NCBI GenBank assembly: GCA_011032825.1
Contig: JAADJZ010000006.1
Coordinates: 186,001-250,000 of the forward strand
Direction of reading: 5' to 3'
Source of the DNA: Massariosphaeria phaeospora
Taxonomy: Eukaryota > Ascomycota > Dothideomycetes > Pleosporales
DNA: 64,000 nt
Position numbers and translations under genes: made by a program
The notes under the pieces: generated by a model
Databases searched by the model: none
Seen by the model: only the letters and a program-made list of their open reading frames with translations
Told to the model about the DNA's origin: nothing
Shown here: positions 1 through 64,000 of the stretch, in pieces
Layout: each line of letters begins with the position of its first letter
Numbering within the stretch: the stretch's first letter is position 1

Positions 1-468
1 TCGTCTCTACCTGCTCGGTACAACCAAACGGTGATTGATCTTCAAGGCTCGCTTGCGCTGCTTCGACTTCGACTACATACGGCAGTTACTAGTGCAGGTA
101 CTTTCACTCTGGAGACTGGTGCTGCAGGAGCGAGGGACCGTTGTGCTTGTGCTTGTGGTCTCTACGGATACAGATATCTGTCTGTAGCTGTGCTGCTGTG
201 GAGCGACTCGAGCCTGGTGGCTGGGCCTGGCTGGTGCAGAAGAAGCCCAATAGAGTAACTAGGCGCATTCCGCCTGTCCACTAACCACCAGCGAAATGCA
301 AACCCTCGCCGTGCGGCAATGTCGTGAAACCCGAAACGGCTAGTTTTCAGCTAGTCTTCAGCCCTTGCCCTACGGCGTAGCGATTACACCACATTGTTCG
401 ACTTCCACAGCTGTGTCCTTATAGCTCGCCGCCGCCGCCGCCCCCTCCACCACACCACCTCCTCCGCC
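1..468. other. Upstream intergenic / 5' region, no gene seen
   Basis: No supported gene. An open frame of 75 codons at 31-258 has no recognisable domain and reads through low-complexity cysteine/leucine-rich sequence. The last ~100 bases before the glycosyltransferase start are C-rich on the plus strand, as is common in fungal 5' leaders. Confidence 0.5.
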
Positions 469-1743
469 ATGCCGTTCCTTACCGCCCAGGGCATCCGCAT
501 CATCCAGGTCCTCGTCGCCTCCACTGTCGTTCTCGCGCTCTTCTTCTTCACCGTCAGCCGCTTAGGTTCCGAACCGTGGAAGGATAGCAATCTCGCCAAT
601 CATGTCAAGGTCCCAGAGAGCATATCGAGTCCGACGCTGCCGTTCAGCGCGCGAGCACCCGATCCCACGCCCGCAAATGCAACTCTCGACTTCCAGGAAA
701 TCATCTACCTGAGCATGCCGTACCGGACAGACCGACAAGATGCGCTCTCTCTCATCGCGGCCGTGACTGGGCTGAAGCTTACTATGATACCTGGCGTACG
801 TGTCACGACAGCCCCGCCTAATGCGGCGTATGCTCAGAATATGTTTGGCTAATCTACGGTGTAGGTTAAGGTTGAGGATATGCACCCGAAAGCGGCACCT
901 GGACACATTGGCGATAATGATATGTCGGGTACTGCGGCGCTAGGAATCTGGAGGGCCCATGCGAATGTGTGGCGCTACATCATCGACAACAACATCCAGT
1001 CGGCGCTCGTTATTGAGGACGATGTGGATTGGGACGTCAATATCAAGGCCATCATGGGCAAGCTGAACTGGCAACTCAAATACAACAACACAATCCGGTG
1101 GGGCGCAGACAACGTAGAAAAGGGCTGGACGGAAGAGTGCCCATACGGTAAGCAACCCCCTCATAGTCCCTCAACCCCCCACCTAACACCCCCTCCCCCA
1201 GGCTGCGACTGGGACGAAATCTTCGTCGGCTCCTGCGGCGGCAAGCCCAACCGCGCCCGCCTCGACCTGCACCAAGTCTTCCCCGACCCGCACGCGCCCG
1301 CCCTCTCCGCCCTGCTCCCCTGGGCGCAAAAGGAAATGACGACAGACTGGAACCTGACCGAGTCAGCGGGCGTGCGCGTCGTAGCCCCAACCTTCGAGCC
1401 CCTCTGCCTGATGGGCTACGCGCTGACGCGGCTCGGCGCCATGCGCATGCTGTACCACATCGGCGGGTGGCGGCCCTTCGGCCACCCCGTCGACAACGAG
1501 ATCGCGTGGCGCACCGCCGAGGGCAAGATCAGCGGGTACACGATGATGCCGCCGGCGTTTGCGGCGTGGCGGGTGGGCGGCGCGCAGGATAGCGATAATG
1601 ATGCGGGGATGAATGCTCAGGCTGTGCAGAGTAAGGGGAGTAGTGCTGGGGAGAGCTTCTTTTTGAAGGACTCGGTTAGGAAGAGTCTGAATGGGTTCTT
1701 TGAGAAGGATTATTGGAGGGATATGGAGGGGGAGAGACGGTGA
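469..1743 (+). CDS. Glycosyltransferase family 25-like type II membrane protein
   Basis: Three exons: 469-795, 865-1147 and 1202-1743 (introns 796-864 and 1148-1201, both GT/AG), about 383 residues. The start at 469 is the first ATG before a hydrophobic signal anchor (residues ~10-27), so the enzyme probably faces the Golgi/ER lumen. The region after residue 76 opens with an EIIYLSMPYRTDR stretch typical of GT25 (LPS glycosyltransferase family), followed by an acidic EDDVDWD motif at ~160-166 that fits the nucleotide-sugar/metal site. The C-terminal half keeps the family layout (Gly-Tyr-Ala-Leu-Thr block, then His-Pro-Val-Asp-Asn). GT25 members transfer sugars, often galactose; the fungal substrate is unknown. 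Intron 2 is a multiple of three without a stop, so retention would add an in-frame proline-rich loop. Confidence 0.85.
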
Positions 1744-3383
1744 TGCGGGGGGGAAGTGATGAGATGTGATGGGATGAGCTAGAATAGAAATACAAGAGCT
1801 TGAGTGATGTGCATTGCATGTATGAGTGGAGGTTTTTCATCCATGCACCCATCCATTGCAGCTTTTTCTTCCCCCACCGCCCAAACCTCTGACCCCGTTT
1901 TCGTAGCCCGTACCTGCTGCTAGCGCGCGAAGCCAATTTTCCCCTTCTACGCAGCTGCGCAGCGCTGTAGCAGACACCCACCCCATCCACGTACGCCATA
2001 CACACTTATGCTCGCTCTATCCGCTTTTCCTTGCAGAGCAGAACCCAAAACAAATCTCTATTATAATAAAATAAGAGGACTTAGTATAACGTGCATATAT
2101 GTCATGACAAACGCACTCGAGCACGAGCGGCGACGCCGCATAGAATCAGCAGGGTGGATGGATGGCACGGCATGGGATGGGATTTCGATGCTTTCGATGT
2201 TTGCTTGCTTGCGTTTGTCCGTCATCTCAGCTCAGTTCACTTGGCGTTTAATATCGATGAGTGTGTGAGGGTGAGTGTATGTGTGTGTGTCAAGCCACCG
2301 CTGGACATGCATCCCTACCTCCTTTCGAGCAGCCTAGCTAGCCTCTGGAGGAGCAAGCAAGTAAGCAAACTACCCTTTTCTTTGCGACCAATTCTATCCA
2401 AGCCTGTCCAGTCCAAAGTCCAAAATCCAAAGTCCAAAATCTAGCCTCGGCGCCCTTACCGCATTGCATAGCGCATCAAAACCGAAATCGAATCGCATCG
2501 AACCGCTCCATCTATCTATCTATCTATCCCTTGCAGCCTCTCGCTTTTTGTCGCGGTGAGTGCAAGCAGTGCGCAGGGAATTGAGGATTGAACTGAGGTT
2601 GTATTATCTAGAAGCTACAGAATTTGTAGGTGCGAAAGCACAGACAGCGCTAGTCCTAGATAAGCGTAGTACCCTTATCCATCTCATAGGGTAAGAGCTA
2701 TAAACCGTGACACTTTTCCATACACATTATGTATGTAGCAGGACACTAGTTTTTTCCCCTAGAAGAAGCCTTTGAGAAGGTCGATAGTTGGACGGCGGGG
2801 CGGGGTGAGTGGTGGGGGCGTTGGAAAGGGGGGTGGGGATGGGGTTGGGAAGGGATGGAGGGATGGGCGGGTGGTTGTGGGGTAGGGCGAGATTTTGGCG
2901 GGTTGTGTTGGTTGTGTCGGACTGGTCTTGCTGTGGAGTACGAAGGAAAGAAAGATTGGGGATGGTTTGGAGGGGTTAGAAAGAGTAGGGTTTGTGTTTG
3001 GGGGTTGGGGGTTGGTGGTTTGTTGGTGTACTGTGGTAGCGGGGTTGAAGGAAGGTTGATGATATGGTTGGACGGGATGGCATGGTGCTGTCTCTCTTTC
3101 TCTCCCTCTCTCCCTTTCTCTTATGATTAGCAGTAGACAATCAGGGGTTTCTCATTAGACAGATAGGCAGCAGTGTAGTCCATTTGTTTGATAAATCAAG
3201 TAAGTGAGCCTAATAGCAATCTACCTGCTAGGCTAGTATCTCAAGAGCACGATGAGCTTTGAGTTTTGTTGTGTTGTGCTGAATTACTGCTGGACAGAAC
3301 TTTGCGCTTTTGAGTACGCTGTTTTCCAAACCTCGACATAACCCCCTAAAAGTCCCCTTTTGATCCACTGGTAATCTCACCCC
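1744..3383. other. Intergenic region, simple-sequence rich
   Basis: About 1.6 kb between two convergent genes with no supported gene. It includes an (ATCT)n microsatellite near 2508-2527, a (CCAAAGT/CCAAAAT)n-like stretch around 2410-2440 and a G-rich/T-poor plus-strand segment at about 2790-3080. Open frames here are short and low in complexity. Both flanking genes should have their 3' untranslated regions here. Confidence 0.5.
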
Positions 3384-5083
3384 CTACGACCCATACGTTC
3401 CATACTTATTGCGACACGGCCAACACGCCACAAGACCACCTTCCGGGCACACCGCCGTCCAATTGCCCTTTTGAACTTTTGTCGTACAGAAACCACAGCG
3501 CGTTCCCCCCTCCGCAGCTTTGACTCTGTCCCAACCAATATCGATATTTTCATCCAGGAGCTTCTCTTCATTCCCAGGGCCACCTACCTCCTGCAGCCGT
3601 TGCCGGTGCATGCGTCGGTAATGGTCACGCGCCATGTGAGCTGTCAGACTGCGGGAGAGGATTGTCGGGAGAGTGGGTTGATGCTGGGTTTTGCGGATTT
3701 TGGGTTGGCGGAGGGTAGAATCGGCGTCGGAGGCGGCGAAGGTGCGCTTTGTGGGTATGCGCGTGTCTTCGGCGGCTTGTTGGTTCAGACGGTCGCGCGC
3801 GGCTTCGGCGTGGCGGGCTTGGGCTTCGGCGGCCACGCGGCGGGAACGTTCGTCGGCTTCGTGCTGTTTTCGTCTGCTTCGTGCTGTTTTCGTCTGAGAC
3901 GCTCGGCTTCACGAGATGCGGATGTGTGATCTTCGGGAGTTGGGGGGTTTGGTTGGGACGGAGGGTTTGGCTGGGATGGATGGGCGTTCTGTTCGGTATC
4001 TGCGGATGCTTCGTGGTCTTCAGAAGATGTTGGATCCTGCTGAGGTGTGTGAGATGGAGGGTCGGCGTTCTGTTCGGTGTCTGCGGATACAGGTGCTTTC
4101 TGATTGTCTGGAGCCGGTATGTCTTGTTGCGGTAGTTCGGATGAAGGGCCGTCATTCTGTTCGGGATTTGTGGATGTTTCGTGCTCTTCGGGAGGAGTTG
4201 GTATGTCTTGTTGGGCTGGCGTGGGAGGAGGGTCGTCATTCTGTTCTGCATCTTTGGACGTTTGCTGAGCTTCTGCATCTTTTCGGTTTCTTTCCTCGGC
4301 ATCCTTCTTCATGGGTTCTTCAGCTTGACGTCGCTGTAGCCTTTCCCGCTCTTGAGCATCAAGCAATTTTCGTCGAACTCGTTCGCTTTCAGCTTCTTTG
4401 TCTCTCTGAGCCTCTGCCTCGCGTTTAAGGCGATCTGATTCCTGGAATTCACGCTTGCGACGTTTTTCTTCTTCCCAGGCACACTTCTCCTCTTTCTCTT
4501 CTCTGGCACGCCTCTCCACTTCTTCTTCTCTAGCACGCCTATCCGAATCCTCAGCTCTGTGACGCGCCCGCTCTTCTCGAGCCCGCTTTTCTTCTTCATC
4601 AGCTTTGCGGCGCTCTTCATTCTGTTTGCGGACATCTTCCGCTGCCTGTCTCGTGCGTTCTCTTTCTCTTTCTTTCGCGCGCCGTTTGTTTGCTTCTGCA
4701 GTTAACTTCTGCTTCCGTTCGATTTCACCTGCGTTCCACCGTCTCAGGTTTAGGCCGTAGAATTCCCACAGACGTTTGATCGAGTCGTACTGACTGTCAT
4801 AGTTATGGCGGTCCCATATATCCGTCAATACTTCGTATGCTTCATGAACCTAGTAGTCATGTCAGTCGTGGTAGATGAACGATAATGGCATCGCAATACT
4901 CACTCGCCGGAATTCCGCGGCATCTTGGGTTGAACCAGGACTCTACTTGTCCGGGTGATGCAGTTTGGCGAGTCTACGGATAGCTGCTTTGATGTCCTCC
5001 AGCGCCGCATATCGACCAACGCCTAGATCTGCGTAGTAATCGGGAACATCTGGTTCTTCGGGAGGACCACTGGAAGAGTTCAT
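3384..5083 (-). pseudogene. J-domain (DnaJ-like) coiled-coil protein with Cys-rich tail, disrupted
   Basis: The reading starts at 5083 and gives a J domain: Asp-Tyr-Tyr-Ala-Asp-Leu-Gly-Val near residue 15, helix II, then the diagnostic HPD triplet (residues 43-45). Right after HPDK an in-frame TAG lies at 4943-4945. The frame continues beyond it (Ser-Pro-Gly-Ser-Thr-Gln-Asp-Ala-Ala-Glu-Phe-Arg-Arg) to a good donor at 4903; the intron is 4850-4903; exon 2 resumes with Val-His-Glu-Ala-Tyr-Glu-Val-Leu, as expected for J-domain helix IV. A long Glu/Arg/Lys coiled coil follows, then a disordered Pro/Glu/Asn region. At 3856-3895 a perfect 20-bp tandem duplication shifts the frame. With one copy, the frame continues into a tail with two CxxC-type pairs and the stop at 3384. 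Two independent lesions argue for a pseudogene, unless the stop is recoded and the duplication is an assembly artefact. Confidence 0.75.
3856..3895. repeat. Perfect 20-bp tandem duplication inside J-domain pseudogene
   Basis: Copies 3856-3875 and 3876-3895 are identical (unit begins GCTTCGTGCTG). Twenty bases is not a multiple of three, so the second copy breaks the minus-strand frame. Deleting either copy in reading restores a continuous Arg/Lys/Glu/Ala-rich coil across the junction. This strongly suggests a recent replication-slippage event. Confidence 0.9.
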
Positions 5084-5969
5084 AGTGGCAATGCTGGATG
5101 ATAAATAGGAATTTCCTTCGCGGTAAAGTCAGCAAGACAAGTATTGAAGTACATAGACTGAAGATGGTGGGACTTACAAGATAGTGCACTAATCCCGCCG
5201 GTCAAGACAGCGACAAGACTAATATGTTGACGTGGTCTTTTCCCCGGGCCACGATTGGATGTGTTGAGCGACGTAGCCGAGTGCCAATGCTAAAGCGGAT
5301 GAGGCTGAAGGTCAAGAGAAGGAGACAAAAGCGTGTCGAACAGCAGAGGAGGAAGTGTAGAAGACAGACCGTGAGTGTCAAGTCTTATAGAGCCTCAGAG
5401 TGTGAGGATGGAAGAAGGAGAGAGAGAGGGAGAGAGAGAGAAGTTAACCAATCTGATAGTAGTCGGGAGGGCGAAGAAGCAGCTGTCAAGACTCGAGACG
5501 AAGGCCCCAAGTAAGGCTTTCGATAGTCGTAAGTAATTGCGTGGTAATTTGCAATACTCTCTCACTTGCAATATTGCCCTGCTCGCGTCAAATCTCCATA
5601 GAGCAGTTCTGTTTGAGAATGAATAGGACGTGATAGTGAACATCGTGTCGCGTTTCTCAAAGACAAGCAGTGTCTAAGATTAGTCTTATCTCGGTGCGAA
5701 TCAGAGTGAAGGTCGATTTCTCAACATTCCAGCCAGCTAGGTCCTGTACAGTGTAACATGACCCGAAGATAAGATATTAGAAAGTCTTGATTAGCCTCTT
5801 ACTTTCGGGTCGTATACGGACCGGTCCATGAGTTGCGCTGTCTTCGGGGGAATCAGCGGTGTTGCGCAAAGCGATGCCTCATACGACTATCGCCTTTGAG
5901 TCGATAGCGTAAGAGCCCTGAACGGGAGATGAGTGTTAAATTCGATATTCGTCACTCTTCAAACAGGCC
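5084..5969. other. Intergenic region, no gene seen
   Basis: Lies upstream of the J-domain pseudogene and downstream of the FAD monooxygenase. An open frame at 5224-5514 is Arg/Lys/Glu rich, with no domain, and overlaps a purine-rich (GAGA)n tract near 5415-5445. A TCGTATA heptamer, resembling the sterol-regulator site known from yeast Upc2, occurs near 5810, but on the 3' side of the monooxygenase, so it is not clearly relevant. Confidence 0.4.
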
Positions 5970-7220
5970 TCAACCGCGTAGAGGATGCACGCCAAACTGA
6001 CTCCTCTCCCCCAATTCCACCCCCCGTCTCTGCATCTTCTCCGCATACCCCACAACCTTCTTTTCCCACTCAGCCAACTCCCGCTCTCCAGCGCCCAACC
6101 CCACTGCCTCAGCCAACGCCATCGCATCCATGGCAGCCTGCCCCGTACTCGCCGCCGTATGCGGCCGAAAATTCGCCAGCGCATCGCCCAACAGCAATAC
6201 ACGCCCCGAACTCAGCACCGCCGACGGCGCAATCGCATCGGTAATCGCCTGAATGAAAGGAACTTCCGTTTTGTTGACCAGCTCTGCGAACTGCGGCGGT
6301 AGAACAGCGGTGGCTCGTTCTTTCTGGCGCGTCCAGATGTCGTCGCGGATGCCACCAGGGGGCAGCGTCACGTGGTGTTTCTTGCCGGAGTTGTCCGTCA
6401 TGAGGGCTGTGTGCTCGGGTGAGCCTTTGGCGTAGTTGACGTACCATACCCAGTTTACGAGGCGTTCGCCGACGGCTAGTGTGCCGTTGTGGCCGGGGAT
6501 CAGGTATGCGAGGATCTGGATGCCGGTGGTGTGGAAGAAGATGAATTTCTCGGCGAATGCTTGGGTTGCTGATGCGGAGATCTGGGTCTCGGGGACGGTG
6601 CCGCGCCAGGCGACGTAGCCGGCGTATGTACGTTGGACGTCGGGGAAGTAGAGCGAGCGGACTGTGGAGCTGGGCCCGTCGGCGGCGATGACGAGGTCGG
6701 CTGTTGTGGTGAAGGTCTCACCGAAATGGCGCTTGACTATGAGATTGATTGGGGCTGAGGCGGCTTGGGATGCAGATGGTGGAGGAGCATCAATATCAGT
6801 CACCGTGCATCCATACTCGTACACCGCCGTCCCTTCGTCCTCTTCCGGTCCAGGCGGTTTCGCATACTCGCTCCCAATGCCATCGAAATTTGCCCGTAAA
6901 ATATGATACATCAAGTCCCAGCTCGTCATCTGCTGAACACTGTCCTCTCGATCGATAACATTCCCGCTCTTGTCCAAATACAATCTCTGCCGGCTGGTAA
7001 CGGTGAGAGGTGTCTGATTGCGGTCATATTTCCGGAAGAGATCCTGCGTGTCCTGACCCGCAACCACGCCAGCCCCTTGGTCGTGGAGAAGCGCGGTCGG
7101 ATTCCGTTCGAAGATGCGGACGTTGAGGTTTTTGCGGAGGCGTTTGAGGGCTAGGCCCGTGAAGAGGCCGCCTAATGATCCGCCAACGATTACGATGTCT
7201 TTTGGTGTGGCTTGAGGCAT
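5970..7220 (-). CDS. FAD-dependent monooxygenase (aromatic-ring hydroxylase type)
   Basis: Single exon, 416 residues. The N-terminus shows the Rossmann FAD-binding fold (IVIVGGSLGGL, residues ~9-19, then a terminal acidic residue in RIFERNP). The middle block AADGPSSTVR carries the DG motif of class A flavoprotein hydroxylases. The C-terminal block VLLLGDALANFRPHTAAS matches the GD motif that contacts the FAD ribityl chain. Such enzymes insert one oxygen from O2 into aromatic or related rings using NAD(P)H; the overall pattern recalls 2,6-dihydroxypyridine/salicylate hydroxylase-like proteins. Length is usual for the family and no lesion was seen. No signal peptide, so probably cytosolic. It lies next to an RTA1-like exporter and a regulator, which could point to a catabolic or modification role, but the substrate cannot be read from sequence. 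Confidence 0.9.
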   Translation of the reverse strand: MPQATPKDIVIVGGSLGGLFTGLALKRLRKNLNVRIFERNPTALLHDQGAGVVAGQDTQDLFRKYDRNQTPLTVTSRQRLYLDKSGNVIDREDSVQQMTSWDLMYHILRANFDGIGSEYAKPPGPEEDEGTAVYEYGCTVTDIDAPPPSASQAASAPINLIVKRHFGETFTTTADLVIAADGPSSTVRSLYFPDVQRTYAGYVAWRGTVPETQISASATQAFAEKFIFFHTTGIQILAYLIPGHNGTLAVGERLVNWVWYVNYAKGSPEHTALMTDNSGKKHHVTLPPGGIRDDIWTRQKERATAVLPPQFAELVNKTEVPFIQAITDAIAPSAVLSSGRVLLLGDALANFRPHTAASTGQAAMDAMALAEAVGLGAGERELAEWEKKVVGYAEKMQRRGVELGERSQFGVHPLRG

Positions 7221-7741
7221 GGTCCGATATTAGTCAAGTACTGATCTTGCTATGTGTGGTGTTTTGGGGGTTGCGACTATAAGACTTTTCGTGTGCACAC
7301 TCTAGATTGAACGAGACTTGCGACTGAACATTTACTAGACACGGGCGCCATAACGATGTTATACCGAATGAAAAGAAATAGCCTGACCTGCCGAGAATGA
7401 TTGATGGCATCAGGACTGTTGTACCTTGTAGATTACAAAGAGATGACGTCATGATCCGACCTATACCCGAACTAGTATAGCTTGCAACCGCTAGTGCATG
7501 TTCCCATATCTCCATGTATTTTTCTGGCTTTGACTGAAGCATACAAGCCTTGTTGACCCAAAGGCTTATCCAATACGATGGACATCTAACATATAAGACC
7601 AGTATGACCCTGCGCAACTCGGAAATATCAGCGTGCCGCGAAAGAAAATTTAGCTCGCTCCATTTTCACCTCCTACAAAGCCCCAAAGTGGGGCAAGAAC
7701 AATTCGTTTCATCAACAGGGCCTTGGCGAGGCCGTCGAAAA
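7221..7741. other. Intergenic region between monooxygenase and RTA1-like gene
   Basis: About 520 bases upstream of the monooxygenase start and downstream of the exporter stop. No coding signal or clear repeat was recognised. It probably holds the monooxygenase promoter and the exporter 3' untranslated region. Confidence 0.4.
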
Positions 7742-8670
7742 CTACCCACGCATACCAAGCTCTGTATCGATTTTGCGGTTAGGCTTGATGTTCGGATCGT
7801 ACCAGGCGAGACAGACACTGAGGGTGAGCATCATGGGAAGGAAGTCGTAAACGTAAAGACACCATTCGTGAGTAACAAGGTAACCGTCCTGTCGGTTTCA
7901 TGTCAGCGGGACGTCGTAGAAGAATTGGAAGACTGCGAACTTACACGGCCCTGAGCGTACTCGACGACACGACACAGGTTCCGAATAGTGATGAAGATGC
8001 TAGCGGCATACAGGAAAGAGATGTACTTCTTCCACGGCAAGTCGGACGCCGCAGCCGTGACGTGTTTACCGAGTCTAGAGTGCCAGACAGCGGCGACCAC
8101 CACAAAAAACACGAACATCAGGATCTGGAGAACCAGACCACCGAGGATGATGTTTTCGCCCCGCTTCACTCCATCCTGATCGGCGGCCTTGATGAGCATG
8201 GCGGCTCCGCCGGACTGTACGAAGAAGCACAGTACATCGCCAGTAACGAAGATCTTTGTTACCCATCGCGCTCGAATGATCGAAAGGTGAACCGAGTCCG
8301 TGCGTGTGATGAGACGACCGAGGATCATGTAAATGGACGCTGCGAAGAGGATCGGCGCGAGTAGGATGAGACACGATTGGATGATGTACGGCGTCTTGGT
8401 TTCGATGTCCTTGTTAGCGGCGGCGCGGGCTGCATATCCTATGCCTTCGAACTGTACATCATGTAAGCTTTAGCACTAGTTTTGGAGAAAGTCAAAAACA
8501 CCCACCAAACCTCCTATCACGAAAGGTATACAGAACCAGGTCCGGTTCTTCACGAGCCGCCAGGTATGGAATGCAGTGAGGATGAAGAAGACGATGGCCC
8601 CGATAACACCGCCGGCTATGGACGGAGTATAGTGCCATAGTTTGTGTTCGACAGGTGACGAGCCAGACAT
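7742..8670 (-). CDS. RTA1-like seven-helix membrane protein (lipid-translocating exporter family)
   Basis: Three exons on the minus strand: 8670-8506, 8451-7945 and 7888-7742 (introns 54 and 56 nt), 272 residues. Family landmarks in order are: N-terminal His-Tyr-x-Pro-Ser, then FEGIGYAAR, YIIQSCLILLAP, FAASIYMILGR, WVTKIFVTGDVLCF, GGAAMLIKA, GENIILGGLVLQI, and a final exon with DGYLVTHEW before the last membrane helix. This order and the seven hydrophobic segments are those of the fungal RTA1/RTM1/RSB1 family. In yeast, Rta1 gives resistance to 7-aminocholesterol and Rsb1 handles sphingoid bases, so a role in lipid or toxic-amphiphile tolerance at the plasma membrane is likely. Start and exon ends are well supported by the family alignment. 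Confidence 0.93.
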
Positions 8671-9537
8671 AGCAGGTTGGCTAGAGCTGTAGCACCGAAG
8701 GGGTTTCGTCCCGTTCTATTGCGTTGAAAACTCGACTTGGAAAAGTCAAAGACTCTGGTGGAAATGTCGCAATCTTGTTGTTGGGCGTAACGCTATGTTT
8801 CGTTTACTCAAACTGACGGTGGATCTGGGAGGTCTAAGTCGTAGTTGTGCCTCGAGGAGTGGGGGAAGGAAGAATCTGGGCGAAGATGCTTGTGAAGAAC
8901 GAAGGGACTGGCCATGGCAAGTCCATATATATATGGATGTTTGTCGGTCGATTCCGTACACGTTAAAGCCTACATGCGTATTCCGAATACGAAGTCTCCA
9001 AAGCAACCGCCTCAGTACATAGTTTGGATGCGCCTATTTAGAACAAGCTTCAAAGCGCGTGCAAACCTAACGCACTGAGTGGTGGTTCAACGAGCTCCGG
9101 GCGTAGAATCGGTTCGAGGGTAGCGGTGATTGGCTCGAGAGCGAATACGGTATACGCGTAAATGCACGCGCGCACGGTCCAGGTATCCGACATATTTCCT
9201 CAATACGAATCGGTGGACTACCTCGCTATATTCATCTAGCTTTCCACGCGCCTTTTCGACACCCAACTCTGATATGTTCACGGCGCAGAAGAATGGCATA
9301 GCGCCATGTTCTCGCATTGTATCCGTGATATGGGCGCGAGTGACTTGACTGGAAGAACACGGAGAAGTTTTCGCAAAGCCCAAACTTTCAGCGAGGGAGC
9401 CTTATTTGATTTCAGCGTGCGCTGGGTGGGTGGTTCGTTATGCGGAGCCTCTCGAAACCATTGTTCGTCAAGACGACTCCTCCAAGATCTTCTTCTCGCT
9501 TCTTTCGTCCTCATCCATACAGACGCTGTCGATTTAC
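8671..9537. other. Intergenic region, no gene seen
   Basis: About 870 bases carrying the exporter promoter and the 3' end of the Zn2Cys6 regulator. Several short overlapping open frames are present on both strands, but none has a recognisable motif or a consistent coding frame. Confidence 0.4.
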
Positions 9538-10875
9538 TCAAGCTGTGTTCAACTGTGTACGGTCTTTGAAAATCTGCTCTCGTGGCCACTCTAGCCATTT
9601 TGTCCACTCAGTCGGAACGAATGCATCCGCGATATGTAGGATCTGCTCTGCAAGACCGTCTAGGAACCAATAATGCTTGCCTCTTCCGAGAAGCACTCCG
9701 TAATGCGAGAAGATGATCAAGGCGCCAGGTTGCCGCTCTGATAGCAACTCCATAAAGCGCGGGGTGATCATATGGATCCACATTTTGAGAAGAGCATCAG
9801 AAGGAGGGTGGAGCAGTTCGCTAATTTTCGAGTAGGCTATGTCCAAAACGTGAATTGCATGTCCGTAGGCATCAACAATATCTGGCGGATATATCCCGCG
9901 CGTGGCTTCGGCGAACTTTCGCAGTGTACCGAGCTCGGTCGTTTGAGGGGGTTCGGAATTGTGCCAGTCGATACCTTGGGTGTCTACCGGAACGAGACGA
10001 GCGATCTCGGATTGAAGCATGGCTTGGTAAACTCCCGTGACCATTGCACGCATCCTTCGTGTCAGCTCTATGTTTGAGAGTATTCCGCTGAAAATGTCGG
10101 TCAAGGTGTCACCATTTTCTAGCGGAATGGCGCAAGAATACGGAAACATGGTGGAGGCAAAGAACAGAACCGCTTGAAAGTTGTCCTCGTTGAGATCCTG
10201 AACTTGGTCCTTGAATTGAGCAAGAGCGACATCATGATGGCTCACTGCTCGGTTGAGGTATTCAGAGCGGTGCTGCTTCTCAAGCCTGCTCAGATGCAGA
10301 GCAGCAAGGGCCAATACGGCGTGAAGAAGAAACGTGTAGTCGAGTCCCAATTTAATCAGATATGATTGATACATGTCTTCGGTGCCAGGGTCTGCTACCA
10401 ATGTACGGGCAGTCACCGTTTGGAAGTGATGGAGTAGCCGTAGAACGGGAATATTGAGTTCTAGCTGCTGGGGCCCGTTGCCTGCAGATTGATCTGGAAA
10501 AGGCCGTAACAAAGGTGTTTCGTTGTTTGACGATGGCGTGAAGAGAGCTGGACCGGGCGAGTCCCTCATGCCGCAGTCGGGTTCCAACACTGGGGCTCCT
10601 CGTTTTTGGGGTCGTGGATATTCACAACCTGTGCCATACTTGTCGCAATTCACACACTCAGGTTTCGTTTCGTCGCACTAGTTGGCTCAGCAAAAGCATT
10701 CGTAGCATATCCGACACAGCCCTTTTGCACACTTGCCGAAGGATAGTGCTTGGGAAAGGATTCCTTCGGCGATTGCGCACTCTGGACCTCTTACCTTCAC
10801 ATGTCGGTTTTTGCACGGAAGACAGCCGCCGCGTGACTTCTTGTGAGTCTTTCTAGTTTTCCGAGCATCTTCCAT
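9538..10875 (-). CDS. Zn2Cys6 transcription factor, Upc2-like architecture
   Basis: Two exons: 10875-10795 and 10677-9538 (117-nt intron 10678-10794), 406 residues. Splicing joins the two halves of the binuclear zinc cluster: Cys18, Cys21, Cys28, Cys35, Cys38 and Cys45, spacing C-x2-C-x6-C-x6-C-x2-C-x6-C, with the typical basic RHVK before the third Cys. The intron inside the cluster is common in fungi. The rest is helical with no recognised enzyme domain (LEKQHRSEYLNRAVSHHDVAL region), a layout seen in fungal sterol-uptake/Upc2-like and related regulators. It is divergently transcribed from the EBP-type sterol isomerase (starts 541 bases apart), which makes a shared regulatory region possible. 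Target genes are not known. Confidence 0.88.
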
Positions 10876-11416
10876 GCCTATGCTTTATGCTTGGCGTAGG
10901 TGAGGTAACAGTAATGAGACGTCAGGACGTCGTGCTGTCCAGGGAACCCCGCTTCTGAACTCCCCTGGACTTTTCCCTCCCGGCTGGGCTCTGCTCAATA
11001 TCCTTTTATCGACCAGCTGAACATGCGCGGACTGCCGTGCACAATGGCGGATTACGTACTGCGGAGCATGCGCACAGATAGTTAGTGGGTCAATTTTCGC
11101 CTTGGCAAACGGGCTCAGTGACTACGAAGCTGTGCTACTGGTTTGTTGGGCGAGCGACCGAAAACCAAGTCAACCGTCTGGTGAGGGTTGTGAGGAATCG
11201 GTATTAATATAAGAGTTGTCGAACGAGGAGTGTAATGCGGAGTAGGAGAACGGATCATAGGAAGCCGCGTCGACCGTGGACCCCGTGGACCCGCGGATGC
11301 CGCTAAACCGTGTCCGGGCGTTCGCGTCTCACTCTAACCTTGGAAAGACGCCGGTCTCCAACCTTGGAACAAAGCGCTACTCGGCACCCCCCTTCACCTT
11401 ATTTTTTTCCACAATC
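10876..11416. promoter_or_regulatory. Divergent promoter between regulator and sterol isomerase
   Basis: The two genes start head to head on either side. Near the isomerase start, at about 11270-11300, there is a direct repeat CCGTGGACC-CCGTGGACC followed by the palindrome CCGCGG. CGG/CCG triplets of this kind are typical half-sites for Zn2Cys6 factors. Whether the neighbouring regulator binds there is inference. Confidence 0.4.
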
Positions 11417-12291
11417 ATGGCCCAACTTTTTAAACGATTTCAGGACGCTGTCTCTCCTCCCGCGACAATGCCTACCACCGCCCCCCAGCCGCCATTGCAT
11501 CCCTACTATCCAATTGAGGTCGAGATCGTTGGATACCTCGCCAATGAGTGGAATACGGTCGAGCTATGCGCCATGTTCGCAGCCGGGTGCGCAGTCATCT
11601 TCTCAATTACCTACGTGATTGTCAAGAGACTCAGGCCCCGGATGTCAACGGGCGACCTCTTCACTATTCTGTGGTTTGTGCTGTGTAAGGGCTCAATTCG
11701 TTGAAGGGAGTCCACATTCGCTGACTGGATCGCAGGCGGTTGCATTCATTTGTTCTTCGAGGGCTACTTCGCATATAACTTCAGGAATATGGGCAGGATG
11801 CAGGACCTCTTTGGCCAGCTATGGAAGGAGTACTCGTTGTCGGACTCACGGTACTTGACCCAAGATGCGTTTGTGCTCTGCATGGAGAGCATCACGGCAG
11901 TAGGTTAGCTCGCTCGAAGAGAGATGCGGACTAACAAGCAATACAGGCATTCTGGGGCCCTCTCTCGTTCGTCACCGCCGCTCTCATTGCCGTCGACCAC
12001 CCACTGCGCTACTCCCTCCAGGTCATCGTCTCGCTTGGCCAACTCTACGGCGACGTCCTATACTACGGAACGAGCATGTTCGACCACTACATCCTTAACC
12101 TCTCGTACTCGCGACCGGAAGCAGGATACTTTTGGGGATACTTTGTGCTGATGAACGCTTTCTGGATCGTGATTCCGCTCTACTTGATTTTCAAGGGTGT
12201 GGGCGCGACGTGGACTGCGTTCGACGCGCTGAACAAAATGGATCGGGTGTCGAAGAAGGGCGCCAACGGCAGCGTCAAGAAGAGCCAGTAG
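11417..12291 (+). CDS. EBP/EXPERA-family sterol delta8-delta7 isomerase-like protein
   Basis: Three exons: 11417-11684, 11736-11899 and 11947-12291 (introns 51 and 47 nt), 258 residues. After a variable N-terminus come the emopamil-binding-protein landmarks: HPYYP near residue 29, a first membrane helix, FVLCGCIHLFFEGYF across the first junction, ESITA across the second, FWGPLSFVTA, and a Tyr/Gly-rich GQLYGDVLYYGTSMFD segment. EBP proteins are ER membrane isomerases moving the sterol 8-double bond to position 7; the conserved His and two Glu of the active site can be matched (His in GCIHLFFEGYF, Glu in FFEGYF, Glu in MESIT). Fungi normally use Erg2 for this step, so an EBP homologue is probably an extra or specialised isomerase. 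An upstream in-frame ATG at 11276 exists; 11468 is another possible start. Confidence 0.88.
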
Positions 12292-13287
12292 GCCACTATA
12301 GACGTCGAAGCTGGAGGTGATAGATGTGTGGAGAGATGTTTGCGAGATCATAGAGGCCATAGAGGCCATAGAGGTAGAGGCATATGTGGATACGTTGATA
12401 CTCTCAGCTATAGCATCCCGCATTACTGTGCGGGATGTAGCATTAATAGTAATAATATTGACACGCCACCACAACGCAACCAGGTTGCGAGAGAGCAAAG
12501 AATCTTGGAACTCGGCGAGTAGCCTTGATCAGTCTGCTCGCCGCGTCCGGAACCTCGAGGGTGAGATATATGTGGGCGATATGCCGGGCGTGTCTCTGCC
12601 GACGGTAGCCAATCACTGCGCCACAGGTTTCAAGGGTCTTCCTGATCGCACCGGCGCCACAATCCGGTCGGACAGGAAACGCAGCCAGACGACGCCTCCA
12701 GCCTTGGTGCTGCTTCCAGCTTGTCTTGCCTCCTAGGGTGTGCCTCAGCATGCGTAAACAAAGGCTGGAGGCAGCTTAAGCGTGCGCCTGGGCCGTAGAC
12801 TGCCCACAATTGTCTTGCTCGGACCGGCAGCCAGACCCAACTCGACTCTGCCACCTAACAAACACTCGCTCGCGTCTCAACATCATTATCGTGCGGCCGG
12901 CTTCCAAGGAATCTGCTGCTCGGATGCGCATCGGGGATAGCTTGTTTTGACCCCGGCTCCCAAGTCATTGGACCGCCGACTTGAGGTCAACCATCGAACC
13001 AGCGCATCACACTGCACATCAAACTGCATTCACCTCTGCTTGTGCCCCTCCGCTCTCTCACGGGCACATGCCTCGCCCATAGCCAAGCTGCATCTCGCCC
13101 GCCAGTATCTTTCCCACCCCGCAGGCACTTGATGGTGGGCGTGGGCCGGGTACTGTAAGTCGTCCCCACTAGCTGTGTTGACAGCCGCCGCGCGGACGTC
13201 ACCAGCCCGCACATAACGGCAGCCCTCCCCGCTGTCGCTCGCAACCCTCTCGCTGTTCACTGACGCCGTGATTGCCTGCCAGGACTC
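12292..13287. other. Intergenic region with short tandem repeat
   Basis: No gene recognised in ~1 kb. A nine-base tandem repeat (CATAGAGGC, about three copies) lies at ~12350-12375, and an inverted short repeat CATCCCGCA/TGCGGGATG sits near 12413-12438. The right part probably holds the promoter and leader of the large RhoGEF-like gene. Confidence 0.4.
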
Positions 13288-16200
13288 ATGCCCGTCTCGC
13301 CGTCGCCGCAGACCCCGCGGAACTCGCCTCGCGCAAAGCAGGATGCCACGCCCAGCAAGCCCAAAGCCGCCGTTGACAAGCAAACAACCATCAAGGCGGC
13401 AGACTTCGGCAAAGCCATTGGCATCGACAGGCCCGCCAATGTGCGCGATAAGATCAAGAAGTGGCAGGCCGACCTCGAAGGCGACGACTCGGGCGCAGAG
13501 AACGCGGTCGCATCAGGCCCGGATAGCGACGTGCGACCGGTACCCTCGCCCAAGCTGCAGGCCACGCCCAAGATCACACCGGCCCCGGCCAGTCCGAGCC
13601 CTCTGCCAGTACAGGCACCAATCGAGTCCGTCGAGGCGGCTCCGGAGCGGCCGAAAAGCGCGAAGAAACCAGTGCACAACAAGCTGGACGAGGAAGTGCT
13701 CGTTGCCACCGCCCCTAAGAAGCGCGTCGTGAGCGATTCGAATTGGCGCAACAGGAAGTCACCGCCAAAGGACGGCACCGCGCGACAGCCCCCCAAACCT
13801 CTTCCGACGGCGTGGGTGCGCCCCGCGCTGCGCAAACCCGACAGCCCTGCCAACAAAGTGTCGACACCTCCACCGAAGCAACCGGTCTTGTTCGCGGCGA
13901 AGACGGCAGGGCAGAGAACACGGAACCAACGGCAGAGAAGAGCGTCACGGCCAGTCAGTTCGGGCAATGACGAACGGCCGACGAGCAGCGGGTCAGGGAG
14001 TGCAAAGGACGCAAAGAGCGGTAATGATGAACCGAAGTCGCCAAAGTCCCCCTCGGTACTATCCGAAAAGCCGGAGCTCATACGAGTGCGCCGCCGGCGT
14101 CAAGCGCAACCCTCTTCGCGAAGTTCTCTGTCCGCTGACGATTTGACCCCCGTCAAACGCATGCCACCCCGGAAGTCGGAAACATCCCTAAGCGAAAACC
14201 CAGAAGATCTCATCACCGTCGAGTACGAGCCAACCCGGAGCGGGCGACCACGCGACGACGATATTCGAGAAAGAAGAAGGCGAAGTCGTCGGAAAGACTA
14301 TAGCGATAAGTCGCCAGAGGGGTCGCCCAGGGATCCAGCATCGAGTGGAAAACGACGGCATCGTCGCAAGTCGAACCAAAAGGATAGTGAAGACGGCTTA
14401 GCATCACCACCGCCCGAGCCAGTCAAGCCTGAAACGCCAGCGAAGGCCCCTGCAAACCGGTTAGAAGCCTGGCTCCAGACCACTCCAGACCCGTTCGTAG
14501 ACACAGATTCACGTCGCAGGCGAAAACCGTCCAAAGAATCAATCTCGACGCTTGAGCTATCTCACAAGCCAGAGAAGTCGGAAGACGGTACATCCGTTGC
14601 CACCAAGGATGTTCCAGCGGAGCATGTTACAGAGCGCGCTAGTGGTAGCAGACGACGGAGAAGAGCACAGAGTACGAACATCCGGCTCGAGACTGATAAG
14701 TTGGGAGATGAACCGCCTTCTGTGGTCTCAAATGATTCTGTTGATGTCCCACTTGCTGCACGGGAAGGCGAATCAACACCGAGTCCAACTCTCAGGCGCC
14801 GTGGAGCGACGCGCTCGCACCGCTCTCCCACGAAAGATCGAGTGATGTCTTTGCCGGTAGGCAAGTCCCCAACACGAGAGGAAGACGTTGCATCTTCCGC
14901 CCCGTCCTCGTCGGTTGATGCCACGGCATTAGACCTCGAGAAGATTGTCCTCAGACCGCGACCAGATACTCTCGCTGTCCGTCGCATGTTTCCTTCCACC
15001 GGCAAGCGGCTGTCGACAATCGTTTCTGTCGAGACGTTTGCTACGAAGACGCAAGCAGCACCCCCTTCAGACATCATGGGATCTGAGACTGCGGAAACCG
15101 TGACCCAGGAAGATAACGTGATTGCTGAGGTGCCTGCTTCTGAAGTTAGCCAATCGCATGTTGAAACGTCGACAATTGTAAGTCGCAAGAGCACCAGGCG
15201 CAGCAGACTTGCCAGCCATGCCGACCTAATATCCGTTCTTTCCATGCCGAAGGCAGGAGCGAAGAGCATTGTGTCCGCTCGTAGTATCCGAACAAACCGG
15301 AGCCGCCTAGCTACTGCTACAATTCCAGATATCATGAGGGAACTAGCATCGGACGAAACAAAGTATATGCGAGAGCTCCGGACGTTGGTTGACGGCGTGA
15401 TCCCCGTCCTTCTTAGCTGCGTTCTGTCCAAGTCAGATTCTGCTGTTGCAGCCGGATTATTCAGTCGTTCAGCAAATACCGATCCGAATAATGTTACGAA
15501 GCCGATAGTCGATATGGGAGTTTCTTTGGAGCGCCTCAAAACCTTGCACAAACGTATTCCCAAAGACAACTCGGACGCTCTCATCTCCTGGGCACAAAGC
15601 GCTCAACGGATCTATGCCGACTACATTAGTGCATGGCGCCTAGGTTTCCAAGATGTGGTCATCAGCCTCGCTGCCGCGGACGAGGATCCTTTCACGCCCG
15701 CGAAAGTTGTTGACGGTCCGGATGATGGAGCTCCATGGGACGAGGGACTCCCACGCAACGCTGAAGGGTACGTTATCAACGGAGATGGCGAGCGCGTTGA
15801 TGTGGCCTACATGCTCAAGCGCCCTCTTGTGCGGCTGAAGTATTTAGCCAAGAGCATGAAAGTAAGTGTCGCGTTCCTGATCGAATTCATCGGATCACTC
15901 GACTGACTAGGCGTAGGGAATCAATCACATCAAACCATCTGAACAAGCAGAGAAGGTCTCGAACCTGTTTCAAAATCTGGTCGGCGCCGCGCGAAAACGA
16001 TCAAACGATGAGCATGCCCGACTGGAAGACGAAGCCGCGGCGAATATCGATCCAACGCGCGCACGGGATCCGCGGAGCCTTGCACCGCTTGCAGGCGTCC
16101 GAGTCGATGCCAACCGTTGTGTCAGAGCAAGAGACCATTTTGAGATGCACTTATACCATTCGACTGGCCAGGAACTTAATTGTCGCGTGGAATTATTATA

Positions 16201-19060
16201 TCGCGATGACGCACCAGGCGTGGGCAAAAGCGGCGATATCTTGATGTGTGAGGTTGACGGCACCGGACGTTGGTTGCTTCTACCGCCGATTCAGCACAGT
16301 CGTATTTCCGCTCGCAATGGCGACCTCAGAGGCGAGATTATTGTCCAGATTCGCGGTTACAACGCAGATGGAAGTGAATGGAGCGAGGTTCTTTCCTTAA
16401 GAACGGACGACGAGCAAGCTGGATTCGATTGGGTACAGATGCTGGGCCTCAATCCCATACCCCCGCTATTGTCCGAACTGAACCGGAACCAAGACCTCGT
16501 CCAGAAGACGCCACGACCGACAAGCAGCCACGCTTCTTCCTCTTTGGTTTCTGGTGTAACACAATCTACCCAGCCGTTGAAAAGTCGCACTCCGAGTCCA
16601 CACGAGATCGCGATACCGATCGGAGAGCAAGCTAACTCCGCTTCGAAGAAATGGGGCTACGATACTCCAGATAGACGTTCGAAGTCCCGAACGGTGTCTC
16701 CAACCACACCACCAAGCGACGATGCCTCGGACATTCGAACCGCGGTTGGCACAAGCCCAGTATCACCATCCTCGCCAGTTGAGCCTCGCTTGAGGGTTGA
16801 CGATGGTCCACGGACGCCCTCCTCGCGTCCCACAAGCCGGGACGACAATGACCGCCTTGAGCGTACACCTCGCAGCCTCAACGAAGCAATGCAGCTCGCT
16901 CGTACTGGATCCCCACTTAGTCTCAAGCGCAGCAAGGCCAAAAGACTATCCAGACCCCTTTCTTCTCCAACATCGCCGCAACCTTCACGCCAAATTATCC
17001 TCGATGATCCCGCAGAAGATGAAATTAAGCAACCGCGCAAATTGTCTAAGCGTCACCAACACAAGCAACATCACTCAACCACATCGTCATTGTTGTCTCA
17101 GTCAAGCAAGGGGTTTAGTGTGTGGATGCCCACATCTGAGGCTGAGGATTCCGATGGCTCGGATGAGGACGAGCGTCTGATCGAGGAGGTGCATGAACCT
17201 TCCCCACCTACGAGACCAACAACGCATAGACGCGCTTCTTCCGTGCCATCCATGGACCTGCCAGTGATTCCGAAGATGCGCAAATCAAGTCAGCCTACTA
17301 CATCGTTGAAAGATTCGTTCGATGAGCGTCAAGAGATGCCAGATCCACCCGCATCTGCTCCGCCTAAGCTTCGAAGGAGATCGCGGAGGTCTGTTGAAGA
17401 AAATATTGAGCAGCGGGATGAGGTTGATCAACCACCTCCTGTACCACCCCACCGCTCGCCTAGTCCCGCAACACCCGTTACCTTGAAAGGTTCGAAGACA
17501 CCAATCTTCACACCATCGGTTCCAGGCCACAAAACGAAGAGACGATCTTCATCACCCCTCAAGCACGAATATGAGCCGTCCACTTGCAGTGAAACATCTA
17601 GCGAGAGCGAGCAGGAGATATCGGAGGATGAAGTATCATTGACCTCGGAGTCATCTGAAGACGAACTCGAAGATGATGTACCAACGCCACTGATGCCATT
17701 GGGCCAGACAAGACCCTTCCCTAAGGTATCTCCGCCGGCTTCAATATACACGCTACCGAACGGGACCATCACACCCTCCCAATCCGCCTCCCAAACACCA
17801 TATAGGGCTGTACCTCAAAGCTCCGGACAGGCAACAAAGGCGGTCGCGTCTATATTTTCTTGGGCAGACGCTGGTCGATGGGACAGCCTACATCCTGAAG
17901 AATGCAGCATCATTGTAACTCCTGGGAAGATCGAGATCTTTGAGCTGAGCTCCAAGCCACTGCTTGTCGATGGCGGTGAAGTCATCCGACCTGACGGGCG
18001 AGTTCCTCTTATTGTACTGGAGCTGACGCCCCTTGTTCCAATGCGCAAATCCACGGCCATCGACATCACAATCCGGTCACCACCAATTGCAGAATCACGC
18101 ATCAAAAGTGGAAACAATGTTATGCTACGCAGCCGCAGTCCGGCCGACTGCGCCCGACTTTACGGCTTGATTAACCAGTCTCGTATAAATAACCCAACAT
18201 ACATTGCTCTCCAAAATGCCCGAGGACCGTATGGCCAGACGAGCTGGGCAGAGACCATGGAACGACAAAATGCGGCGCGTTCGAATCCAGGGACTTCAAA
18301 TGGATGGTTTGGAGGATCACTGGGCCGCCGCAGCTCATACCGCAAGACTAGCACGCGTGCTGCCTCCATATCTGCCGCCACAGAATCATCCGTCGGAACA
18401 ATGAACACTGCTCTTCGAAGTGCCTTGGGTCGATTCAGCTTCAACAGGAACGGTCGCTTCAATATCAAAGACTCTACGCTTGGTTCTCGCAGCTTGACTA
18501 GCTTTGACACTGGGTCTAGCGGGTCAGGCTCTGGTACCAGCACACCAAACTGTGAACCCCCCGGTCGTGCCTTGGGGGCGCCAGTCGGCATTACCAACAC
18601 TAAATGTCGCCTGTATGAGCGCGATTCTCTTACCAAATGGAAAGACATGGGTGCAGCACGGCTCACAATCATGCTCCCTGACCTCACAACATCACAGACA
18701 GGGATGCGGCAAGGAAAAGGTAGTCCTGGCATGCGAGATCCAAGTCAAGAAAAGAGGATCGTCGTCGAAGGCAAAAAGGAGGAGATTCTGCTCGATGTTA
18801 CGCTTACCGAGAGCTGCTTCGAACGCGTGGCGCGGACTGGCATCGCTGTCTCGGTTTGGGAAGATTTTATGGGGCCTGACGGGATTGTTGGGCGCGTAGC
18901 ACACACTGGAGGTGTGTCTGGCGCGAGGGCCAGAACTTTTATGATTCAGGTATGTTCCAGTATCTTGGCAGCGCTCGAGCGAGTACTAATCATTGCGTAG
19001 ATGAAGAGTGAACGCGAATGCGCTTACAGTTACTCCCTGCTAGGGAAACTTCGATATTAG
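13288..19060 (+). CDS. Large DH-PH (RhoGEF-like) protein with long disordered N-terminus
   Basis: Three exons: 13288-15861, 15917-18949 and 19001-19060 (introns 55 and 51 nt), 1888 residues. Residues 1 to ~670 are Ser/Pro/Arg-rich and disordered, with repeated RRRR and SP/TP sites. From ~683 a Dbl-homology domain begins (Ile-Pro-Asp-Ile-Met-Arg-Glu-Leu, Glu-Thr-Lys-Tyr-Met-Arg-Glu-Leu), with the CR3-like block MLKRPLVRLKYLAKSMK ending exactly at the first intron. It is followed by a PH-type region (~915-1030) ending WSEVLSLRTDDE...WVQML. A second disordered stretch with acidic Ser/Glu/Asp clusters leads to another PH-like block near 1500-1610 and a conserved C-terminal tail completed by the 19-residue last exon. 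DH-PH proteins activate Rho-type GTPases at membranes, here plausibly in polarity or septation. Which GTPase is used is unknown. Confidence 0.8.
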
Positions 19061-19882
19061 ATGCACCCTTTTTCGAGCGACCTATCGACTACTTAAGATA
19101 CCCCACCACTTGCTCTTTTCGATTGTCATTATAGACATGGCCTTATTTGCTCCACCAGTATCTCGGATGTTTTCTGTTTCCCGGCGCATGCATACCCGGC
19201 GGCGTTTCCCGGTCGTGTCTTCCAGGGTCGGCGCTATGTGCACATATGGGTTTCTTTTTCTCTCTCTCTACTGTTTCCCCGTCTTTTCTCAGCTCAGATA
19301 CCGGATCTTATTTCTTTTTGTGTTGCTTTACTGTACCACGTCAATGCTAGTTTCAAAATCTTCATTTACGACTTCCTTTTCCGGCAAATCTTCCTTGGTT
19401 TTCTCTTTTCGTGCGGGCATGTGGCTTTCTCCTTCGGGGCTCTTCTATACATAGGCGGGCGGGCGTGGCGGTGTCGTCAGGGTTAGGCGCTTATACCATT
19501 TGCGGCGTGCATGCACATGGAGGGAGTTTCTTTTTTGGTGGCTGTTTAGATATGTGTGTTGGTCTGCTTAGTGTTTAGCGTGCATGTGTGCATGGTGGGT
19601 GGGCTGGTTGCGTGCTGTGCTGTGTCGCTTTACAGCGTTGGCATCGGCGCTGGGGGTGTAATGGTGTTCTTTTATGCGGGATAGGTGGACAGACGTGTGT
19701 GCATGGATGGATAGGAGTGTGGGTGCGAGGGGCTGTGCATGCGGTAGAAATAATACCATCTCGGTTCTGCAAATTTGTTCATCGGGCGGTGTGATTGGCT
19801 AGTAGTGGTCTTCGTTTGCGATACGTTCGAAATGTCCTTCCGGTATTCGGCGCGTCATGTGAATATGGCGCCTGTGTCTAGG
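19061..19882. other. 3' region of RhoGEF-like gene, pyrimidine-rich
   Basis: The first ~400 bases are strongly T/C-rich on the plus strand (for example around 19250-19450), with no supported open frame. This looks like the 3' untranslated region of the RhoGEF-like gene passing into the upstream region of the promoter at 19883. Confidence 0.4.
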
Positions 19883-19945
19883 TATATAAGCTCCTCTCCT
19901 CTTCCCTTCGTCTCCTCCTTTCTTTTCTTCACACAACATAACAAA
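19883..19945 (+). promoter_or_regulatory. Strong fungal core promoter (TATA, CT-tract, CA-rich initiator)
   Basis: TATATAAG at 19883-19890 is followed at once by a ~40-base almost pure C/T tract (19891-19931) and a CACAACATAACAAAG initiator-like stretch. This order is that of highly expressed filamentous-fungal genes. No recognised protein follows. The first downstream ATG (19990) opens a ~125-codon frame with no domain, so the product may be a non-coding RNA or an unknown small protein. Confidence 0.6.
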
Positions 19946-22900
19946 GCTGCGCTGCAGTGGCTGGAAAAAAAAATTGTTCGAAAAGTTCGATGTGTTCTGC
20001 GCCCCGTGGAGCGAGAATTAAAAAGAGGCAAGAGATGATCAATGGTGGAGTTGGTGCGCCTGCGTGTCGACTAAAAACGGCTTGGCCAACGTTTGATGTT
20101 GTCTGGCTTGTCTTGTCTTGGGGGGGATTAAAAAGGGCTATGCAACACGTTGCATGTGTGTGTGGTGGTGGACTTCTAGGGAGAGGGGGACTGCGATTAA
20201 AAGAATGTTACGACAACTTCATGAAGGGCGTGTTGGAAAAGGAGGAGAAGGAAAGAGAGAAGAAGAAAAAGGCAAGAGAATCAACCACATGTGGTTCGGT
20301 CCTGCCCTGTCCCGCCTTGTCTGCAGACAAGTACCAAACGATCGCAATCTCAATTATGTTTCCGTGAGCTGTGGCCTTCCGGAGTAAAAAAGAAATGGCG
20401 ACAAAAAAGAATGTGCGTTGCGTCGGCGGGGAGAAGGAAAGAAAATACACAGGCAAGCTGGCTCATGTGTGTCTGTGTGTGGTGTTCGTCGTCTGGGAAG
20501 ACATGAAAAGATCCACATCCAACAGGACGATGGGGTGCGTTGTGGATTGTGGAGTACAAAATAGATTCGGGAGTGGCTCCATGTGTTGTGTGTGGGTCTG
20601 GAGAGGAGATGGACGCGAAAAACAATTCGCAAAGGCTTTGATGGCTGTGCGGACTCCAAAATTACAATGTCCACATAGTATGTGTGTGTGTGTGTGGTCT
20701 GAACTCTGGATACAGGAGACTGGCGAGGAATAAAAGTCACAGCAACAAGAAGAATGGCTGCGTGCTGGTCCTGGGAAAGCGGTACACGAACGAAAAGAAA
20801 ATTTGATGACTAGATGCGCGGCGACGAATTGGACTGAAGATCATGCCATGCTTCCTGCGCCGTCTGTGCGCGGGGTGAGAAGAACTACAAAATGCCGATC
20901 TGCAAGAATCATGTGCTGCGGGTCTGGACTCTGCACTCTGGACCATTCCTACACTACGCTACACTGCACTACTAGAAGACTGAAGTCCAAAAAACTACAA
21001 GTCTTCAACATGTGGTCTGGAGAGAAACGCAAGAAATACTTAGACGACGCACACACGTGTGGACGGGCGGGAGGAGGTGCGCTTCTTCACTGGGAGAGAA
21101 AGAAGGCGGTGACAAAGAATTCCGGGAATGCTTCATGTGGTCGAGTGTGTTCTGCGCCGCGCCATGGAATGAAACAATAAAAAAGGACAGTAGGTGAATT
21201 CATGTGCTGCGGGTGTCTGGACTCCAACCTGCGAAACATCTCGTACAAAAGTTACATGGAACTGTGCACTGGATGCGCGCGCACGAAAAGTTCTCCTTCG
21301 CTGCTATCATGGCTGTGCGCTGGCCTTGTTCGACGCATATCTACCTAAGAAGAGAAGGATACCTCGGGGAGAACGATTAATACCCTAGACTATCAATGAT
21401 GATGTGTTTGGGGGTTTCCTGCGCCGCAGGGGAAGGAACGAAAGAAATAAAACTCCGCAACCCACGAACTGATGTGCTCTGGGCAGTTCCAATCTACTAG
21501 AAAAGCGAAGCGTGGATAGTCATGTGGATTGAAGACGCGCGCAAGGAAAACGAAATCATCCCGAAAGAATGTGTGCGCGCGTTGGCATTCTGGGAGTGGG
21601 TTTAATGAGGAGAAAAGAGGCTGGAACTCTGAAAAAGGACAGTATCCGTTACGATGTGTTCCGCGTGTTTGAGAAATCGTGGAAGCGCTGTTATGATTTT
21701 GGTGAATCTGGAAACTGGCACGGAGTTGATGTCGTGCAAAGGGTAGCGATAACGTGGACAAACTTGGATCATGGAACTCGAGCAAGACAAGGGACATATC
21801 AGGTGAAATGGCTTCTGGAAGCACGGCATGCCTGGGGACGAGGGAGAAAAAAAAGGTCGAGCATACTCTGTATGTCTGGTGCAGAGACTGGTGTGCGCTG
21901 GAAGGTAGAAAACACTTGCCCCCCCCCCATGCTGGAGGAGATGGCGTGGAGGCCATCGATCTAATGTGCAATGCCGGGTGGAAAAGAAATTGACAGTCTG
22001 AATAGCTATGGACACGGGAGACATAACGTCAACAGGAAGGTGGATATGTTTGGGGGTGCGGAGAGAATAAACAACTTGTGGACATTCGACATGCCTGGAG
22101 ACGCGGAGTAAAAACAGCACAAAATGTTCTGACATGTCTAGGGAGGCGGTGAGAAAACTAAGGTACACACAACACATGGGCGTGCGCCGCCGGCCTCTTC
22201 AGCGTGACTTCTTTCTCTAAGCTAGATGCCCCTACGACGCGAACAGGACTACGAAATCCGGAGCCAACAACATGGAACTCTGCTTTCATGACGCGTGGGA
22301 AGTGTTTCGAAAGGGATGACATCGACTCGTATGTGGTTCGCTTTGGTTTTCTCGGCTGCTACCTACTAAGATGCGTAGAGGAGCTCCTGATGGGTGTGAG
22401 CGACAGAAGAGAAAACTGACGGGAACACATCGTGATGTCTGCGCGCTGGATCTCTTCCGCGAGTCTTTGGTTCATGACAGAGACTTGGCCGCGAAGACCG
22501 GGACTGAAAAACACTCGGCGTGTTTCTGGAATGTTGACTGCGGAGGACGACGATAAAAAAGGCAAGTTCGCGTTCATGTCCCTGTTGCGGAGATGTTCCC
22601 CGGGGCTGCTTAGAAACTTCCAACGAATGTTGATGTATGAGCGTTTCGCGACACGTAAATACGACCTACAAGATGGAAATGTCTGCGCGGTGGACTGGTC
22701 CTTGGCGTTACTTCTTCTTCAAGTCCCCGCGGTCGTAAAACCTTGGAGCTGGGTACTGTGACAAACTTGGTGGAACAGAAGAAGGAAACAAAGGCCAATT
22801 GACGCCGATGCATGTGGGTGAAGAGACATCCCTAGGATACCACAAAAAATTCTCAAACCTTTTCCTGCGTGTCTTAGCGGTTGATTGGCCCTAAATCTTA
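19946..22900 (+). repeat. Field of degenerate, same-strand repeats; candidate non-coding transcript
   Basis: No convincing gene. Short blocks recur, always on the plus strand: ATGTG followed by CTGCGSG/TCTGCGCC, then TCTGGACT or TCTGGAGAG, with A-tracts (AAAAGG, GAAAAG, AATAAAA) every few tens of bases. Clear pairs are 20911-20930 and 21202-21224 (ATGTGCTGCGGG then TCTGGACT), 20581 and 21010 (ATGTG then TCTGGAGAG), 21180 and 21632 (13-base identity AAAAAGGACAGTA), and 19990 and 21146 (TGTTCTGCGCC). T-tracts are scarce on this strand, giving a marked purine bias. Individual units are too diverged to define a period by eye. Confidence 0.5.
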
Positions 22901-24612
22901 TTTGCTTCTTACCGTATGGGCGAAATACAGTTGTAAAATTAGAATACCCTGACCCATGGTGACCTTCTGGGCCTCGGACACAAAAAGCAGGAAAAGATGG
23001 AGTACATGGCGGAAACAAACACTGAACTGAAGCGACTCATGGTGGGCTGTAGGCGGCTGTTCGACTTCAGCTAGCTGGCAGGGTTAAAAGGGAGAGTATA
23101 GTCCGCCTCGTTTATTTGTCTTGCCTCTCAACAACAAAAAGGCCAAGTGGTTGCATCTCATGGACTCTTGGAACGAAAACTGAACGCGGATGGATCGATA
23201 ATGCGCTGGATGATAGTAAAACGATACCTTGGAGGTCTGATGTTGGCGTGTCTTTGACGCCGTTCAGGCGTCTTGGTTCAAAAAAGCTCCAGAGCCCACA
23301 CTCATGAGAAGCTGTCCGGACTCGAGCATATCAAACTGCAGATGAAGTATTTTGATGGCGGGCCACAGAAGGGATACCAATGCAATTCCCCGTTTATATA
23401 TTCCGGTTACAGATATTGTCGACTTTCTGAACGCACCTAATTCAAAAGGTACTAAACAGATTACATGTAGGAGGTTCTGGTCTTGAAGTATTCAAAATAA
23501 TCCAGAGTCAATAAATACATGACGAGTAGGGAAAAGAGAGAACAAGATAATCACGCTCATAGAAATGCTTGGGCGTATCTAGCCGCAAGACTAATAATTC
23601 GAAACTCGTGTGTATGGGTCTCTGGACTTGGAGACTTAGAAGACTTGAAAACCCAACGGAAAAAGCTGCTATATTGTGCAAAGAGTAGGAAGTGAGAAAT
23701 AAGTCGGATACGCAGATAAAATCACGTTTGAATTTGGTTCAATCTTGCTATAATTCAACGAACTATACTGCGCCACAGCTATACATAAATACCCTACGAA
23801 CGTGGCTATGTTTTGTTGTTCTGGCTGTGACGAGAAAGAAAATAGGTAGTTCTGCTGGCATGGTGAGATTGTCTTGTCTTAGGGATGCGGAGAAAGACTA
23901 GATGCTATGATGCTGTATGGACTAGAAGAAAGAAGTATATAACAACATCACCGTTTGGCTATGCGTCTTTTCATACGGAATACCAGGGAAAAGTTGCAAC
24001 TAAAACGCCGCTACGCAAAAAGCAAATACAGACCAAATGATACGCGTTGCGTAAGACTCTAGCTACTTAACATATTCAATCCTAACTATGGTGGCAGAGA
24101 AGGCAAAACGGAAAAGGCGAACGACGATGGCTGTGCTTGGCTTTTGGTTTTCCGTAGAAAGGACCCCAATGGCTCTTACTTAACTTACAAAATAGAACAT
24201 CCACTTTCGCTGCACTTGCTGTCCCACTTTTGCAGCTAGCGGGCCTCAACATTACTTCTTTCGTATTCAAGGCGCCTGATTAGAGGTTTGGTTAAATGCA
24301 AAACGCCTTTGAACGCGTACTGAAGGCACTCTACCTAGTACAAGGGTTTCGCCATATGTGAAAGGGTGCAGTAGTGTTGGTAATGCTTCAGCTTTAGGTG
24401 CAACAAATCAAACGATCAAGGCTTTTCTCATGTTAACTTTATCTACGTGACTGTAGGGTGTCCTGGGCTTACAAGGAAAGAAACAACTTCCATGGTAATG
24501 TTGTAGAGTCACATGGAATAGCTCTCCCAAAATCCATATGTATCGAACAAGGGCTAAAATTCTAACTTTGATAGTGTTAGACGTTCTCATTCGTCCATGT
24601 ATGGTATCATGT
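22901..24612. other. Intergenic region, no gene seen
   Basis: Moderately AT-richer sequence with many stops in all frames and no recognisable domain. It probably includes the 3' untranslated region of the tannase-family gene at its right end. Confidence 0.4.
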
Positions 24613-26265
24613 TCATGCTAAGCCGGCCTGCGATAGAGCATCCCTCAAACCACCCGCAATATCATCTCCCTCCGCCATCTCACCCTCGCAACCCCAGTTG
24701 CTTGCTTTGTTGATGTCTCCAGTGGCCAGATATTTCGGTTTCCTAGGGTATCGACATAGCTCTCTAGTCACCAATTCCCCCTCCTGATTCGTGGTTTCCG
24801 AGGCGAGCGTCTCCGGTGGTTCTCCCTTCTCTACCCAATCCCTTAAACTTTCCAGAGGATCAATTGGCACTGGGCCCACCCCGAGTGCGCAATGCCCTAC
24901 ACCTGGAGCAAGGAACAATCGAAAGTAATCATCAACTGCTTTTGCACCTCCCATTTCCCTCTCCACGCGCTGCCGGTACTTGACCGTATTCTGGTAAGGT
25001 ATTATAGGATCGCTGATGCCGTGCCAACTCAGCAGCTTCGCACCAGTGTCGCGAAAAGCGGAGAGATCCGAATTATCTGTGTCCAGAATCCAACCATATT
25101 CCTCATTCGCCTGTACCCACAAAGCAAGAAACTCAGACGTAGTCAGCTTCGAGACGTTGAACGTAGGGTCCTTGAGAAGGACAGCTCGGGGGAAGACGTC
25201 AAGCACCGCTGGGTCGTGCAGAGTGCGAAAGCCATCAGAATCGATGGTGATATTCAAAAAAACGTTGAGGGGTGTCCCATGAGGGAGTCCAGGGAAGACG
25301 TTGATGCCGAATGGCGTGGTGGGGCCCTGATGAATCCGGCGGACCACATCTGCCATGGCACCTGTAACCTCCACTTTGTGTCCAGAGCACTCCATCTTTT
25401 GGCCAACAACACTCAGTGGATCGAACGTGCAAGCTTCCGGGTCTCCAATGACTCCATCCTTGGCACCGTCCAGTATGTCGCATTCCTCCAAAGCTTTCGA
25501 TGCCAACCAGTCAAACTCGCAGTTGCTTACCAGTGTGCCCGCCTCTTGCATCGCAACAATTGGCCAAATCCCCGACAAAACAACGTCAAGTAACTTAAGG
25601 GCAGGCGCGGCAGCCAGCACTCCATCAAGTAAGCCCGGATATCTCTGGGCAACTGCAAAACCCTGTCGACCGCCCTGTGAGCATCCGTTCCAGTACGAGT
25701 AGCGGGGCTGTAGGCCGTAATATTGCTCTGCGAGACTTTTCCCAACATAGACCTGCTCTGATAGGCTTCTTGTTGCAAAGTTATGCACCAAATCCCAATT
25801 GATGCTCTTGTCTTCTTTTAACATCCAATCAGCAGCTAAGAAGTCAAATGGATGTCCTCCGTCGGTGGATGACGCCGCATAGCCGCTAGCAATGGCTGGA
25901 CCGAGTGCGAGATCAAGCATTCCTGTAGCCCAGGCACCGCCACCTGTGGCTTGAAAGCGCTCGTTCCAGAGGTCTTGTGAGAGGGGTAGCCATGTCTGAA
26001 CCAAGACCCTGTCGTCGACCCCTTGGTGTGTAAGATAGACCTTGATTTCGCAAAAGTTTAGGTCTGAAAGCGGCTGAAATAAACCTGGAGCTGCTGGCAT
26101 GTCGACATTGCGCTTCGCTTCTGCGGTTATGGAAAGGACGCTTGCGCCCGGCACGACCGGTGCCGCGAATGTCGACCCATCACAATTCTCACTGTGCTGG
26201 AGGTTTTCATTTGTGGTGGCTTCGACAGATGTCCATAGCTGAAGTAAGGTGAACAGTAACTGCAT
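24613..26265 (-). CDS. Secreted tannase / feruloyl esterase family protein
   Basis: Single exon, 550 residues, beginning with a short signal peptide (hydrophobic to about residue 16, Val-Glu-Ala end). The tannase-family CS-D-HC arrangement is visible: nucleophile Ser196 in GCSQGGRQG, with Cys195 directly before it; the Asp in GISDPIIPY; and the His in GVGHCALG, with its neighbouring Cys, the two Cys residues being disulfide-linked in known members. The lid segment between is present and length is normal. The enzyme is expected to hydrolyse ester bonds of gallic, ferulic or related phenolic acids from plant material outside the cell. Exact substrate preference cannot be read. No introns or lesions. 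Confidence 0.93.
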   Translation of the reverse strand: MQLLFTLLQLWTSVEATTNENLQHSENCDGSTFAAPVVPGASVLSITAEAKRNVDMPAAPGLFQPLSDLNFCEIKVYLTHQGVDDRVLVQTWLPLSQDLWNERFQATGGGAWATGMLDLALGPAIASGYAASSTDGGHPFDFLAADWMLKEDKSINWDLVHNFATRSLSEQVYVGKSLAEQYYGLQPRYSYWNGCSQGGRQGFAVAQRYPGLLDGVLAAAPALKLLDVVLSGIWPIVAMQEAGTLVSNCEFDWLASKALEECDILDGAKDGVIGDPEACTFDPLSVVGQKMECSGHKVEVTGAMADVVRRIHQGPTTPFGINVFPGLPHGTPLNVFLNITIDSDGFRTLHDPAVLDVFPRAVLLKDPTFNVSKLTTSEFLALWVQANEEYGWILDTDNSDLSAFRDTGAKLLSWHGISDPIIPYQNTVKYRQRVEREMGGAKAVDDYFRLFLAPGVGHCALGVGPVPIDPLESLRDWVEKGEPPETLASETTNQEGELVTRELCRYPRKPKYLATGDINKASNWGCEGEMAEGDDIAGGLRDALSQAGLA

Positions 26266-26510
26266 GGTAGGATATCGAAATTGGGGTTGGATGGACGATG
26301 GAAAGGCTGTGACAGCGAAGTTGTGGTGGGGTTATGTGCTTGGTAAAGCACCTCCGCGCTAGCCGTTCTCGGTATAACGCTTACCGGAGTTCATCACGTG
26401 GCGATCGCCCTCGCCTAACGGTCGCTTTTTTAGAAGCGCACACCACGTAACGTTATAAATATGTAAGTTGAAGATTTATGAGACCGTTCCGTAGCTAGGT
26501 TGTGTCATTT

Positions 26511-27296
26511 TCACCTATTGAAATACATGTAGGGCGCGACCGCAGCCCCCAAAGCAGCAAAGATGAACAGCCACCTAACTAGCCCCTTTGTAACCATCTT
26601 CTTTGCCAACCTATCGATAGCCTCCCCATCATTGATTCTCGGAAACGGCATATCGGGAAGCTCCTTCCCCAACGCCTTACACAAAGGTTCCCACCCATCT
26701 TTGACACTGTAAAACACTAACTTCTGCGGCGGAACCACTCTTTTTAGATATTCAATGTGGTTGTAATGCGTTTTTGTAGTAACAGGTTCCGTTTCGCCAT
26801 ATAGATGCAGCCACTGGCCTCTCAGAACTGATATATATTGGCAAAAGTACCGCATGCCTGGTAGAGGAAAAAGCACGAACCGCAGAAACCACATTGTTGA
26901 CACATTACTGACACCTTCCATGCTTTTGACCCACGCGTCGGGGTCTCGAACCGTACAGATTACGATCGCATCGGGGTACAGCTCGACTAACTGTTCGGCA
27001 AGTCCGGATGTTGGCGCGTCGGTAGCTGCGGCGTAGCCATCAAAGCGCTGCTTCAACACGTCGTTGATGAGCTTCTTGTCAGAGGGGGATTTGGGCGGGA
27101 AATGCGAGAGCAGCTTTATCCAAGAGCGGATTTCGGCTTCTGGGCCTAGCGTTGCTTGAGTTCCGCCGTGGTAAACAGGGCCCTCGAGAAGGATGCGGAG
27201 GGCTTCGCTGAAGGACGCCGTTCCGGTTCGTGAGAGGCCGGCTCCGATCACTTGGAATTTGGTGCCTGGCTTGGGGACTGAGGGTTGCTGGCCCAT
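26511..27296 (-). CDS. Sulfotransferase-fold protein with C-terminal membrane anchor
   Basis: Single exon, 261 residues. The N-terminal GAGLSRTGTASFSEAL matches the 5'-phosphosulfate-binding loop of the P-loop sulfotransferase family common in fungi, and AIVICTVRDPDAWVKSM matches the 3'-phosphate-binding strand/loop with its Arg-Asp-Pro. A hydrophobic segment (about residues 240-257) ends the protein and should tail-anchor it in a membrane. These fungal proteins are often mislabelled as NAD-dependent epimerases. Whether it transfers sulfate from PAPS, and to what, is unknown. The neighbouring esterase gene is on the same strand 245 bases downstream but is not otherwise linked. Confidence 0.85.
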   Translation of the reverse strand: MGQQPSVPKPGTKFQVIGAGLSRTGTASFSEALRILLEGPVYHGGTQATLGPEAEIRSWIKLLSHFPPKSPSDKKLINDVLKQRFDGYAAATDAPTSGLAEQLVELYPDAIVICTVRDPDAWVKSMEGVSNVSTMWFLRFVLFPLPGMRYFCQYISVLRGQWLHLYGETEPVTTKTHYNHIEYLKRVVPPQKLVFYSVKDGWEPLCKALGKELPDMPFPRINDGEAIDRLAKKMVTKGLVRWLFIFAALGAAVAPYMYFNR

Positions 27297-28546
27297 TGTT
27301 TGAGTTGAAGACTGTAGTTTGGATGATGAGGTGAAGACGAAGGTGGTCGTGGTCCAGTCGTATTTTCTGAGATGCCACGCCCCGCTTGTTTTTAGTTTTG
27401 TGAGCTAGAGCGTACACGTAAGCGTCCACGTGACTGTATGGACTCCAGGGCTATAGTTCCGAATGCATGTAACGCCTAGCTGATTTCGGAAGATTATGCG
27501 TATGCATAGAGTCTATAGATACTTCATTCGTGCCCATTTCTATCACATACGACCACAGGACACTGAGAACAGAGCTTCCCGTTCGCTCAGCTGTACTTAA
27601 GCAGTGTACCGGCGGATTAGTAGTTAGGTGGGTGACCACTAGCGAATACCCGCTGTTGTATGTTTTTGTTTTTGCATTTTGGACTGACTGTCTCATTATT
27701 GTTATCTGGCCCCCACTCTATAGACTTTTATGTGCACCCCCTCGGCCCCCAGTACAGAGCAGTTTATTTTACATTTTGTCATAGCTGGCTATCTGTCTGC
27801 TAAGCGGATTTAATTGTTTATGCTCAATTTTTCGCATAGTAACTGTCTTCGTAGCTGCGCTTTACGTAGTACGAGGCACGGCACTAGTTGAAACCCACAA
27901 TCTACGGCTTCCTAGGGCTCTATAGGTGTAGGTTGATAAACTATACAAAATAAAACATAGCAGAGTAACTGAAGTACGTTAATCAAGACCCAGAGCGCTT
28001 GATCGAAAGTCATAGAGTAGTCACGTGGTTACATATCTAACTAGCACTAGTATAGCGCAACTGTGCAGCGCGTGCAGCGCGAGCCATCAGCATTGTAGGA
28101 CTTGACTTTTCACGATGCATGGAGATATTAAACTTGGATCTGACACACGGTGCTAGGTCGCCATTGTCAAGATGATGGTGCTCTACAGCTTCTGCAACCC
28201 GAATTGAAGAGAGATACTTACCTATGTTCTACTAGACAGCGAATAGATTAGATTCCTCCCTCCTTCTTTTAAAACTGAGCACGAGTCTTGTTTGATTGGC
28301 ACAAAGTTACCTTGGAGCTGCGTTTCATGGAGACTACGCGAGTGAGAAAATAAACCTGAAACTGACACACCTTGCGTAGCCTTCCAAATAACGACTTACA
28401 CATTCACAATATGTGCATTGCGCATGTTAGTAGTACTAACAACTAGCTTGTCCCCTGTACGGACTGTCCCCGCGAACAGAACGATACCAGGACGTTTCAC
28501 CGTGAGACTGACGCGATCCTCAGGGTTTGACATGGGCGGATTGTTA
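27297..28546. other. Intergenic, AT-richer, likely transposon-derived
   Basis: No intact gene. Open frames are short and unrelated to known families. The part adjoining the hAT fragment (after ~28000) is probably decayed transposon sequence, but no terminal inverted repeat could be identified. Confidence 0.35.
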
Positions 28547-29321
28547 CATGTAGGTAGCAATCGAACAGGCCTGGCAGAAAGCTCACTACTACTATGATAT
28601 CATTGGGAGATCCCCAGCGTACGCCGCTGCTATTCTACTGAATCCACGAGGCAAGAAAGCTCTGCTTGAAAAGGAGTAGAGCACTAAGTAGGCTACTCAA
28701 GGAGTTGCCTATGTACGCCAGCTCTATCAAAAGGAGTACGTAAAGCTGCCTCTTACGCTACCTAAGGATGTTCTATTCTTACAGGAATCAAAAGCTTCGT
28801 TAGCAGAGATTACTGGCAACCGAGGCCCTTCAAAGAAGAAGTATCGGAAGCTCAATGAGGAGCTTGAGGGGGACCTGCAGCTCCCACTGCCCTCTCCAGT
28901 TCGAGATGAGCTGGATGCCTTTCTTCGCGAGCCGCGGGAGTTAGCTCGTGTAGCGCCAGCGCTGTATTGGAGAAGGCCTGCTGTTAAGGCTCAATTTCCA
29001 CGGCTCTTACGCCTCGCGATTGATATACTCTCTATCCCAGCCATGAGCTCCGAACCAGAGAGGATATTCAGCCAGGCAGGCCTTATACTTACACCCCTGC
29101 GCAATCGGATACTAGAGCTCACGCTTGAGGCTTCACTTTGCTTACAAAACTAGGGCAAATCAGGCCTAGTTGATGTATCGCACCACTACGATAAGCTACG
29201 TGGCGCGGAGTTTGCTGTAGATGAGGAATTTCCCCCTCCTGTTGATCTATCTACATGCGATGAGTCAATGGCTGGCAACGTACTGTTTCAAGAAGATCAG
29301 GATGAGGAGAACAAGGATTGA
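28547..29321 (+). pseudogene. hAT-family transposase relic (C-terminal part)
   Basis: One reading frame, broken only by TAG codons, gives the C-terminal third of a fungal hAT transposase. It starts near a Val-Ala-Ile-Glu-Gln-Ala-Trp stretch, continues as YYDIIGRSPAYAAAILLNP (the conserved Tyr-Tyr ... Ser-Pro-x-Tyr-Ala-Ala block), and ends with the dimerisation domain FPRLLRLAIDILSIPAMSSEPERIFS. TAGs occur twice after LLEKE (near 28678 and 28690) and once after LCLQN (near 29152). All three fall where relatives usually have Trp, so TGG to TAG is the simplest change. After the last TAG the frame runs to a TGA at ~29321. The N-terminal part and DNA ends are missing. Confidence 0.8.
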
Positions 29322-30186
29322 GGCGACGACGATCGCTGTATTCACTTTACAGGGCAACAGCAACACTCATTTAGGCAGGCAATGGCGTACTTCGGCGGGG
29401 CAATCCATACAGTGTACATAGCTGGCAACAATCAAGCTACATCATAACATCCGTACACTGACACGTGAACACGTGACGCCTCTGGCTCACCTCTAAGGCT
29501 TTGATAGCGACCGTACAATTAAGCGTTGAGACCCTGCAGATGTATTACTCATACAAGTTAGTATGGAGCATGGCACATTGCTTGGCCTCCATGGAAATCT
29601 CTGGGTTTGCCCATGGGCGAATGGAGGAATTCCAGATCGCCCATGTCAAACACTGGCGATCCTCGACGATATCGAGACTCGTTCACTTCAACTACTTCAA
29701 AGTGATGGATCCAGAAAATATCAAGATCCAGCTCGTGTTCTTCTTTGGTGGTAGCCTATCCAACAACATCGTAGGTCGCTTTGACAGTTTGAAGCTCTAC
29801 ACTTAATGTCAAAATTTCAAAAGGTAGCTTTCCATCTACTGTCTTTCTTCATATTCCTAGGCTTTTGCATCTCACTTTACTGTCCCGCCTACATCAACTA
29901 ATGCCGAGGAGTACGGCGTCCTGGTCAGACAACGTTGAGCTGAAACGTTCGATATGACTTCTGGCTGTCGATACTGCCGATTGAGAAACATATTCATCCC
30001 GGTGCCATCACTATCAAGTAACGCTAATACACAATTTAAGAGCTTCCAAATATGTCACAGACGACTTTGCTAAAGCCCTCATATACATAAAAGTAGTGTC
30101 TTCGTTCCATACATGCCAACGATCAAAGCAACATTTTCCACTTCCCACCTCCAAGCTTTCTCCCTCCAGACATCATCCGCAGTCCC
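29322..30186. other. Intergenic region, no gene seen
   Basis: Contains a ~101-codon open frame at 29501-29806 with no recognised domain, probably chance. The rest holds the right flank of the hAT relic and the 3' region of the acetylxylan esterase. Confidence 0.35.
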
Positions 30187-31138
30187 TCAAGCCAACCCAA
30201 ACCACTTCAAATCGTCATTATCATGCACCGGCACGATATGCCCAACGCCCTGCGCACTATACCCCACCAACTTCGTGCCATCGCCATACACCATCTGCGT
30301 ATACCCGCTCTGCGGCGTATTAGTCGTGTTCTTCGTGAACGCGACGCCCAGCAAGCCACTCCACTGCTTCAACTGCTCCTGGAAGTTGGCGTACCGCACC
30401 AGGGTATCGCCGGTGCCGTGCCACGTCGCCATGCGCGGGTACGAGCCGTTGTACCCGGGGTACATGGCCTTGGCCGTCTTGACCCACTCCTCAGACGACT
30501 TGACGCGCTGGCCGTTCGCGCACGTGGGGTCGGCGGAGCCGGGCGATGCGCCGGGCGAGCCGGCGAGACAGCCGGCGGCGACGCCGGAGTAGCAGGTGCC
30601 GGCGGAGAAGAGGTCGGGGTATTGGGCCATCATGACGTTGGTCATCATGCAGCCCGAGGACGCGCCCGTGACGAAGATCTTGGTCGTGTCGGCTGAGTAC
30701 TTCTGGATGGTGTACTTGATCATGTTGGCTAGGCCGGTCGAGTCGCCGCCGCCGTCGCGCGTGAGGCCCTTGACGGTGTTGACTTCCCAGCAGTTGGAGT
30801 CTTTCTTCGTCGACGGGTAGATGGTGATCCAGGTGCGTTTGGTGTCGCTGAGGGTACCGAAGCGAGCCGTCTGGGCGTATGATTCGCCGGTGCCACCGCA
30901 GGTGTGGAGCTGTAGGATATGTGGTTAGTCGGAGTAGAGTAGGGCACTTGTGGTGGGTAAAGGGTGGGAGACCTACAGCAAGAATGATCGCGGGCTTGGC
31001 AACGACGTTTGCTGGAACCCAGATATTCATCTGAAGGTTGGACGGGTTTGCGCCAAAATCGTTGACGCGGACGAGGGCGCCATTTGCGGTGGCGGAGAGC
31101 ACTGCTAGCGCACTTGCGATGGATGTGGAGAAATGCAT
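30187..31138 (-). CDS. Secreted CE1 acetylxylan esterase
   Basis: Two exons: 31138-30977 and 30909-30187 (67-nt intron 30910-30976), 294 residues. A signal peptide covers about residues 1-20 (Ala-Thr-Ala-Asn-Gly-Ala end). The mature enzyme shows the CE1/PHB-depolymerase-like fold: LHTCGGTGESYAQT at the exon junction (oxyanion region), nucleophile Ser138 in GASSG, an Asp in HGTGDTLVRY and the catalytic His in GVGHIVP near the C-terminus. It removes acetyl groups from xylan during plant cell-wall breakdown. No carbohydrate-binding module or linker is present, so it is the short single-domain form. It may share a plant-biomass role with the tannase-family gene ~5 kb away, though they are not adjacent. 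Confidence 0.93.
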
Positions 31139-32513
31139 CGTGAAGGATCGAATGGAAGATGCACTAGATGATGTGATCGCATTTACCTGGACCCTACAAA
31201 GGTATTTATATGCCTCCTTGATTCTGTCTTATGCATCTCGAATAGCTCTTAAAGAGTCCATGACATCGCATACTCTCTTGCATTGATGAATCAATATACG
31301 CAGCCAACGCACGGCTTCGATTATAGCCATACTTAGATCCCGATTTCTTTGACCGAGCACAGCGTCCAGGTTGTTGTCCAATAACTTCATCGACGTAAAG
31401 GCCCTCGACTCGACGGATTAATGTGCACCGGGCCGGTAATAGGAAGAATAAGCTCCCAACTTCGGAGAGCCGACCCAGATAACCTGGGGAAGCATGGGGC
31501 GGAGCGTTGAGCCGGGGTGTGAACCGGCGGTTTTAATATCCAAAACCACTGCCGACTTTCGTTTCCGAGTTTGCACGCCGGCGCACATCACCTGCAGGTG
31601 CCGATTTCCAGCTCCGGGGTTTTGCGCACCTCCTCTTTTGTCTCTCACAGTCCGTTTCGGAGGCATATGACTGTTTTCGAGAATGGGAAGCAATCTTCCT
31701 AACGTGCTGTGTAATAGGTAGTTCCTAATATTGCGGGAAAAACGGGCATCCTCCCGGCGCGCCTGGTCAACGCAGTTGATTTCACACTGGAGGCGGCTAG
31801 TAATTAAACATCGTAGAACAGTAACGTTGAGAAAATGAAACGGGAGGTAAGGACCTAGTGGAATTTGCACAGATCCGGTATAGCACGCGGCACTACGCAT
31901 CGACGTCGAAATACGGGAGGGTGCACCCAATGGGGACTGGTGGCGTATTGAAGGTGTACTGTGGCAGATGTTGAAAGGGAGCACAAGCACTAACACCCAG
32001 GGGACAACAGGAAAGTTAAAAGGTCCGCCGAGGCTTCGCATTGAGAGTGCTCAGTCCTGTACAGACCGACCGAAGCTTGAGCTTTTCATCCATGATCCAT
32101 GGTATCTAATTACAGGTTCAATTCGTAAATCAGGCCGTCAAAATATGACGCCGACTTCATATGAACCAAGATCGCCTGTCGCAAAATATGACGCCGACTT
32201 CATGTGAACCAAGGTCGCCTATCGAAAGGTAGGCGGGGTTGACAATGCCCGTAGGCTAGCACTAAAAAGTGTCAACTCCACAATTTGCAACAGGCTGGTG
32301 GAATGACGTACCTCGTTGTGACCGACCTTGATCAGGGTATATCCCCTCATCCAACCACCGATTCCAGCGATCCATCATACGCCGTAAACAATTACGCTTC
32401 GAACTCCGAAAAACCAGTTTCATCGCCATGAGATCTCCATATCCACCGTCCAGCTTGAACTCAAGCAAACAACGTCAGTATAAAGACAGCAGAGCAACGA
32501 GAGGGTATTTACC
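31139..32513. other. Intergenic region with a 41/43-bp direct repeat
   Basis: No gene supported; an open frame of 207 codons at 31418-32041 on the minus strand has no recognisable domain and is treated as chance. The only clear structure is the tandem repeat at 32137-32220. The right end holds the 3' region of the rse1 gene. Confidence 0.4.
32137..32220. repeat. Two-copy tandem repeat, 41 and 43 bp
   Basis: Copies 32137-32177 and 32178-32220 share CAAAATATGACGCCGACTTC and flanking bases. They differ by an inserted GC near the start and by two A/G changes. The copies lie in non-coding DNA. Confidence 0.85.
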
Positions 32514-35500
32514 TTAGAACGAATATAGTGCCCGTTGTAGCCAGATAGCGTCATCGATCATGTCCGACGTCCAGCCTCCAGCCAACTGCCCGGCGATGCT
32601 CTCCCTCTTGTCCCTGCCAAATACCAAGAATCGCTCGCAAAGGTCTCCGTCAATGACGCACTTTGACGGTGTATAGTAACTGCGAAAAGCGAGATGGCTT
32701 CGACCTGAGATTGGCGGGTCGGCGGTTTGAAGCAATAGTTCAAGCTGCTGGAACATCTTGTGTTGACGGCGAGATGAAAATGGGATCAACACGCCGAGAG
32801 TGCCCTGAAGACCGGCCCAAAAGATGATGCGTTCACCACCGGAAATAAGGTTGGTCTTCTGGATCGCCATCGGAATGTCATTCGCAAAATAATGTGCCAC
32901 AAGATTAAGGCGATTTGGTGTGCCTGCAAGGTACTTCTTGTCTTGAGTCAAATGTTGTCCGTCGTTAGGCTCATCACTGGACTCGGAGACATTTGATGGG
33001 CACCGGACAACCCACAGGTTGCCAAACTTGTCTCCACCAACGACAGTCTCGTAGTCCACCATTTCTGCACAAGTCGTCCAGCGAGCCACAGTGTCGTCCA
33101 CAAAAGGAATCAGCCGTTGTGGGTAAGCTTGTTCTTTGTGAACCACATAAGTGACTGATTGAGACTGATCGGAGACGACGAGACGGCCTCCCTGTGTCTT
33201 CAACCCGTTGATGTGATTTGGTACGCAATTTGGAGCGAAGGCTTTTCGAAGTAAAGCCTTTGTGCCGCAATCGTACAGCATCAGGTCTCGTCCTGCCCCA
33301 ACGGCAAGCTTGCCCTTGAACGCAAGAAGAGCGCGCGGGAGGTTTGTCATTGGGGTCTCCGAGTAGAGATGCATCGTGCGTCCGTTGGGCGAGAGTTGCC
33401 ATAGCTGCACAGAGGCGGTGCTGAATTGGATTGGGTTAAGCTGCAGATCCTGCGCTACCCCAACAGCCAGAAACATGGTGTTTTCACCAAGGCTCTCAAA
33501 GGCCACAAGTGCAGCGCTCAGGGCAGACTGGTTGTGATGGAGGTGTTCCGTATGGACGACAGCTTTGTCCGTCACAGGATCAACCACTTGAATGCAGGAT
33601 GCCCATTTACCAGGAGCCTTGGGCCAGCCGAACTCGACAGGGGGGAACTCGTCGCTCTCATCGCTCGCGTTATGACCTTCGGCACCATCTTCAGTTTCAG
33701 GCGCTTTGATAATCTCGCTACCGTTCATGGCCACATCGTCTCCCTCCATGGAAACATCAGCCCCGTTTTGTGTTGTCTTGGCTTGCTTGATCAGTGTCTT
33801 TCGCGTGTCCAAATCCATAGTATTACTGTCGCTCTGAATGACATAGAATAGCCCTTGATCGTGGTTGGCAACGAGCTTGCGCGGCGTGTGTTTCAATGGT
33901 ATGACCTCGTAGACGAAATTGTCGACGACATTGTTAACCGAGAAGATACTGTGCTGTCAGCCTTTAGAATAATAGAGCTAGACTTGTTGTATCGTAGAAA
34001 GGAACTGCAGTCAGAAGGAACAATTGGAATATAAAATTGACCCTCACGAGTTGATAGGGCAATAGTTGTCATCATGCAGAAGAAAGGAGACGTGGGATGG
34101 CCTTACCGTAACTCATTGCCGCTAACGCAGATGATGCCCTTGAATTGAGATCCCTCGAAGTTCCAAGCGGACTTAAAGGGGATGTAGTTAATCGGGGTCA
34201 GCTGCAGCGTCTTCGACCGCGGGTTTGTGTAACACAACCATGGGCGTGAAGTCATCGCGACAACTGCGGGCTCCCCTGCTGCAATAATGCGAGCAAACGT
34301 GACTGGCTCCGGGCCCAGGAAGCGCCTGCGGGTGTCACCGATTTCTCCTGTCGTCTCTGCAAGGGTGGACCGAATATAGACACCGCTCTGAAGGCCGATG
34401 TGGAGGTATTGACCATAGCCAGCTGACGATTTGTCGACCATGTAACTGATCGTGAGATCAGTTGCCGGAGCTGTTAGGGACTGTACTGATATGCTCTGGA
34501 GAGTAACACCAGTGGCGTCTGGAACCGTGCTGTACACCCGAACGGACCTATCACTACAACCGACAGCCAGGACATTCGCACGAATACGACCCTCGGGGAC
34601 CTCGGGAATAGCGAGGCAAGTGACTGTAGACTCTATAGCAATGTAATCATCAGCCATTGCAAAGTCGCCATCCGGATCGCACTCGAAGTAGTTGATCTCC
34701 CCAGAGCTCAGTGCGACTGCAATTTGTCGATTGTTGGCGGTGCAGGCAACAATGGTCCTGTGCTCAGGGGCAGCCCAGTCGATAAAACGACCACCATGCA
34801 TAGCCTCGGACTCATCGTTTGGGAACTCCATGCCTAGCACGCCGCGCATGCCTCTAGGATGGATCTGAACAATACCATCATGGCCGAACTGTTGAATTCC
34901 CAGTGTGTTGGTCTCAGTCAGGAAACCAGTATTGGTAGCCTCATCGACATCTTCGCCGATTTTCAGAATCAGGGTCCTGCTATGCAGACAAAGAATGATG
35001 AGGGTGTCAAACTCGTCATCCACAGCCAACCTGGTAGTCCAGACCTTGGATGCATTCTGGGGCAGCGATGACTCTATCAGATCAAGCACCTCTAGTGCGT
35101 TTCTTGTTGTGCGAAACGTACTGCGGCTTCCCGTGCCGTTCACGGTGTAGATTTGTGGCGCGTCTTCCATCGTCGGGTTCGCGACCTGCATGTCCAGGAT
35201 AGGGTTCATGCTTGGCACGAACTCTACTGGGATTAAATTTGTCAAGGGCCGTGGGCGGAAGTACGGCACGGCGAACGGCTTCGCGGGATCCGAAGGAAAT
35301 TGGCTACTGTCGAACCAAGGCTCGTCTCCACTATCCCCTAACGAATCCAACTCATACAGGATGCGGTCGCCAGACTCACAGGCGATGTAGATAAAGCCTG
35401 CTTTCAAGATGCAGATGCTTGTTGCAACTGGTAGAGTATCGAACACCCGAATCTTGATGCGCTCTACGATACCGTTGGGGGCATCGAAGGTAACTTTGAA

Positions 35501-36597
35501 CACGTCGCCATCATCAGTTTGGAGAAGATGGAAGAATTCCCCGCCTTTCAGGGTGTACAGTGTCCCGGCCACGATGATCCGCTTCCGATAAGGGTCTTCG
35601 GTGGCGCCTTCGCGACGTGGAATAGCGAGCCGATGCACGCTTGATCGGCTATTGAAAATGCGCCGGTAACTGATGTTGTCCTCCCCACAGCACAGCACTC
35701 CACTCGGCAAGCCATCCCCTCCCGGTACCCGGAACAGGATATTCGAACTGCGATCAACGTGCTCAGACCATTTCCGGACGACGTGGTTCAGTCCCAAGTC
35801 TAGCTCGTAGTAGACTAAGTCCATTTGTAGGTCGTTGTACAGATCGCCCGTTGGGTCAGTCTCGCATGCCGAGTAGTCGAGCTCGAGAACCGCGAAGGTG
35901 GGGTTGTCATAGCCAACATCTAGGCCGATCATAGCATAGACTAGCGTCTGTGGCTTGTGCGCCTCCAATGGTGACGAGATGCCGATGTTCATCTGGCCGC
36001 GCCGGGTGAGAATGTATACCAGCTTATTCTTCTCCGTCGACGCGATCATCATCGCACGGCCTTTGGGGTCGATGGCCAGGTATTCGCCAGGCACGACTCG
36101 TCGCACGCCGGACTTGCCATAGGTCTCAGAGTGTATGGTCCTGAACTCCTGCTCGTCTGGCATATACTCGTATGTGACCAGCAAGCCAGAGTCGGTCGTT
36201 ATCGCGATGAAATCTACGTTAGTTTTAGCAATGGTTCTCAGATAAGGCCCAGGTCCCTGTGGCCAAGCGCGTGCTCAGACTGCCGAGCGCGAGGGTGCTA
36301 TCGTGCCTTCGCAAATCACTACTTGGGCTACTGTGTGTGGCGGAGGAACATACCTTTGGTGCCGCCGGCAAGCCGAAACTTTCCAATGCGACGGATAATG
36401 GCGAAGACGTCCTGGGAGAAAAGCTCCGCGAAGCCCTTCTGCCGCCGCGAGACCTCAAAAAGAGAGAGCCGCGAGCCATTGGCGGTTAAGATTTGCTGTT
36501 TGCCAGAGCCCAGGAAGTCGCCTGGGATGGCATCAATTGTGGCCGACGGCTGCTTCACCGTCAAGGCGTACAGCGACGTGTTGGAGAAGTGCGTCAT
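32514..36597 (-). CDS. rse1: Splicing factor 3B subunit 3 (Rse1)
   Basis: Three exons: 36597-36354, 36213-34107 and 33948-32514 (introns 140 and 158 nt), 1261 residues. The protein is read from Met-Thr-His-Phe-Ser-Asn-Thr and shows the Rse1/SF3b130 landmarks in order: FLGSGKQQILTANGSRL, LFSQDVFAIIRRIGKFRLAG, GKSGVRRVVPGEYLAIDPKG, SSPLEAHKPQTLVY, VYYELDLGLNHVVRKW, GVLCCGEDNISYR, LLQTDDGDVFKVTFD, and near the end CVIDGDLCERFLVFGRDKRESIAGQL. It is one of the beta-propeller (DDB1-like) subunits of the U2 snRNP SF3b complex that helps select the branch point in the nucleus. Length is close to the family's usual ~1200 residues. The last ~20 residues differ from yeast. It is head to head with SDA1. 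Confidence 0.95.
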
Positions 36598-36953
36598 GGT
36601 AGGCGTTGGGGGGCACGAGCCCAAGCTACACACGACCGGACGGAGCTGCGAAGGCGTGCAGAAGGCCCCCGAGCGATAACTGAGGAAGCCGGGTGAGGTG
36701 CGAGGTGCGAGGGGCGGCGCTCTGGTTGTTGTTGTGGTGAGGGCGGCGGGGTGACGGCGTCGAGCTCGAGTAGAAAAGTTTTGGGCCGGCGGAGGCGGCC
36801 CAAGCTCCCCCGGAAGCACTATCTTCCGATGGGCCAATCACGGCCGCCGAGCCCGGCGCCCCGCCAAAAAGTTTCTTGGTGCTGGTGTGCTCTCCAGGGC
36901 TGCCTCTGGAGTCGCGGCGCATTCTCTCCCTCTCCCACGCTAGGCAAGACGTC
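36598..36953. promoter_or_regulatory. Bidirectional promoter between rse1 and SDA1
   Basis: The two start codons are 356 bases apart on opposite strands. The region is GC-rich with CCGCC/GGCGG runs and no clear TATA box, as is usual for housekeeping genes. Both products serve core RNA and ribosome production, so shared control is plausible but not shown. Confidence 0.45.
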
Positions 36954-39368
36954 ATGGCGAAACGCAAAGTCGGCGCGCTTGAAAAGGTCGAAGCTGATCT
37001 CCCCAATCTGCGAAACCGCATCAAACGGGATCCCCCGTCCTACCGCGACGACTTCCTGGCGCAGTTCCTGCAGTGGGAGAGCCTCCGCGAACTCTTCCTC
37101 CAGAACCCGAGCACAGGCGACGACGCTGGTCTGGTATCGCTGAGGGACCTAATTGAGTTCATATCACATACCGCCGACTGCTATCCCAGCGTGACTGCAA
37201 AGTTCCCTGGTGACCTCCAACACATCCTACAGGCGCATCACGAGGACCTGGACCCGGAGCTGCGAGAAAAGATTGTCGGCTCGCTGGTCCTTCTGCGGAA
37301 CAAAGATGTGATCGACTCACCCACGTAAGCCTATCTCCTTCACAAGCCAGTGTTGATTTGGTCTAACGTATCAGCAGACTCCTCAACACTCTCTTCCCCA
37401 TTCTTGTCTCCACGCCTAGCAAGGCTCTCCGCACGCTTCTCTTCACCAAAATCCTCTCCGATCTCCGGTCCTCGAACGCGAAATCGACGAATCACAAACT
37501 GAACAGCACCATCCAGACCGTGCTCTACAATCTCGTCACCAGCGAGAGGGACTCTTCAAAGGGACTGTGGGCTGTAAAACTCACGCGCGTACGCATATAT
37601 GTCTTTGATACTGGTGGAAGGATTGTTGGCTAACTGCACGGATAGGAACTATGGAAAAAGCAGATATGGACAAATGCAAAGGCAGTGGAAATCATGAAGG
37701 AGGCTAGCTTGGCCGAGAACGAAAAGGTCATTGTGGGTGGCGTGCGGTTCTTCCTAGGCTCTGATCAGGAACGCGAAGAAGCGGCAGACGATAGCAGTGA
37801 CGATAACGCCATCGACATGTCCAAGCTGAAGCATCAGGCAGGCATAAACAAGAAGACCAAAAAGAAGGACAGGCAGCTGAGACAGGCAACGGCGACCGTG
37901 AAGCGGAAAGAACGCAAAAAGGGAGCGCCGCTTCCGCTCAACTTCTCGGCGCTCCATCTCCTGCACGATCCGCAAGGGTACGCGGAGACTCTGTTCTCAA
38001 AGCACGTCCAGAACTCCAAGTCAAAAATCAGCCTAGCATCGAAGCTGCTGGTCCTGAACCTCGTCTCCCGACTAGTTGGCCTCCATAAACTGACAGGTAA
38101 CGTCTATCTGAGCTCTGGTGCGTAAAGGTTATGGCTAACAAGCAATAGTAATATCACTCTACACGTACTTTCTCAAATACTTGAACCCGCGGCAAGCCTC
38201 AGTGACTTCTTTCCTTGCCTGCCTAGCTCAAGCGACGCATAATCTCGTACCGCCAGATGTTCTCGAACCCCTGATAGTGAAGATCAGCAATGAATTCGTC
38301 TCTGAAGCTTCAGCATCCGAAGTGGCCGCCGCCGGACTAAACGCAATCCGAGAAATATGCGCACGACAACCACTCGCAATGAACGACACCCTTCTTCAAG
38401 ATCTAGTGATGTACCGCAAAAGCAAAGATAAAGGCGTCATGATGGCCGCAAGAGGTCTTCTGTCTCTCTATCGAGAAGTGGGCGCAGACCTCCTCAAGAA
38501 ACGCGACCGCGGCAAAAACGCAGCGATGGGCCTCCGAAGCGGCGAGCAAACAGAGCGCCGCTACGGCGAAGAAGACGTTGGCGGGGTGCAAGGCATCGAG
38601 CTCCTCGAGAAATGGAAAGAGGAAGAACGAGCCAAGAAGCGCGAAGCCCTGGGTCTACCACCCGACGCCGACCTTGGCGACGAGGACGAAGAAGACGATG
38701 CCGACAACTGGAAGAACTGGGAAGTCGAGTCCGACGAGGACAGCGACTCGTCCGGCGGCTGGATAGACGTCGAAGCCGACGGCGACGCCATCAACATCAG
38801 CGACAGCGACGACGACGACGAAACCAACCCGCCCAGCAAGAAGCCCAAACTCGCCAGTGCGACCCCGACCCCCGCCCCAACCTCGCAGTCGCAAAGCGTC
38901 GATCCCGAAGCCCAACGCATCTCCAAGCTGCTAACCTCCACGATCCTCACGCCCGCCGACCTCAAGCAGCTCAAAGCGCTACAAGAAGCCTCCTCCATCA
39001 CCGCAACGCTGCCCTCGCACCGCCGCGCGCAACTCCTCGCCGCGCGCCACGCCGACGAGCCCATCACCGCCGATAGCATCGAAGCGCCCGCCAAGCTCGG
39101 CCACAAGTCGACGCGGGAGGAGAAGATCGCAATGGCGAAAGCGGACCGCGAGACGGGGCACCAGAGCACCACGGCGATGCGCAAGGAGAAGAAGGCGAGT
39201 GAGGGCAAGAGCACGACGAATAAGGAGAAGGCGCGCGCGAAGAACTTTTTGATGACGTTGGGGAAGGCGAAGGGGAAGCAGAAGAGGAGTTTGAGTGAGG
39301 TGAGGAAGACGATGAGGGGGCATGTGGAGAGGAGTAAGAGGGGGGGGAAGAGGGGGAATAGGGGGTAG
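36954..39368 (+). CDS. SDA1: Sda1, 60S ribosome biogenesis factor
   Basis: Four exons: 36954-37324, 37378-37588, 37646-38096 and 38149-39368, 750 residues. Landmarks are LPNLRNRIKRDPPSYRDDFLAQF near the N-terminus, the NUC130/SDA1 helical region (LLNTLFPILVSTPSKALR, LYNLVTSERDSSKGLWAVKL), and KRKERKKGAPLPLNFSALHLLHDPQGYAE at the third exon. The C-terminal SDA1 region follows with an acidic Asp/Glu/Ser block and a basic tail (SLSEVRKTMRGHVERSKR...). Sda1 is nucleolar/nuclear and is needed for export of pre-60S particles and for G1 progression in yeast. Length matches yeast Sda1 (767 residues). Splice phases agree at all three introns (53, 57 and 52 nt). Confidence 0.95.
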
Positions 39369-39941
39369 GGTGGTTAGGTAGTAGATAAGTCGGATGTGAA
39401 GTCAAGGGGGCCTAGAAGATTGCAATAGATTGAAATCTTTGATACCCGCATGCATGTACGATTCCATTCTCTCGGATCAAAAGTACCACGTTTCGAAATG
39501 AATCAAAGGAGCTAAAGACGTGTCCGTGTTCCATGTTCCTCGATCGAGCTGAATTGAGTTGAGCTGAGTTTCTGTACCGCATCCCCGTTTCCGATCCTCA
39601 TCCTCGCCCTCGTTCCTTTTTTGTTGTTGTACGCTTTGATAGCACGGTAACTTTGTTTGTGCCCAGCCAGCCTGCATGCCAGACCCCATACTCCATACCC
39701 CTTTTACAAGATTGATCGATACACATGCATCCACCTCTTCTTCTCAGAACAGAATAATGCCGCTCGCTACATGCAGAATATCACTCCAAGACCCCCCCCC
39801 CAAAAATGGCAATTAGAAACTCATTACGCTCATCTCATTGTGCCCTCCACGTGCCCACCGAACCGAACAGAATCGAACTGAAATGTACTGAATCGAACTG
39901 ACCTGCCCACACGCGATGGAAATCGCATCCGACGCTCACTC
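39369..39941. other. Intergenic region between convergent genes
   Basis: No gene. It holds simple sequences: GAATTGAGTTGAGCTGAG-type repeats near 39550, a run of nine C near 39790, and (GAACYGAA)n near 39855-39900. Probably the 3' regions of SDA1 and of the unknown protein gene. Confidence 0.45.
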
Positions 39942-41696
39942 CTACCCTTGCATCGGCTGCTCTGCGTCATGGGGAGCTTCTGCTGACAACATATCGACGT
40001 CTTTCGGGGTTGCTGGCGCTGGCGCTAGCGTAGACGTAGGCGTAGCCCCCTCTACCAACACAGGCGAGTATTTCGTTGCACCAGGTGCCTTGACTGAAGC
40101 TGACCGCCATATCGGCGACGCAGCTGCGCTAACAGTTCGCTCAGACGCGCGCGACGACACGGTATGCACCTCGTCGGCATCTTGATATTCATCTTCCACC
40201 TCTTGGTCGTCTTCGTCGTCCTTGTCGCCCTCAGCCCCAGCACCCGCTCGATACAAATCCACCAGCCGCGGCCCCTCGGCCCCTTTCCAGATCTCGTTTT
40301 CGCTGGATATGTACTTGCGCATGTCGTCGTCGAGCTTTTGCCGCGCGACCTCTTCGGGCGTGAGCACGACAATAGCTGGCGGAGGCTTGGGCTTGAGCGG
40401 CGCTGGGGAGGGGTATGGGTGTGTAATGAGGCGGGGGCGTTTCGCGGTTCGCGGGAGGGGAGTGGTGGGTGCCTTGGTAGTAGTGGTGGTAGTAGGAGTG
40501 ACGTTCTCGGCGGTCAACCAGTTCTGGACGCGCTGGTTGATGACGGGCTGGAGCATGGCGATGTCTTCTCTAAGGTCGGGTTGCGAGGCAGAGTGCGGGT
40601 AGAGGGAGAGCAGGGACGTGAGGAGCGAAGTGTGCGAGATGAGTTCTGTGAGGGCGAGTCTGCGGTCCTCGTCGTTGTGCGCGCGTTTTGTCGAGGTGAT
40701 GGTTGCCGGGTCTGATGAGATATGTGATCGGGACAGGAGAGCAGCGTCGTCGCCCTCATCTTCTGAACCGCTGGTAGCGTCCGGGTCCTCGAAGATGGCG
40801 CGTTTGCGGGGTCGAGGACGGGTGGCCTCGCGAACGTATTGGAGGGCTTTGTTGCGGAGGGCGGTTTCGTTGGGGTAGTAGGTGGGAGGGACGGTGTTTA
40901 GATAGTAGGGTTGAGGAGGTATGGGTCCGGCAGACATGTGTCCGGGAGGCATGTAGCCTGAAGGCATGCTTCGATACTGGTATGGAGCTGGGCCATGCTT
41001 CATGGCTGGGACTGGGGCGGGAGCAACTGGTTGTCCGTACGCACCCAATAGCGGTTGGGGTTGGGGTTGGGGTTTCAGAGCAATAGGGACATACTGAGTA
41101 GAGTCTCGCTTTGGGTGTGGGTCGCTCGGCACTGCAAGGTTCTTCTGACTGCCCGGCGATGGATATGTCGAGTGAGTTTTGTCGAGATACGAAGTTGGTC
41201 CCCAGGGCAGCGCATTCTTGGCGGCCAGTTTGGCGGCAAGCATCTTGTACAGATCGTGACTGTGGTGACCCGTAAAGACAGAAGTATTCCCGTCGGGTGG
41301 GCGCACAACCCGCTGTGGACGCGATGGCTTGTATGCCGGAGGGAGGGGTGGAAGCTGATGTGTTGACGGTCCGTAGATGGCCCTCTTCACGGGGAATCGC
41401 CGAGAAGCAAATTGATGGACTGGCGGTCGAAGAATTTTCGCTGGCGGAGATCGGAGTGTTTCGAGGTCAATTGGATTTGCTGCGCTGCCAGTGATCGTGG
41501 TCGGGTGCTCGATTGACTGCGGAGTGTCCAGGCGTGCTTTCGAGGCGGATAGAGTGTGTCGCGGCGATGCTACGTCATTGCTCTTCTGACCGGGTCGTAG
41601 CACTTCAATTGAGTCATATTCGGTTGGTGGGGTGCTTTTTGGATGTGCTGATATAGCGAGTGGCTCAGTGCTGGGACGCGTATCTGAAGAAGCCAT
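39942..41696 (-). CDS. Unknown Pro/Ser/Thr-rich nuclear-type protein
   Basis: Single open frame, 584 residues; I do not recognise the family. Most of it is disordered and rich in Pro, Ser, Thr and Gln, with a Tyr/Met/Pro/Gly-rich segment around residues 245-275. One short ordered segment stands out: a basic RPRPRKRAIFEDPD stretch (possible nuclear localisation signal), followed by an acidic block and a helical region (RRLALTELISHTSLLTSLLSLYPHSASQPDLREDI...VQNWLTAENV). A second basic patch lies near the end (RTAKRPRLITHPYP), before an acidic Glu/Asp tail. The start at 41696 is the first in-frame ATG. Composition suggests a regulator or chromatin-associated protein, but nothing in the sequence proves it. 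Confidence 0.6.
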   Translation of the reverse strand: MASSDTRPSTEPLAISAHPKSTPPTEYDSIEVLRPGQKSNDVASPRHTLSASKARLDTPQSIEHPTTITGSAANPIDLETLRSPPAKILRPPVHQFASRRFPVKRAIYGPSTHQLPPLPPAYKPSRPQRVVRPPDGNTSVFTGHHSHDLYKMLAAKLAAKNALPWGPTSYLDKTHSTYPSPGSQKNLAVPSDPHPKRDSTQYVPIALKPQPQPQPLLGAYGQPVAPAPVPAMKHGPAPYQYRSMPSGYMPPGHMSAGPIPPQPYYLNTVPPTYYPNETALRNKALQYVREATRPRPRKRAIFEDPDATSGSEDEGDDAALLSRSHISSDPATITSTKRAHNDEDRRLALTELISHTSLLTSLLSLYPHSASQPDLREDIAMLQPVINQRVQNWLTAENVTPTTTTTTKAPTTPLPRTAKRPRLITHPYPSPAPLKPKPPPAIVVLTPEEVARQKLDDDMRKYISSENEIWKGAEGPRLVDLYRAGAGAEGDKDDEDDQEVEDEYQDADEVHTVSSRASERTVSAAASPIWRSASVKAPGATKYSPVLVEGATPTSTLAPAPATPKDVDMLSAEAPHDAEQPMQG

Positions 41697-42328
41697 GACT
41701 GCTAAACTCTGCTTTCACTTGCCCAGACAATCGCCAGACTCTTTCTAGCAAGCCGATGACAGTCGACTGGAAAGCTGGTTTGTAGTTCCTCTCAGAGTTT
41801 TCCTCTCAATTGGACGGGCTGGAGGGCAATAAATCAGTCGCGAAACGATAGATGACTGGGCGGGGAGGGAAACGAACAGAGTGACAGACGAGCAGGCAGA
41901 ACAAGAGACACCAGACACGTATGGATCATAACACGGCAGCCTGATCTCGCGCATGTTGTAGCCGGTGGTGTGACGGGTTTGCGCCAACGAGGAAAGCGCG
42001 ATGTTGTGGTTGAGCACGCAAAGGGAAGGCAGAACAACAGTCGCGCCTTCTGCCATGTGGATCGTCCGATCTCTTCATTTCCCCGCTAGAATAGTGAAGC
42101 CAAAAAGGGAACTAGAATGATGAGAGAGTTGACGACTCACCACACTCGCAACTTGCTACCGTCTCATGACACACGTGTTAGGAGCTTCCCAGCGCCTCTC
42201 CAGCCAAATGTATGCAGCCTACATCGCCTGACCCCCTGGATAGGAGAAAACATCAAAAAGACAAGGAAGTGAAAGAAAGTACCGTACCAGAAGCGTTCTC
42301 ACGACCTCCTACGTCATCATCCTCACTT
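41697..42328. other. Intergenic region, no gene seen
   Basis: About 630 bases that include the promoter side of the unknown protein gene and the 3' side of the kinase-like gene. Short open frames on both strands lack any motif. Confidence 0.4.
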
Positions 42329-43444
42329 TCACCTGCACTCTTTCACCACCCCCAAAAACGCCCTCAAGCACTCCACCTCAGCAGCATCCACCTCCTCCCC
42401 AACAACCCTATCAATCCTCCCCTCATCCCAAGCAAACCCAAACCACAGCAGCACCCCAAGATCGCGCGCCAGCAACACATCCTCAATCCTGCCTCTCCCC
42501 CGCAACTCCGGCACCAACTCAGCCAACTTCCTCCAAAACAACTCTCGCAGCACCGTCGACCCGTCATAATGCCTCCACCGCGGGCAGCCTTCTCTCGCAT
42601 GGTCCATGTAGCCGAGCAGGTACTCTAGTCCGTACAACGACGTCCCAAACGGCAGCCACTCGGCCTCGGCCCAGTCCACCATGCCCGTGATGGCCCACGT
42701 CGTCTGGTCGATGAGCATGTTGGAGGGAATCAAGTCGCCGTGCGTCAGCGTAACCGGATAGTCGTCTAGTGCCATCATGCGGTGCAGGGTGCTTGCTGCG
42801 AGGGCCCGTAGCGCCATATCTGGTAGTCTATGTGCGAGTTTCGCAAGCTTGGGGATGATGTTTCCCCCGACTTTGCCTGTACACTGCGATAGCGGGCTTG
42901 CTGTGTCGCTGATAGGGGAGTCGGCGCGGACGGCGCGTGGTATGTATGTGGCCTGCTGGGAAGACGGCCACGAGCATGCGATGAACGTCGCGAACGATTC
43001 GACCAGATTTACCAGCTTCTTCCGCTGCTCTTCATCAAGTCTTTGCGTCCGCGGCTGACAATGCGAGAGCAAAACGCCTTCCATCTTATCCATCCGATAC
43101 GCCCGCAACCGTCCAGGAAGCGCACACTCTAGCCCCTGTATCCTCGGCGCAAAATCTCCATACGTCTTCCTCGCATCGCGGGTAATGTAGAGATCCAAGG
43201 CATGTTGGTCCGGACGTAGCTGAACGATAAACGCACCGTCGGCCTGGTCTTCTTGTTTGGCTCTGGACAGACAGTCGTCCACCCACGGCGCCACCACTAC
43301 CGTAAAACTACAATACCCCTGCTCTCCCACCTTCTCCACCCTCCGCCCTGGATACATATCTCTTACAGCGCGCAAAAACACGCCGCGGTCCTGCTCTTGC
43401 AGTCCCATGCGCTGCCAGAAACTCGAATCCAGGTTCGGAGACAT
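42329..43444 (-). CDS. APH-type phosphotransferase / protein-kinase-like protein
   Basis: Single exon, 371 residues. The C-terminal lobe shows the phosphotransferase (APH) family signature: LTHGDLIPSNMLID (the HGD-x4-N catalytic loop, Asp as base and Asn for Mg2+), then TGMVDWAEAEWLPFG, where the Asp of the DW pair replaces the DFG Asp. The N-terminal lobe is weaker: YCSFTVVVAPWV and IVQLRPDQHALDL take the place of the glycine loop and Lys strand. These fungal proteins form a large, mostly uncharacterised family related to aminoglycoside and choline kinases; the natural substrate is unknown. No membrane segment is present. Confidence 0.85.
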   Translation of the reverse strand: MSPNLDSSFWQRMGLQEQDRGVFLRAVRDMYPGRRVEKVGEQGYCSFTVVVAPWVDDCLSRAKQEDQADGAFIVQLRPDQHALDLYITRDARKTYGDFAPRIQGLECALPGRLRAYRMDKMEGVLLSHCQPRTQRLDEEQRKKLVNLVESFATFIACSWPSSQQATYIPRAVRADSPISDTASPLSQCTGKVGGNIIPKLAKLAHRLPDMALRALAASTLHRMMALDDYPVTLTHGDLIPSNMLIDQTTWAITGMVDWAEAEWLPFGTSLYGLEYLLGYMDHAREGCPRWRHYDGSTVLRELFWRKLAELVPELRGRGRIEDVLLARDLGVLLWFGFAWDEGRIDRVVGEEVDAAEVECLRAFLGVVKECR

Positions 43445-44175
43445 GGTTCACTTACTCACTCACATGCAACAGTCCGATCAGCTCATATACCTAGGACAGG
43501 AGAAACGACGCAGACGAAGGTGCTAGATAGATGGATCCAGGGAAACCAGAACGCGAGTTGCATCTAGGGGGGGAACAGAAACACAATGAAATTAAACAGA
43601 ACAGAAGACGGCACCTGAATATATCTCGCACGCGGGTACGGTACCTCATGATGCAGCCACCACTTCGCGCGCACCCGACCGTGTTTCTCCGTGGCTAGGT
43701 TAGTTCACGGGTTGGGCACACATGCGGAGAGGACGGGAGATGCAGATGCATGAGAGGGGGGGAGGGCAGCACGCATGGTTCGTCGGGCGTGCATGCACGT
43801 GCCAAAGCGGAGGGCCCGAAGCTTGCCCAGGTGTGGGGTTCACATAAGCTAAGCTAAGATAGATAGATATCGAGATGGACGGGAATCAGGCAGATGTTGT
43901 GCTTCCAAGAGAGGTATGGTAATGATGATGTGCGGGTGCGCCTGCTGTTCGAAGACGTGCTGCTGCTGTAGATGGTGGCCCCATGGATGGATGGTCGTCA
44001 CATGCATCGTAATTAGTCTACAAGTACCTACCAACCCCGCTCCGTTTCAACGCCCGCAAAAAAGAAAACCATAGACAAGAGACCGCACCACGCCGCGCTC
44101 AAATACCACGATACCCGGCACGTAGCCACACATCTACTAAAACAACCCCTATGTTATGCTAGGCTATGCCCGCGC
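43445..44175. other. Intergenic region, simple-sequence rich
   Basis: About 730 bases without a gene. It has G-runs near 43567 and 43755, (GCATGCACG)-like stretches at 43772-43800 and an (AGAT)n-type tract near 43855-43872. Confidence 0.4.
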
Positions 44176-45740
44176 TCAAAGCTCCTTCTTCAAAAAGTGC
44201 TCCGGCGCATGGTCCGTCTCGTAGTCGACGTGCACGTACGCGCGCTCCACGTCCGGCAGGCTCTCCAGCTTCATCTGCAGCTCCTCGGCCACGTCGTGGG
44301 TGGCGCGCAGCGACTCGTCGGGGTCCATGACGATGTCGACTTCGACGATGAGGCGCGGGCCCGAGTGGTAGGCGCGTACTGTGTCGATTTGGCGGATGTA
44401 GGGGGAGTGGGTCATTGCTGGGGGGTGAGGGGTTAGCATGGGGATGGTGATGATGAGGGATGGATGGGAGTGGGAGTGGGAATGGGAATGGGAGTAGGAG
44501 TAGACTTACAGATATATGTAATTAGCTGCAGTGTTGGTGTGTCGGCAGTCACGCCGATCAGCAGCTGGAACTCGGAATAACTCGTTCTGCTCCACAGGAA
44601 AATGATCATCACCGACAGTATCGTCGCCCCCATGGGGTCGATCCACCAGCGCAGCTTCGACCCGCCCACACTGGTTAAGACGCCGAAGCCATTGATAAAC
44701 AGGTCGTTGCGGTGGTCCTCCCACAGGATGCGCACCTGGCTGTACTTGTTGCGGATCGCCCAGCAGTACAGGAAGAGCCCGAACTTGGTGGCGAATGCGA
44801 TGCCGACGGCGATGACCGACGGCAGGTAGAAGGTGTTGGTTTCGGCGCCGCCCTTGTGCTCGGCGAAAGTGCGGATCGACTCGACGATGATGACGACCGA
44901 CACGGTGATCATCAGGAAGCAGAAGAAGATGTTGCCGGCCGTCTCGATGCGCGCCTTGCCCGACGGGAACTTGCGGCCGTCGACGCGCTTGACGGCGCGG
45001 TTGCACAGGATGAGCGTGACGTTGGACAGCGGGTCGAACAGCGAATCCGCCATGGTGGTGAACAGCGACAGCGAGCCGGACGACACGGCCGCGTACAGCT
45101 GCAGCACCGCGAGCAGCACGTTCGCCACGAAGCTGCCGACCACGGCGATGCGGTATTTGAGGTGGTTGGCGCCTTCCTCCTCCTTGGCTTCGCGCCGCAG
45201 GTCGGCCACGGGCTTGAGCAGCCGCTCGATGTTCTCGTTCTGCGTCTCGTAGAACTGCTCGAGCTTGCGCGCCTGCGCCGCTTTCTTGTTCAGCGTGAGC
45301 GGGCCGAAGCCGTCGCGCTTGCGGGACGTGTTCGCGCGCATCTCGGCGAGCTCCGTGTCATGCTTGATGGCGGCCGCGAGCCGGTATGGGTCGTTGTCTT
45401 CGGTGTACTGCGGCAGCGACTGGCGCTCGATGTCTTCGGCGGCGGTTTCGCGGGTCGTGACATGGCGGGCGACGGGATCGTGGTCGTCGGCGTGCGTGGT
45501 CGTCTCGACCGCGGTGCTGGCGCCGTCGCCGTCGTGCTGGTGTTTGCCAAAGGCCGTCTGTGTCTGGGTGCTGTGGGAGACTGCGGGGTGGGGGCTAGCG
45601 GTGCGTTCCGAGCGTGGTGGGTGCGCGTGAAACGGAGACGGTTTCATCGAGATGGCGCGATGGAGATCTGGTTCGGAACCCATGGTTGACGATAGTAGCG
45701 GGTCTTGCTGGCGGAGCTCTCCGGAGGCAGATGATGGCAA
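44176..45740 (-). CDS. Cation diffusion facilitator (CDF) metal transporter
   Basis: Two exons: 45740-44510 and 44417-44176 (92-nt intron), 490 residues. A long hydrophilic N-terminus (with Gln/His/Asp-rich segments) leads into the CDF transporter: first helix after NHLKYRIAVVGSFVANVLL, helix 2 with ADSLFDPLSN (metal site A Asp residues), helix 5 with EDHRNDLFINGFG (site A His and Asp), helix 6 with WWIDPMGA. The cytosolic C-terminal domain completes in exon 2 (MTHSPYIRQIDTVRAYHSG...EVDIVM...VERAYVHVDYETDH). Helix 2 begins ADSLFD and helix 5 has H-x3-D, as in fungal members assigned to Mn2+ or Fe2+ as well as Zn2+; the ion is not certain. It acts in vacuolar, ER/Golgi or mitochondrial membranes in known relatives. 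The start at 45740 could alternatively be 45683. Confidence 0.92.
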
Positions 45741-46377
45741 TTGAGGCCTCTGGGTGGTGCGAGCAGCGGTGAAGAGACTGTCTCAGAGCCAAGGTTCCAA
45801 GAGTGGAGCTTGGATGGCAATTGTGAAGCCAAGGGACGACGTGGGGCAGCTTCCAAGCTACAAGAACCGTCGGCCGTCTTGGTTGCACAAAAGAAACTGG
45901 TGGTAAGTACAGATTGGCCTTCCTTCTCTACCCGTCTGTTCGCATATCAGATCCTATTGCTTCTTCTTCATTCCGATACCTCCGGGCCGGTTGTTGCGTG
46001 TTCGACGTCAATTTCTTATCGATAAGGCCCGTACCTCGGCTTAATTTGCCACTCCACCCTGCCTTGTCCCGACTCCCAGTCGATACTCCGTACTCTGGGT
46101 CTACTAGCGATTCGTACCACGTCTCTCCAGCCATCTCGAACGTTCTTGACATCATTAGTACCGTTTTCTCATTCTGTACTCGCGACAATCCACTTTTCCA
46201 GTGATGCTTTCACGCCTGACAGAACTTGTTGCCAATGACGTCAAAGTTCTCACGATCCCCTTGACAACACAAGATATATCAGCAAAACTGCAAAGTGCTC
46301 TCCTGCATGTCCGCGAAACACCATGTATCCATCAGAATACGCAATCCCTAGCATAACCTGGTAGCGTTAATCCGGCG
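45741..46377. other. Intergenic region, no gene seen
   Basis: Upstream of the CDF gene and downstream of the transcription-factor-domain gene. No coding motif found. Confidence 0.4.
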
Positions 46378-48501
46378 TTATCTTTTCGGGGGGCACCGCA
46401 AGAACTGCTGCAGCCACAAAAAGTTGCCCATAATCTCTGTAATTCTCGTCAGTCACAGCAGCTTGTATCAACCGCGACTAAAAACTCACGCCTGAATGAC
46501 CGCCAGTCGAACAGTCCAATGCCCAGTCCCAATCGCATGATCTCGCTCACAAAGTACGGCCGGTGCTCTGCATGTCCGTTTGAAGCAGCGCCGCCTGTCA
46601 AAAGTCTAGCAAACGTCAGCGCTTGTGCACATGGTCGTTTGGAGAAGCATGGAATGCATCGCCGCGGAAGGAACGCACATCCATAGGTACACGTAGTGTG
46701 CCACCTTCCAGAAGCCGAGGTCGATCTTCCGCAGGACGGCATGGAGCTGCACCATATCATCCGCGTTGACTGCGTCGTCGTGTTGTGTGCGGGACGCTGT
46801 TGCGCGGAAATGGATTCTTGCCGCTAGTCGCACGGCTAGTTCTACTTTCTTTTCAGTTGTAGGAGGGATCTGGTCTGGTCCTGTTTCTGGCGCTTGCATT
46901 ATCCGCGCCCAGAAGTTTTCGCGCCGTGACTTGAAGACGTCAGATTCTTCCGTCGCAGTGTCCGTATCGAACGCTTCAATGCAAAGCATCTCCAGGTTAT
47001 CGAAGGCGTCTTTCAATATGCAGAAGCTGGATTGGAGGACCGGAATGTCGCGAGCGAAATCGCTGTCGTTGAGAACGCGTAGAGGCGATTGCGGGTACCA
47101 TCGCTCGATGTGGTTCATTCGGATGTCCCTCAGGACAGGCCCATATATATCGAACATCATGGGCGGTATGTTCGAACAAGAGGCGTGCATCATGTCTTGC
47201 CTTGTAGAGTTAGCTAATGAGTGGATGTAGAGTAGCGAGGGGTACCTACAGAAGCGCCATCTCACTGAGGTGTTGTCCTTGGTCGGAAGAAAGATTGTTG
47301 ATACCTCCGCGCAGTTCAATCATCTGCCGCAGTCCCTTGAGGTGGGTGACGATAAGATCGCTTCCACGAACGTTCTAATCTCAGTCAGTCACAGTTTTCA
47401 AATATCTACCACATTCTAGTGTGTCGTACTTCATACATGCTCATTGAAATCACTGCTGCGATGTTGTCGTCGCTCACAGCTGTTTCAGGGTCCTCGAATG
47501 ACATGTTGATGAGACGGAGGGTCCGATCCTTGAAGTAGTGGTGGTCTTGCCCTTGGACTCCCCTGACCACATCACGATACACACAGTAAAAGTGTGCAGT
47601 ACTCAGAAGTATCTTTGCGCTGAGGAGTGACGTTTGTGCCCAGCAGGAAACTGGGTTGATAGCTGGTAAGCCGGGCTGCTCCACGTATAGACTCGACGTG
47701 TCTGATATGATAGTCAGCCAAGCTTTGGAACCAATAATACGTTGGTTTGCGGGGAGATTGCGTACAATACCAGACCAGCTCGGCAACACGATCGTATAAT
47801 CCAGATGACATCCATGTTGCATCCGAGGAGGTCCTATCGCTAACGAAGGATGGGTAGAGTCGAGATGGCTGTCGCGTCAACATGGATGCTGTCTCTGGAG
47901 CCCCGCCTTCCGCGTCATCGGCAAGCGGCCCTGGTACATGTTGCTGACCGAAAATCTCACGGCATTCATCTAGCTCAGGCAGCGTACCATCCAGTATCCG
48001 ATGCTGTAATGCTTCCTGAACCGCATCGGGAGCGAGAGGATTGCATTCCGCTGGCCATGGCATCTGAAGTACCTGAGAGTCCAAGCAACCTAGTTGTGTA
48101 TTAGGGATTGGGTGTGTGGATGATGGCCAAGAACCCAGTGGAGCTTCGGAAGTGCTAACGGAGTGTGCGATTCCTGCCGAATCCTGACTCGCAGCAACAT
48201 TGCTCGTAGGGTGAGGGGACGGCGAAGACCTTCCGTCTCGCACATAGTATTGCGTCCCTGATCCTTGCGTAGGAAGTGTGGGAGTATGATGTGGCTCATT
48301 TGATGCGTGCTCTTTCTATGTGTTAGCCACCTAAAGCGTCATGCTTGCGTCTCGCAACGCAGGTATTGGCAAGTACATACGGATGCGGCGTGTCTTCGCC
48401 TCTCTTCTCTTTCTTTGAGATTCTCGCATTACATGTGATTTGACGAGTTCTGATTTCTCTGGGCGTGCCCCTTTGTGTGGCACAAACGTGAAGTTGACCA
48501 T
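46378..48501 (-). CDS. Fungal transcription-factor-domain protein without Zn cluster
   Basis: Seven exons with matching phases: 48501-48381, 48311-47766, 47722-47430, 47374-47250, 47200-46679, 46605-46490 and 46436-46378, about 593 residues. The N-terminus has the short FVPHKGARPEKSELVKSHVMRE...RKRR motif that marks the fungal 'transcription factor domain' proteins lacking a Zn2Cys6 cluster. The middle carries NVRGSDLIVTHLKGLRQMIELRGGI, and the C-terminus LLTGGAASNGHAEHRPYFVSEIMRLGLGIGLFDWRSFR closing with QIMGNFLWLQQF. The intron at 47723-47765 is only 43 nt, near the lower limit for fungi, and exon 2 uses an acceptor (AAAG) five bases after a better-looking TAG because only that one keeps the frame. 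Target genes and ligand are unknown. The role in transcription is inferred from the family. Confidence 0.8.
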
Positions 48502-49346
48502 CCTGCTCGTGTACCACCTAAACAGGCAAGTCTAGTACTGTGGATGTTGACGGTGATTCGTCGAGGCGTCCCGAGTAGTCGAAAGGATGCTTGGGATAGA
48601 TGGTGTTATACGAGCTAGGCGGATAACGGTCGGCTTTGCGGTTTGCTCTTGAACACTTTCCTGACTCGGTCTCAAGGCGCTCACTATCTGGGGGGAGATA
48701 TTTGGGTGATGGAGAAACTGGGATAGATTGTATAGAACGTTCACAACGCTCGAACAAACGCGACTGTGCAGCTAAGACTCAACATACGGCCATCTCCCAG
48801 TACATATCCGCTTTCATGGTGAGACTTTTTGTTCGGGCTTTCGGATGCCTTGCGTCCGTAAGGCTGATGACGCATCTGGTGAAGTGTGCCTAAAACGGAA
48901 AATGTACTAAAAACCGCCCCTACTTCTGCAGACTGCAGCGGGCGACGTTGAGGCTTCACATTGGTTGCATGCGAGGAGAGCTGACTCAGTGTTTGTTTTC
49001 TACAGTTTGGACCGTGCTAGGCCCGCTCGGGTTGGCGCATTCGGCTAAAAATACCCCCAAGCCCCCACATCTTCCTAAAATCCGTTCCATCCCAATCACC
49101 GTCATCTTCAAACGAATACCGATCCGATTCACATAAGATTAATATTTATAATAAGAACCAAACCGAACGACTGAACTCATCGATTCGCCGGAATGTCCAC
49201 TGGATTTCTTAGATACATATGACCTACAGGTCAAGCACAACCACCCAAATCACCGCTACCGGTTGAGAGCGCATTGTGCGCCTTGGGGGATACAGAGGTA
49301 TGGAGATGCTGTGTCGAGATATATTCCGCAAAATGTAGTTACCATC
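48502..49346. other. Intergenic region, no gene seen
   Basis: No coding frame with recognisable content. It separates the transcription-factor-domain gene from the CGH-motif gene cluster and probably holds the former's promoter. Confidence 0.4.
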
Positions 49347-49517
49347 TCAATCATCGCGCTCCGGCACGATGCGCCCGTTCCGCAGCTTCATACGACCGAT
49401 TGGCTTCGCCTCCGGACGGCGATGCGGACGTAGTTGAACTGACCGGACAAACACAATATCATCCTGCTCAACATCCTCTTCTTCAACTGGCTCTGGCTTC
49501 ACCTCCGCATGGCGATT
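49347..49517 (-). pseudogene. In-frame open extension beyond the stop of CGH-family gene 1
   Basis: Directly after the TGA of the gene at 49518-50234, the same frame stays open for 56 more codons to a TGA at 49347. The extension repeats the acidic-hydrophobic motif that ends the main protein: EDVMFVRSVNL before the stop, then DDIVFVRSVQL within the extension, each followed by an Arg/His-rich, Glu-Ala/Val-Lys-Pro stretch. It closes with a short MKLRNGRIVPERDD tail. This looks like the ancestral C-terminus, cut off by a nonsense change (a CGA to TGA change would fit the Arg found at the matching place in the second copy). Confidence 0.55.
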
Positions 49518-50234
49518 TCATAGGTTGACTGACCGGACGAACATAACATCTTCTTGCTCTGGTTCTTGCTCAGGAGCTTTCCGCTTTCGCTTTGAAAGTC
49601 GACGAGACGACCCCGCTTGTTCAACTGGCTCTTTGTCGAGAGCTTCCCTCTTTCGCTTCGAAGGTCGAATAGATGGCTCCGGATCAGGGACAGGATTAGG
49701 GTCAATGTCCTCGAACATGATCGCGCCGCTACGGGGAATTCCAACATCGAAAGGGTGGCCGGGCTTCCCTGGCTTATAGCCCTTGACAGGCTCGCCGTCC
49801 TCGTCACAAGGGACAGACGTAATGTTCTCAGCGATATACGTTTTGCGTACAGGTTTCTTGATCTTTTTTGCGTACTCCTCGCGGAGCTCCTGGCGCCATT
49901 CCTCTTCGTCAGTTTTCTGAGCAATCAGTTTCTTCTTCTCCTTTTTGAACTTTTCCTCGCTTTCCATCTCAATGCATGCTTGGCAGTGAAAGTCGGCGGC
50001 GCCTTTGGTATCGATAGGGTGCTTCGAAGTCGCGACATGGTGACAGTTGGGCGCGCAGACTTCGTTCTCCTTAGCAGTGACTACACGATGGCCACACTTT
50101 AGAGTGTGCTCGTTCGTCGCGGATGGGTTCAGGCAGGGATCGGACTTCGAATCAGGTATCGTTTGCGGGTACGTGACGGTCGCTCGTATGTCAACTTCGC
50201 GTCGCCGCTTCCCCATCGCTTTCGTGCGAGCCAT
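49518..50234 (-). CDS. CGH-motif small zinc-binding-type protein, member 1
   Basis: Single exon, 238 residues from the ATG at 50234 (an upstream in-frame codon extends it by 10). I do not recognise a named family. It shares with four neighbours the pattern H-T-L-K-C-G-H (43-49), C60-x3-C64, F-H-C84-x2-C87. Downstream is a Lys/Glu-rich coil (~90-125), then a segment with Gly/Pro (GKPGHPFDVGIPRSGAIMFED) and a basic/acidic tail (SKRKRKAPEQEPEQEDVMFV) that has nuclear-localisation-like and SUMO-interacting-like features. Divergently transcribed from member 2, with 492 bases between the starts. It lacks the C-terminal helix motif shared by members 2-4 and is probably truncated by a premature stop. 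Confidence 0.75.
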   Translation of the reverse strand: MARTKAMGKRRREVDIRATVTYPQTIPDSKSDPCLNPSATNEHTLKCGHRVVTAKENEVCAPNCHHVATSKHPIDTKGAADFHCQACIEMESEEKFKKEKKKLIAQKTDEEEWRQELREEYAKKIKKPVRKTYIAENITSVPCDEDGEPVKGYKPGKPGHPFDVGIPRSGAIMFEDIDPNPVPDPEPSIRPSKRKREALDKEPVEQAGSSRRLSKRKRKAPEQEPEQEDVMFVRSVNL

Positions 50235-50726
50235 GATAGCGATAGCGGGGTTTGATAACAACAAGAGATGATGGCGTTGGCCTGGTTACAGCTGAAATCA
50301 ATGGTCGATAGAACTTCAGCGAAACGTCGTCGTAGGAGGAGAAAGTAGGCTTGGAAAGAGACTGGTGGGAAGAGTTGGAGCGCGAAAGCATCTTTTATAA
50401 TACTACTCGAGGAGTTGCTGTCGCTACAATAAGACACAATGGGTAGTACGGCACAATAGCTGGTGAGTTGGCATTGTGCGGTCACGGTGCTGGGAATGAA
50501 AGGACCTCTTCAGAGCACGGTGAATACCACTTGCGCATACCTTCGGCCTCGAATTCTCTCCGCAATCAACTGTACGAAAGCATGGCGCCATTCTAATATT
50601 TTCTCCAATCCTGTACTTTCTTTGCACCTATCCTCCACTACTATTTCCTCTTGTACACAACCTCGAAAATTAGCAACGGTATACCAGTATTCACTCCTGA
50701 AACGACCTAGTACCAATATTACTACA
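50235..50726. promoter_or_regulatory. Divergent promoter region between CGH members 1 and 2
   Basis: The two starts face away from one another here. The member-2 side (50460-50726) stays open in frame without a stop but lacks conserved content, so it is treated as leader. Confidence 0.35.
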
Positions 50727-51821
50727 ATGTTCTCACGCCAATCAGCAGTGACTTCAAGGCCGAGCTGGGAATCTCCACTCCGCTTTATCCCACGACCACT
50801 CATCCTCCAAATCTTGGAGAAGTCGCGCAAGTCAAGAGCCGATTCAGAACTGAAGCAAGACGTCGACAATTTATTTACTCTGACTGCGTCGCTGAAGCGT
50901 GCGAGCGTGTCTCCAGATATGGAAATACATCCGGAGGATGGCAGCATCAACACCTCTCAGGCACACGCACAGGAAGAGGAGGAGAACCCCGACCAATACG
51001 GTACTGCTTGCGACAACATGTTCACTCACTATCATGATCTCATCTGCGGTCACACAATCACGACGTCAATCACATCGCCCGACATCGTCCACCTTCTAAA
51101 AGCCCCGTGCTCAAGCGCCTGCGTCCGTTACCGATACTTGAAAAGCACCGGCCTCGACATGTCCTGCTTCTCCAATATATCCCACGTTGCATTCGTCTGC
51201 CCAGCCTGCGTAGAGGCCTATATCCGAGAGAACTACTACGCCGTCGACTGGCAGTACCGAGAAACAGGCTTCGTACCGTCGAAATACAACGAAACAAACA
51301 TCCGCGTATGGACACACCGTGCAGTATTGAGGCTGGTGGACAGCGGGTTGCGAATGGCGCAAGGCACAACAGGTGTGTTTAGCATCGTAATGGCAGAAAA
51401 GTATCCAGCATTGTTAAAACCGGAGCATTTCGATCCGGCTTTCAATCCGCTCGTGACCGCGGACCCGCCGATGGTGGGTGGGCAGGGCGCGTCCTGGCGA
51501 TACCGAGAAGGGGACCCAGGACGAAATCGCTCGCGCTCACCAAGGAGGGAACACGATGACGAAGGACTGGATGAGAAAGCGCAGATTCGGAAGAAGTATC
51601 GCCAGCGGTCTCCTGTTTGTAGGACTCTGGAGGACCCGGTAATGGATGGGCTTGTCGAACGGCTCTACGATACTAAGATTGGTCTGCCTAAGGATGATGA
51701 CTCGATGGTCGAACTGCTCAAGGGATTGGGGGATATCATGACTCGAGAGAAGACAGGAGAGGAGCTTCTGCATCCAGATAATGGCGAGGTCGGTGTTATC
51801 GATACCGAGGAAGAGCTCTGA
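50727..51821 (+). CDS. CGH-motif small zinc-binding-type protein, member 2
   Basis: Single exon. The ATG at 50727 gives 364 residues; an in-frame ATG at 50463 would add 88 residues without recognisable content. The shared pattern is HDLICGH (103-109), C128-x3-C132 and F-V-C158-x2-C161, with a longer loop between the first two parts than in members 1, 3 and 4. A tail rich in Arg/Ser/Asp (GRNRSRSPRRE) follows, then the shared motif LYDTKIGLPKDDDSM-VELLKGLGDIM. The end GEVGVIDTEEEL has the V-x-V-I plus acidic pattern of a SUMO-interacting motif. Function unknown; the cysteine/histidine set could bind one zinc ion or more. Confidence 0.8.
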   Translation: MFSRQSAVTSRPSWESPLRFIPRPLILQILEKSRKSRADSELKQDVDNLFTLTASLKRASVSPDMEIHPEDGSINTSQAHAQEEEENPDQYGTACDNMFTHYHDLICGHTITTSITSPDIVHLLKAPCSSACVRYRYLKSTGLDMSCFSNISHVAFVCPACVEAYIRENYYAVDWQYRETGFVPSKYNETNIRVWTHRAVLRLVDSGLRMAQGTTGVFSIVMAEKYPALLKPEHFDPAFNPLVTADPPMVGGQGASWRYREGDPGRNRSRSPRREHDDEGLDEKAQIRKKYRQRSPVCRTLEDPVMDGLVERLYDTKIGLPKDDDSMVELLKGLGDIMTREKTGEELLHPDNGEVGVIDTEEEL

Positions 51822-52642
51822 TACCCAGGTTCATGAAATTGGCGCGACTGGAGCGGTAAGGAGCGTGGGTACATCAATACCTGACGACACTCAATTACTG
51901 GTGTCCTGTCAACATCCCCAATCTTTCAATTTCGGTATCGGACTTTTCCTCATATTCTGAATTTCGGTTTTTTTGCTCTGTTTCAAGTGTAAACAAATGA
52001 GCGGCTCCGTTTGAGTTGCTCGCGCAAATTTTCTTTGTTTCAAGCGTCTTCTCATGAGTCTACAAAAGCTAGCATCACAACGATTTCTAATTCATCTCCA
52101 TCCGTTAATATGTGTTTCTTGACAGCTCGCTACTGTACTGCCATGCTGGGTAACTCCACGACAACGCAAGGCGAAGCAATTGGACAGTCGACTGACAGGT
52201 CGGATCTTGTAGCCTCTCATTCTTTATGGATTCATGCTGTGTAACTCAATTCTAGAGTTTTTCGTCGACCTCAAAGCGATGACGCTAATTACCCTTGAAC
52301 TAGCTCATCAAATCATTCACAGGAAGTGCTGTCATGGGAAATCATACCCCGGCCAATTCACACTTTCGGGCGAAGGAATCGCCCCACCAACGATCCTTCA
52401 ACCATTCACAATGCTGAATTCGACCGTGATAGACTTCAATGGAAAGGGTATCCCCGCCGGGTAGCGAGCCGCGCCTGACCCTGATCCTTGAGATATGTCA
52501 TAGCGGTGGCGGGAGATAGGTATTTCACCACACCACCGGCCATCGTAGCTCATATTTTAATCTCCATAAAAACGCACCACCACAACCACTCCGAAAAGCC
52601 ACAACTTCAGAGTCAGCTTGTTAGACACCACTCACTAGCAAC
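51822..52642. other. Intergenic region, no gene seen
   Basis: About 820 bases between members 2 and 3 with no supported gene. The last ~100 bases are AC/CT-rich, as expected for a fungal leader. Confidence 0.4.
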
Positions 52643-53350
52643 ATGGCTAACATCGGCCCAGATCAAAGCTACCTCCGAAGCCAATACACCCCCTGCAATG
52701 GCAACAGCTGCTACCACGACCTCCAATGTGGCCACCGAGTCCGCACAACCTACAACGACAACTGCGGCTCGAACTGCGTGTCCGAACTCCCCAAATACAG
52801 AAAAGCCAACACTACTCGGCGCTACGTCCTCGGCCGACCCTTCGTCTGCACCGAGTGTCTCGTCGCCCAAGTCAAAGCCGAACTCGTCAAGGACAAAGCC
52901 ACCAACCTTGACACAAGCGACGCAAGTACCAAAGCCACCGACGACGACAAGCTGTTCCACGCCATGGTCGAGCGATGGATCCTCCTCCTCAAAGACAACC
53001 AAGTTCGCGCCAGCGACCGAGCCGCCAAAGTCGAGCCCATGCTCCAGTTCTTCGCCGATTTCCCCGAGGCGCAAGGAGACTTATTCGCGCCTCCTTCGCC
53101 TGGCCGTAAGCTGAAAAGGCCAAGTGGAAGGACACCGGCCCGGAATCTGCATCGGAAGAAGGCCCGTACGAATGACAAGAAGGGTAAGGAGAAAGCGCCG
53201 GAAATGGATGACCTGGCGGGGCATCTGGCGGATACGAAGGTCGGATTGGAGAAGGAGAATGAGGCGATGAGGATTGTGAGGGAGGTCTTGGGCGCTTTGG
53301 CGCTGGATGGGAAGGGGGGCAAGAAGATTGGGGATCGGGAGAAGGGTTAG
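52643..53350 (+). CDS. CGH-motif small zinc-binding-type protein, member 3
   Basis: Single exon, 235 residues from the ATG at 52643. The shared pattern is compact: HDLQCGH (25-31), C41-x3-C45 (CGSNC), F-V-C69-x2-C72, with extra Cys at 18 and 23 before it. Then comes a helical Lys/Asp-rich part, a basic stretch (GRKLKRPSGRTPARNLHRKKAR, likely nuclear localisation), and the C-terminal motif LADTKVGLEKENEAM-RIVREVLGALAL that matches members 2 and 4. No known domain. It is the clearest minimal version of the family and a good query for searches. Confidence 0.82.
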   Translation: MANIGPDQSYLRSQYTPCNGNSCYHDLQCGHRVRTTYNDNCGSNCVSELPKYRKANTTRRYVLGRPFVCTECLVAQVKAELVKDKATNLDTSDASTKATDDDKLFHAMVERWILLLKDNQVRASDRAAKVEPMLQFFADFPEAQGDLFAPPSPGRKLKRPSGRTPARNLHRKKARTNDKKGKEKAPEMDDLAGHLADTKVGLEKENEAMRIVREVLGALALDGKGGKKIGDREKG

Positions 53351-53765
53351 ATGGCCATGGGAGGGAATGACCTGGGTGATGTGAGTTGAGTCATTACTTG
53401 GGTCGCTTGGGGTTACAATGCGAGCAGGATAGATGATTCAACACTAGACGAGTCTACGCACAATGATGATCCTGAATATTGATCGTAAGTGTTTAGTGTG
53501 GTTGAGATGTGCAGAATGCAAGTTTGAAATTCCAAAGAAATTCATACCGAGTCCAAAGCGCGTCCGACTTGGCCACTTGTGGCTACTACTATTTACTGCT
53601 CACTTCTGAAGTGTCGCCCACTAAATCTTTTCACTAATCACATCTCTTAAGCCACCATACTGTGTCCCTCTAAGGGTTATTCTTGTCATATCAATGTTGA
53701 CAAAGCACTTGTTATCCCAGTAGTTTCTCTCCTTCTCGTTGTAAAGCCAGCACAGCCTACAGCAA
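53351..53765. other. Intergenic region between convergent genes
   Basis: About 415 bases between the member-3 stop and the E2-like stop; no coding sequence seen. Confidence 0.4.
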
Positions 53766-54242
53766 TCATTCCGCAAACCGGTCCGTCCACTCCATCGCAA
53801 ACCGGGCCGTCCAATCTACCGCCGTCCGTTCGTAAATCGAACGCCTGATCTGGTACTCCAGCGCGATCTCCGGCACAATCGCATTATGCGGATCAGGATC
53901 CGCCAAAAACGCCTGCAGACTCAGCAAGATTTTCGATATTGTCAAGACTGGACACCAGTCCGGTCCGAGAATGTTCAAGCTGATGAATCCGCTATCGCTG
54001 TCGATGTTGGGGTGGTAGATCTTGGTGGCAAATGTTACGGTTGGTGGCGATAGCGGGTAGTCTTGGGGATATTGGATGTTGAGATTGAATGTGCCACCCG
54101 CGAATGGTGAGACGTGCGGACCTTGGATTGACGCGGTCCAGTTGAAGATGTCGTTGTCTTTTAGGTGCGCGGAACATCCGTCGATGGGGTCCGAGCGGAG
54201 GTGGTTTAGCTCTTGTCGGAGTCGTCTCTGCGTTCGTGACAT
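53766..54242 (-). CDS. UBE2D/Ubc4-like E2 fold protein with Ser at the catalytic Cys position
   Basis: Single exon, 158 residues, starting at the ATG that gives MSRTQRRLRQEL (54242). The core fits UBC4/5 (UBE2D) E2 enzymes: FNWTASIQGP, SPFAGGTFNLNIQYP, YPLSPPTVTFATKIYHPN (HPN 77-79), SKILLSLQAFLADPDPHNAIVPEIA. Where E2s have the active Cys (G-S-I-C-L-D-I-L), this protein reads G-F-I-S-L-N-I-L: Ser88, codon AGC at 53979-53981. A Cys97 stands nine residues later, where E2s have Ser in the W-S-P motif. One extra residue separates HPN from the active position. The tail carries a duplicated segment (VDWTARFA, EWTDRFAE) from a 24-bp tandem duplication. It probably cannot form a ubiquitin thioester; it may act as a UEV-like adaptor or be drifting. 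Flanked by CGH-motif genes. Confidence 0.85.
   Translation of the reverse strand: MSRTQRRLRQELNHLRSDPIDGCSAHLKDNDIFNWTASIQGPHVSPFAGGTFNLNIQYPQDYPLSPPTVTFATKIYHPNIDSDSGFISLNILGPDWCPVLTISKILLSLQAFLADPDPHNAIVPEIALEYQIRRSIYERTAVDWTARFAMEWTDRFAE
53771..53818. repeat. 24-bp tandem duplication in E2-like tail
   Basis: Copies 53771-53794 and 53795-53818 align with only a few changes (unit core CGCAAACCGG-CCGTCCA). In frame, it duplicates the last helix segment of the E2 fold. Confidence 0.8.
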
Positions 54243-55070
54243 GGCTACTGTATCGACGAATGATAAAAAGCTAGCTTGCAGACTTGAAGTAGAGAATATT
54301 CGGTGTCTATACGGGATTGATGTTTGAAATTCCTGCACTTGGTAAGTATATCGGGGGTATTTGACGCAGGCGGGAACCGTAAATACTCTCCAAACTCCTT
54401 TTGACTAGCATGAGACTGAACGAGAGAGGTTATTTGTTGTGCAGTTATGAAAGAGTAAGGAACTCATTGCAGGAAAATGTGCGAGTTAGTTGATTTGAGC
54501 CGATACGTGACTAGGCTACAGCCCCGCACACGTGCAGGGATTACGAGACCAGGATACGCAACCGTGTTTGTGTTGACATGCTAATAATCTGTCTCTTCTG
54601 TGTCAAAAGTCTAAGATATGAAAAATGAACCTCACCGTATACCGAGGTCGCCAATGTCATATACCAAGATATTTCCTGATTTTACTCTCATTCCCATAAT
54701 GAACTCGACTAGTCTGAGCTTCATAGGCGTCTTTCAAAGACTAGATAACACTCGAAATCCTCCTGACTTGAAAGTATCAATCGTGTTACCTGTCTCGACA
54801 TTAGTCACTTGTCTCGAGCCTAGTCACGTGTTGCAAGCTTATCCATTTGTCCGACAGAATGAAAGGACCAGCTAGAACTTCCAAGAGTGGAATTTTCGGA
54901 GTGGCCGAGCATTGTGCTTTTCCAGTAATGTGCTTGTGACTCAACAATACAGTTGCGAATCCTCCAAGTGCCACCTAGTGAATAATAAAAGGGGTTTCTC
55001 CCCCTCACGATAAATTCCAACCAGAAAAGGCGGAAGAAAAAGCACCCCTGCTAACCGTAAAAGTCCCACC
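54243..55070. other. Intergenic region between E2-like gene and CGH member 4
   Basis: Divergent promoter region of ~830 bases. No coding content was recognised. An A/T-rich AATAATAAAAGGG element lies about 90 bases before the member-4 start and could act as a TATA-like site. Confidence 0.4.
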
Positions 55071-55958
55071 ATGAATCTTGATGCTATGCAGAAAACTTCC
55101 AGCCTGCAACAGTCGCAAGGTTCATGCAAACCACCGACGTCTCGCTACCATGAACTGGACTGTGGACATTGTGTGTACACACTAATTCCCAAGACATGTG
55201 GAAAGAACTGTAAGGTCGCTCGACAAGATCGTCGCAGGTTCGCTTGTCCGCATTGCCTTACTAAATACGTTCGGAACGCATACGACATGGGTATCATGAA
55301 TTTTGAACTTAGTCGGATTACCATGCAGGGAATTGAGTCGGAGGAGCCCACAGCATTGGAAATAAAGCAAAATAAGGAGGCAACAGCGCTAATCCACTAC
55401 AAGCGGCTCAAGCCCTTGGTGGTCAAACACATATCAAAAAAGATGGGCTCGAGCCGGCGTGTCTCTATAGCGGTGCCCAACTTGGATCCTATCTCACAGT
55501 CCTACTTCGAGTTTCCTGACGCCGAGGTTCGGGGTCGCAAAATGGGCCTGAACGTCTACGAGATCACGGACAATGACGTCGATCCGAAAGTGCTGCGAGG
55601 TCATCTGTGCCAGAACCCTACTCCGTACAAGGACCCGGATGTCGATAAGGTGTTCGAAGATCACGGCAACATGCTATTCGATCGCTTGGTCAAGAACCGC
55701 TCGCGAAGCCGCAGTCCCTCGCCAGATCGACATACAAGCCACCACGAATACCGACAGCGTGATGAGCCGCGCGGGTACGAGTCTCGCAAGTCGGGAACTC
55801 GAGAGATGTCTGCGAAACGCGCCGCAACCCAGTTAGTTGGTGCTCGAGTTTGGAGGCCGAAGGATGAACATGTTACTGCGCGGATAGTGCGAGAGGTGCT
55901 TGAAGAAATAGCTCTGCGCAAACTTGAGGAGCACAAAGCCGCTATTGTCCATTGTTAG
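55071..55958 (+). CDS. CGH-motif small zinc-binding-type protein, member 4
   Basis: Single exon, 295 residues from the ATG at 55071. The shared pattern is HELDCGH (27-33), C43-x3-C47 (CGKNC), F-A-C59-x2-C62. After it come a helical region, an acidic/aromatic part (YFEFPDAEVRGRK), an Arg/Ser-rich low-complexity segment (NRSRSRSPSPDRH) like that in member 2, and a C-terminal RPKDEHVTARIVREVLEEIAL that aligns with the ends of members 2 and 3. Four of its five conserved Cys/His elements keep the same spacing as member 3. Function unknown. Confidence 0.8.
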   Translation: MNLDAMQKTSSLQQSQGSCKPPTSRYHELDCGHCVYTLIPKTCGKNCKVARQDRRRFACPHCLTKYVRNAYDMGIMNFELSRITMQGIESEEPTALEIKQNKEATALIHYKRLKPLVVKHISKKMGSSRRVSIAVPNLDPISQSYFEFPDAEVRGRKMGLNVYEITDNDVDPKVLRGHLCQNPTPYKDPDVDKVFEDHGNMLFDRLVKNRSRSRSPSPDRHTSHHEYRQRDEPRGYESRKSGTREMSAKRAATQLVGARVWRPKDEHVTARIVREVLEEIALRKLEEHKAAIVHC

Positions 55959-56645
55959 ACAAGACTTTGGTGTGTTAGACACCCGAAGTTCGGAGCTGAC
56001 AATATTCTACAATGAAATAAATTAGTTCCATATAATATCTTTTGTGTATGTATATATATACTGTGACATGAACTGACAGTCAATCAAGCAGGGTAATCAA
56101 AGAGTGTTGACTGACATGAACCTGTACGAACATAAGAATTGGACTTATGGCGATCAAACTAATGCTGCGTCATTGTGGTGTATAACCTCTATATAACAGA
56201 GGATGGTTGCAATTTCAAAGTAATTGAGTCTGTGGTAAGACCTTCAATGGACAAAGGCGAGATCTGATGGAGAGTTTTCTACCCGACAAAGCGATGCCAA
56301 TTCGGTGATAGTGGCGATGTCTTCGAACCCAGCTTATTGAACTGACTGCTTCTTGCTAGCATGGATCTGACCTTGGTTTATCATGTGTGCAGGTGATAAG
56401 GCCTGAAGGTTGGGAAACAAGGTTGGGGACCGGGCCCTCGGAACTTGATCGGCACGTAAGAACTCCACCAGATGCGCCCTTATTGGCTAACCACGACGTT
56501 CCTCAATAGTTACCCCTCATCCCTTCCTCGGGTAAACTTATTCCTTTAATATCGGCGGTACTCTTGACACCAACAATCATTCCATCAACCAAATTCTTGT
56601 ATTCATCTCATTCGATTCCCCCAAATCCGACTGGCATCTTTCGCA
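55959..56645. other. Intergenic region, no gene seen
   Basis: About 690 AT-richer bases with a short TATATATATA tract near 56050. Includes the nitrilase promoter. Confidence 0.4.
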
Positions 56646-57911
56646 ATGGTGAAGAAACTCATACTCGCATCGGCACAAAGCCGAACGCTATCTACAACAG
56701 CGGAAACGCTTTGCGCACTCGAAAGTACTACAAAATCTGCAGCAGAGCAAGGCATCGACGTCATTCTGTTTCCCGAGGCATACCTCGGCGGGTATCCACG
56801 GACTTGTACGTTCGGTAGTGTTGTTGGTGGCCGATCGTCCGAAGGCCGCGACCAGTTTCTTCGGTACTTCCATGAAGCTGTGGATCTAGGCGACACTCCA
56901 CAAGGCGCAGGAAATGAGTGGGTAGACAAGAGCTTGGAACTACCGAGGGGCAAGGAGTACCGTGGTGATGGGACCCGCGAGGAACTGGAAAGAATCGCGA
57001 GAGACACAGGGGTCTTCGTTGTGACCGGGCTTGTTGAACGCTGCGCCGGGACGCTATACTGTGCCGTTGTGTATGTCTGTCCAAAATATGGAGTCTTAGG
57101 CAAAAGGAGGAAGGTGATGCCCACCGGCTCTGAACGTATGATTTGGGGTCAAGGTTCAGCATCAACTCTTCGGGCAGTCACGACGGAGATCAAAGGAGTG
57201 AAGCTGTGTATGGCTGCCGCAATCTGCTGGGAGAACTACATGCCGCTTCTCCGACAGTCTTTGTATTCGCAGAATGTAAATTTGTATTTCGCGCCAACGG
57301 CTGATGCGCGGGATACTTGGGCGGCGCTAATGAGGACGGTCGCGTGCGAGGGACGTTGCTTCGTGGTTTCTGCAAATCAATGTGTGCAGAAAAAGCATCT
57401 ACCGGAGTGGATTACAGGGAACGAATCAGGAACGCACAAGGTCTCGCATCAAGATAAACCAACACCGGATTCCGTCGAAAAGGCTCATGGACAGCGCAGA
57501 AGAAGAAGCACGATCACGCTAACAGAAGAAAAGCACGAGATCTGCTGGCCTGTCGTCAAAGAAAATGGGAACAGTGACACGCCAGAATCGAAAGGTGATG
57601 GCTCAGTGACCGAGGAAGATTCCACTGTAAACTCCAAGGCGCAGGACTCCTTGCTCGACTCAAAATCTATAGCGGGGAACCCGGAGGGAGAGGAGTTTGT
57701 TTGCCGCGGCGGCTCATGTATCATCTCACCGATGGGAGAGGTCATCGCCGGACCACTATGGGAGATTGAAGATGGAGGTCTATTAGTTACCGAGGTCGAT
57801 TTTGAGGATTGCGAAAGGGGACGCTTGGATATGGATGTGGCCGGCAGCTATTCTAGAATGGATACGTTCCATCTGATAGTCGACGGATTGGACCTGAACC
57901 CCCCTCCCTGA
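56646..57911 (+). CDS. Nitrilase-family enzyme with long internal linker
   Basis: Single exon, 421 residues. The nitrilase catalytic residues are visible: Glu44 in [11 protein letters not shown], Lys156 in KRRKVMPT, and Cys194 in [10 protein letters not shown], with the supporting [11 protein letters not shown] and [14 protein letters not shown] blocks. Nitrilases turn nitriles into carboxylic acids and ammonia, or in some branches make amides; the substrate is unknown. Residues ~260-349 are a Ser/Asp/Glu/Lys-rich disordered insertion between ANQCVQKK and the closing C-terminal part [22 protein letters not shown]. That makes the protein longer than typical fungal nitrilases (~330-350 residues). 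No lesion was found, and the start at 56646 precedes the first beta strand. Its place inside the CGH cluster may be accidental. Confidence 0.92.
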
Positions 57912-58168
57912 GCTCTGCCTATATCCGACAGTAAACTACATTCGTCATGTCATGGCACCGGGCCTTCTGACCATAGTAACAATCGAGTGTTTCTACTACA
58001 TTGTGCACATCATGAGAGATAATGTGCTACTACAACGATTTCGTGGGGCCCAAGGTTCACACACAATGTGCAGACAAGCGCAGTGCATAAAGACCAGTCC
58101 GGCATATTTTACTGCACAAAGGCACACGCATAGCAAACCACAAGACGCTTCCAACCATCCCCTAAACT

Positions 58169-58732
58169 ATGGAGACCCGTGGAACCGTCGCTGTTAACAC
58201 AACGTGCGCAGTCGTCTGCCGACCAGGTGAACACCTTCTCTCATGCGGCCATCTCACGCTAACCTCCCTCCAGCCCTCCAAAGCGCAATCCAAATGCGCC
58301 CCAAACTGCATGGGCTACCCAGTCGCACCCCCGTCACCACCTCCGTCCAGCCTCAAACCCGAGCCCAAGCGCAAGCACACATACCCGAAGCCCACACCCC
58401 TCTTCTTCTGCCAGACCTGCCAGGAGATAACTCTCACGACTACATGCAACGTCTTCCCGCCGCCTAGCCGCTATTTTGGTAGTGCCGCCCCATTCAACGA
58501 AGCGCTGAAGGATCTGGCGAAGACGAAGGCGAAAGTGTTGGGCATGCGCTTATGTGAGCCTGCTCGCGCGGGGAAATTTCGATTCGATCGATTTGATGAT
58601 CACTTGACCTGGATTGAAGGCATTGAAACTACGCTGGGGGTGTGGGATGTCTGGGATAAGACCGAAGCTTTAGGTAAAGCTGTTCAACAGATAGAACAGA
58701 TGAAGTTGGACTACACGGCTAAAGCTGACTAG
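58169..58732 (+). CDS. CGH-motif small zinc-binding-type protein, member 5
   Basis: Single exon, 187 residues from the ATG at 58169. The shared pattern is HLLSCGH (22-28), C43-x3-C47 (CAPNC, as in member 1) and F-F-C81-x2-C84; a Pro/Lys-rich loop (residues ~50-77) separates the second and third parts. Two more Cys (13, 17) precede the motif. The rest is a helical domain (SAAPFNEALKDLAKTKAKVLGMRL... and WDKTEALGKAVQQIEQMKLDY) without the C-terminal motif of members 2-4. It is the shortest member and lies 257 bases after the nitrilase, same strand. Function unknown. Confidence 0.78.
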   Translation: METRGTVAVNTTCAVVCRPGEHLLSCGHLTLTSLQPSKAQSKCAPNCMGYPVAPPSPPPSSLKPEPKRKHTYPKPTPLFFCQTCQEITLTTTCNVFPPPSRYFGSAAPFNEALKDLAKTKAKVLGMRLCEPARAGKFRFDRFDDHLTWIEGIETTLGVWDVWDKTEALGKAVQQIEQMKLDYTAKAD

Positions 58733-59169
58733 ACTATTTGTACGACACGGCTAACAGAGTATACAGATGAGCCCGTAGAGAGAGAGAAGTGGCGGTGATC
58801 TTGAGTGCTCAAGGTCGTCGCCACAGAAAATATTCAAAGGTGCAAGTAAACTATGGGTTTGCGAACACCAGATATCACAATACCAAGATGATTACTTAAC
58901 GATAGCCAGTGAAAACCAAAGTGAGAAAACAATTTTTCTGAAACCATAGATAGTCCAGTGAGTGTATACCCGCTCCAAAGCTTGAGTGAATGACCATTCC
59001 ACATGATTTTACGGAAAACCTCATACAGACAAATATTAGGAGAAAATAAAACCAATGAAATCCGACAACGCAATTCGTATCGGCTGATCTGCTGACCCAG
59101 AAATGGACGCCAATGCCGCCACTTATCTGAGGCGATACCGTTCCGCTAGGCCGTGATAATTCTTTCACC
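58733..59169. other. Intergenic region between convergent genes
   Basis: About 440 bases with no coding signal, holding the 3' ends of member 5 and of the coiled-coil protein gene. Confidence 0.4.
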
Positions 59170-62100
59170 TCATTGTACGTCAACCATGACAACTCCATCA
59201 CTATTGGGTTGAGCTGCATCCTCGATACTGACAATGGCTTGGACCATGACAGTAGCTTCTTTCAACTCTTTGTACTCATCCAGGTCTTTGAGCAGGACCG
59301 ATCTCGACGACAACAGCGCATCTTCGTATGGACGGTTATGGTTTCTCTCGTCCGCGAACGCCATGTCTTCCTTGTAGGATATGAGACCTGGATGAAGGCA
59401 GAATTTGACTTGAGATACGTCCGAAAAGGCATCTTCAGAATTTTCGTCATGGACTGCGTTCAATAGCGCTGGGAAGAAGGCGGAATGTGGCTGTGGTACT
59501 ACCACTTTCCAGGCATCGCCATTGATGAGTATTTCCATCTTCCAATTCATCAGCTCCACGAGGATAGCGGCCAATCGCTCAACGAGGTTCTCATCTAGCT
59601 GGAAGCCTTCGTGGAAAACACTGGCAATGATCGTGGATTCCTTTTGTGACATCTCTGCGACCTTGTGCTCGAAGCCCTTGCTCTTAACAAGGTTATTAGT
59701 GGCTAGGTGGTCAATTAAGCGCACCTCTCCTAAACCGTCTGTTCATGTGTTAACGTAGATCCCTAGCGAGTCGCTCACCCAGGCGAGTCGCTCACCTGCG
59801 CCAAGCCTTCTCTCTACTACCTACTTCTTTCTCTCTACCACCTTCTCCCTGGCACCTAGTACAGGTCAAGATAACTCAAATAACTCAGAATTGACTGCTG
59901 CATCTAACCTACACGTGCGCCTATCGTGCCCTAGCTCGCCGCAGCGTCCACAGCGTCTTGAAGGCTAGCCGCCCTGATTACCAGCATCACCACGAGCTCT
60001 CTTCTTCGCCTTCTTCCCATCACTGCGCGCCTCAAACGCCCTAAGGGCTGTTAAGCGCACGCCCTCTTCAACTGTGAGAGTACCCTCCTGCTGCACACGC
60101 TTTCTCTTGTGCGATCTCCGTCGCGAGGAAGCCTCGTTGGCAGCTTGAAGTTCAGCGACTTGGTTGCGCAGTAGCAGCACAGAAGCTGCTGCATACTCAG
60201 CGCCTTTAGAGAGCTTTGCAAGAGCATCAACTATTGAAGTAGGAGAGCTATCTACATGCCTTTGAATCTTCTCTCGAATCAGCGTTGATTGCGACCCAAA
60301 TTCTAGGGTATTGCTTGGGGTTCGAGACTGCCAGGGACCGTCCTCTACGGTAGGTAACAGTGGGGTGCGGAGCCGCACGTCAAGCTTCGAGATCACCGCC
60401 TCTAGGTCGAATGGAACTAATCCAGCACCTCGAAAGCCTCCTTGGATATTGCTCTCTGTAATAGAGGCGTTGTAAGCGCCAATAAAGCATGGCAGGAACT
60501 CAAGTTTGGTGATGTGGTTGATCCGGTTGCGCATCAGATCCTCGGCTTGGCGGCCGTACGCCTTCTTCAAAGGCGCAAAACAGCCAACATCAAGAGGCTG
60601 CAGGAGGTGCGACGAGTGAGGAAGCATGCAGAGGGTAATAATGCTGTTATCCTTGCAGTACTGCTAGAAGGCGAGCGAGTCATGGCTCTCATGGCCGTCG
60701 ATGAAGAGTAAACGTACTGTCCCAACAGTACGTCTCTTTGTATGGGCGTCAAAGTGCTTCAACCACTCTAGACCCAGCTCGTTGTTTGTCCAGCCGTTCT
60801 CAGAGACTACGATAACCCAGTCGCGAGGTAGGCCATCCTCCTCGTACCAGGCAGAGAGGTGGTTCTTGCCCTGGAAGATGATAAAGGGTGGGATAGCCCA
60901 CCCCATCGCGTTGACGCCCTGTACCACCGTCGTCCACTCTCTGTTACCCTGCTGCACCGTTTTCGGCCGTCCTCGACGCTCTGAGCTAGTGATTACTGCA
61001 CTCGTTGAGATCTGGCCCATTATGAAGCCCGTCTCATCAAAGTTGTAGGTGTCCTCGTCTACTACGCCGTACTTGGCTTTCATGTTCGCTACAAGCCTGA
61101 ACTAGTCGGCTACAAGCTTAGGATCCTCACAGAGAGCTCTTTTATAGTCGTACTTTCGATTGAACTTGATCCAGAGCTTAGGGTGACGCCTGACGAACGA
61201 CGTAACCCAGTTCTTTCCAACTAGTGGCTGGCCCCGCGCTGCGAGCAGTAGGTTAGCCTTATCCTCTAACCCAGCAGGCCTGAGTGGAAAGCCTCGCGCG
61301 TCAAGGTCGACGGCATACTCCTTGATCACTGTGTTCTCTGTTGGACGGAGCCTCATTGAGTTGGGTGTGCAATCGCGTCGTGGGAGTTTTCCAGCAAGCC
61401 GATCGCTTAGTGTCTTTTGAGGAACGTTGTAGATTGATGCAGCGCGTCGCTAAGAGAGTGTCGCGTCGCGTTGGATAGCCTGGATCGCAAGCTGTATTTG
61501 GCTCTCGTTTGAAGCGCGTGGCGCGTTGTGTGGTTGAGCCATCGCGTAGTAGAGAGAAGGGAGCAGGCGTTGGTGGGGGGCTTGGCGCAGGTGAGCGACT
61601 CGCCTGGGTGAGCGACTCGCCAGGGATCTACGTTAACACTTTCAAGTTTAACAACAAGTATCTGGACTTACGCCTCATTGCAATTGCCTCCCACATATAT
61701 TTCGTACGGGATGATTCCTCCTCTTCATCATGCCAATTGGTATCGATGATATGCGTGCAGATATACTCGGCGATCTTTGCGATTCTGGTATGATGTGTAG
61801 CCCGATCCTGCATCTTGTCCGCCACCAGAGAATCTAGTTTCTTCCACATCTGAGTCCACGCAAGAATAGCTGTGGCATCATCAAACTTCGGTGGGAAATA
61901 TCCCGATTTCCTTGGCAGTTGATATGTGCCCAAGAGTTGATGGAGGTTCTGCTGATTCTGAGAGGCTACCTTATCCTTTTCGTTCACCCTGTTCGACATG
62001 TGGATAATCTGTTCTCCATGGCTGTCTCTGGTCCTGCGCATTTCAGTGTCTTGATCCCCGAGGCGATCCAGAGCCCGATGCAGTAATGTCTCTTTCTTCT

Positions 62101-63058
62101 TCAAGTCCTTTTCAGCTTGTCCGTGGTTCTTTTCGAGGCTCGTATTCTCTAGCTTCAAGCTCAGTACCTCTTCCTGTCGTTGTGCATACTCAAGTTCGAG
62201 CTTTTTGATATGGCTTTCATACGCAGTGCTCAGGGCTACCGTCTCCCTATCCTTCTTATCTTCGAAGTCGTAAAACCTCTGGTCTATGTCTGGAACCAAA
62301 GATTTCAAGACCGAGCTCTTGAAACCGTCGTATGACCGATCGCTCGTTGGGCTAACGCCTCGTTTCCGCTTTCTCGATTGTTGGTCGTCGCAACGCTATG
62401 TCAAGTAGTCAGCTGTCTGGGCATTACACAAGTCTGATTATATGCAGGGTAAGGTTACATCATCGTCCTCAGGTTCTGAAAGTGGGTGTTCAGGGATATG
62501 TGGCGGAGTTTCTCGTTCATCAGCCTCGCCCAAGGTGCGGCTAGTGTCCGGATTTTGGATATCGCTTCCAGTGTCCTTGGAGACGTTACTTTCGATCTCC
62601 TGGCCATTGGAATCTGGCGCACCGTTCATGGAGGTACCGCCCTGGACCATATCTTCATCGTCTTGGGGGTGAGTGTCAGCTTGCTCCTGAGCAACTCCGA
62701 TCTCTCTGTTGTCAGAAAGTAACCGTGATATGCCCTGGTCTCGCTCGAGATCTTCTTGACAAGTTTGCAGATCCTTTGGCCAATTTGCAGGAAACTGTAG
62801 AATAGCCGAACCGCTTTTGAGAATCTTCGAGAGATTGACAACAGGCATGGTATAGTGCAAAGCTATTGTAGTTAGCCTTCGCTTCAAGGTAGACCAATTC
62901 GAAGACCGGCTGGGAACTTTGCTCTTGAAAATCAATGGAATAAGCGTTTCTGGATCTTCCTCGTGTTTTATACAATAATCAACTGAGGCAACGAGCCACG
63001 TGATGTCTTGATCAGACCATCTAGAGCAGTTGGAGGTCGCGGCCGTTTGGGAAGCCAT
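59170..63058 (-). CDS. Unknown coiled-coil protein, transposon in its second intron
   Basis: Three exons: 63058-62459, 62395-61672 and 59729-59170; 627 residues. Intron 1 is 63 nt; intron 2 is 1,942 nt because a DNA transposon sits in it (59 nt without it). The phases match (exon 2 ends with one base, exon 3 supplies two), so the frame is intact if the intron is spliced. I do not recognise the family. The N-terminus (WSDQDITWLVASVDYCIKHEED) looks like a small helical DNA- or protein-binding module. A long acidic/Gln region follows, then a coiled coil (residues ~235-340) and a helical C-terminal part (YICTHIIDTNWHDEEE..., ILVELMNWKMEIL). Divergently transcribed from the Hsp70-like gene, with 383 bases between starts. 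Confidence 0.7.
59753..59807. repeat. Left terminal inverted repeat of pogo-type element
   Basis: Starts ACGTAGATCCCTAGCGAG and matches the reverse complement of the right end with a single mismatch (A versus G at the 13th base) through ...GCGCCAAGCC. Confidence 0.9.
59965..61542 (-). pseudogene. DDE transposase gene with three in-frame TAG codons
   Basis: One frame of 526 codons from the ATG at 61542 to 59965. It contains an N-terminal helix-turn-helix (RRAASIYNVPQKTLSDRLAG), a CENP-B-type DNA-binding part (GKNWVTSFVRRHPKLWIKFNRKYD) and the DDE core. The DDE Asp residues are in NFDETGF, LLFIDGHESH and SHLLQPLDVGCF, all intact. TAG codons stand at 61450-61452, 61102-61104 and 60664-60666. 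The second falls where relatives have Trp (Asp-Trp-Phe-Arg-Leu-Val), so TGG to TAG fits. No frameshift. Inactive unless the stops are read through or edited. Confidence 0.88.
61579..61633. repeat. Right terminal inverted repeat of pogo-type element
   Basis: Ends ...CCAGGGATCTACGT, directly followed by the duplicated TA. It is the reverse complement of the left repeat with one mismatch. Confidence 0.9.
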
Positions 63059-63441
63059 GGTCGTTTAGGATCCGGATGCAAGGTCGCTTTCAGCCGGAAA
63101 GTACCTACGCCAAGACCGATCTAAGGGAACGGTGGCAAATAATATTAGCTAGCTATGCGGTTTTGGAGCGCCTGCAGTGGCTGATCCCTGTGTTACTTTG
63201 CGCAGGCAGCCGGCTGCCGCTAGGGTGTGTTTGCTGTGTGACTTGACGCGCTGTCTTGCCGATCTTTTCACGTAACCGTGCTTTACCCTGTTTCTATCCA
63301 ATTTGTCACCCGCACGGTCTTTGTCTCAATTGTGGTATTGATCTGGCTTTAAAGAAATATGAAGTTGTCCCCTATATTATTTCGTCACTTCCCAACAGAC
63401 ACGATATTTTAAACCTCTCTTTCTTCAGTGCAACCCCAAAC
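63059..63441. promoter_or_regulatory. Divergent promoter between coiled-coil gene and Hsp70-like gene
   Basis: The start codons are 383 bases apart on opposite strands. No clear TATA box; no classical heat-shock element array was recognised by eye. Confidence 0.4.
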
Positions 63442-64000
63442 ATGGACTACAAAAATCAGTATTCCCCTGATGAACCGTTACCTGGCCCGGACGAGACATG
63501 CGCCAAATCTCGTCATCTCCTCGCCATGGACTTCGGGACTGGATGTGCATCAATGCTCTATTCGTTCCAACGTCCTGGCGAGACCGAAGAACACACTGCT
63601 GATAAAGTCTGGGAACGAAAGAAGATAATATCTGACTACCCCAGTGACCCATTTCGGTTCAAGAGCCATGGGTCAACAGATGTACCAACCTTGTTATGGT
63701 ATAACCCCGATTCGGACCACCCAGAATGGGGATGGCCCGTGCAACAACGCCTAGGACTCCAGCAACATGAAATACACAGGGACTCTGTAGGAGTGCTTTC
63801 CAACATCAAACTTCTATTTGATTATTCACCCTTCTCAAAATATCACCGAAGACGGCTAAAGAAACAGATCTCACTATTGATCCAGCAACGTCGTATAAAA
63901 TCGGAACAGGATGTCGTCGTTGATTTCCTTGTGCCCTGGCTCAAGCACGCCAAAACCCAGCTCATCAATGATGGTGACATAACGGATACGGATCGGCCAC
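63442..64000 (+). CDS. Hsp70-like protein, N-terminal part (runs off the window)
   Basis: Open from the ATG at 63442 to the window end, 186 codons seen. Residues ~28-40 read LLAMDFGTGCASML, the phosphate-1 motif of the Hsp70/actin ATPase fold (usual form I-D-x-G-T-T). It is followed by TDVPTLLWYNPDSDHPEWGWPVQ, where Hsp70-like fungal proteins have the P-T-x-x-x-Y and W-G-x-x-V/A blocks. It is therefore one of the divergent, often lineage-expanded Hsp70-like proteins of filamentous fungi rather than a canonical chaperone; the second Thr of the motif is Gly-Cys here. The role is unknown. Whether introns follow cannot be seen. Confidence 0.75.
   Translation, partial: MDYKNQYSPDEPLPGPDETCAKSRHLLAMDFGTGCASMLYSFQRPGETEEHTADKVWERKKIISDYPSDPFRFKSHGSTDVPTLLWYNPDSDHPEWGWPVQQRLGLQQHEIHRDSVGVLSNIKLLFDYSPFSKYHRRRLKKQISLLIQQRRIKSEQDVVVDFLVPWLKHAKTQLINDGDITDTDRP

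Follow-up and report, generated by a model that had tools for sequence, protein, structure and literature searches.

A cluster of diverged genes in Massariosphaeria phaeospora encodes an uncatalogued cysteine/histidine domain with a putative two-zinc site

Results

Genes and surroundings of the cluster

The window examined here is a stretch of 64,000 nucleotides of Massariosphaeria phaeospora DNA, equivalent to positions 186001-250000 of contig C48 in a genome of 42.08 Mb and 51 contigs. An ORF check of the window gave frames that are open from ATG to stop for all five genes proposed in the original prediction, and the description of these genes as intronless holds for them as open frames, known here from the DNA alone. 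Gene 1 (49518-50234, reverse strand) encodes 238 residues, in which the shared domain (49974-50150, reverse strand, taken from 14 residues before H-x-L to the last C-x2-C) is followed by a tail rich in Lys and Arg that contains an internal repeat. Tandem repeats at 49401-49681 cover the 3' part of this gene, the unit at 49431-49469 lying beyond the stop codon, and through repeat turnover the C-terminus of gene 1 may be changing in length. Gene 2 (50727-51821, forward strand) encodes 364 residues and combines the domain (50991-51209, forward strand), where SSAC stands in place of xxNC, with an RSRSP stretch. An alternative upstream in-frame ATG at 50496 would give a protein of 441 residues; the extra 77 residues (50496-50727) may be 5' untranslated sequence. 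Gene 3 (52643-53350, forward strand, 235 residues) carries the domain at 52673-52858 on the forward strand together with both further modules described below, and of all members it stands nearest to the foreign relatives. Gene 4 (55071-55958, forward strand, 295 residues) has the shortest domain (55107-55256, forward strand), an RSRS stretch and a C-terminus that is helical in the model, while gene 5 (58169-58732, forward strand, 187 residues) shows the domain only (58190-58420, forward strand). The third-position codon G+C of the five genes, 0.56-0.72, was similar to the 0.53-0.78 measured for eight further window frames.

Two other genes are interspersed with these. An intact UBC4/5-type E2 homologue of 158 residues (53766-54242, reverse strand; PF00179, E 2.6e-40) is located between genes 3 and 4 and has Ser at the position of the catalytic Cys (HPNIDSDSGFISLNIL); a copy closer to the canonical E2, on contig C1 near 492 kb, keeps the catalytic Cys. 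A nitrilase-type CN_hydrolase gene (56646-57911, forward strand; PF00795, E 5.7e-32) lies between genes 4 and 5. Further along, a pogo-type DDE element at 59747-61639 has inverted ends of approximately 95 bp that are 86% identical, and holds a DDE_1 fragment at 59965-60627. Copia- and hAT-like frames were also recognised by eye in the region.

The Cys/His motif

A shared order of Cys and His residues in five frames was the basis of the original prediction. The strict form of this motif (H-x-L-x-CGH-x3-T ... C-x3-C ... F-x-C-x2-C) gave five matches in the six frames of the window, all inside the five ORFs, and none when the window was shuffled 20 times under a first-order Markov model; C-G-H alone was found 15 times against a shuffle mean of 8.7. 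The middle motif reads C-x2-[N/A]-C, that is C-x3-C. In the alignment of the five genes the invariant residues of the domain, numbered as in gene 1, were C34, H43, L45, C47, G48, H49, T53, C60, C64, F82, C84 and C87, with further invariant columns at M1, P158, P187 and D200.

One conserved residue, C34 in gene 1, had gone unlisted in the original prediction. It corresponds to an extra Cys that lies 6-14 positions before the H of H-x-L in 15 of 18 domain copies, whereas outside the domain Cys occurs in 278 of 2959 overlapping windows of 14 residues (9.4%), and this Cys raises the number of potential Cys/His ligands to up to eight. The H, C, H and two Cys pairs were present in 18 of 18 copies, a count that is partly by construction as the copies were cut out with the pattern itself. 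The upstream Cys is lacking in three copies, each of the second-domain type and with a Cys 1-6 residues beyond the N-C of the middle motif. The relative P0004 has His where gene 3 has the upstream Cys, Cys at two other upstream places, and a Cys 9 residues after N-C. None of the other 14 domain copies contains Cys within 9 residues after N-C, a limit that was picked after the data were seen. This complementary pattern is the trace expected if a ligand had changed places within a single site, but may reflect only two independent events. Two variants of C-G-H were found (C-S-H, and C-PGN-H in P0006) and one variant of the N before C. C-PGN-H and a linker that varies from 11 to 79 residues both change the spacing around fixed Cys/His positions, as would be expected of metal ligands.

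Family members in the genome and in relatives

The DNA pattern for H-x-L-x-C-G-H gave 29 genome matches compared to 10 for a reversed control. Translation around the matches revealed three further members: one of 565 residues at C48:264363-266060, one of 351 residues with two domains at C48:514400-515455, and a frame of 275 residues at C22:126215-127039 (L043). A fourth, of 249 residues with C-S-H for C-G-H (C48:282587-283336), came to light when gene 3 was used as a protein query and the retrieved DNA was read; a copia-like frame, identified by eye, ends beside it at C48:282344. The two-domain member (L067 4400-5455) is arranged head to head with a gene at L067 5806-7158 whose frame resembles that of a RING-H2 protein, and the genome scan gave a PF00097 match at C48:515926-516069. 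The nine genes and ten domains found in this genome are a lower bound, from searches that were not exhaustive. Seven of the nine genes lie within 48 kb of C48; of the remaining two, one is elsewhere on C48 and the other on C22.

Of three protein searches for relatives, the first returned the query alone, the second P0004 and the products of three window genes, and the third P0004, gene 3, P0005 and P0006-P0011. P0005 (BDV95DRAFT_592243, Massariosphaeria phaeospora, 'hypothetical protein') is identical over 351 residues to the two-domain protein of C48 and belongs to the same family; it showed no match to the middle or C-terminal module described below at E 1 or less. P0006 (BU26DRAFT_586498) and P0008 (BU26DRAFT_586500), both from Trematosphaeria pertusa, are annotated as 'hypothetical protein', have near-adjacent numbers and are each listed on a contig of 579,156 bases. 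The domain is common to both, and their middle and C-terminal modules contributed to the module profiles used below. Massariosphaeria phaeospora and Trematosphaeria pertusa, the source of all named members, both belong to the Pleosporales. Single comparison of gene 3 with P0004 by BLASTP gave 31% identity (E 2e-29), and P0010 matched the two-domain gene with 41% identity over residues 16-269 (E 1.8e-42), so that the two-domain architecture is not confined to Massariosphaeria phaeospora. The lineage-specific expansion put forward in the original prediction is upheld in part: the cluster has expanded here to seven genes in 48 kb, but the family itself predates this species, with relatives in Trematosphaeria pertusa and in P0004, P0007 and P0009-P0011.

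The homology of the members was examined using a profile of 8 foreign domain copies, run over 5479 frames of at least 40 residues, many of them overlapping, from the window and the collected loci. The profile recovered all nine known genes of this genome (five in the window and four further) with E values from 1.7e-27 to 1.2e-3: 2e-9 for gene 1, 5.8e-6 for gene 2, 8.9e-20 for gene 3, 3.3e-9 for gene 4 and 1e-5 for gene 5, and 1.7e-27, 2.2e-12, 4.4e-8 and 1.2e-3 for the members at C48:514k, C48:283k, C22 and C48:264k, respectively. Among non-members the lowest E was 0.047, and among the RING loci L001-L008 it was 1.4. As a foreign-only profile matches all five window genes (E 9e-20 to 1e-5), the five genes are homologous, and their reading as diverged paralogues is supported. 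The foreign proteins had themselves been retrieved with profiles containing members from this genome; P0006-P0011 came from profile A8, which was made without genes 1, 2, 4 and 5, and the test is therefore close to independent for those four.

Further modules and linkers

Profiles built from five foreign proteins identified two further modules. The middle module is present in gene 3 at 52955-53077 on the forward strand (KVEPMLQFFADFPEAQ and the preceding residues; E 1e-7) and in gene 4 at 55449-55541 on the forward strand (E 1.1e-4). The C-terminal module is present in gene 3 at 53201-53323 on the forward strand (DDLAGHLADTKVGLEKENEA..VREVL; E 3e-17), the only window gene in which it has a good E value; a possible remnant in gene 2 (51642-51701, forward strand) is marginal at E 0.16, and gene 4 gave no match to this module at E 1 or less. 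Also at the C-terminus of gene 2, a sub-threshold Pfam match to DUF1484 (E 0.0021, 18.9 of 21.2 bits) is counted against the explanation preferred below. In the module-profile search genes 1 and 5 matched neither module and show the domain alone, and the other members of this genome showed no module match at E 1 or less among the lines listed. The sequence outside the motif had been described as nearly unalignable, which is correct only in part: compared with the foreign relatives, genes 3 and 4 keep further modules and gene 2 has a marginal trace.

Judged by eye, the linkers are basic and in some members RS-rich, which points to proteins that are intracellular and probably nuclear. Of 16 proteins, 7 contain SRSP-type stretches and 9, gene 3 among them, do not; any link to splicing would therefore not extend to the whole family.

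Comparison with known families

No Pfam model scored above its cut-off for the five full proteins, 11 domain rows or five further relatives, a search that covers MYND as well as the RING, U-box, AN1 and ZZ families named for comparison in the original prediction. The precomputed annotation of P0006-P0011, the only source consulted for these, gave no Pfam entry ('-' for all). The five proteins had no match in NCBIfam, a prokaryote library, and none was found among PDB sequences; the earlier statement that no known family has this signature is borne out in these libraries. The domain family is genuine, and uncatalogued in the libraries searched.

The RING finger (PF00097 and related models) resembles the domain in having up to eight Cys/His positions, with C-x-H followed by two Cys pairs and a final C-x2-C. 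The domain differs in its first ligand pair, which is not C-x2-C: a single Cys stands upstream of H in 15 of 18 copies and none in 3, followed by H-x3-C. It also differs in its middle C-x3-C, in the long and variable distance from H to the next conserved Cys, and in the models in its helix, which starts at the last Cys pair. RING domains have 2-3 residues between H and the next Cys, compared to 9-21 in the 11 rows. None of the 11 rows scored above the curated cut-off of a RING Pfam model, the best being PF14570 in one row (E 0.032), and of the 71 PF00097 matches listed for the genome, by a search that scores best candidates only, none falls in the window. A profile of eight RING domains from this genome could be aligned to the domain over 8 columns around C-G-H, with a probability of 1.4% and an E of 0.036. 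By its first ligand pair, its spacing and its scores with the Pfam models, the domain is not a C3HC4/C3H2C3 RING finger, although it might still act like one. The original description of a Cys/His site in treble-clef-like order and lacking a full C3HC4 set is supported.

Structure models

The structures of two paralogues were predicted using AlphaFold2. The model of gene 3 (6 rows) had a mean pLDDT of 52.3, with strands at 24-27 and 32-34 around C-G-H and a helix at 70-87 at the last C-x2-C, and that of gene 4 (10 rows) a mean pLDDT of 58.2, with strands at 26-28 and 34-36 and a helix at 60-72 in the equivalent places. Confidence over the domain was about 41-80 in both models and both are weak; the structure prediction suggested earlier gave a common order of hairpin, turn and helix in different paralogues at this level of confidence. 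Treble-clef zinc sites are formed by a hairpin, a knuckle and a Cys pair at a helix start. As far as the two weak models go, the order of secondary-structure elements would agree with such a site, the domain differing from treble-clef sites in general in its additional H-x-L-x-C-G-H with the upstream Cys.

Discussion

The genes are probably best explained as an old, diverged cluster that encodes an uncatalogued, treble-clef-like interaction domain, predicted to bind two zinc ions, in intracellular and probably nuclear proteins. The defining order would be C-x(5-13)-H-x-L-x-C-G-H ... C-x2-N-C ... F-x-C-x2-C, with two zinc ions most likely held by up to eight Cys/His side chains. In the putative site C-G-H would occupy the turn of a beta-hairpin and C-x3-C would form a knuckle, and a helix would begin at the last C-x2-C. 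In gene 3 and its foreign relatives, the fuller members, the domain would be followed by a middle module that is helical and, beyond a basic linker, by a short module at the C-terminus; SRSP-type stretches stand within this linker in several relatives. Gene number probably rose by old duplication in a region that contains transposons, with copies such as genes 1 and 5 retaining the domain alone. That the domain is a protein- or RNA-contacting adaptor in these likely nuclear proteins can be proposed only tentatively. Points that count against the explanation as a whole are the low confidence of both models, the three domain copies lacking the upstream Cys, the 9 of 16 proteins with no SRSP-type stretch, the good E value of the C-terminal module in gene 3 alone among the window genes, and the judgement of nuclear location by eye.

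Three other explanations were considered. A degenerate RING-type E3 ligase domain, with the E2-like gene of the cluster among its partner E2 enzymes, is unlikely. This reading would assign C-G-H to ligands 3 and 4, C-x3-C to 5 and 6, and C-x2-C to 7 and 8, and both the RING order of C-x-H and two Cys pairs and the UBC4/5-type homologue at 53766-54242 between genes 3 and 4 favour it; however, that neighbouring E2 copy is without its catalytic Cys, the first pair and the 9-21 residues from H to the next Cys depart from RING, the Pfam RING models stayed below cut-off with no PF00097 in the window among the 71 matches listed, and the RING-profile comparison extended over only 8 columns (probability 1.4%, E 0.036). 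A similarly low probability is given to a nucleic-acid-binding zinc domain, for example one derived from a transposon and domesticated. The basic linkers would suit such a function, as would the nearby transposons, including the copia-like frame seen by eye beside the C48:282587 member, but transposase and DNA-binding Pfam models all remained below cut-off, and nothing indicates a repeated element, with only nine genes found and no DNA similarity between the window copies.

Tandem copies that have diverged strongly, in a transposon-bearing region (pogo-type, and copia- and hAT-like by eye), are also what fast-evolving self/non-self or host-interaction proteins might leave, the role envisaged in the original prediction. 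Here this is decidedly unlikely: no HET, NACHT or other incompatibility domain was among the Pfam matches, no secretion signal was seen by eye, the double-domain member is well conserved in P0010 (41%, residues 16-269), and the linkers, by eye, look nuclear. None of the present results favours a role in host interaction or self/non-self recognition, and the linkers suggest intracellular, probably nuclear proteins instead.

A more far-reaching proposal is that the domain represents a new class of two-zinc fold, neither RING nor a known treble clef, and that it forms a linked Pleosporales regulatory system with the E2 homologue. This is very improbable; if true, the zinc proteins would recruit partners and the E2-like protein would be a ubiquitin-binding, non-transferring subunit.

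Under the preferred explanation of an uncatalogued two-zinc interaction domain, the Cys/His position that is gained in some copies and lost in others in complementary fashion would allow the metal-holding residues to be tested in naturally occurring variants. The domain is coherent and recurring, predicted to be of a zinc-binding type and absent from the Pfam copy searched, and is carried by at least nine genes in one fungus with relatives elsewhere, and its profile allows 'hypothetical proteins' of related fungi to be grouped and tested.
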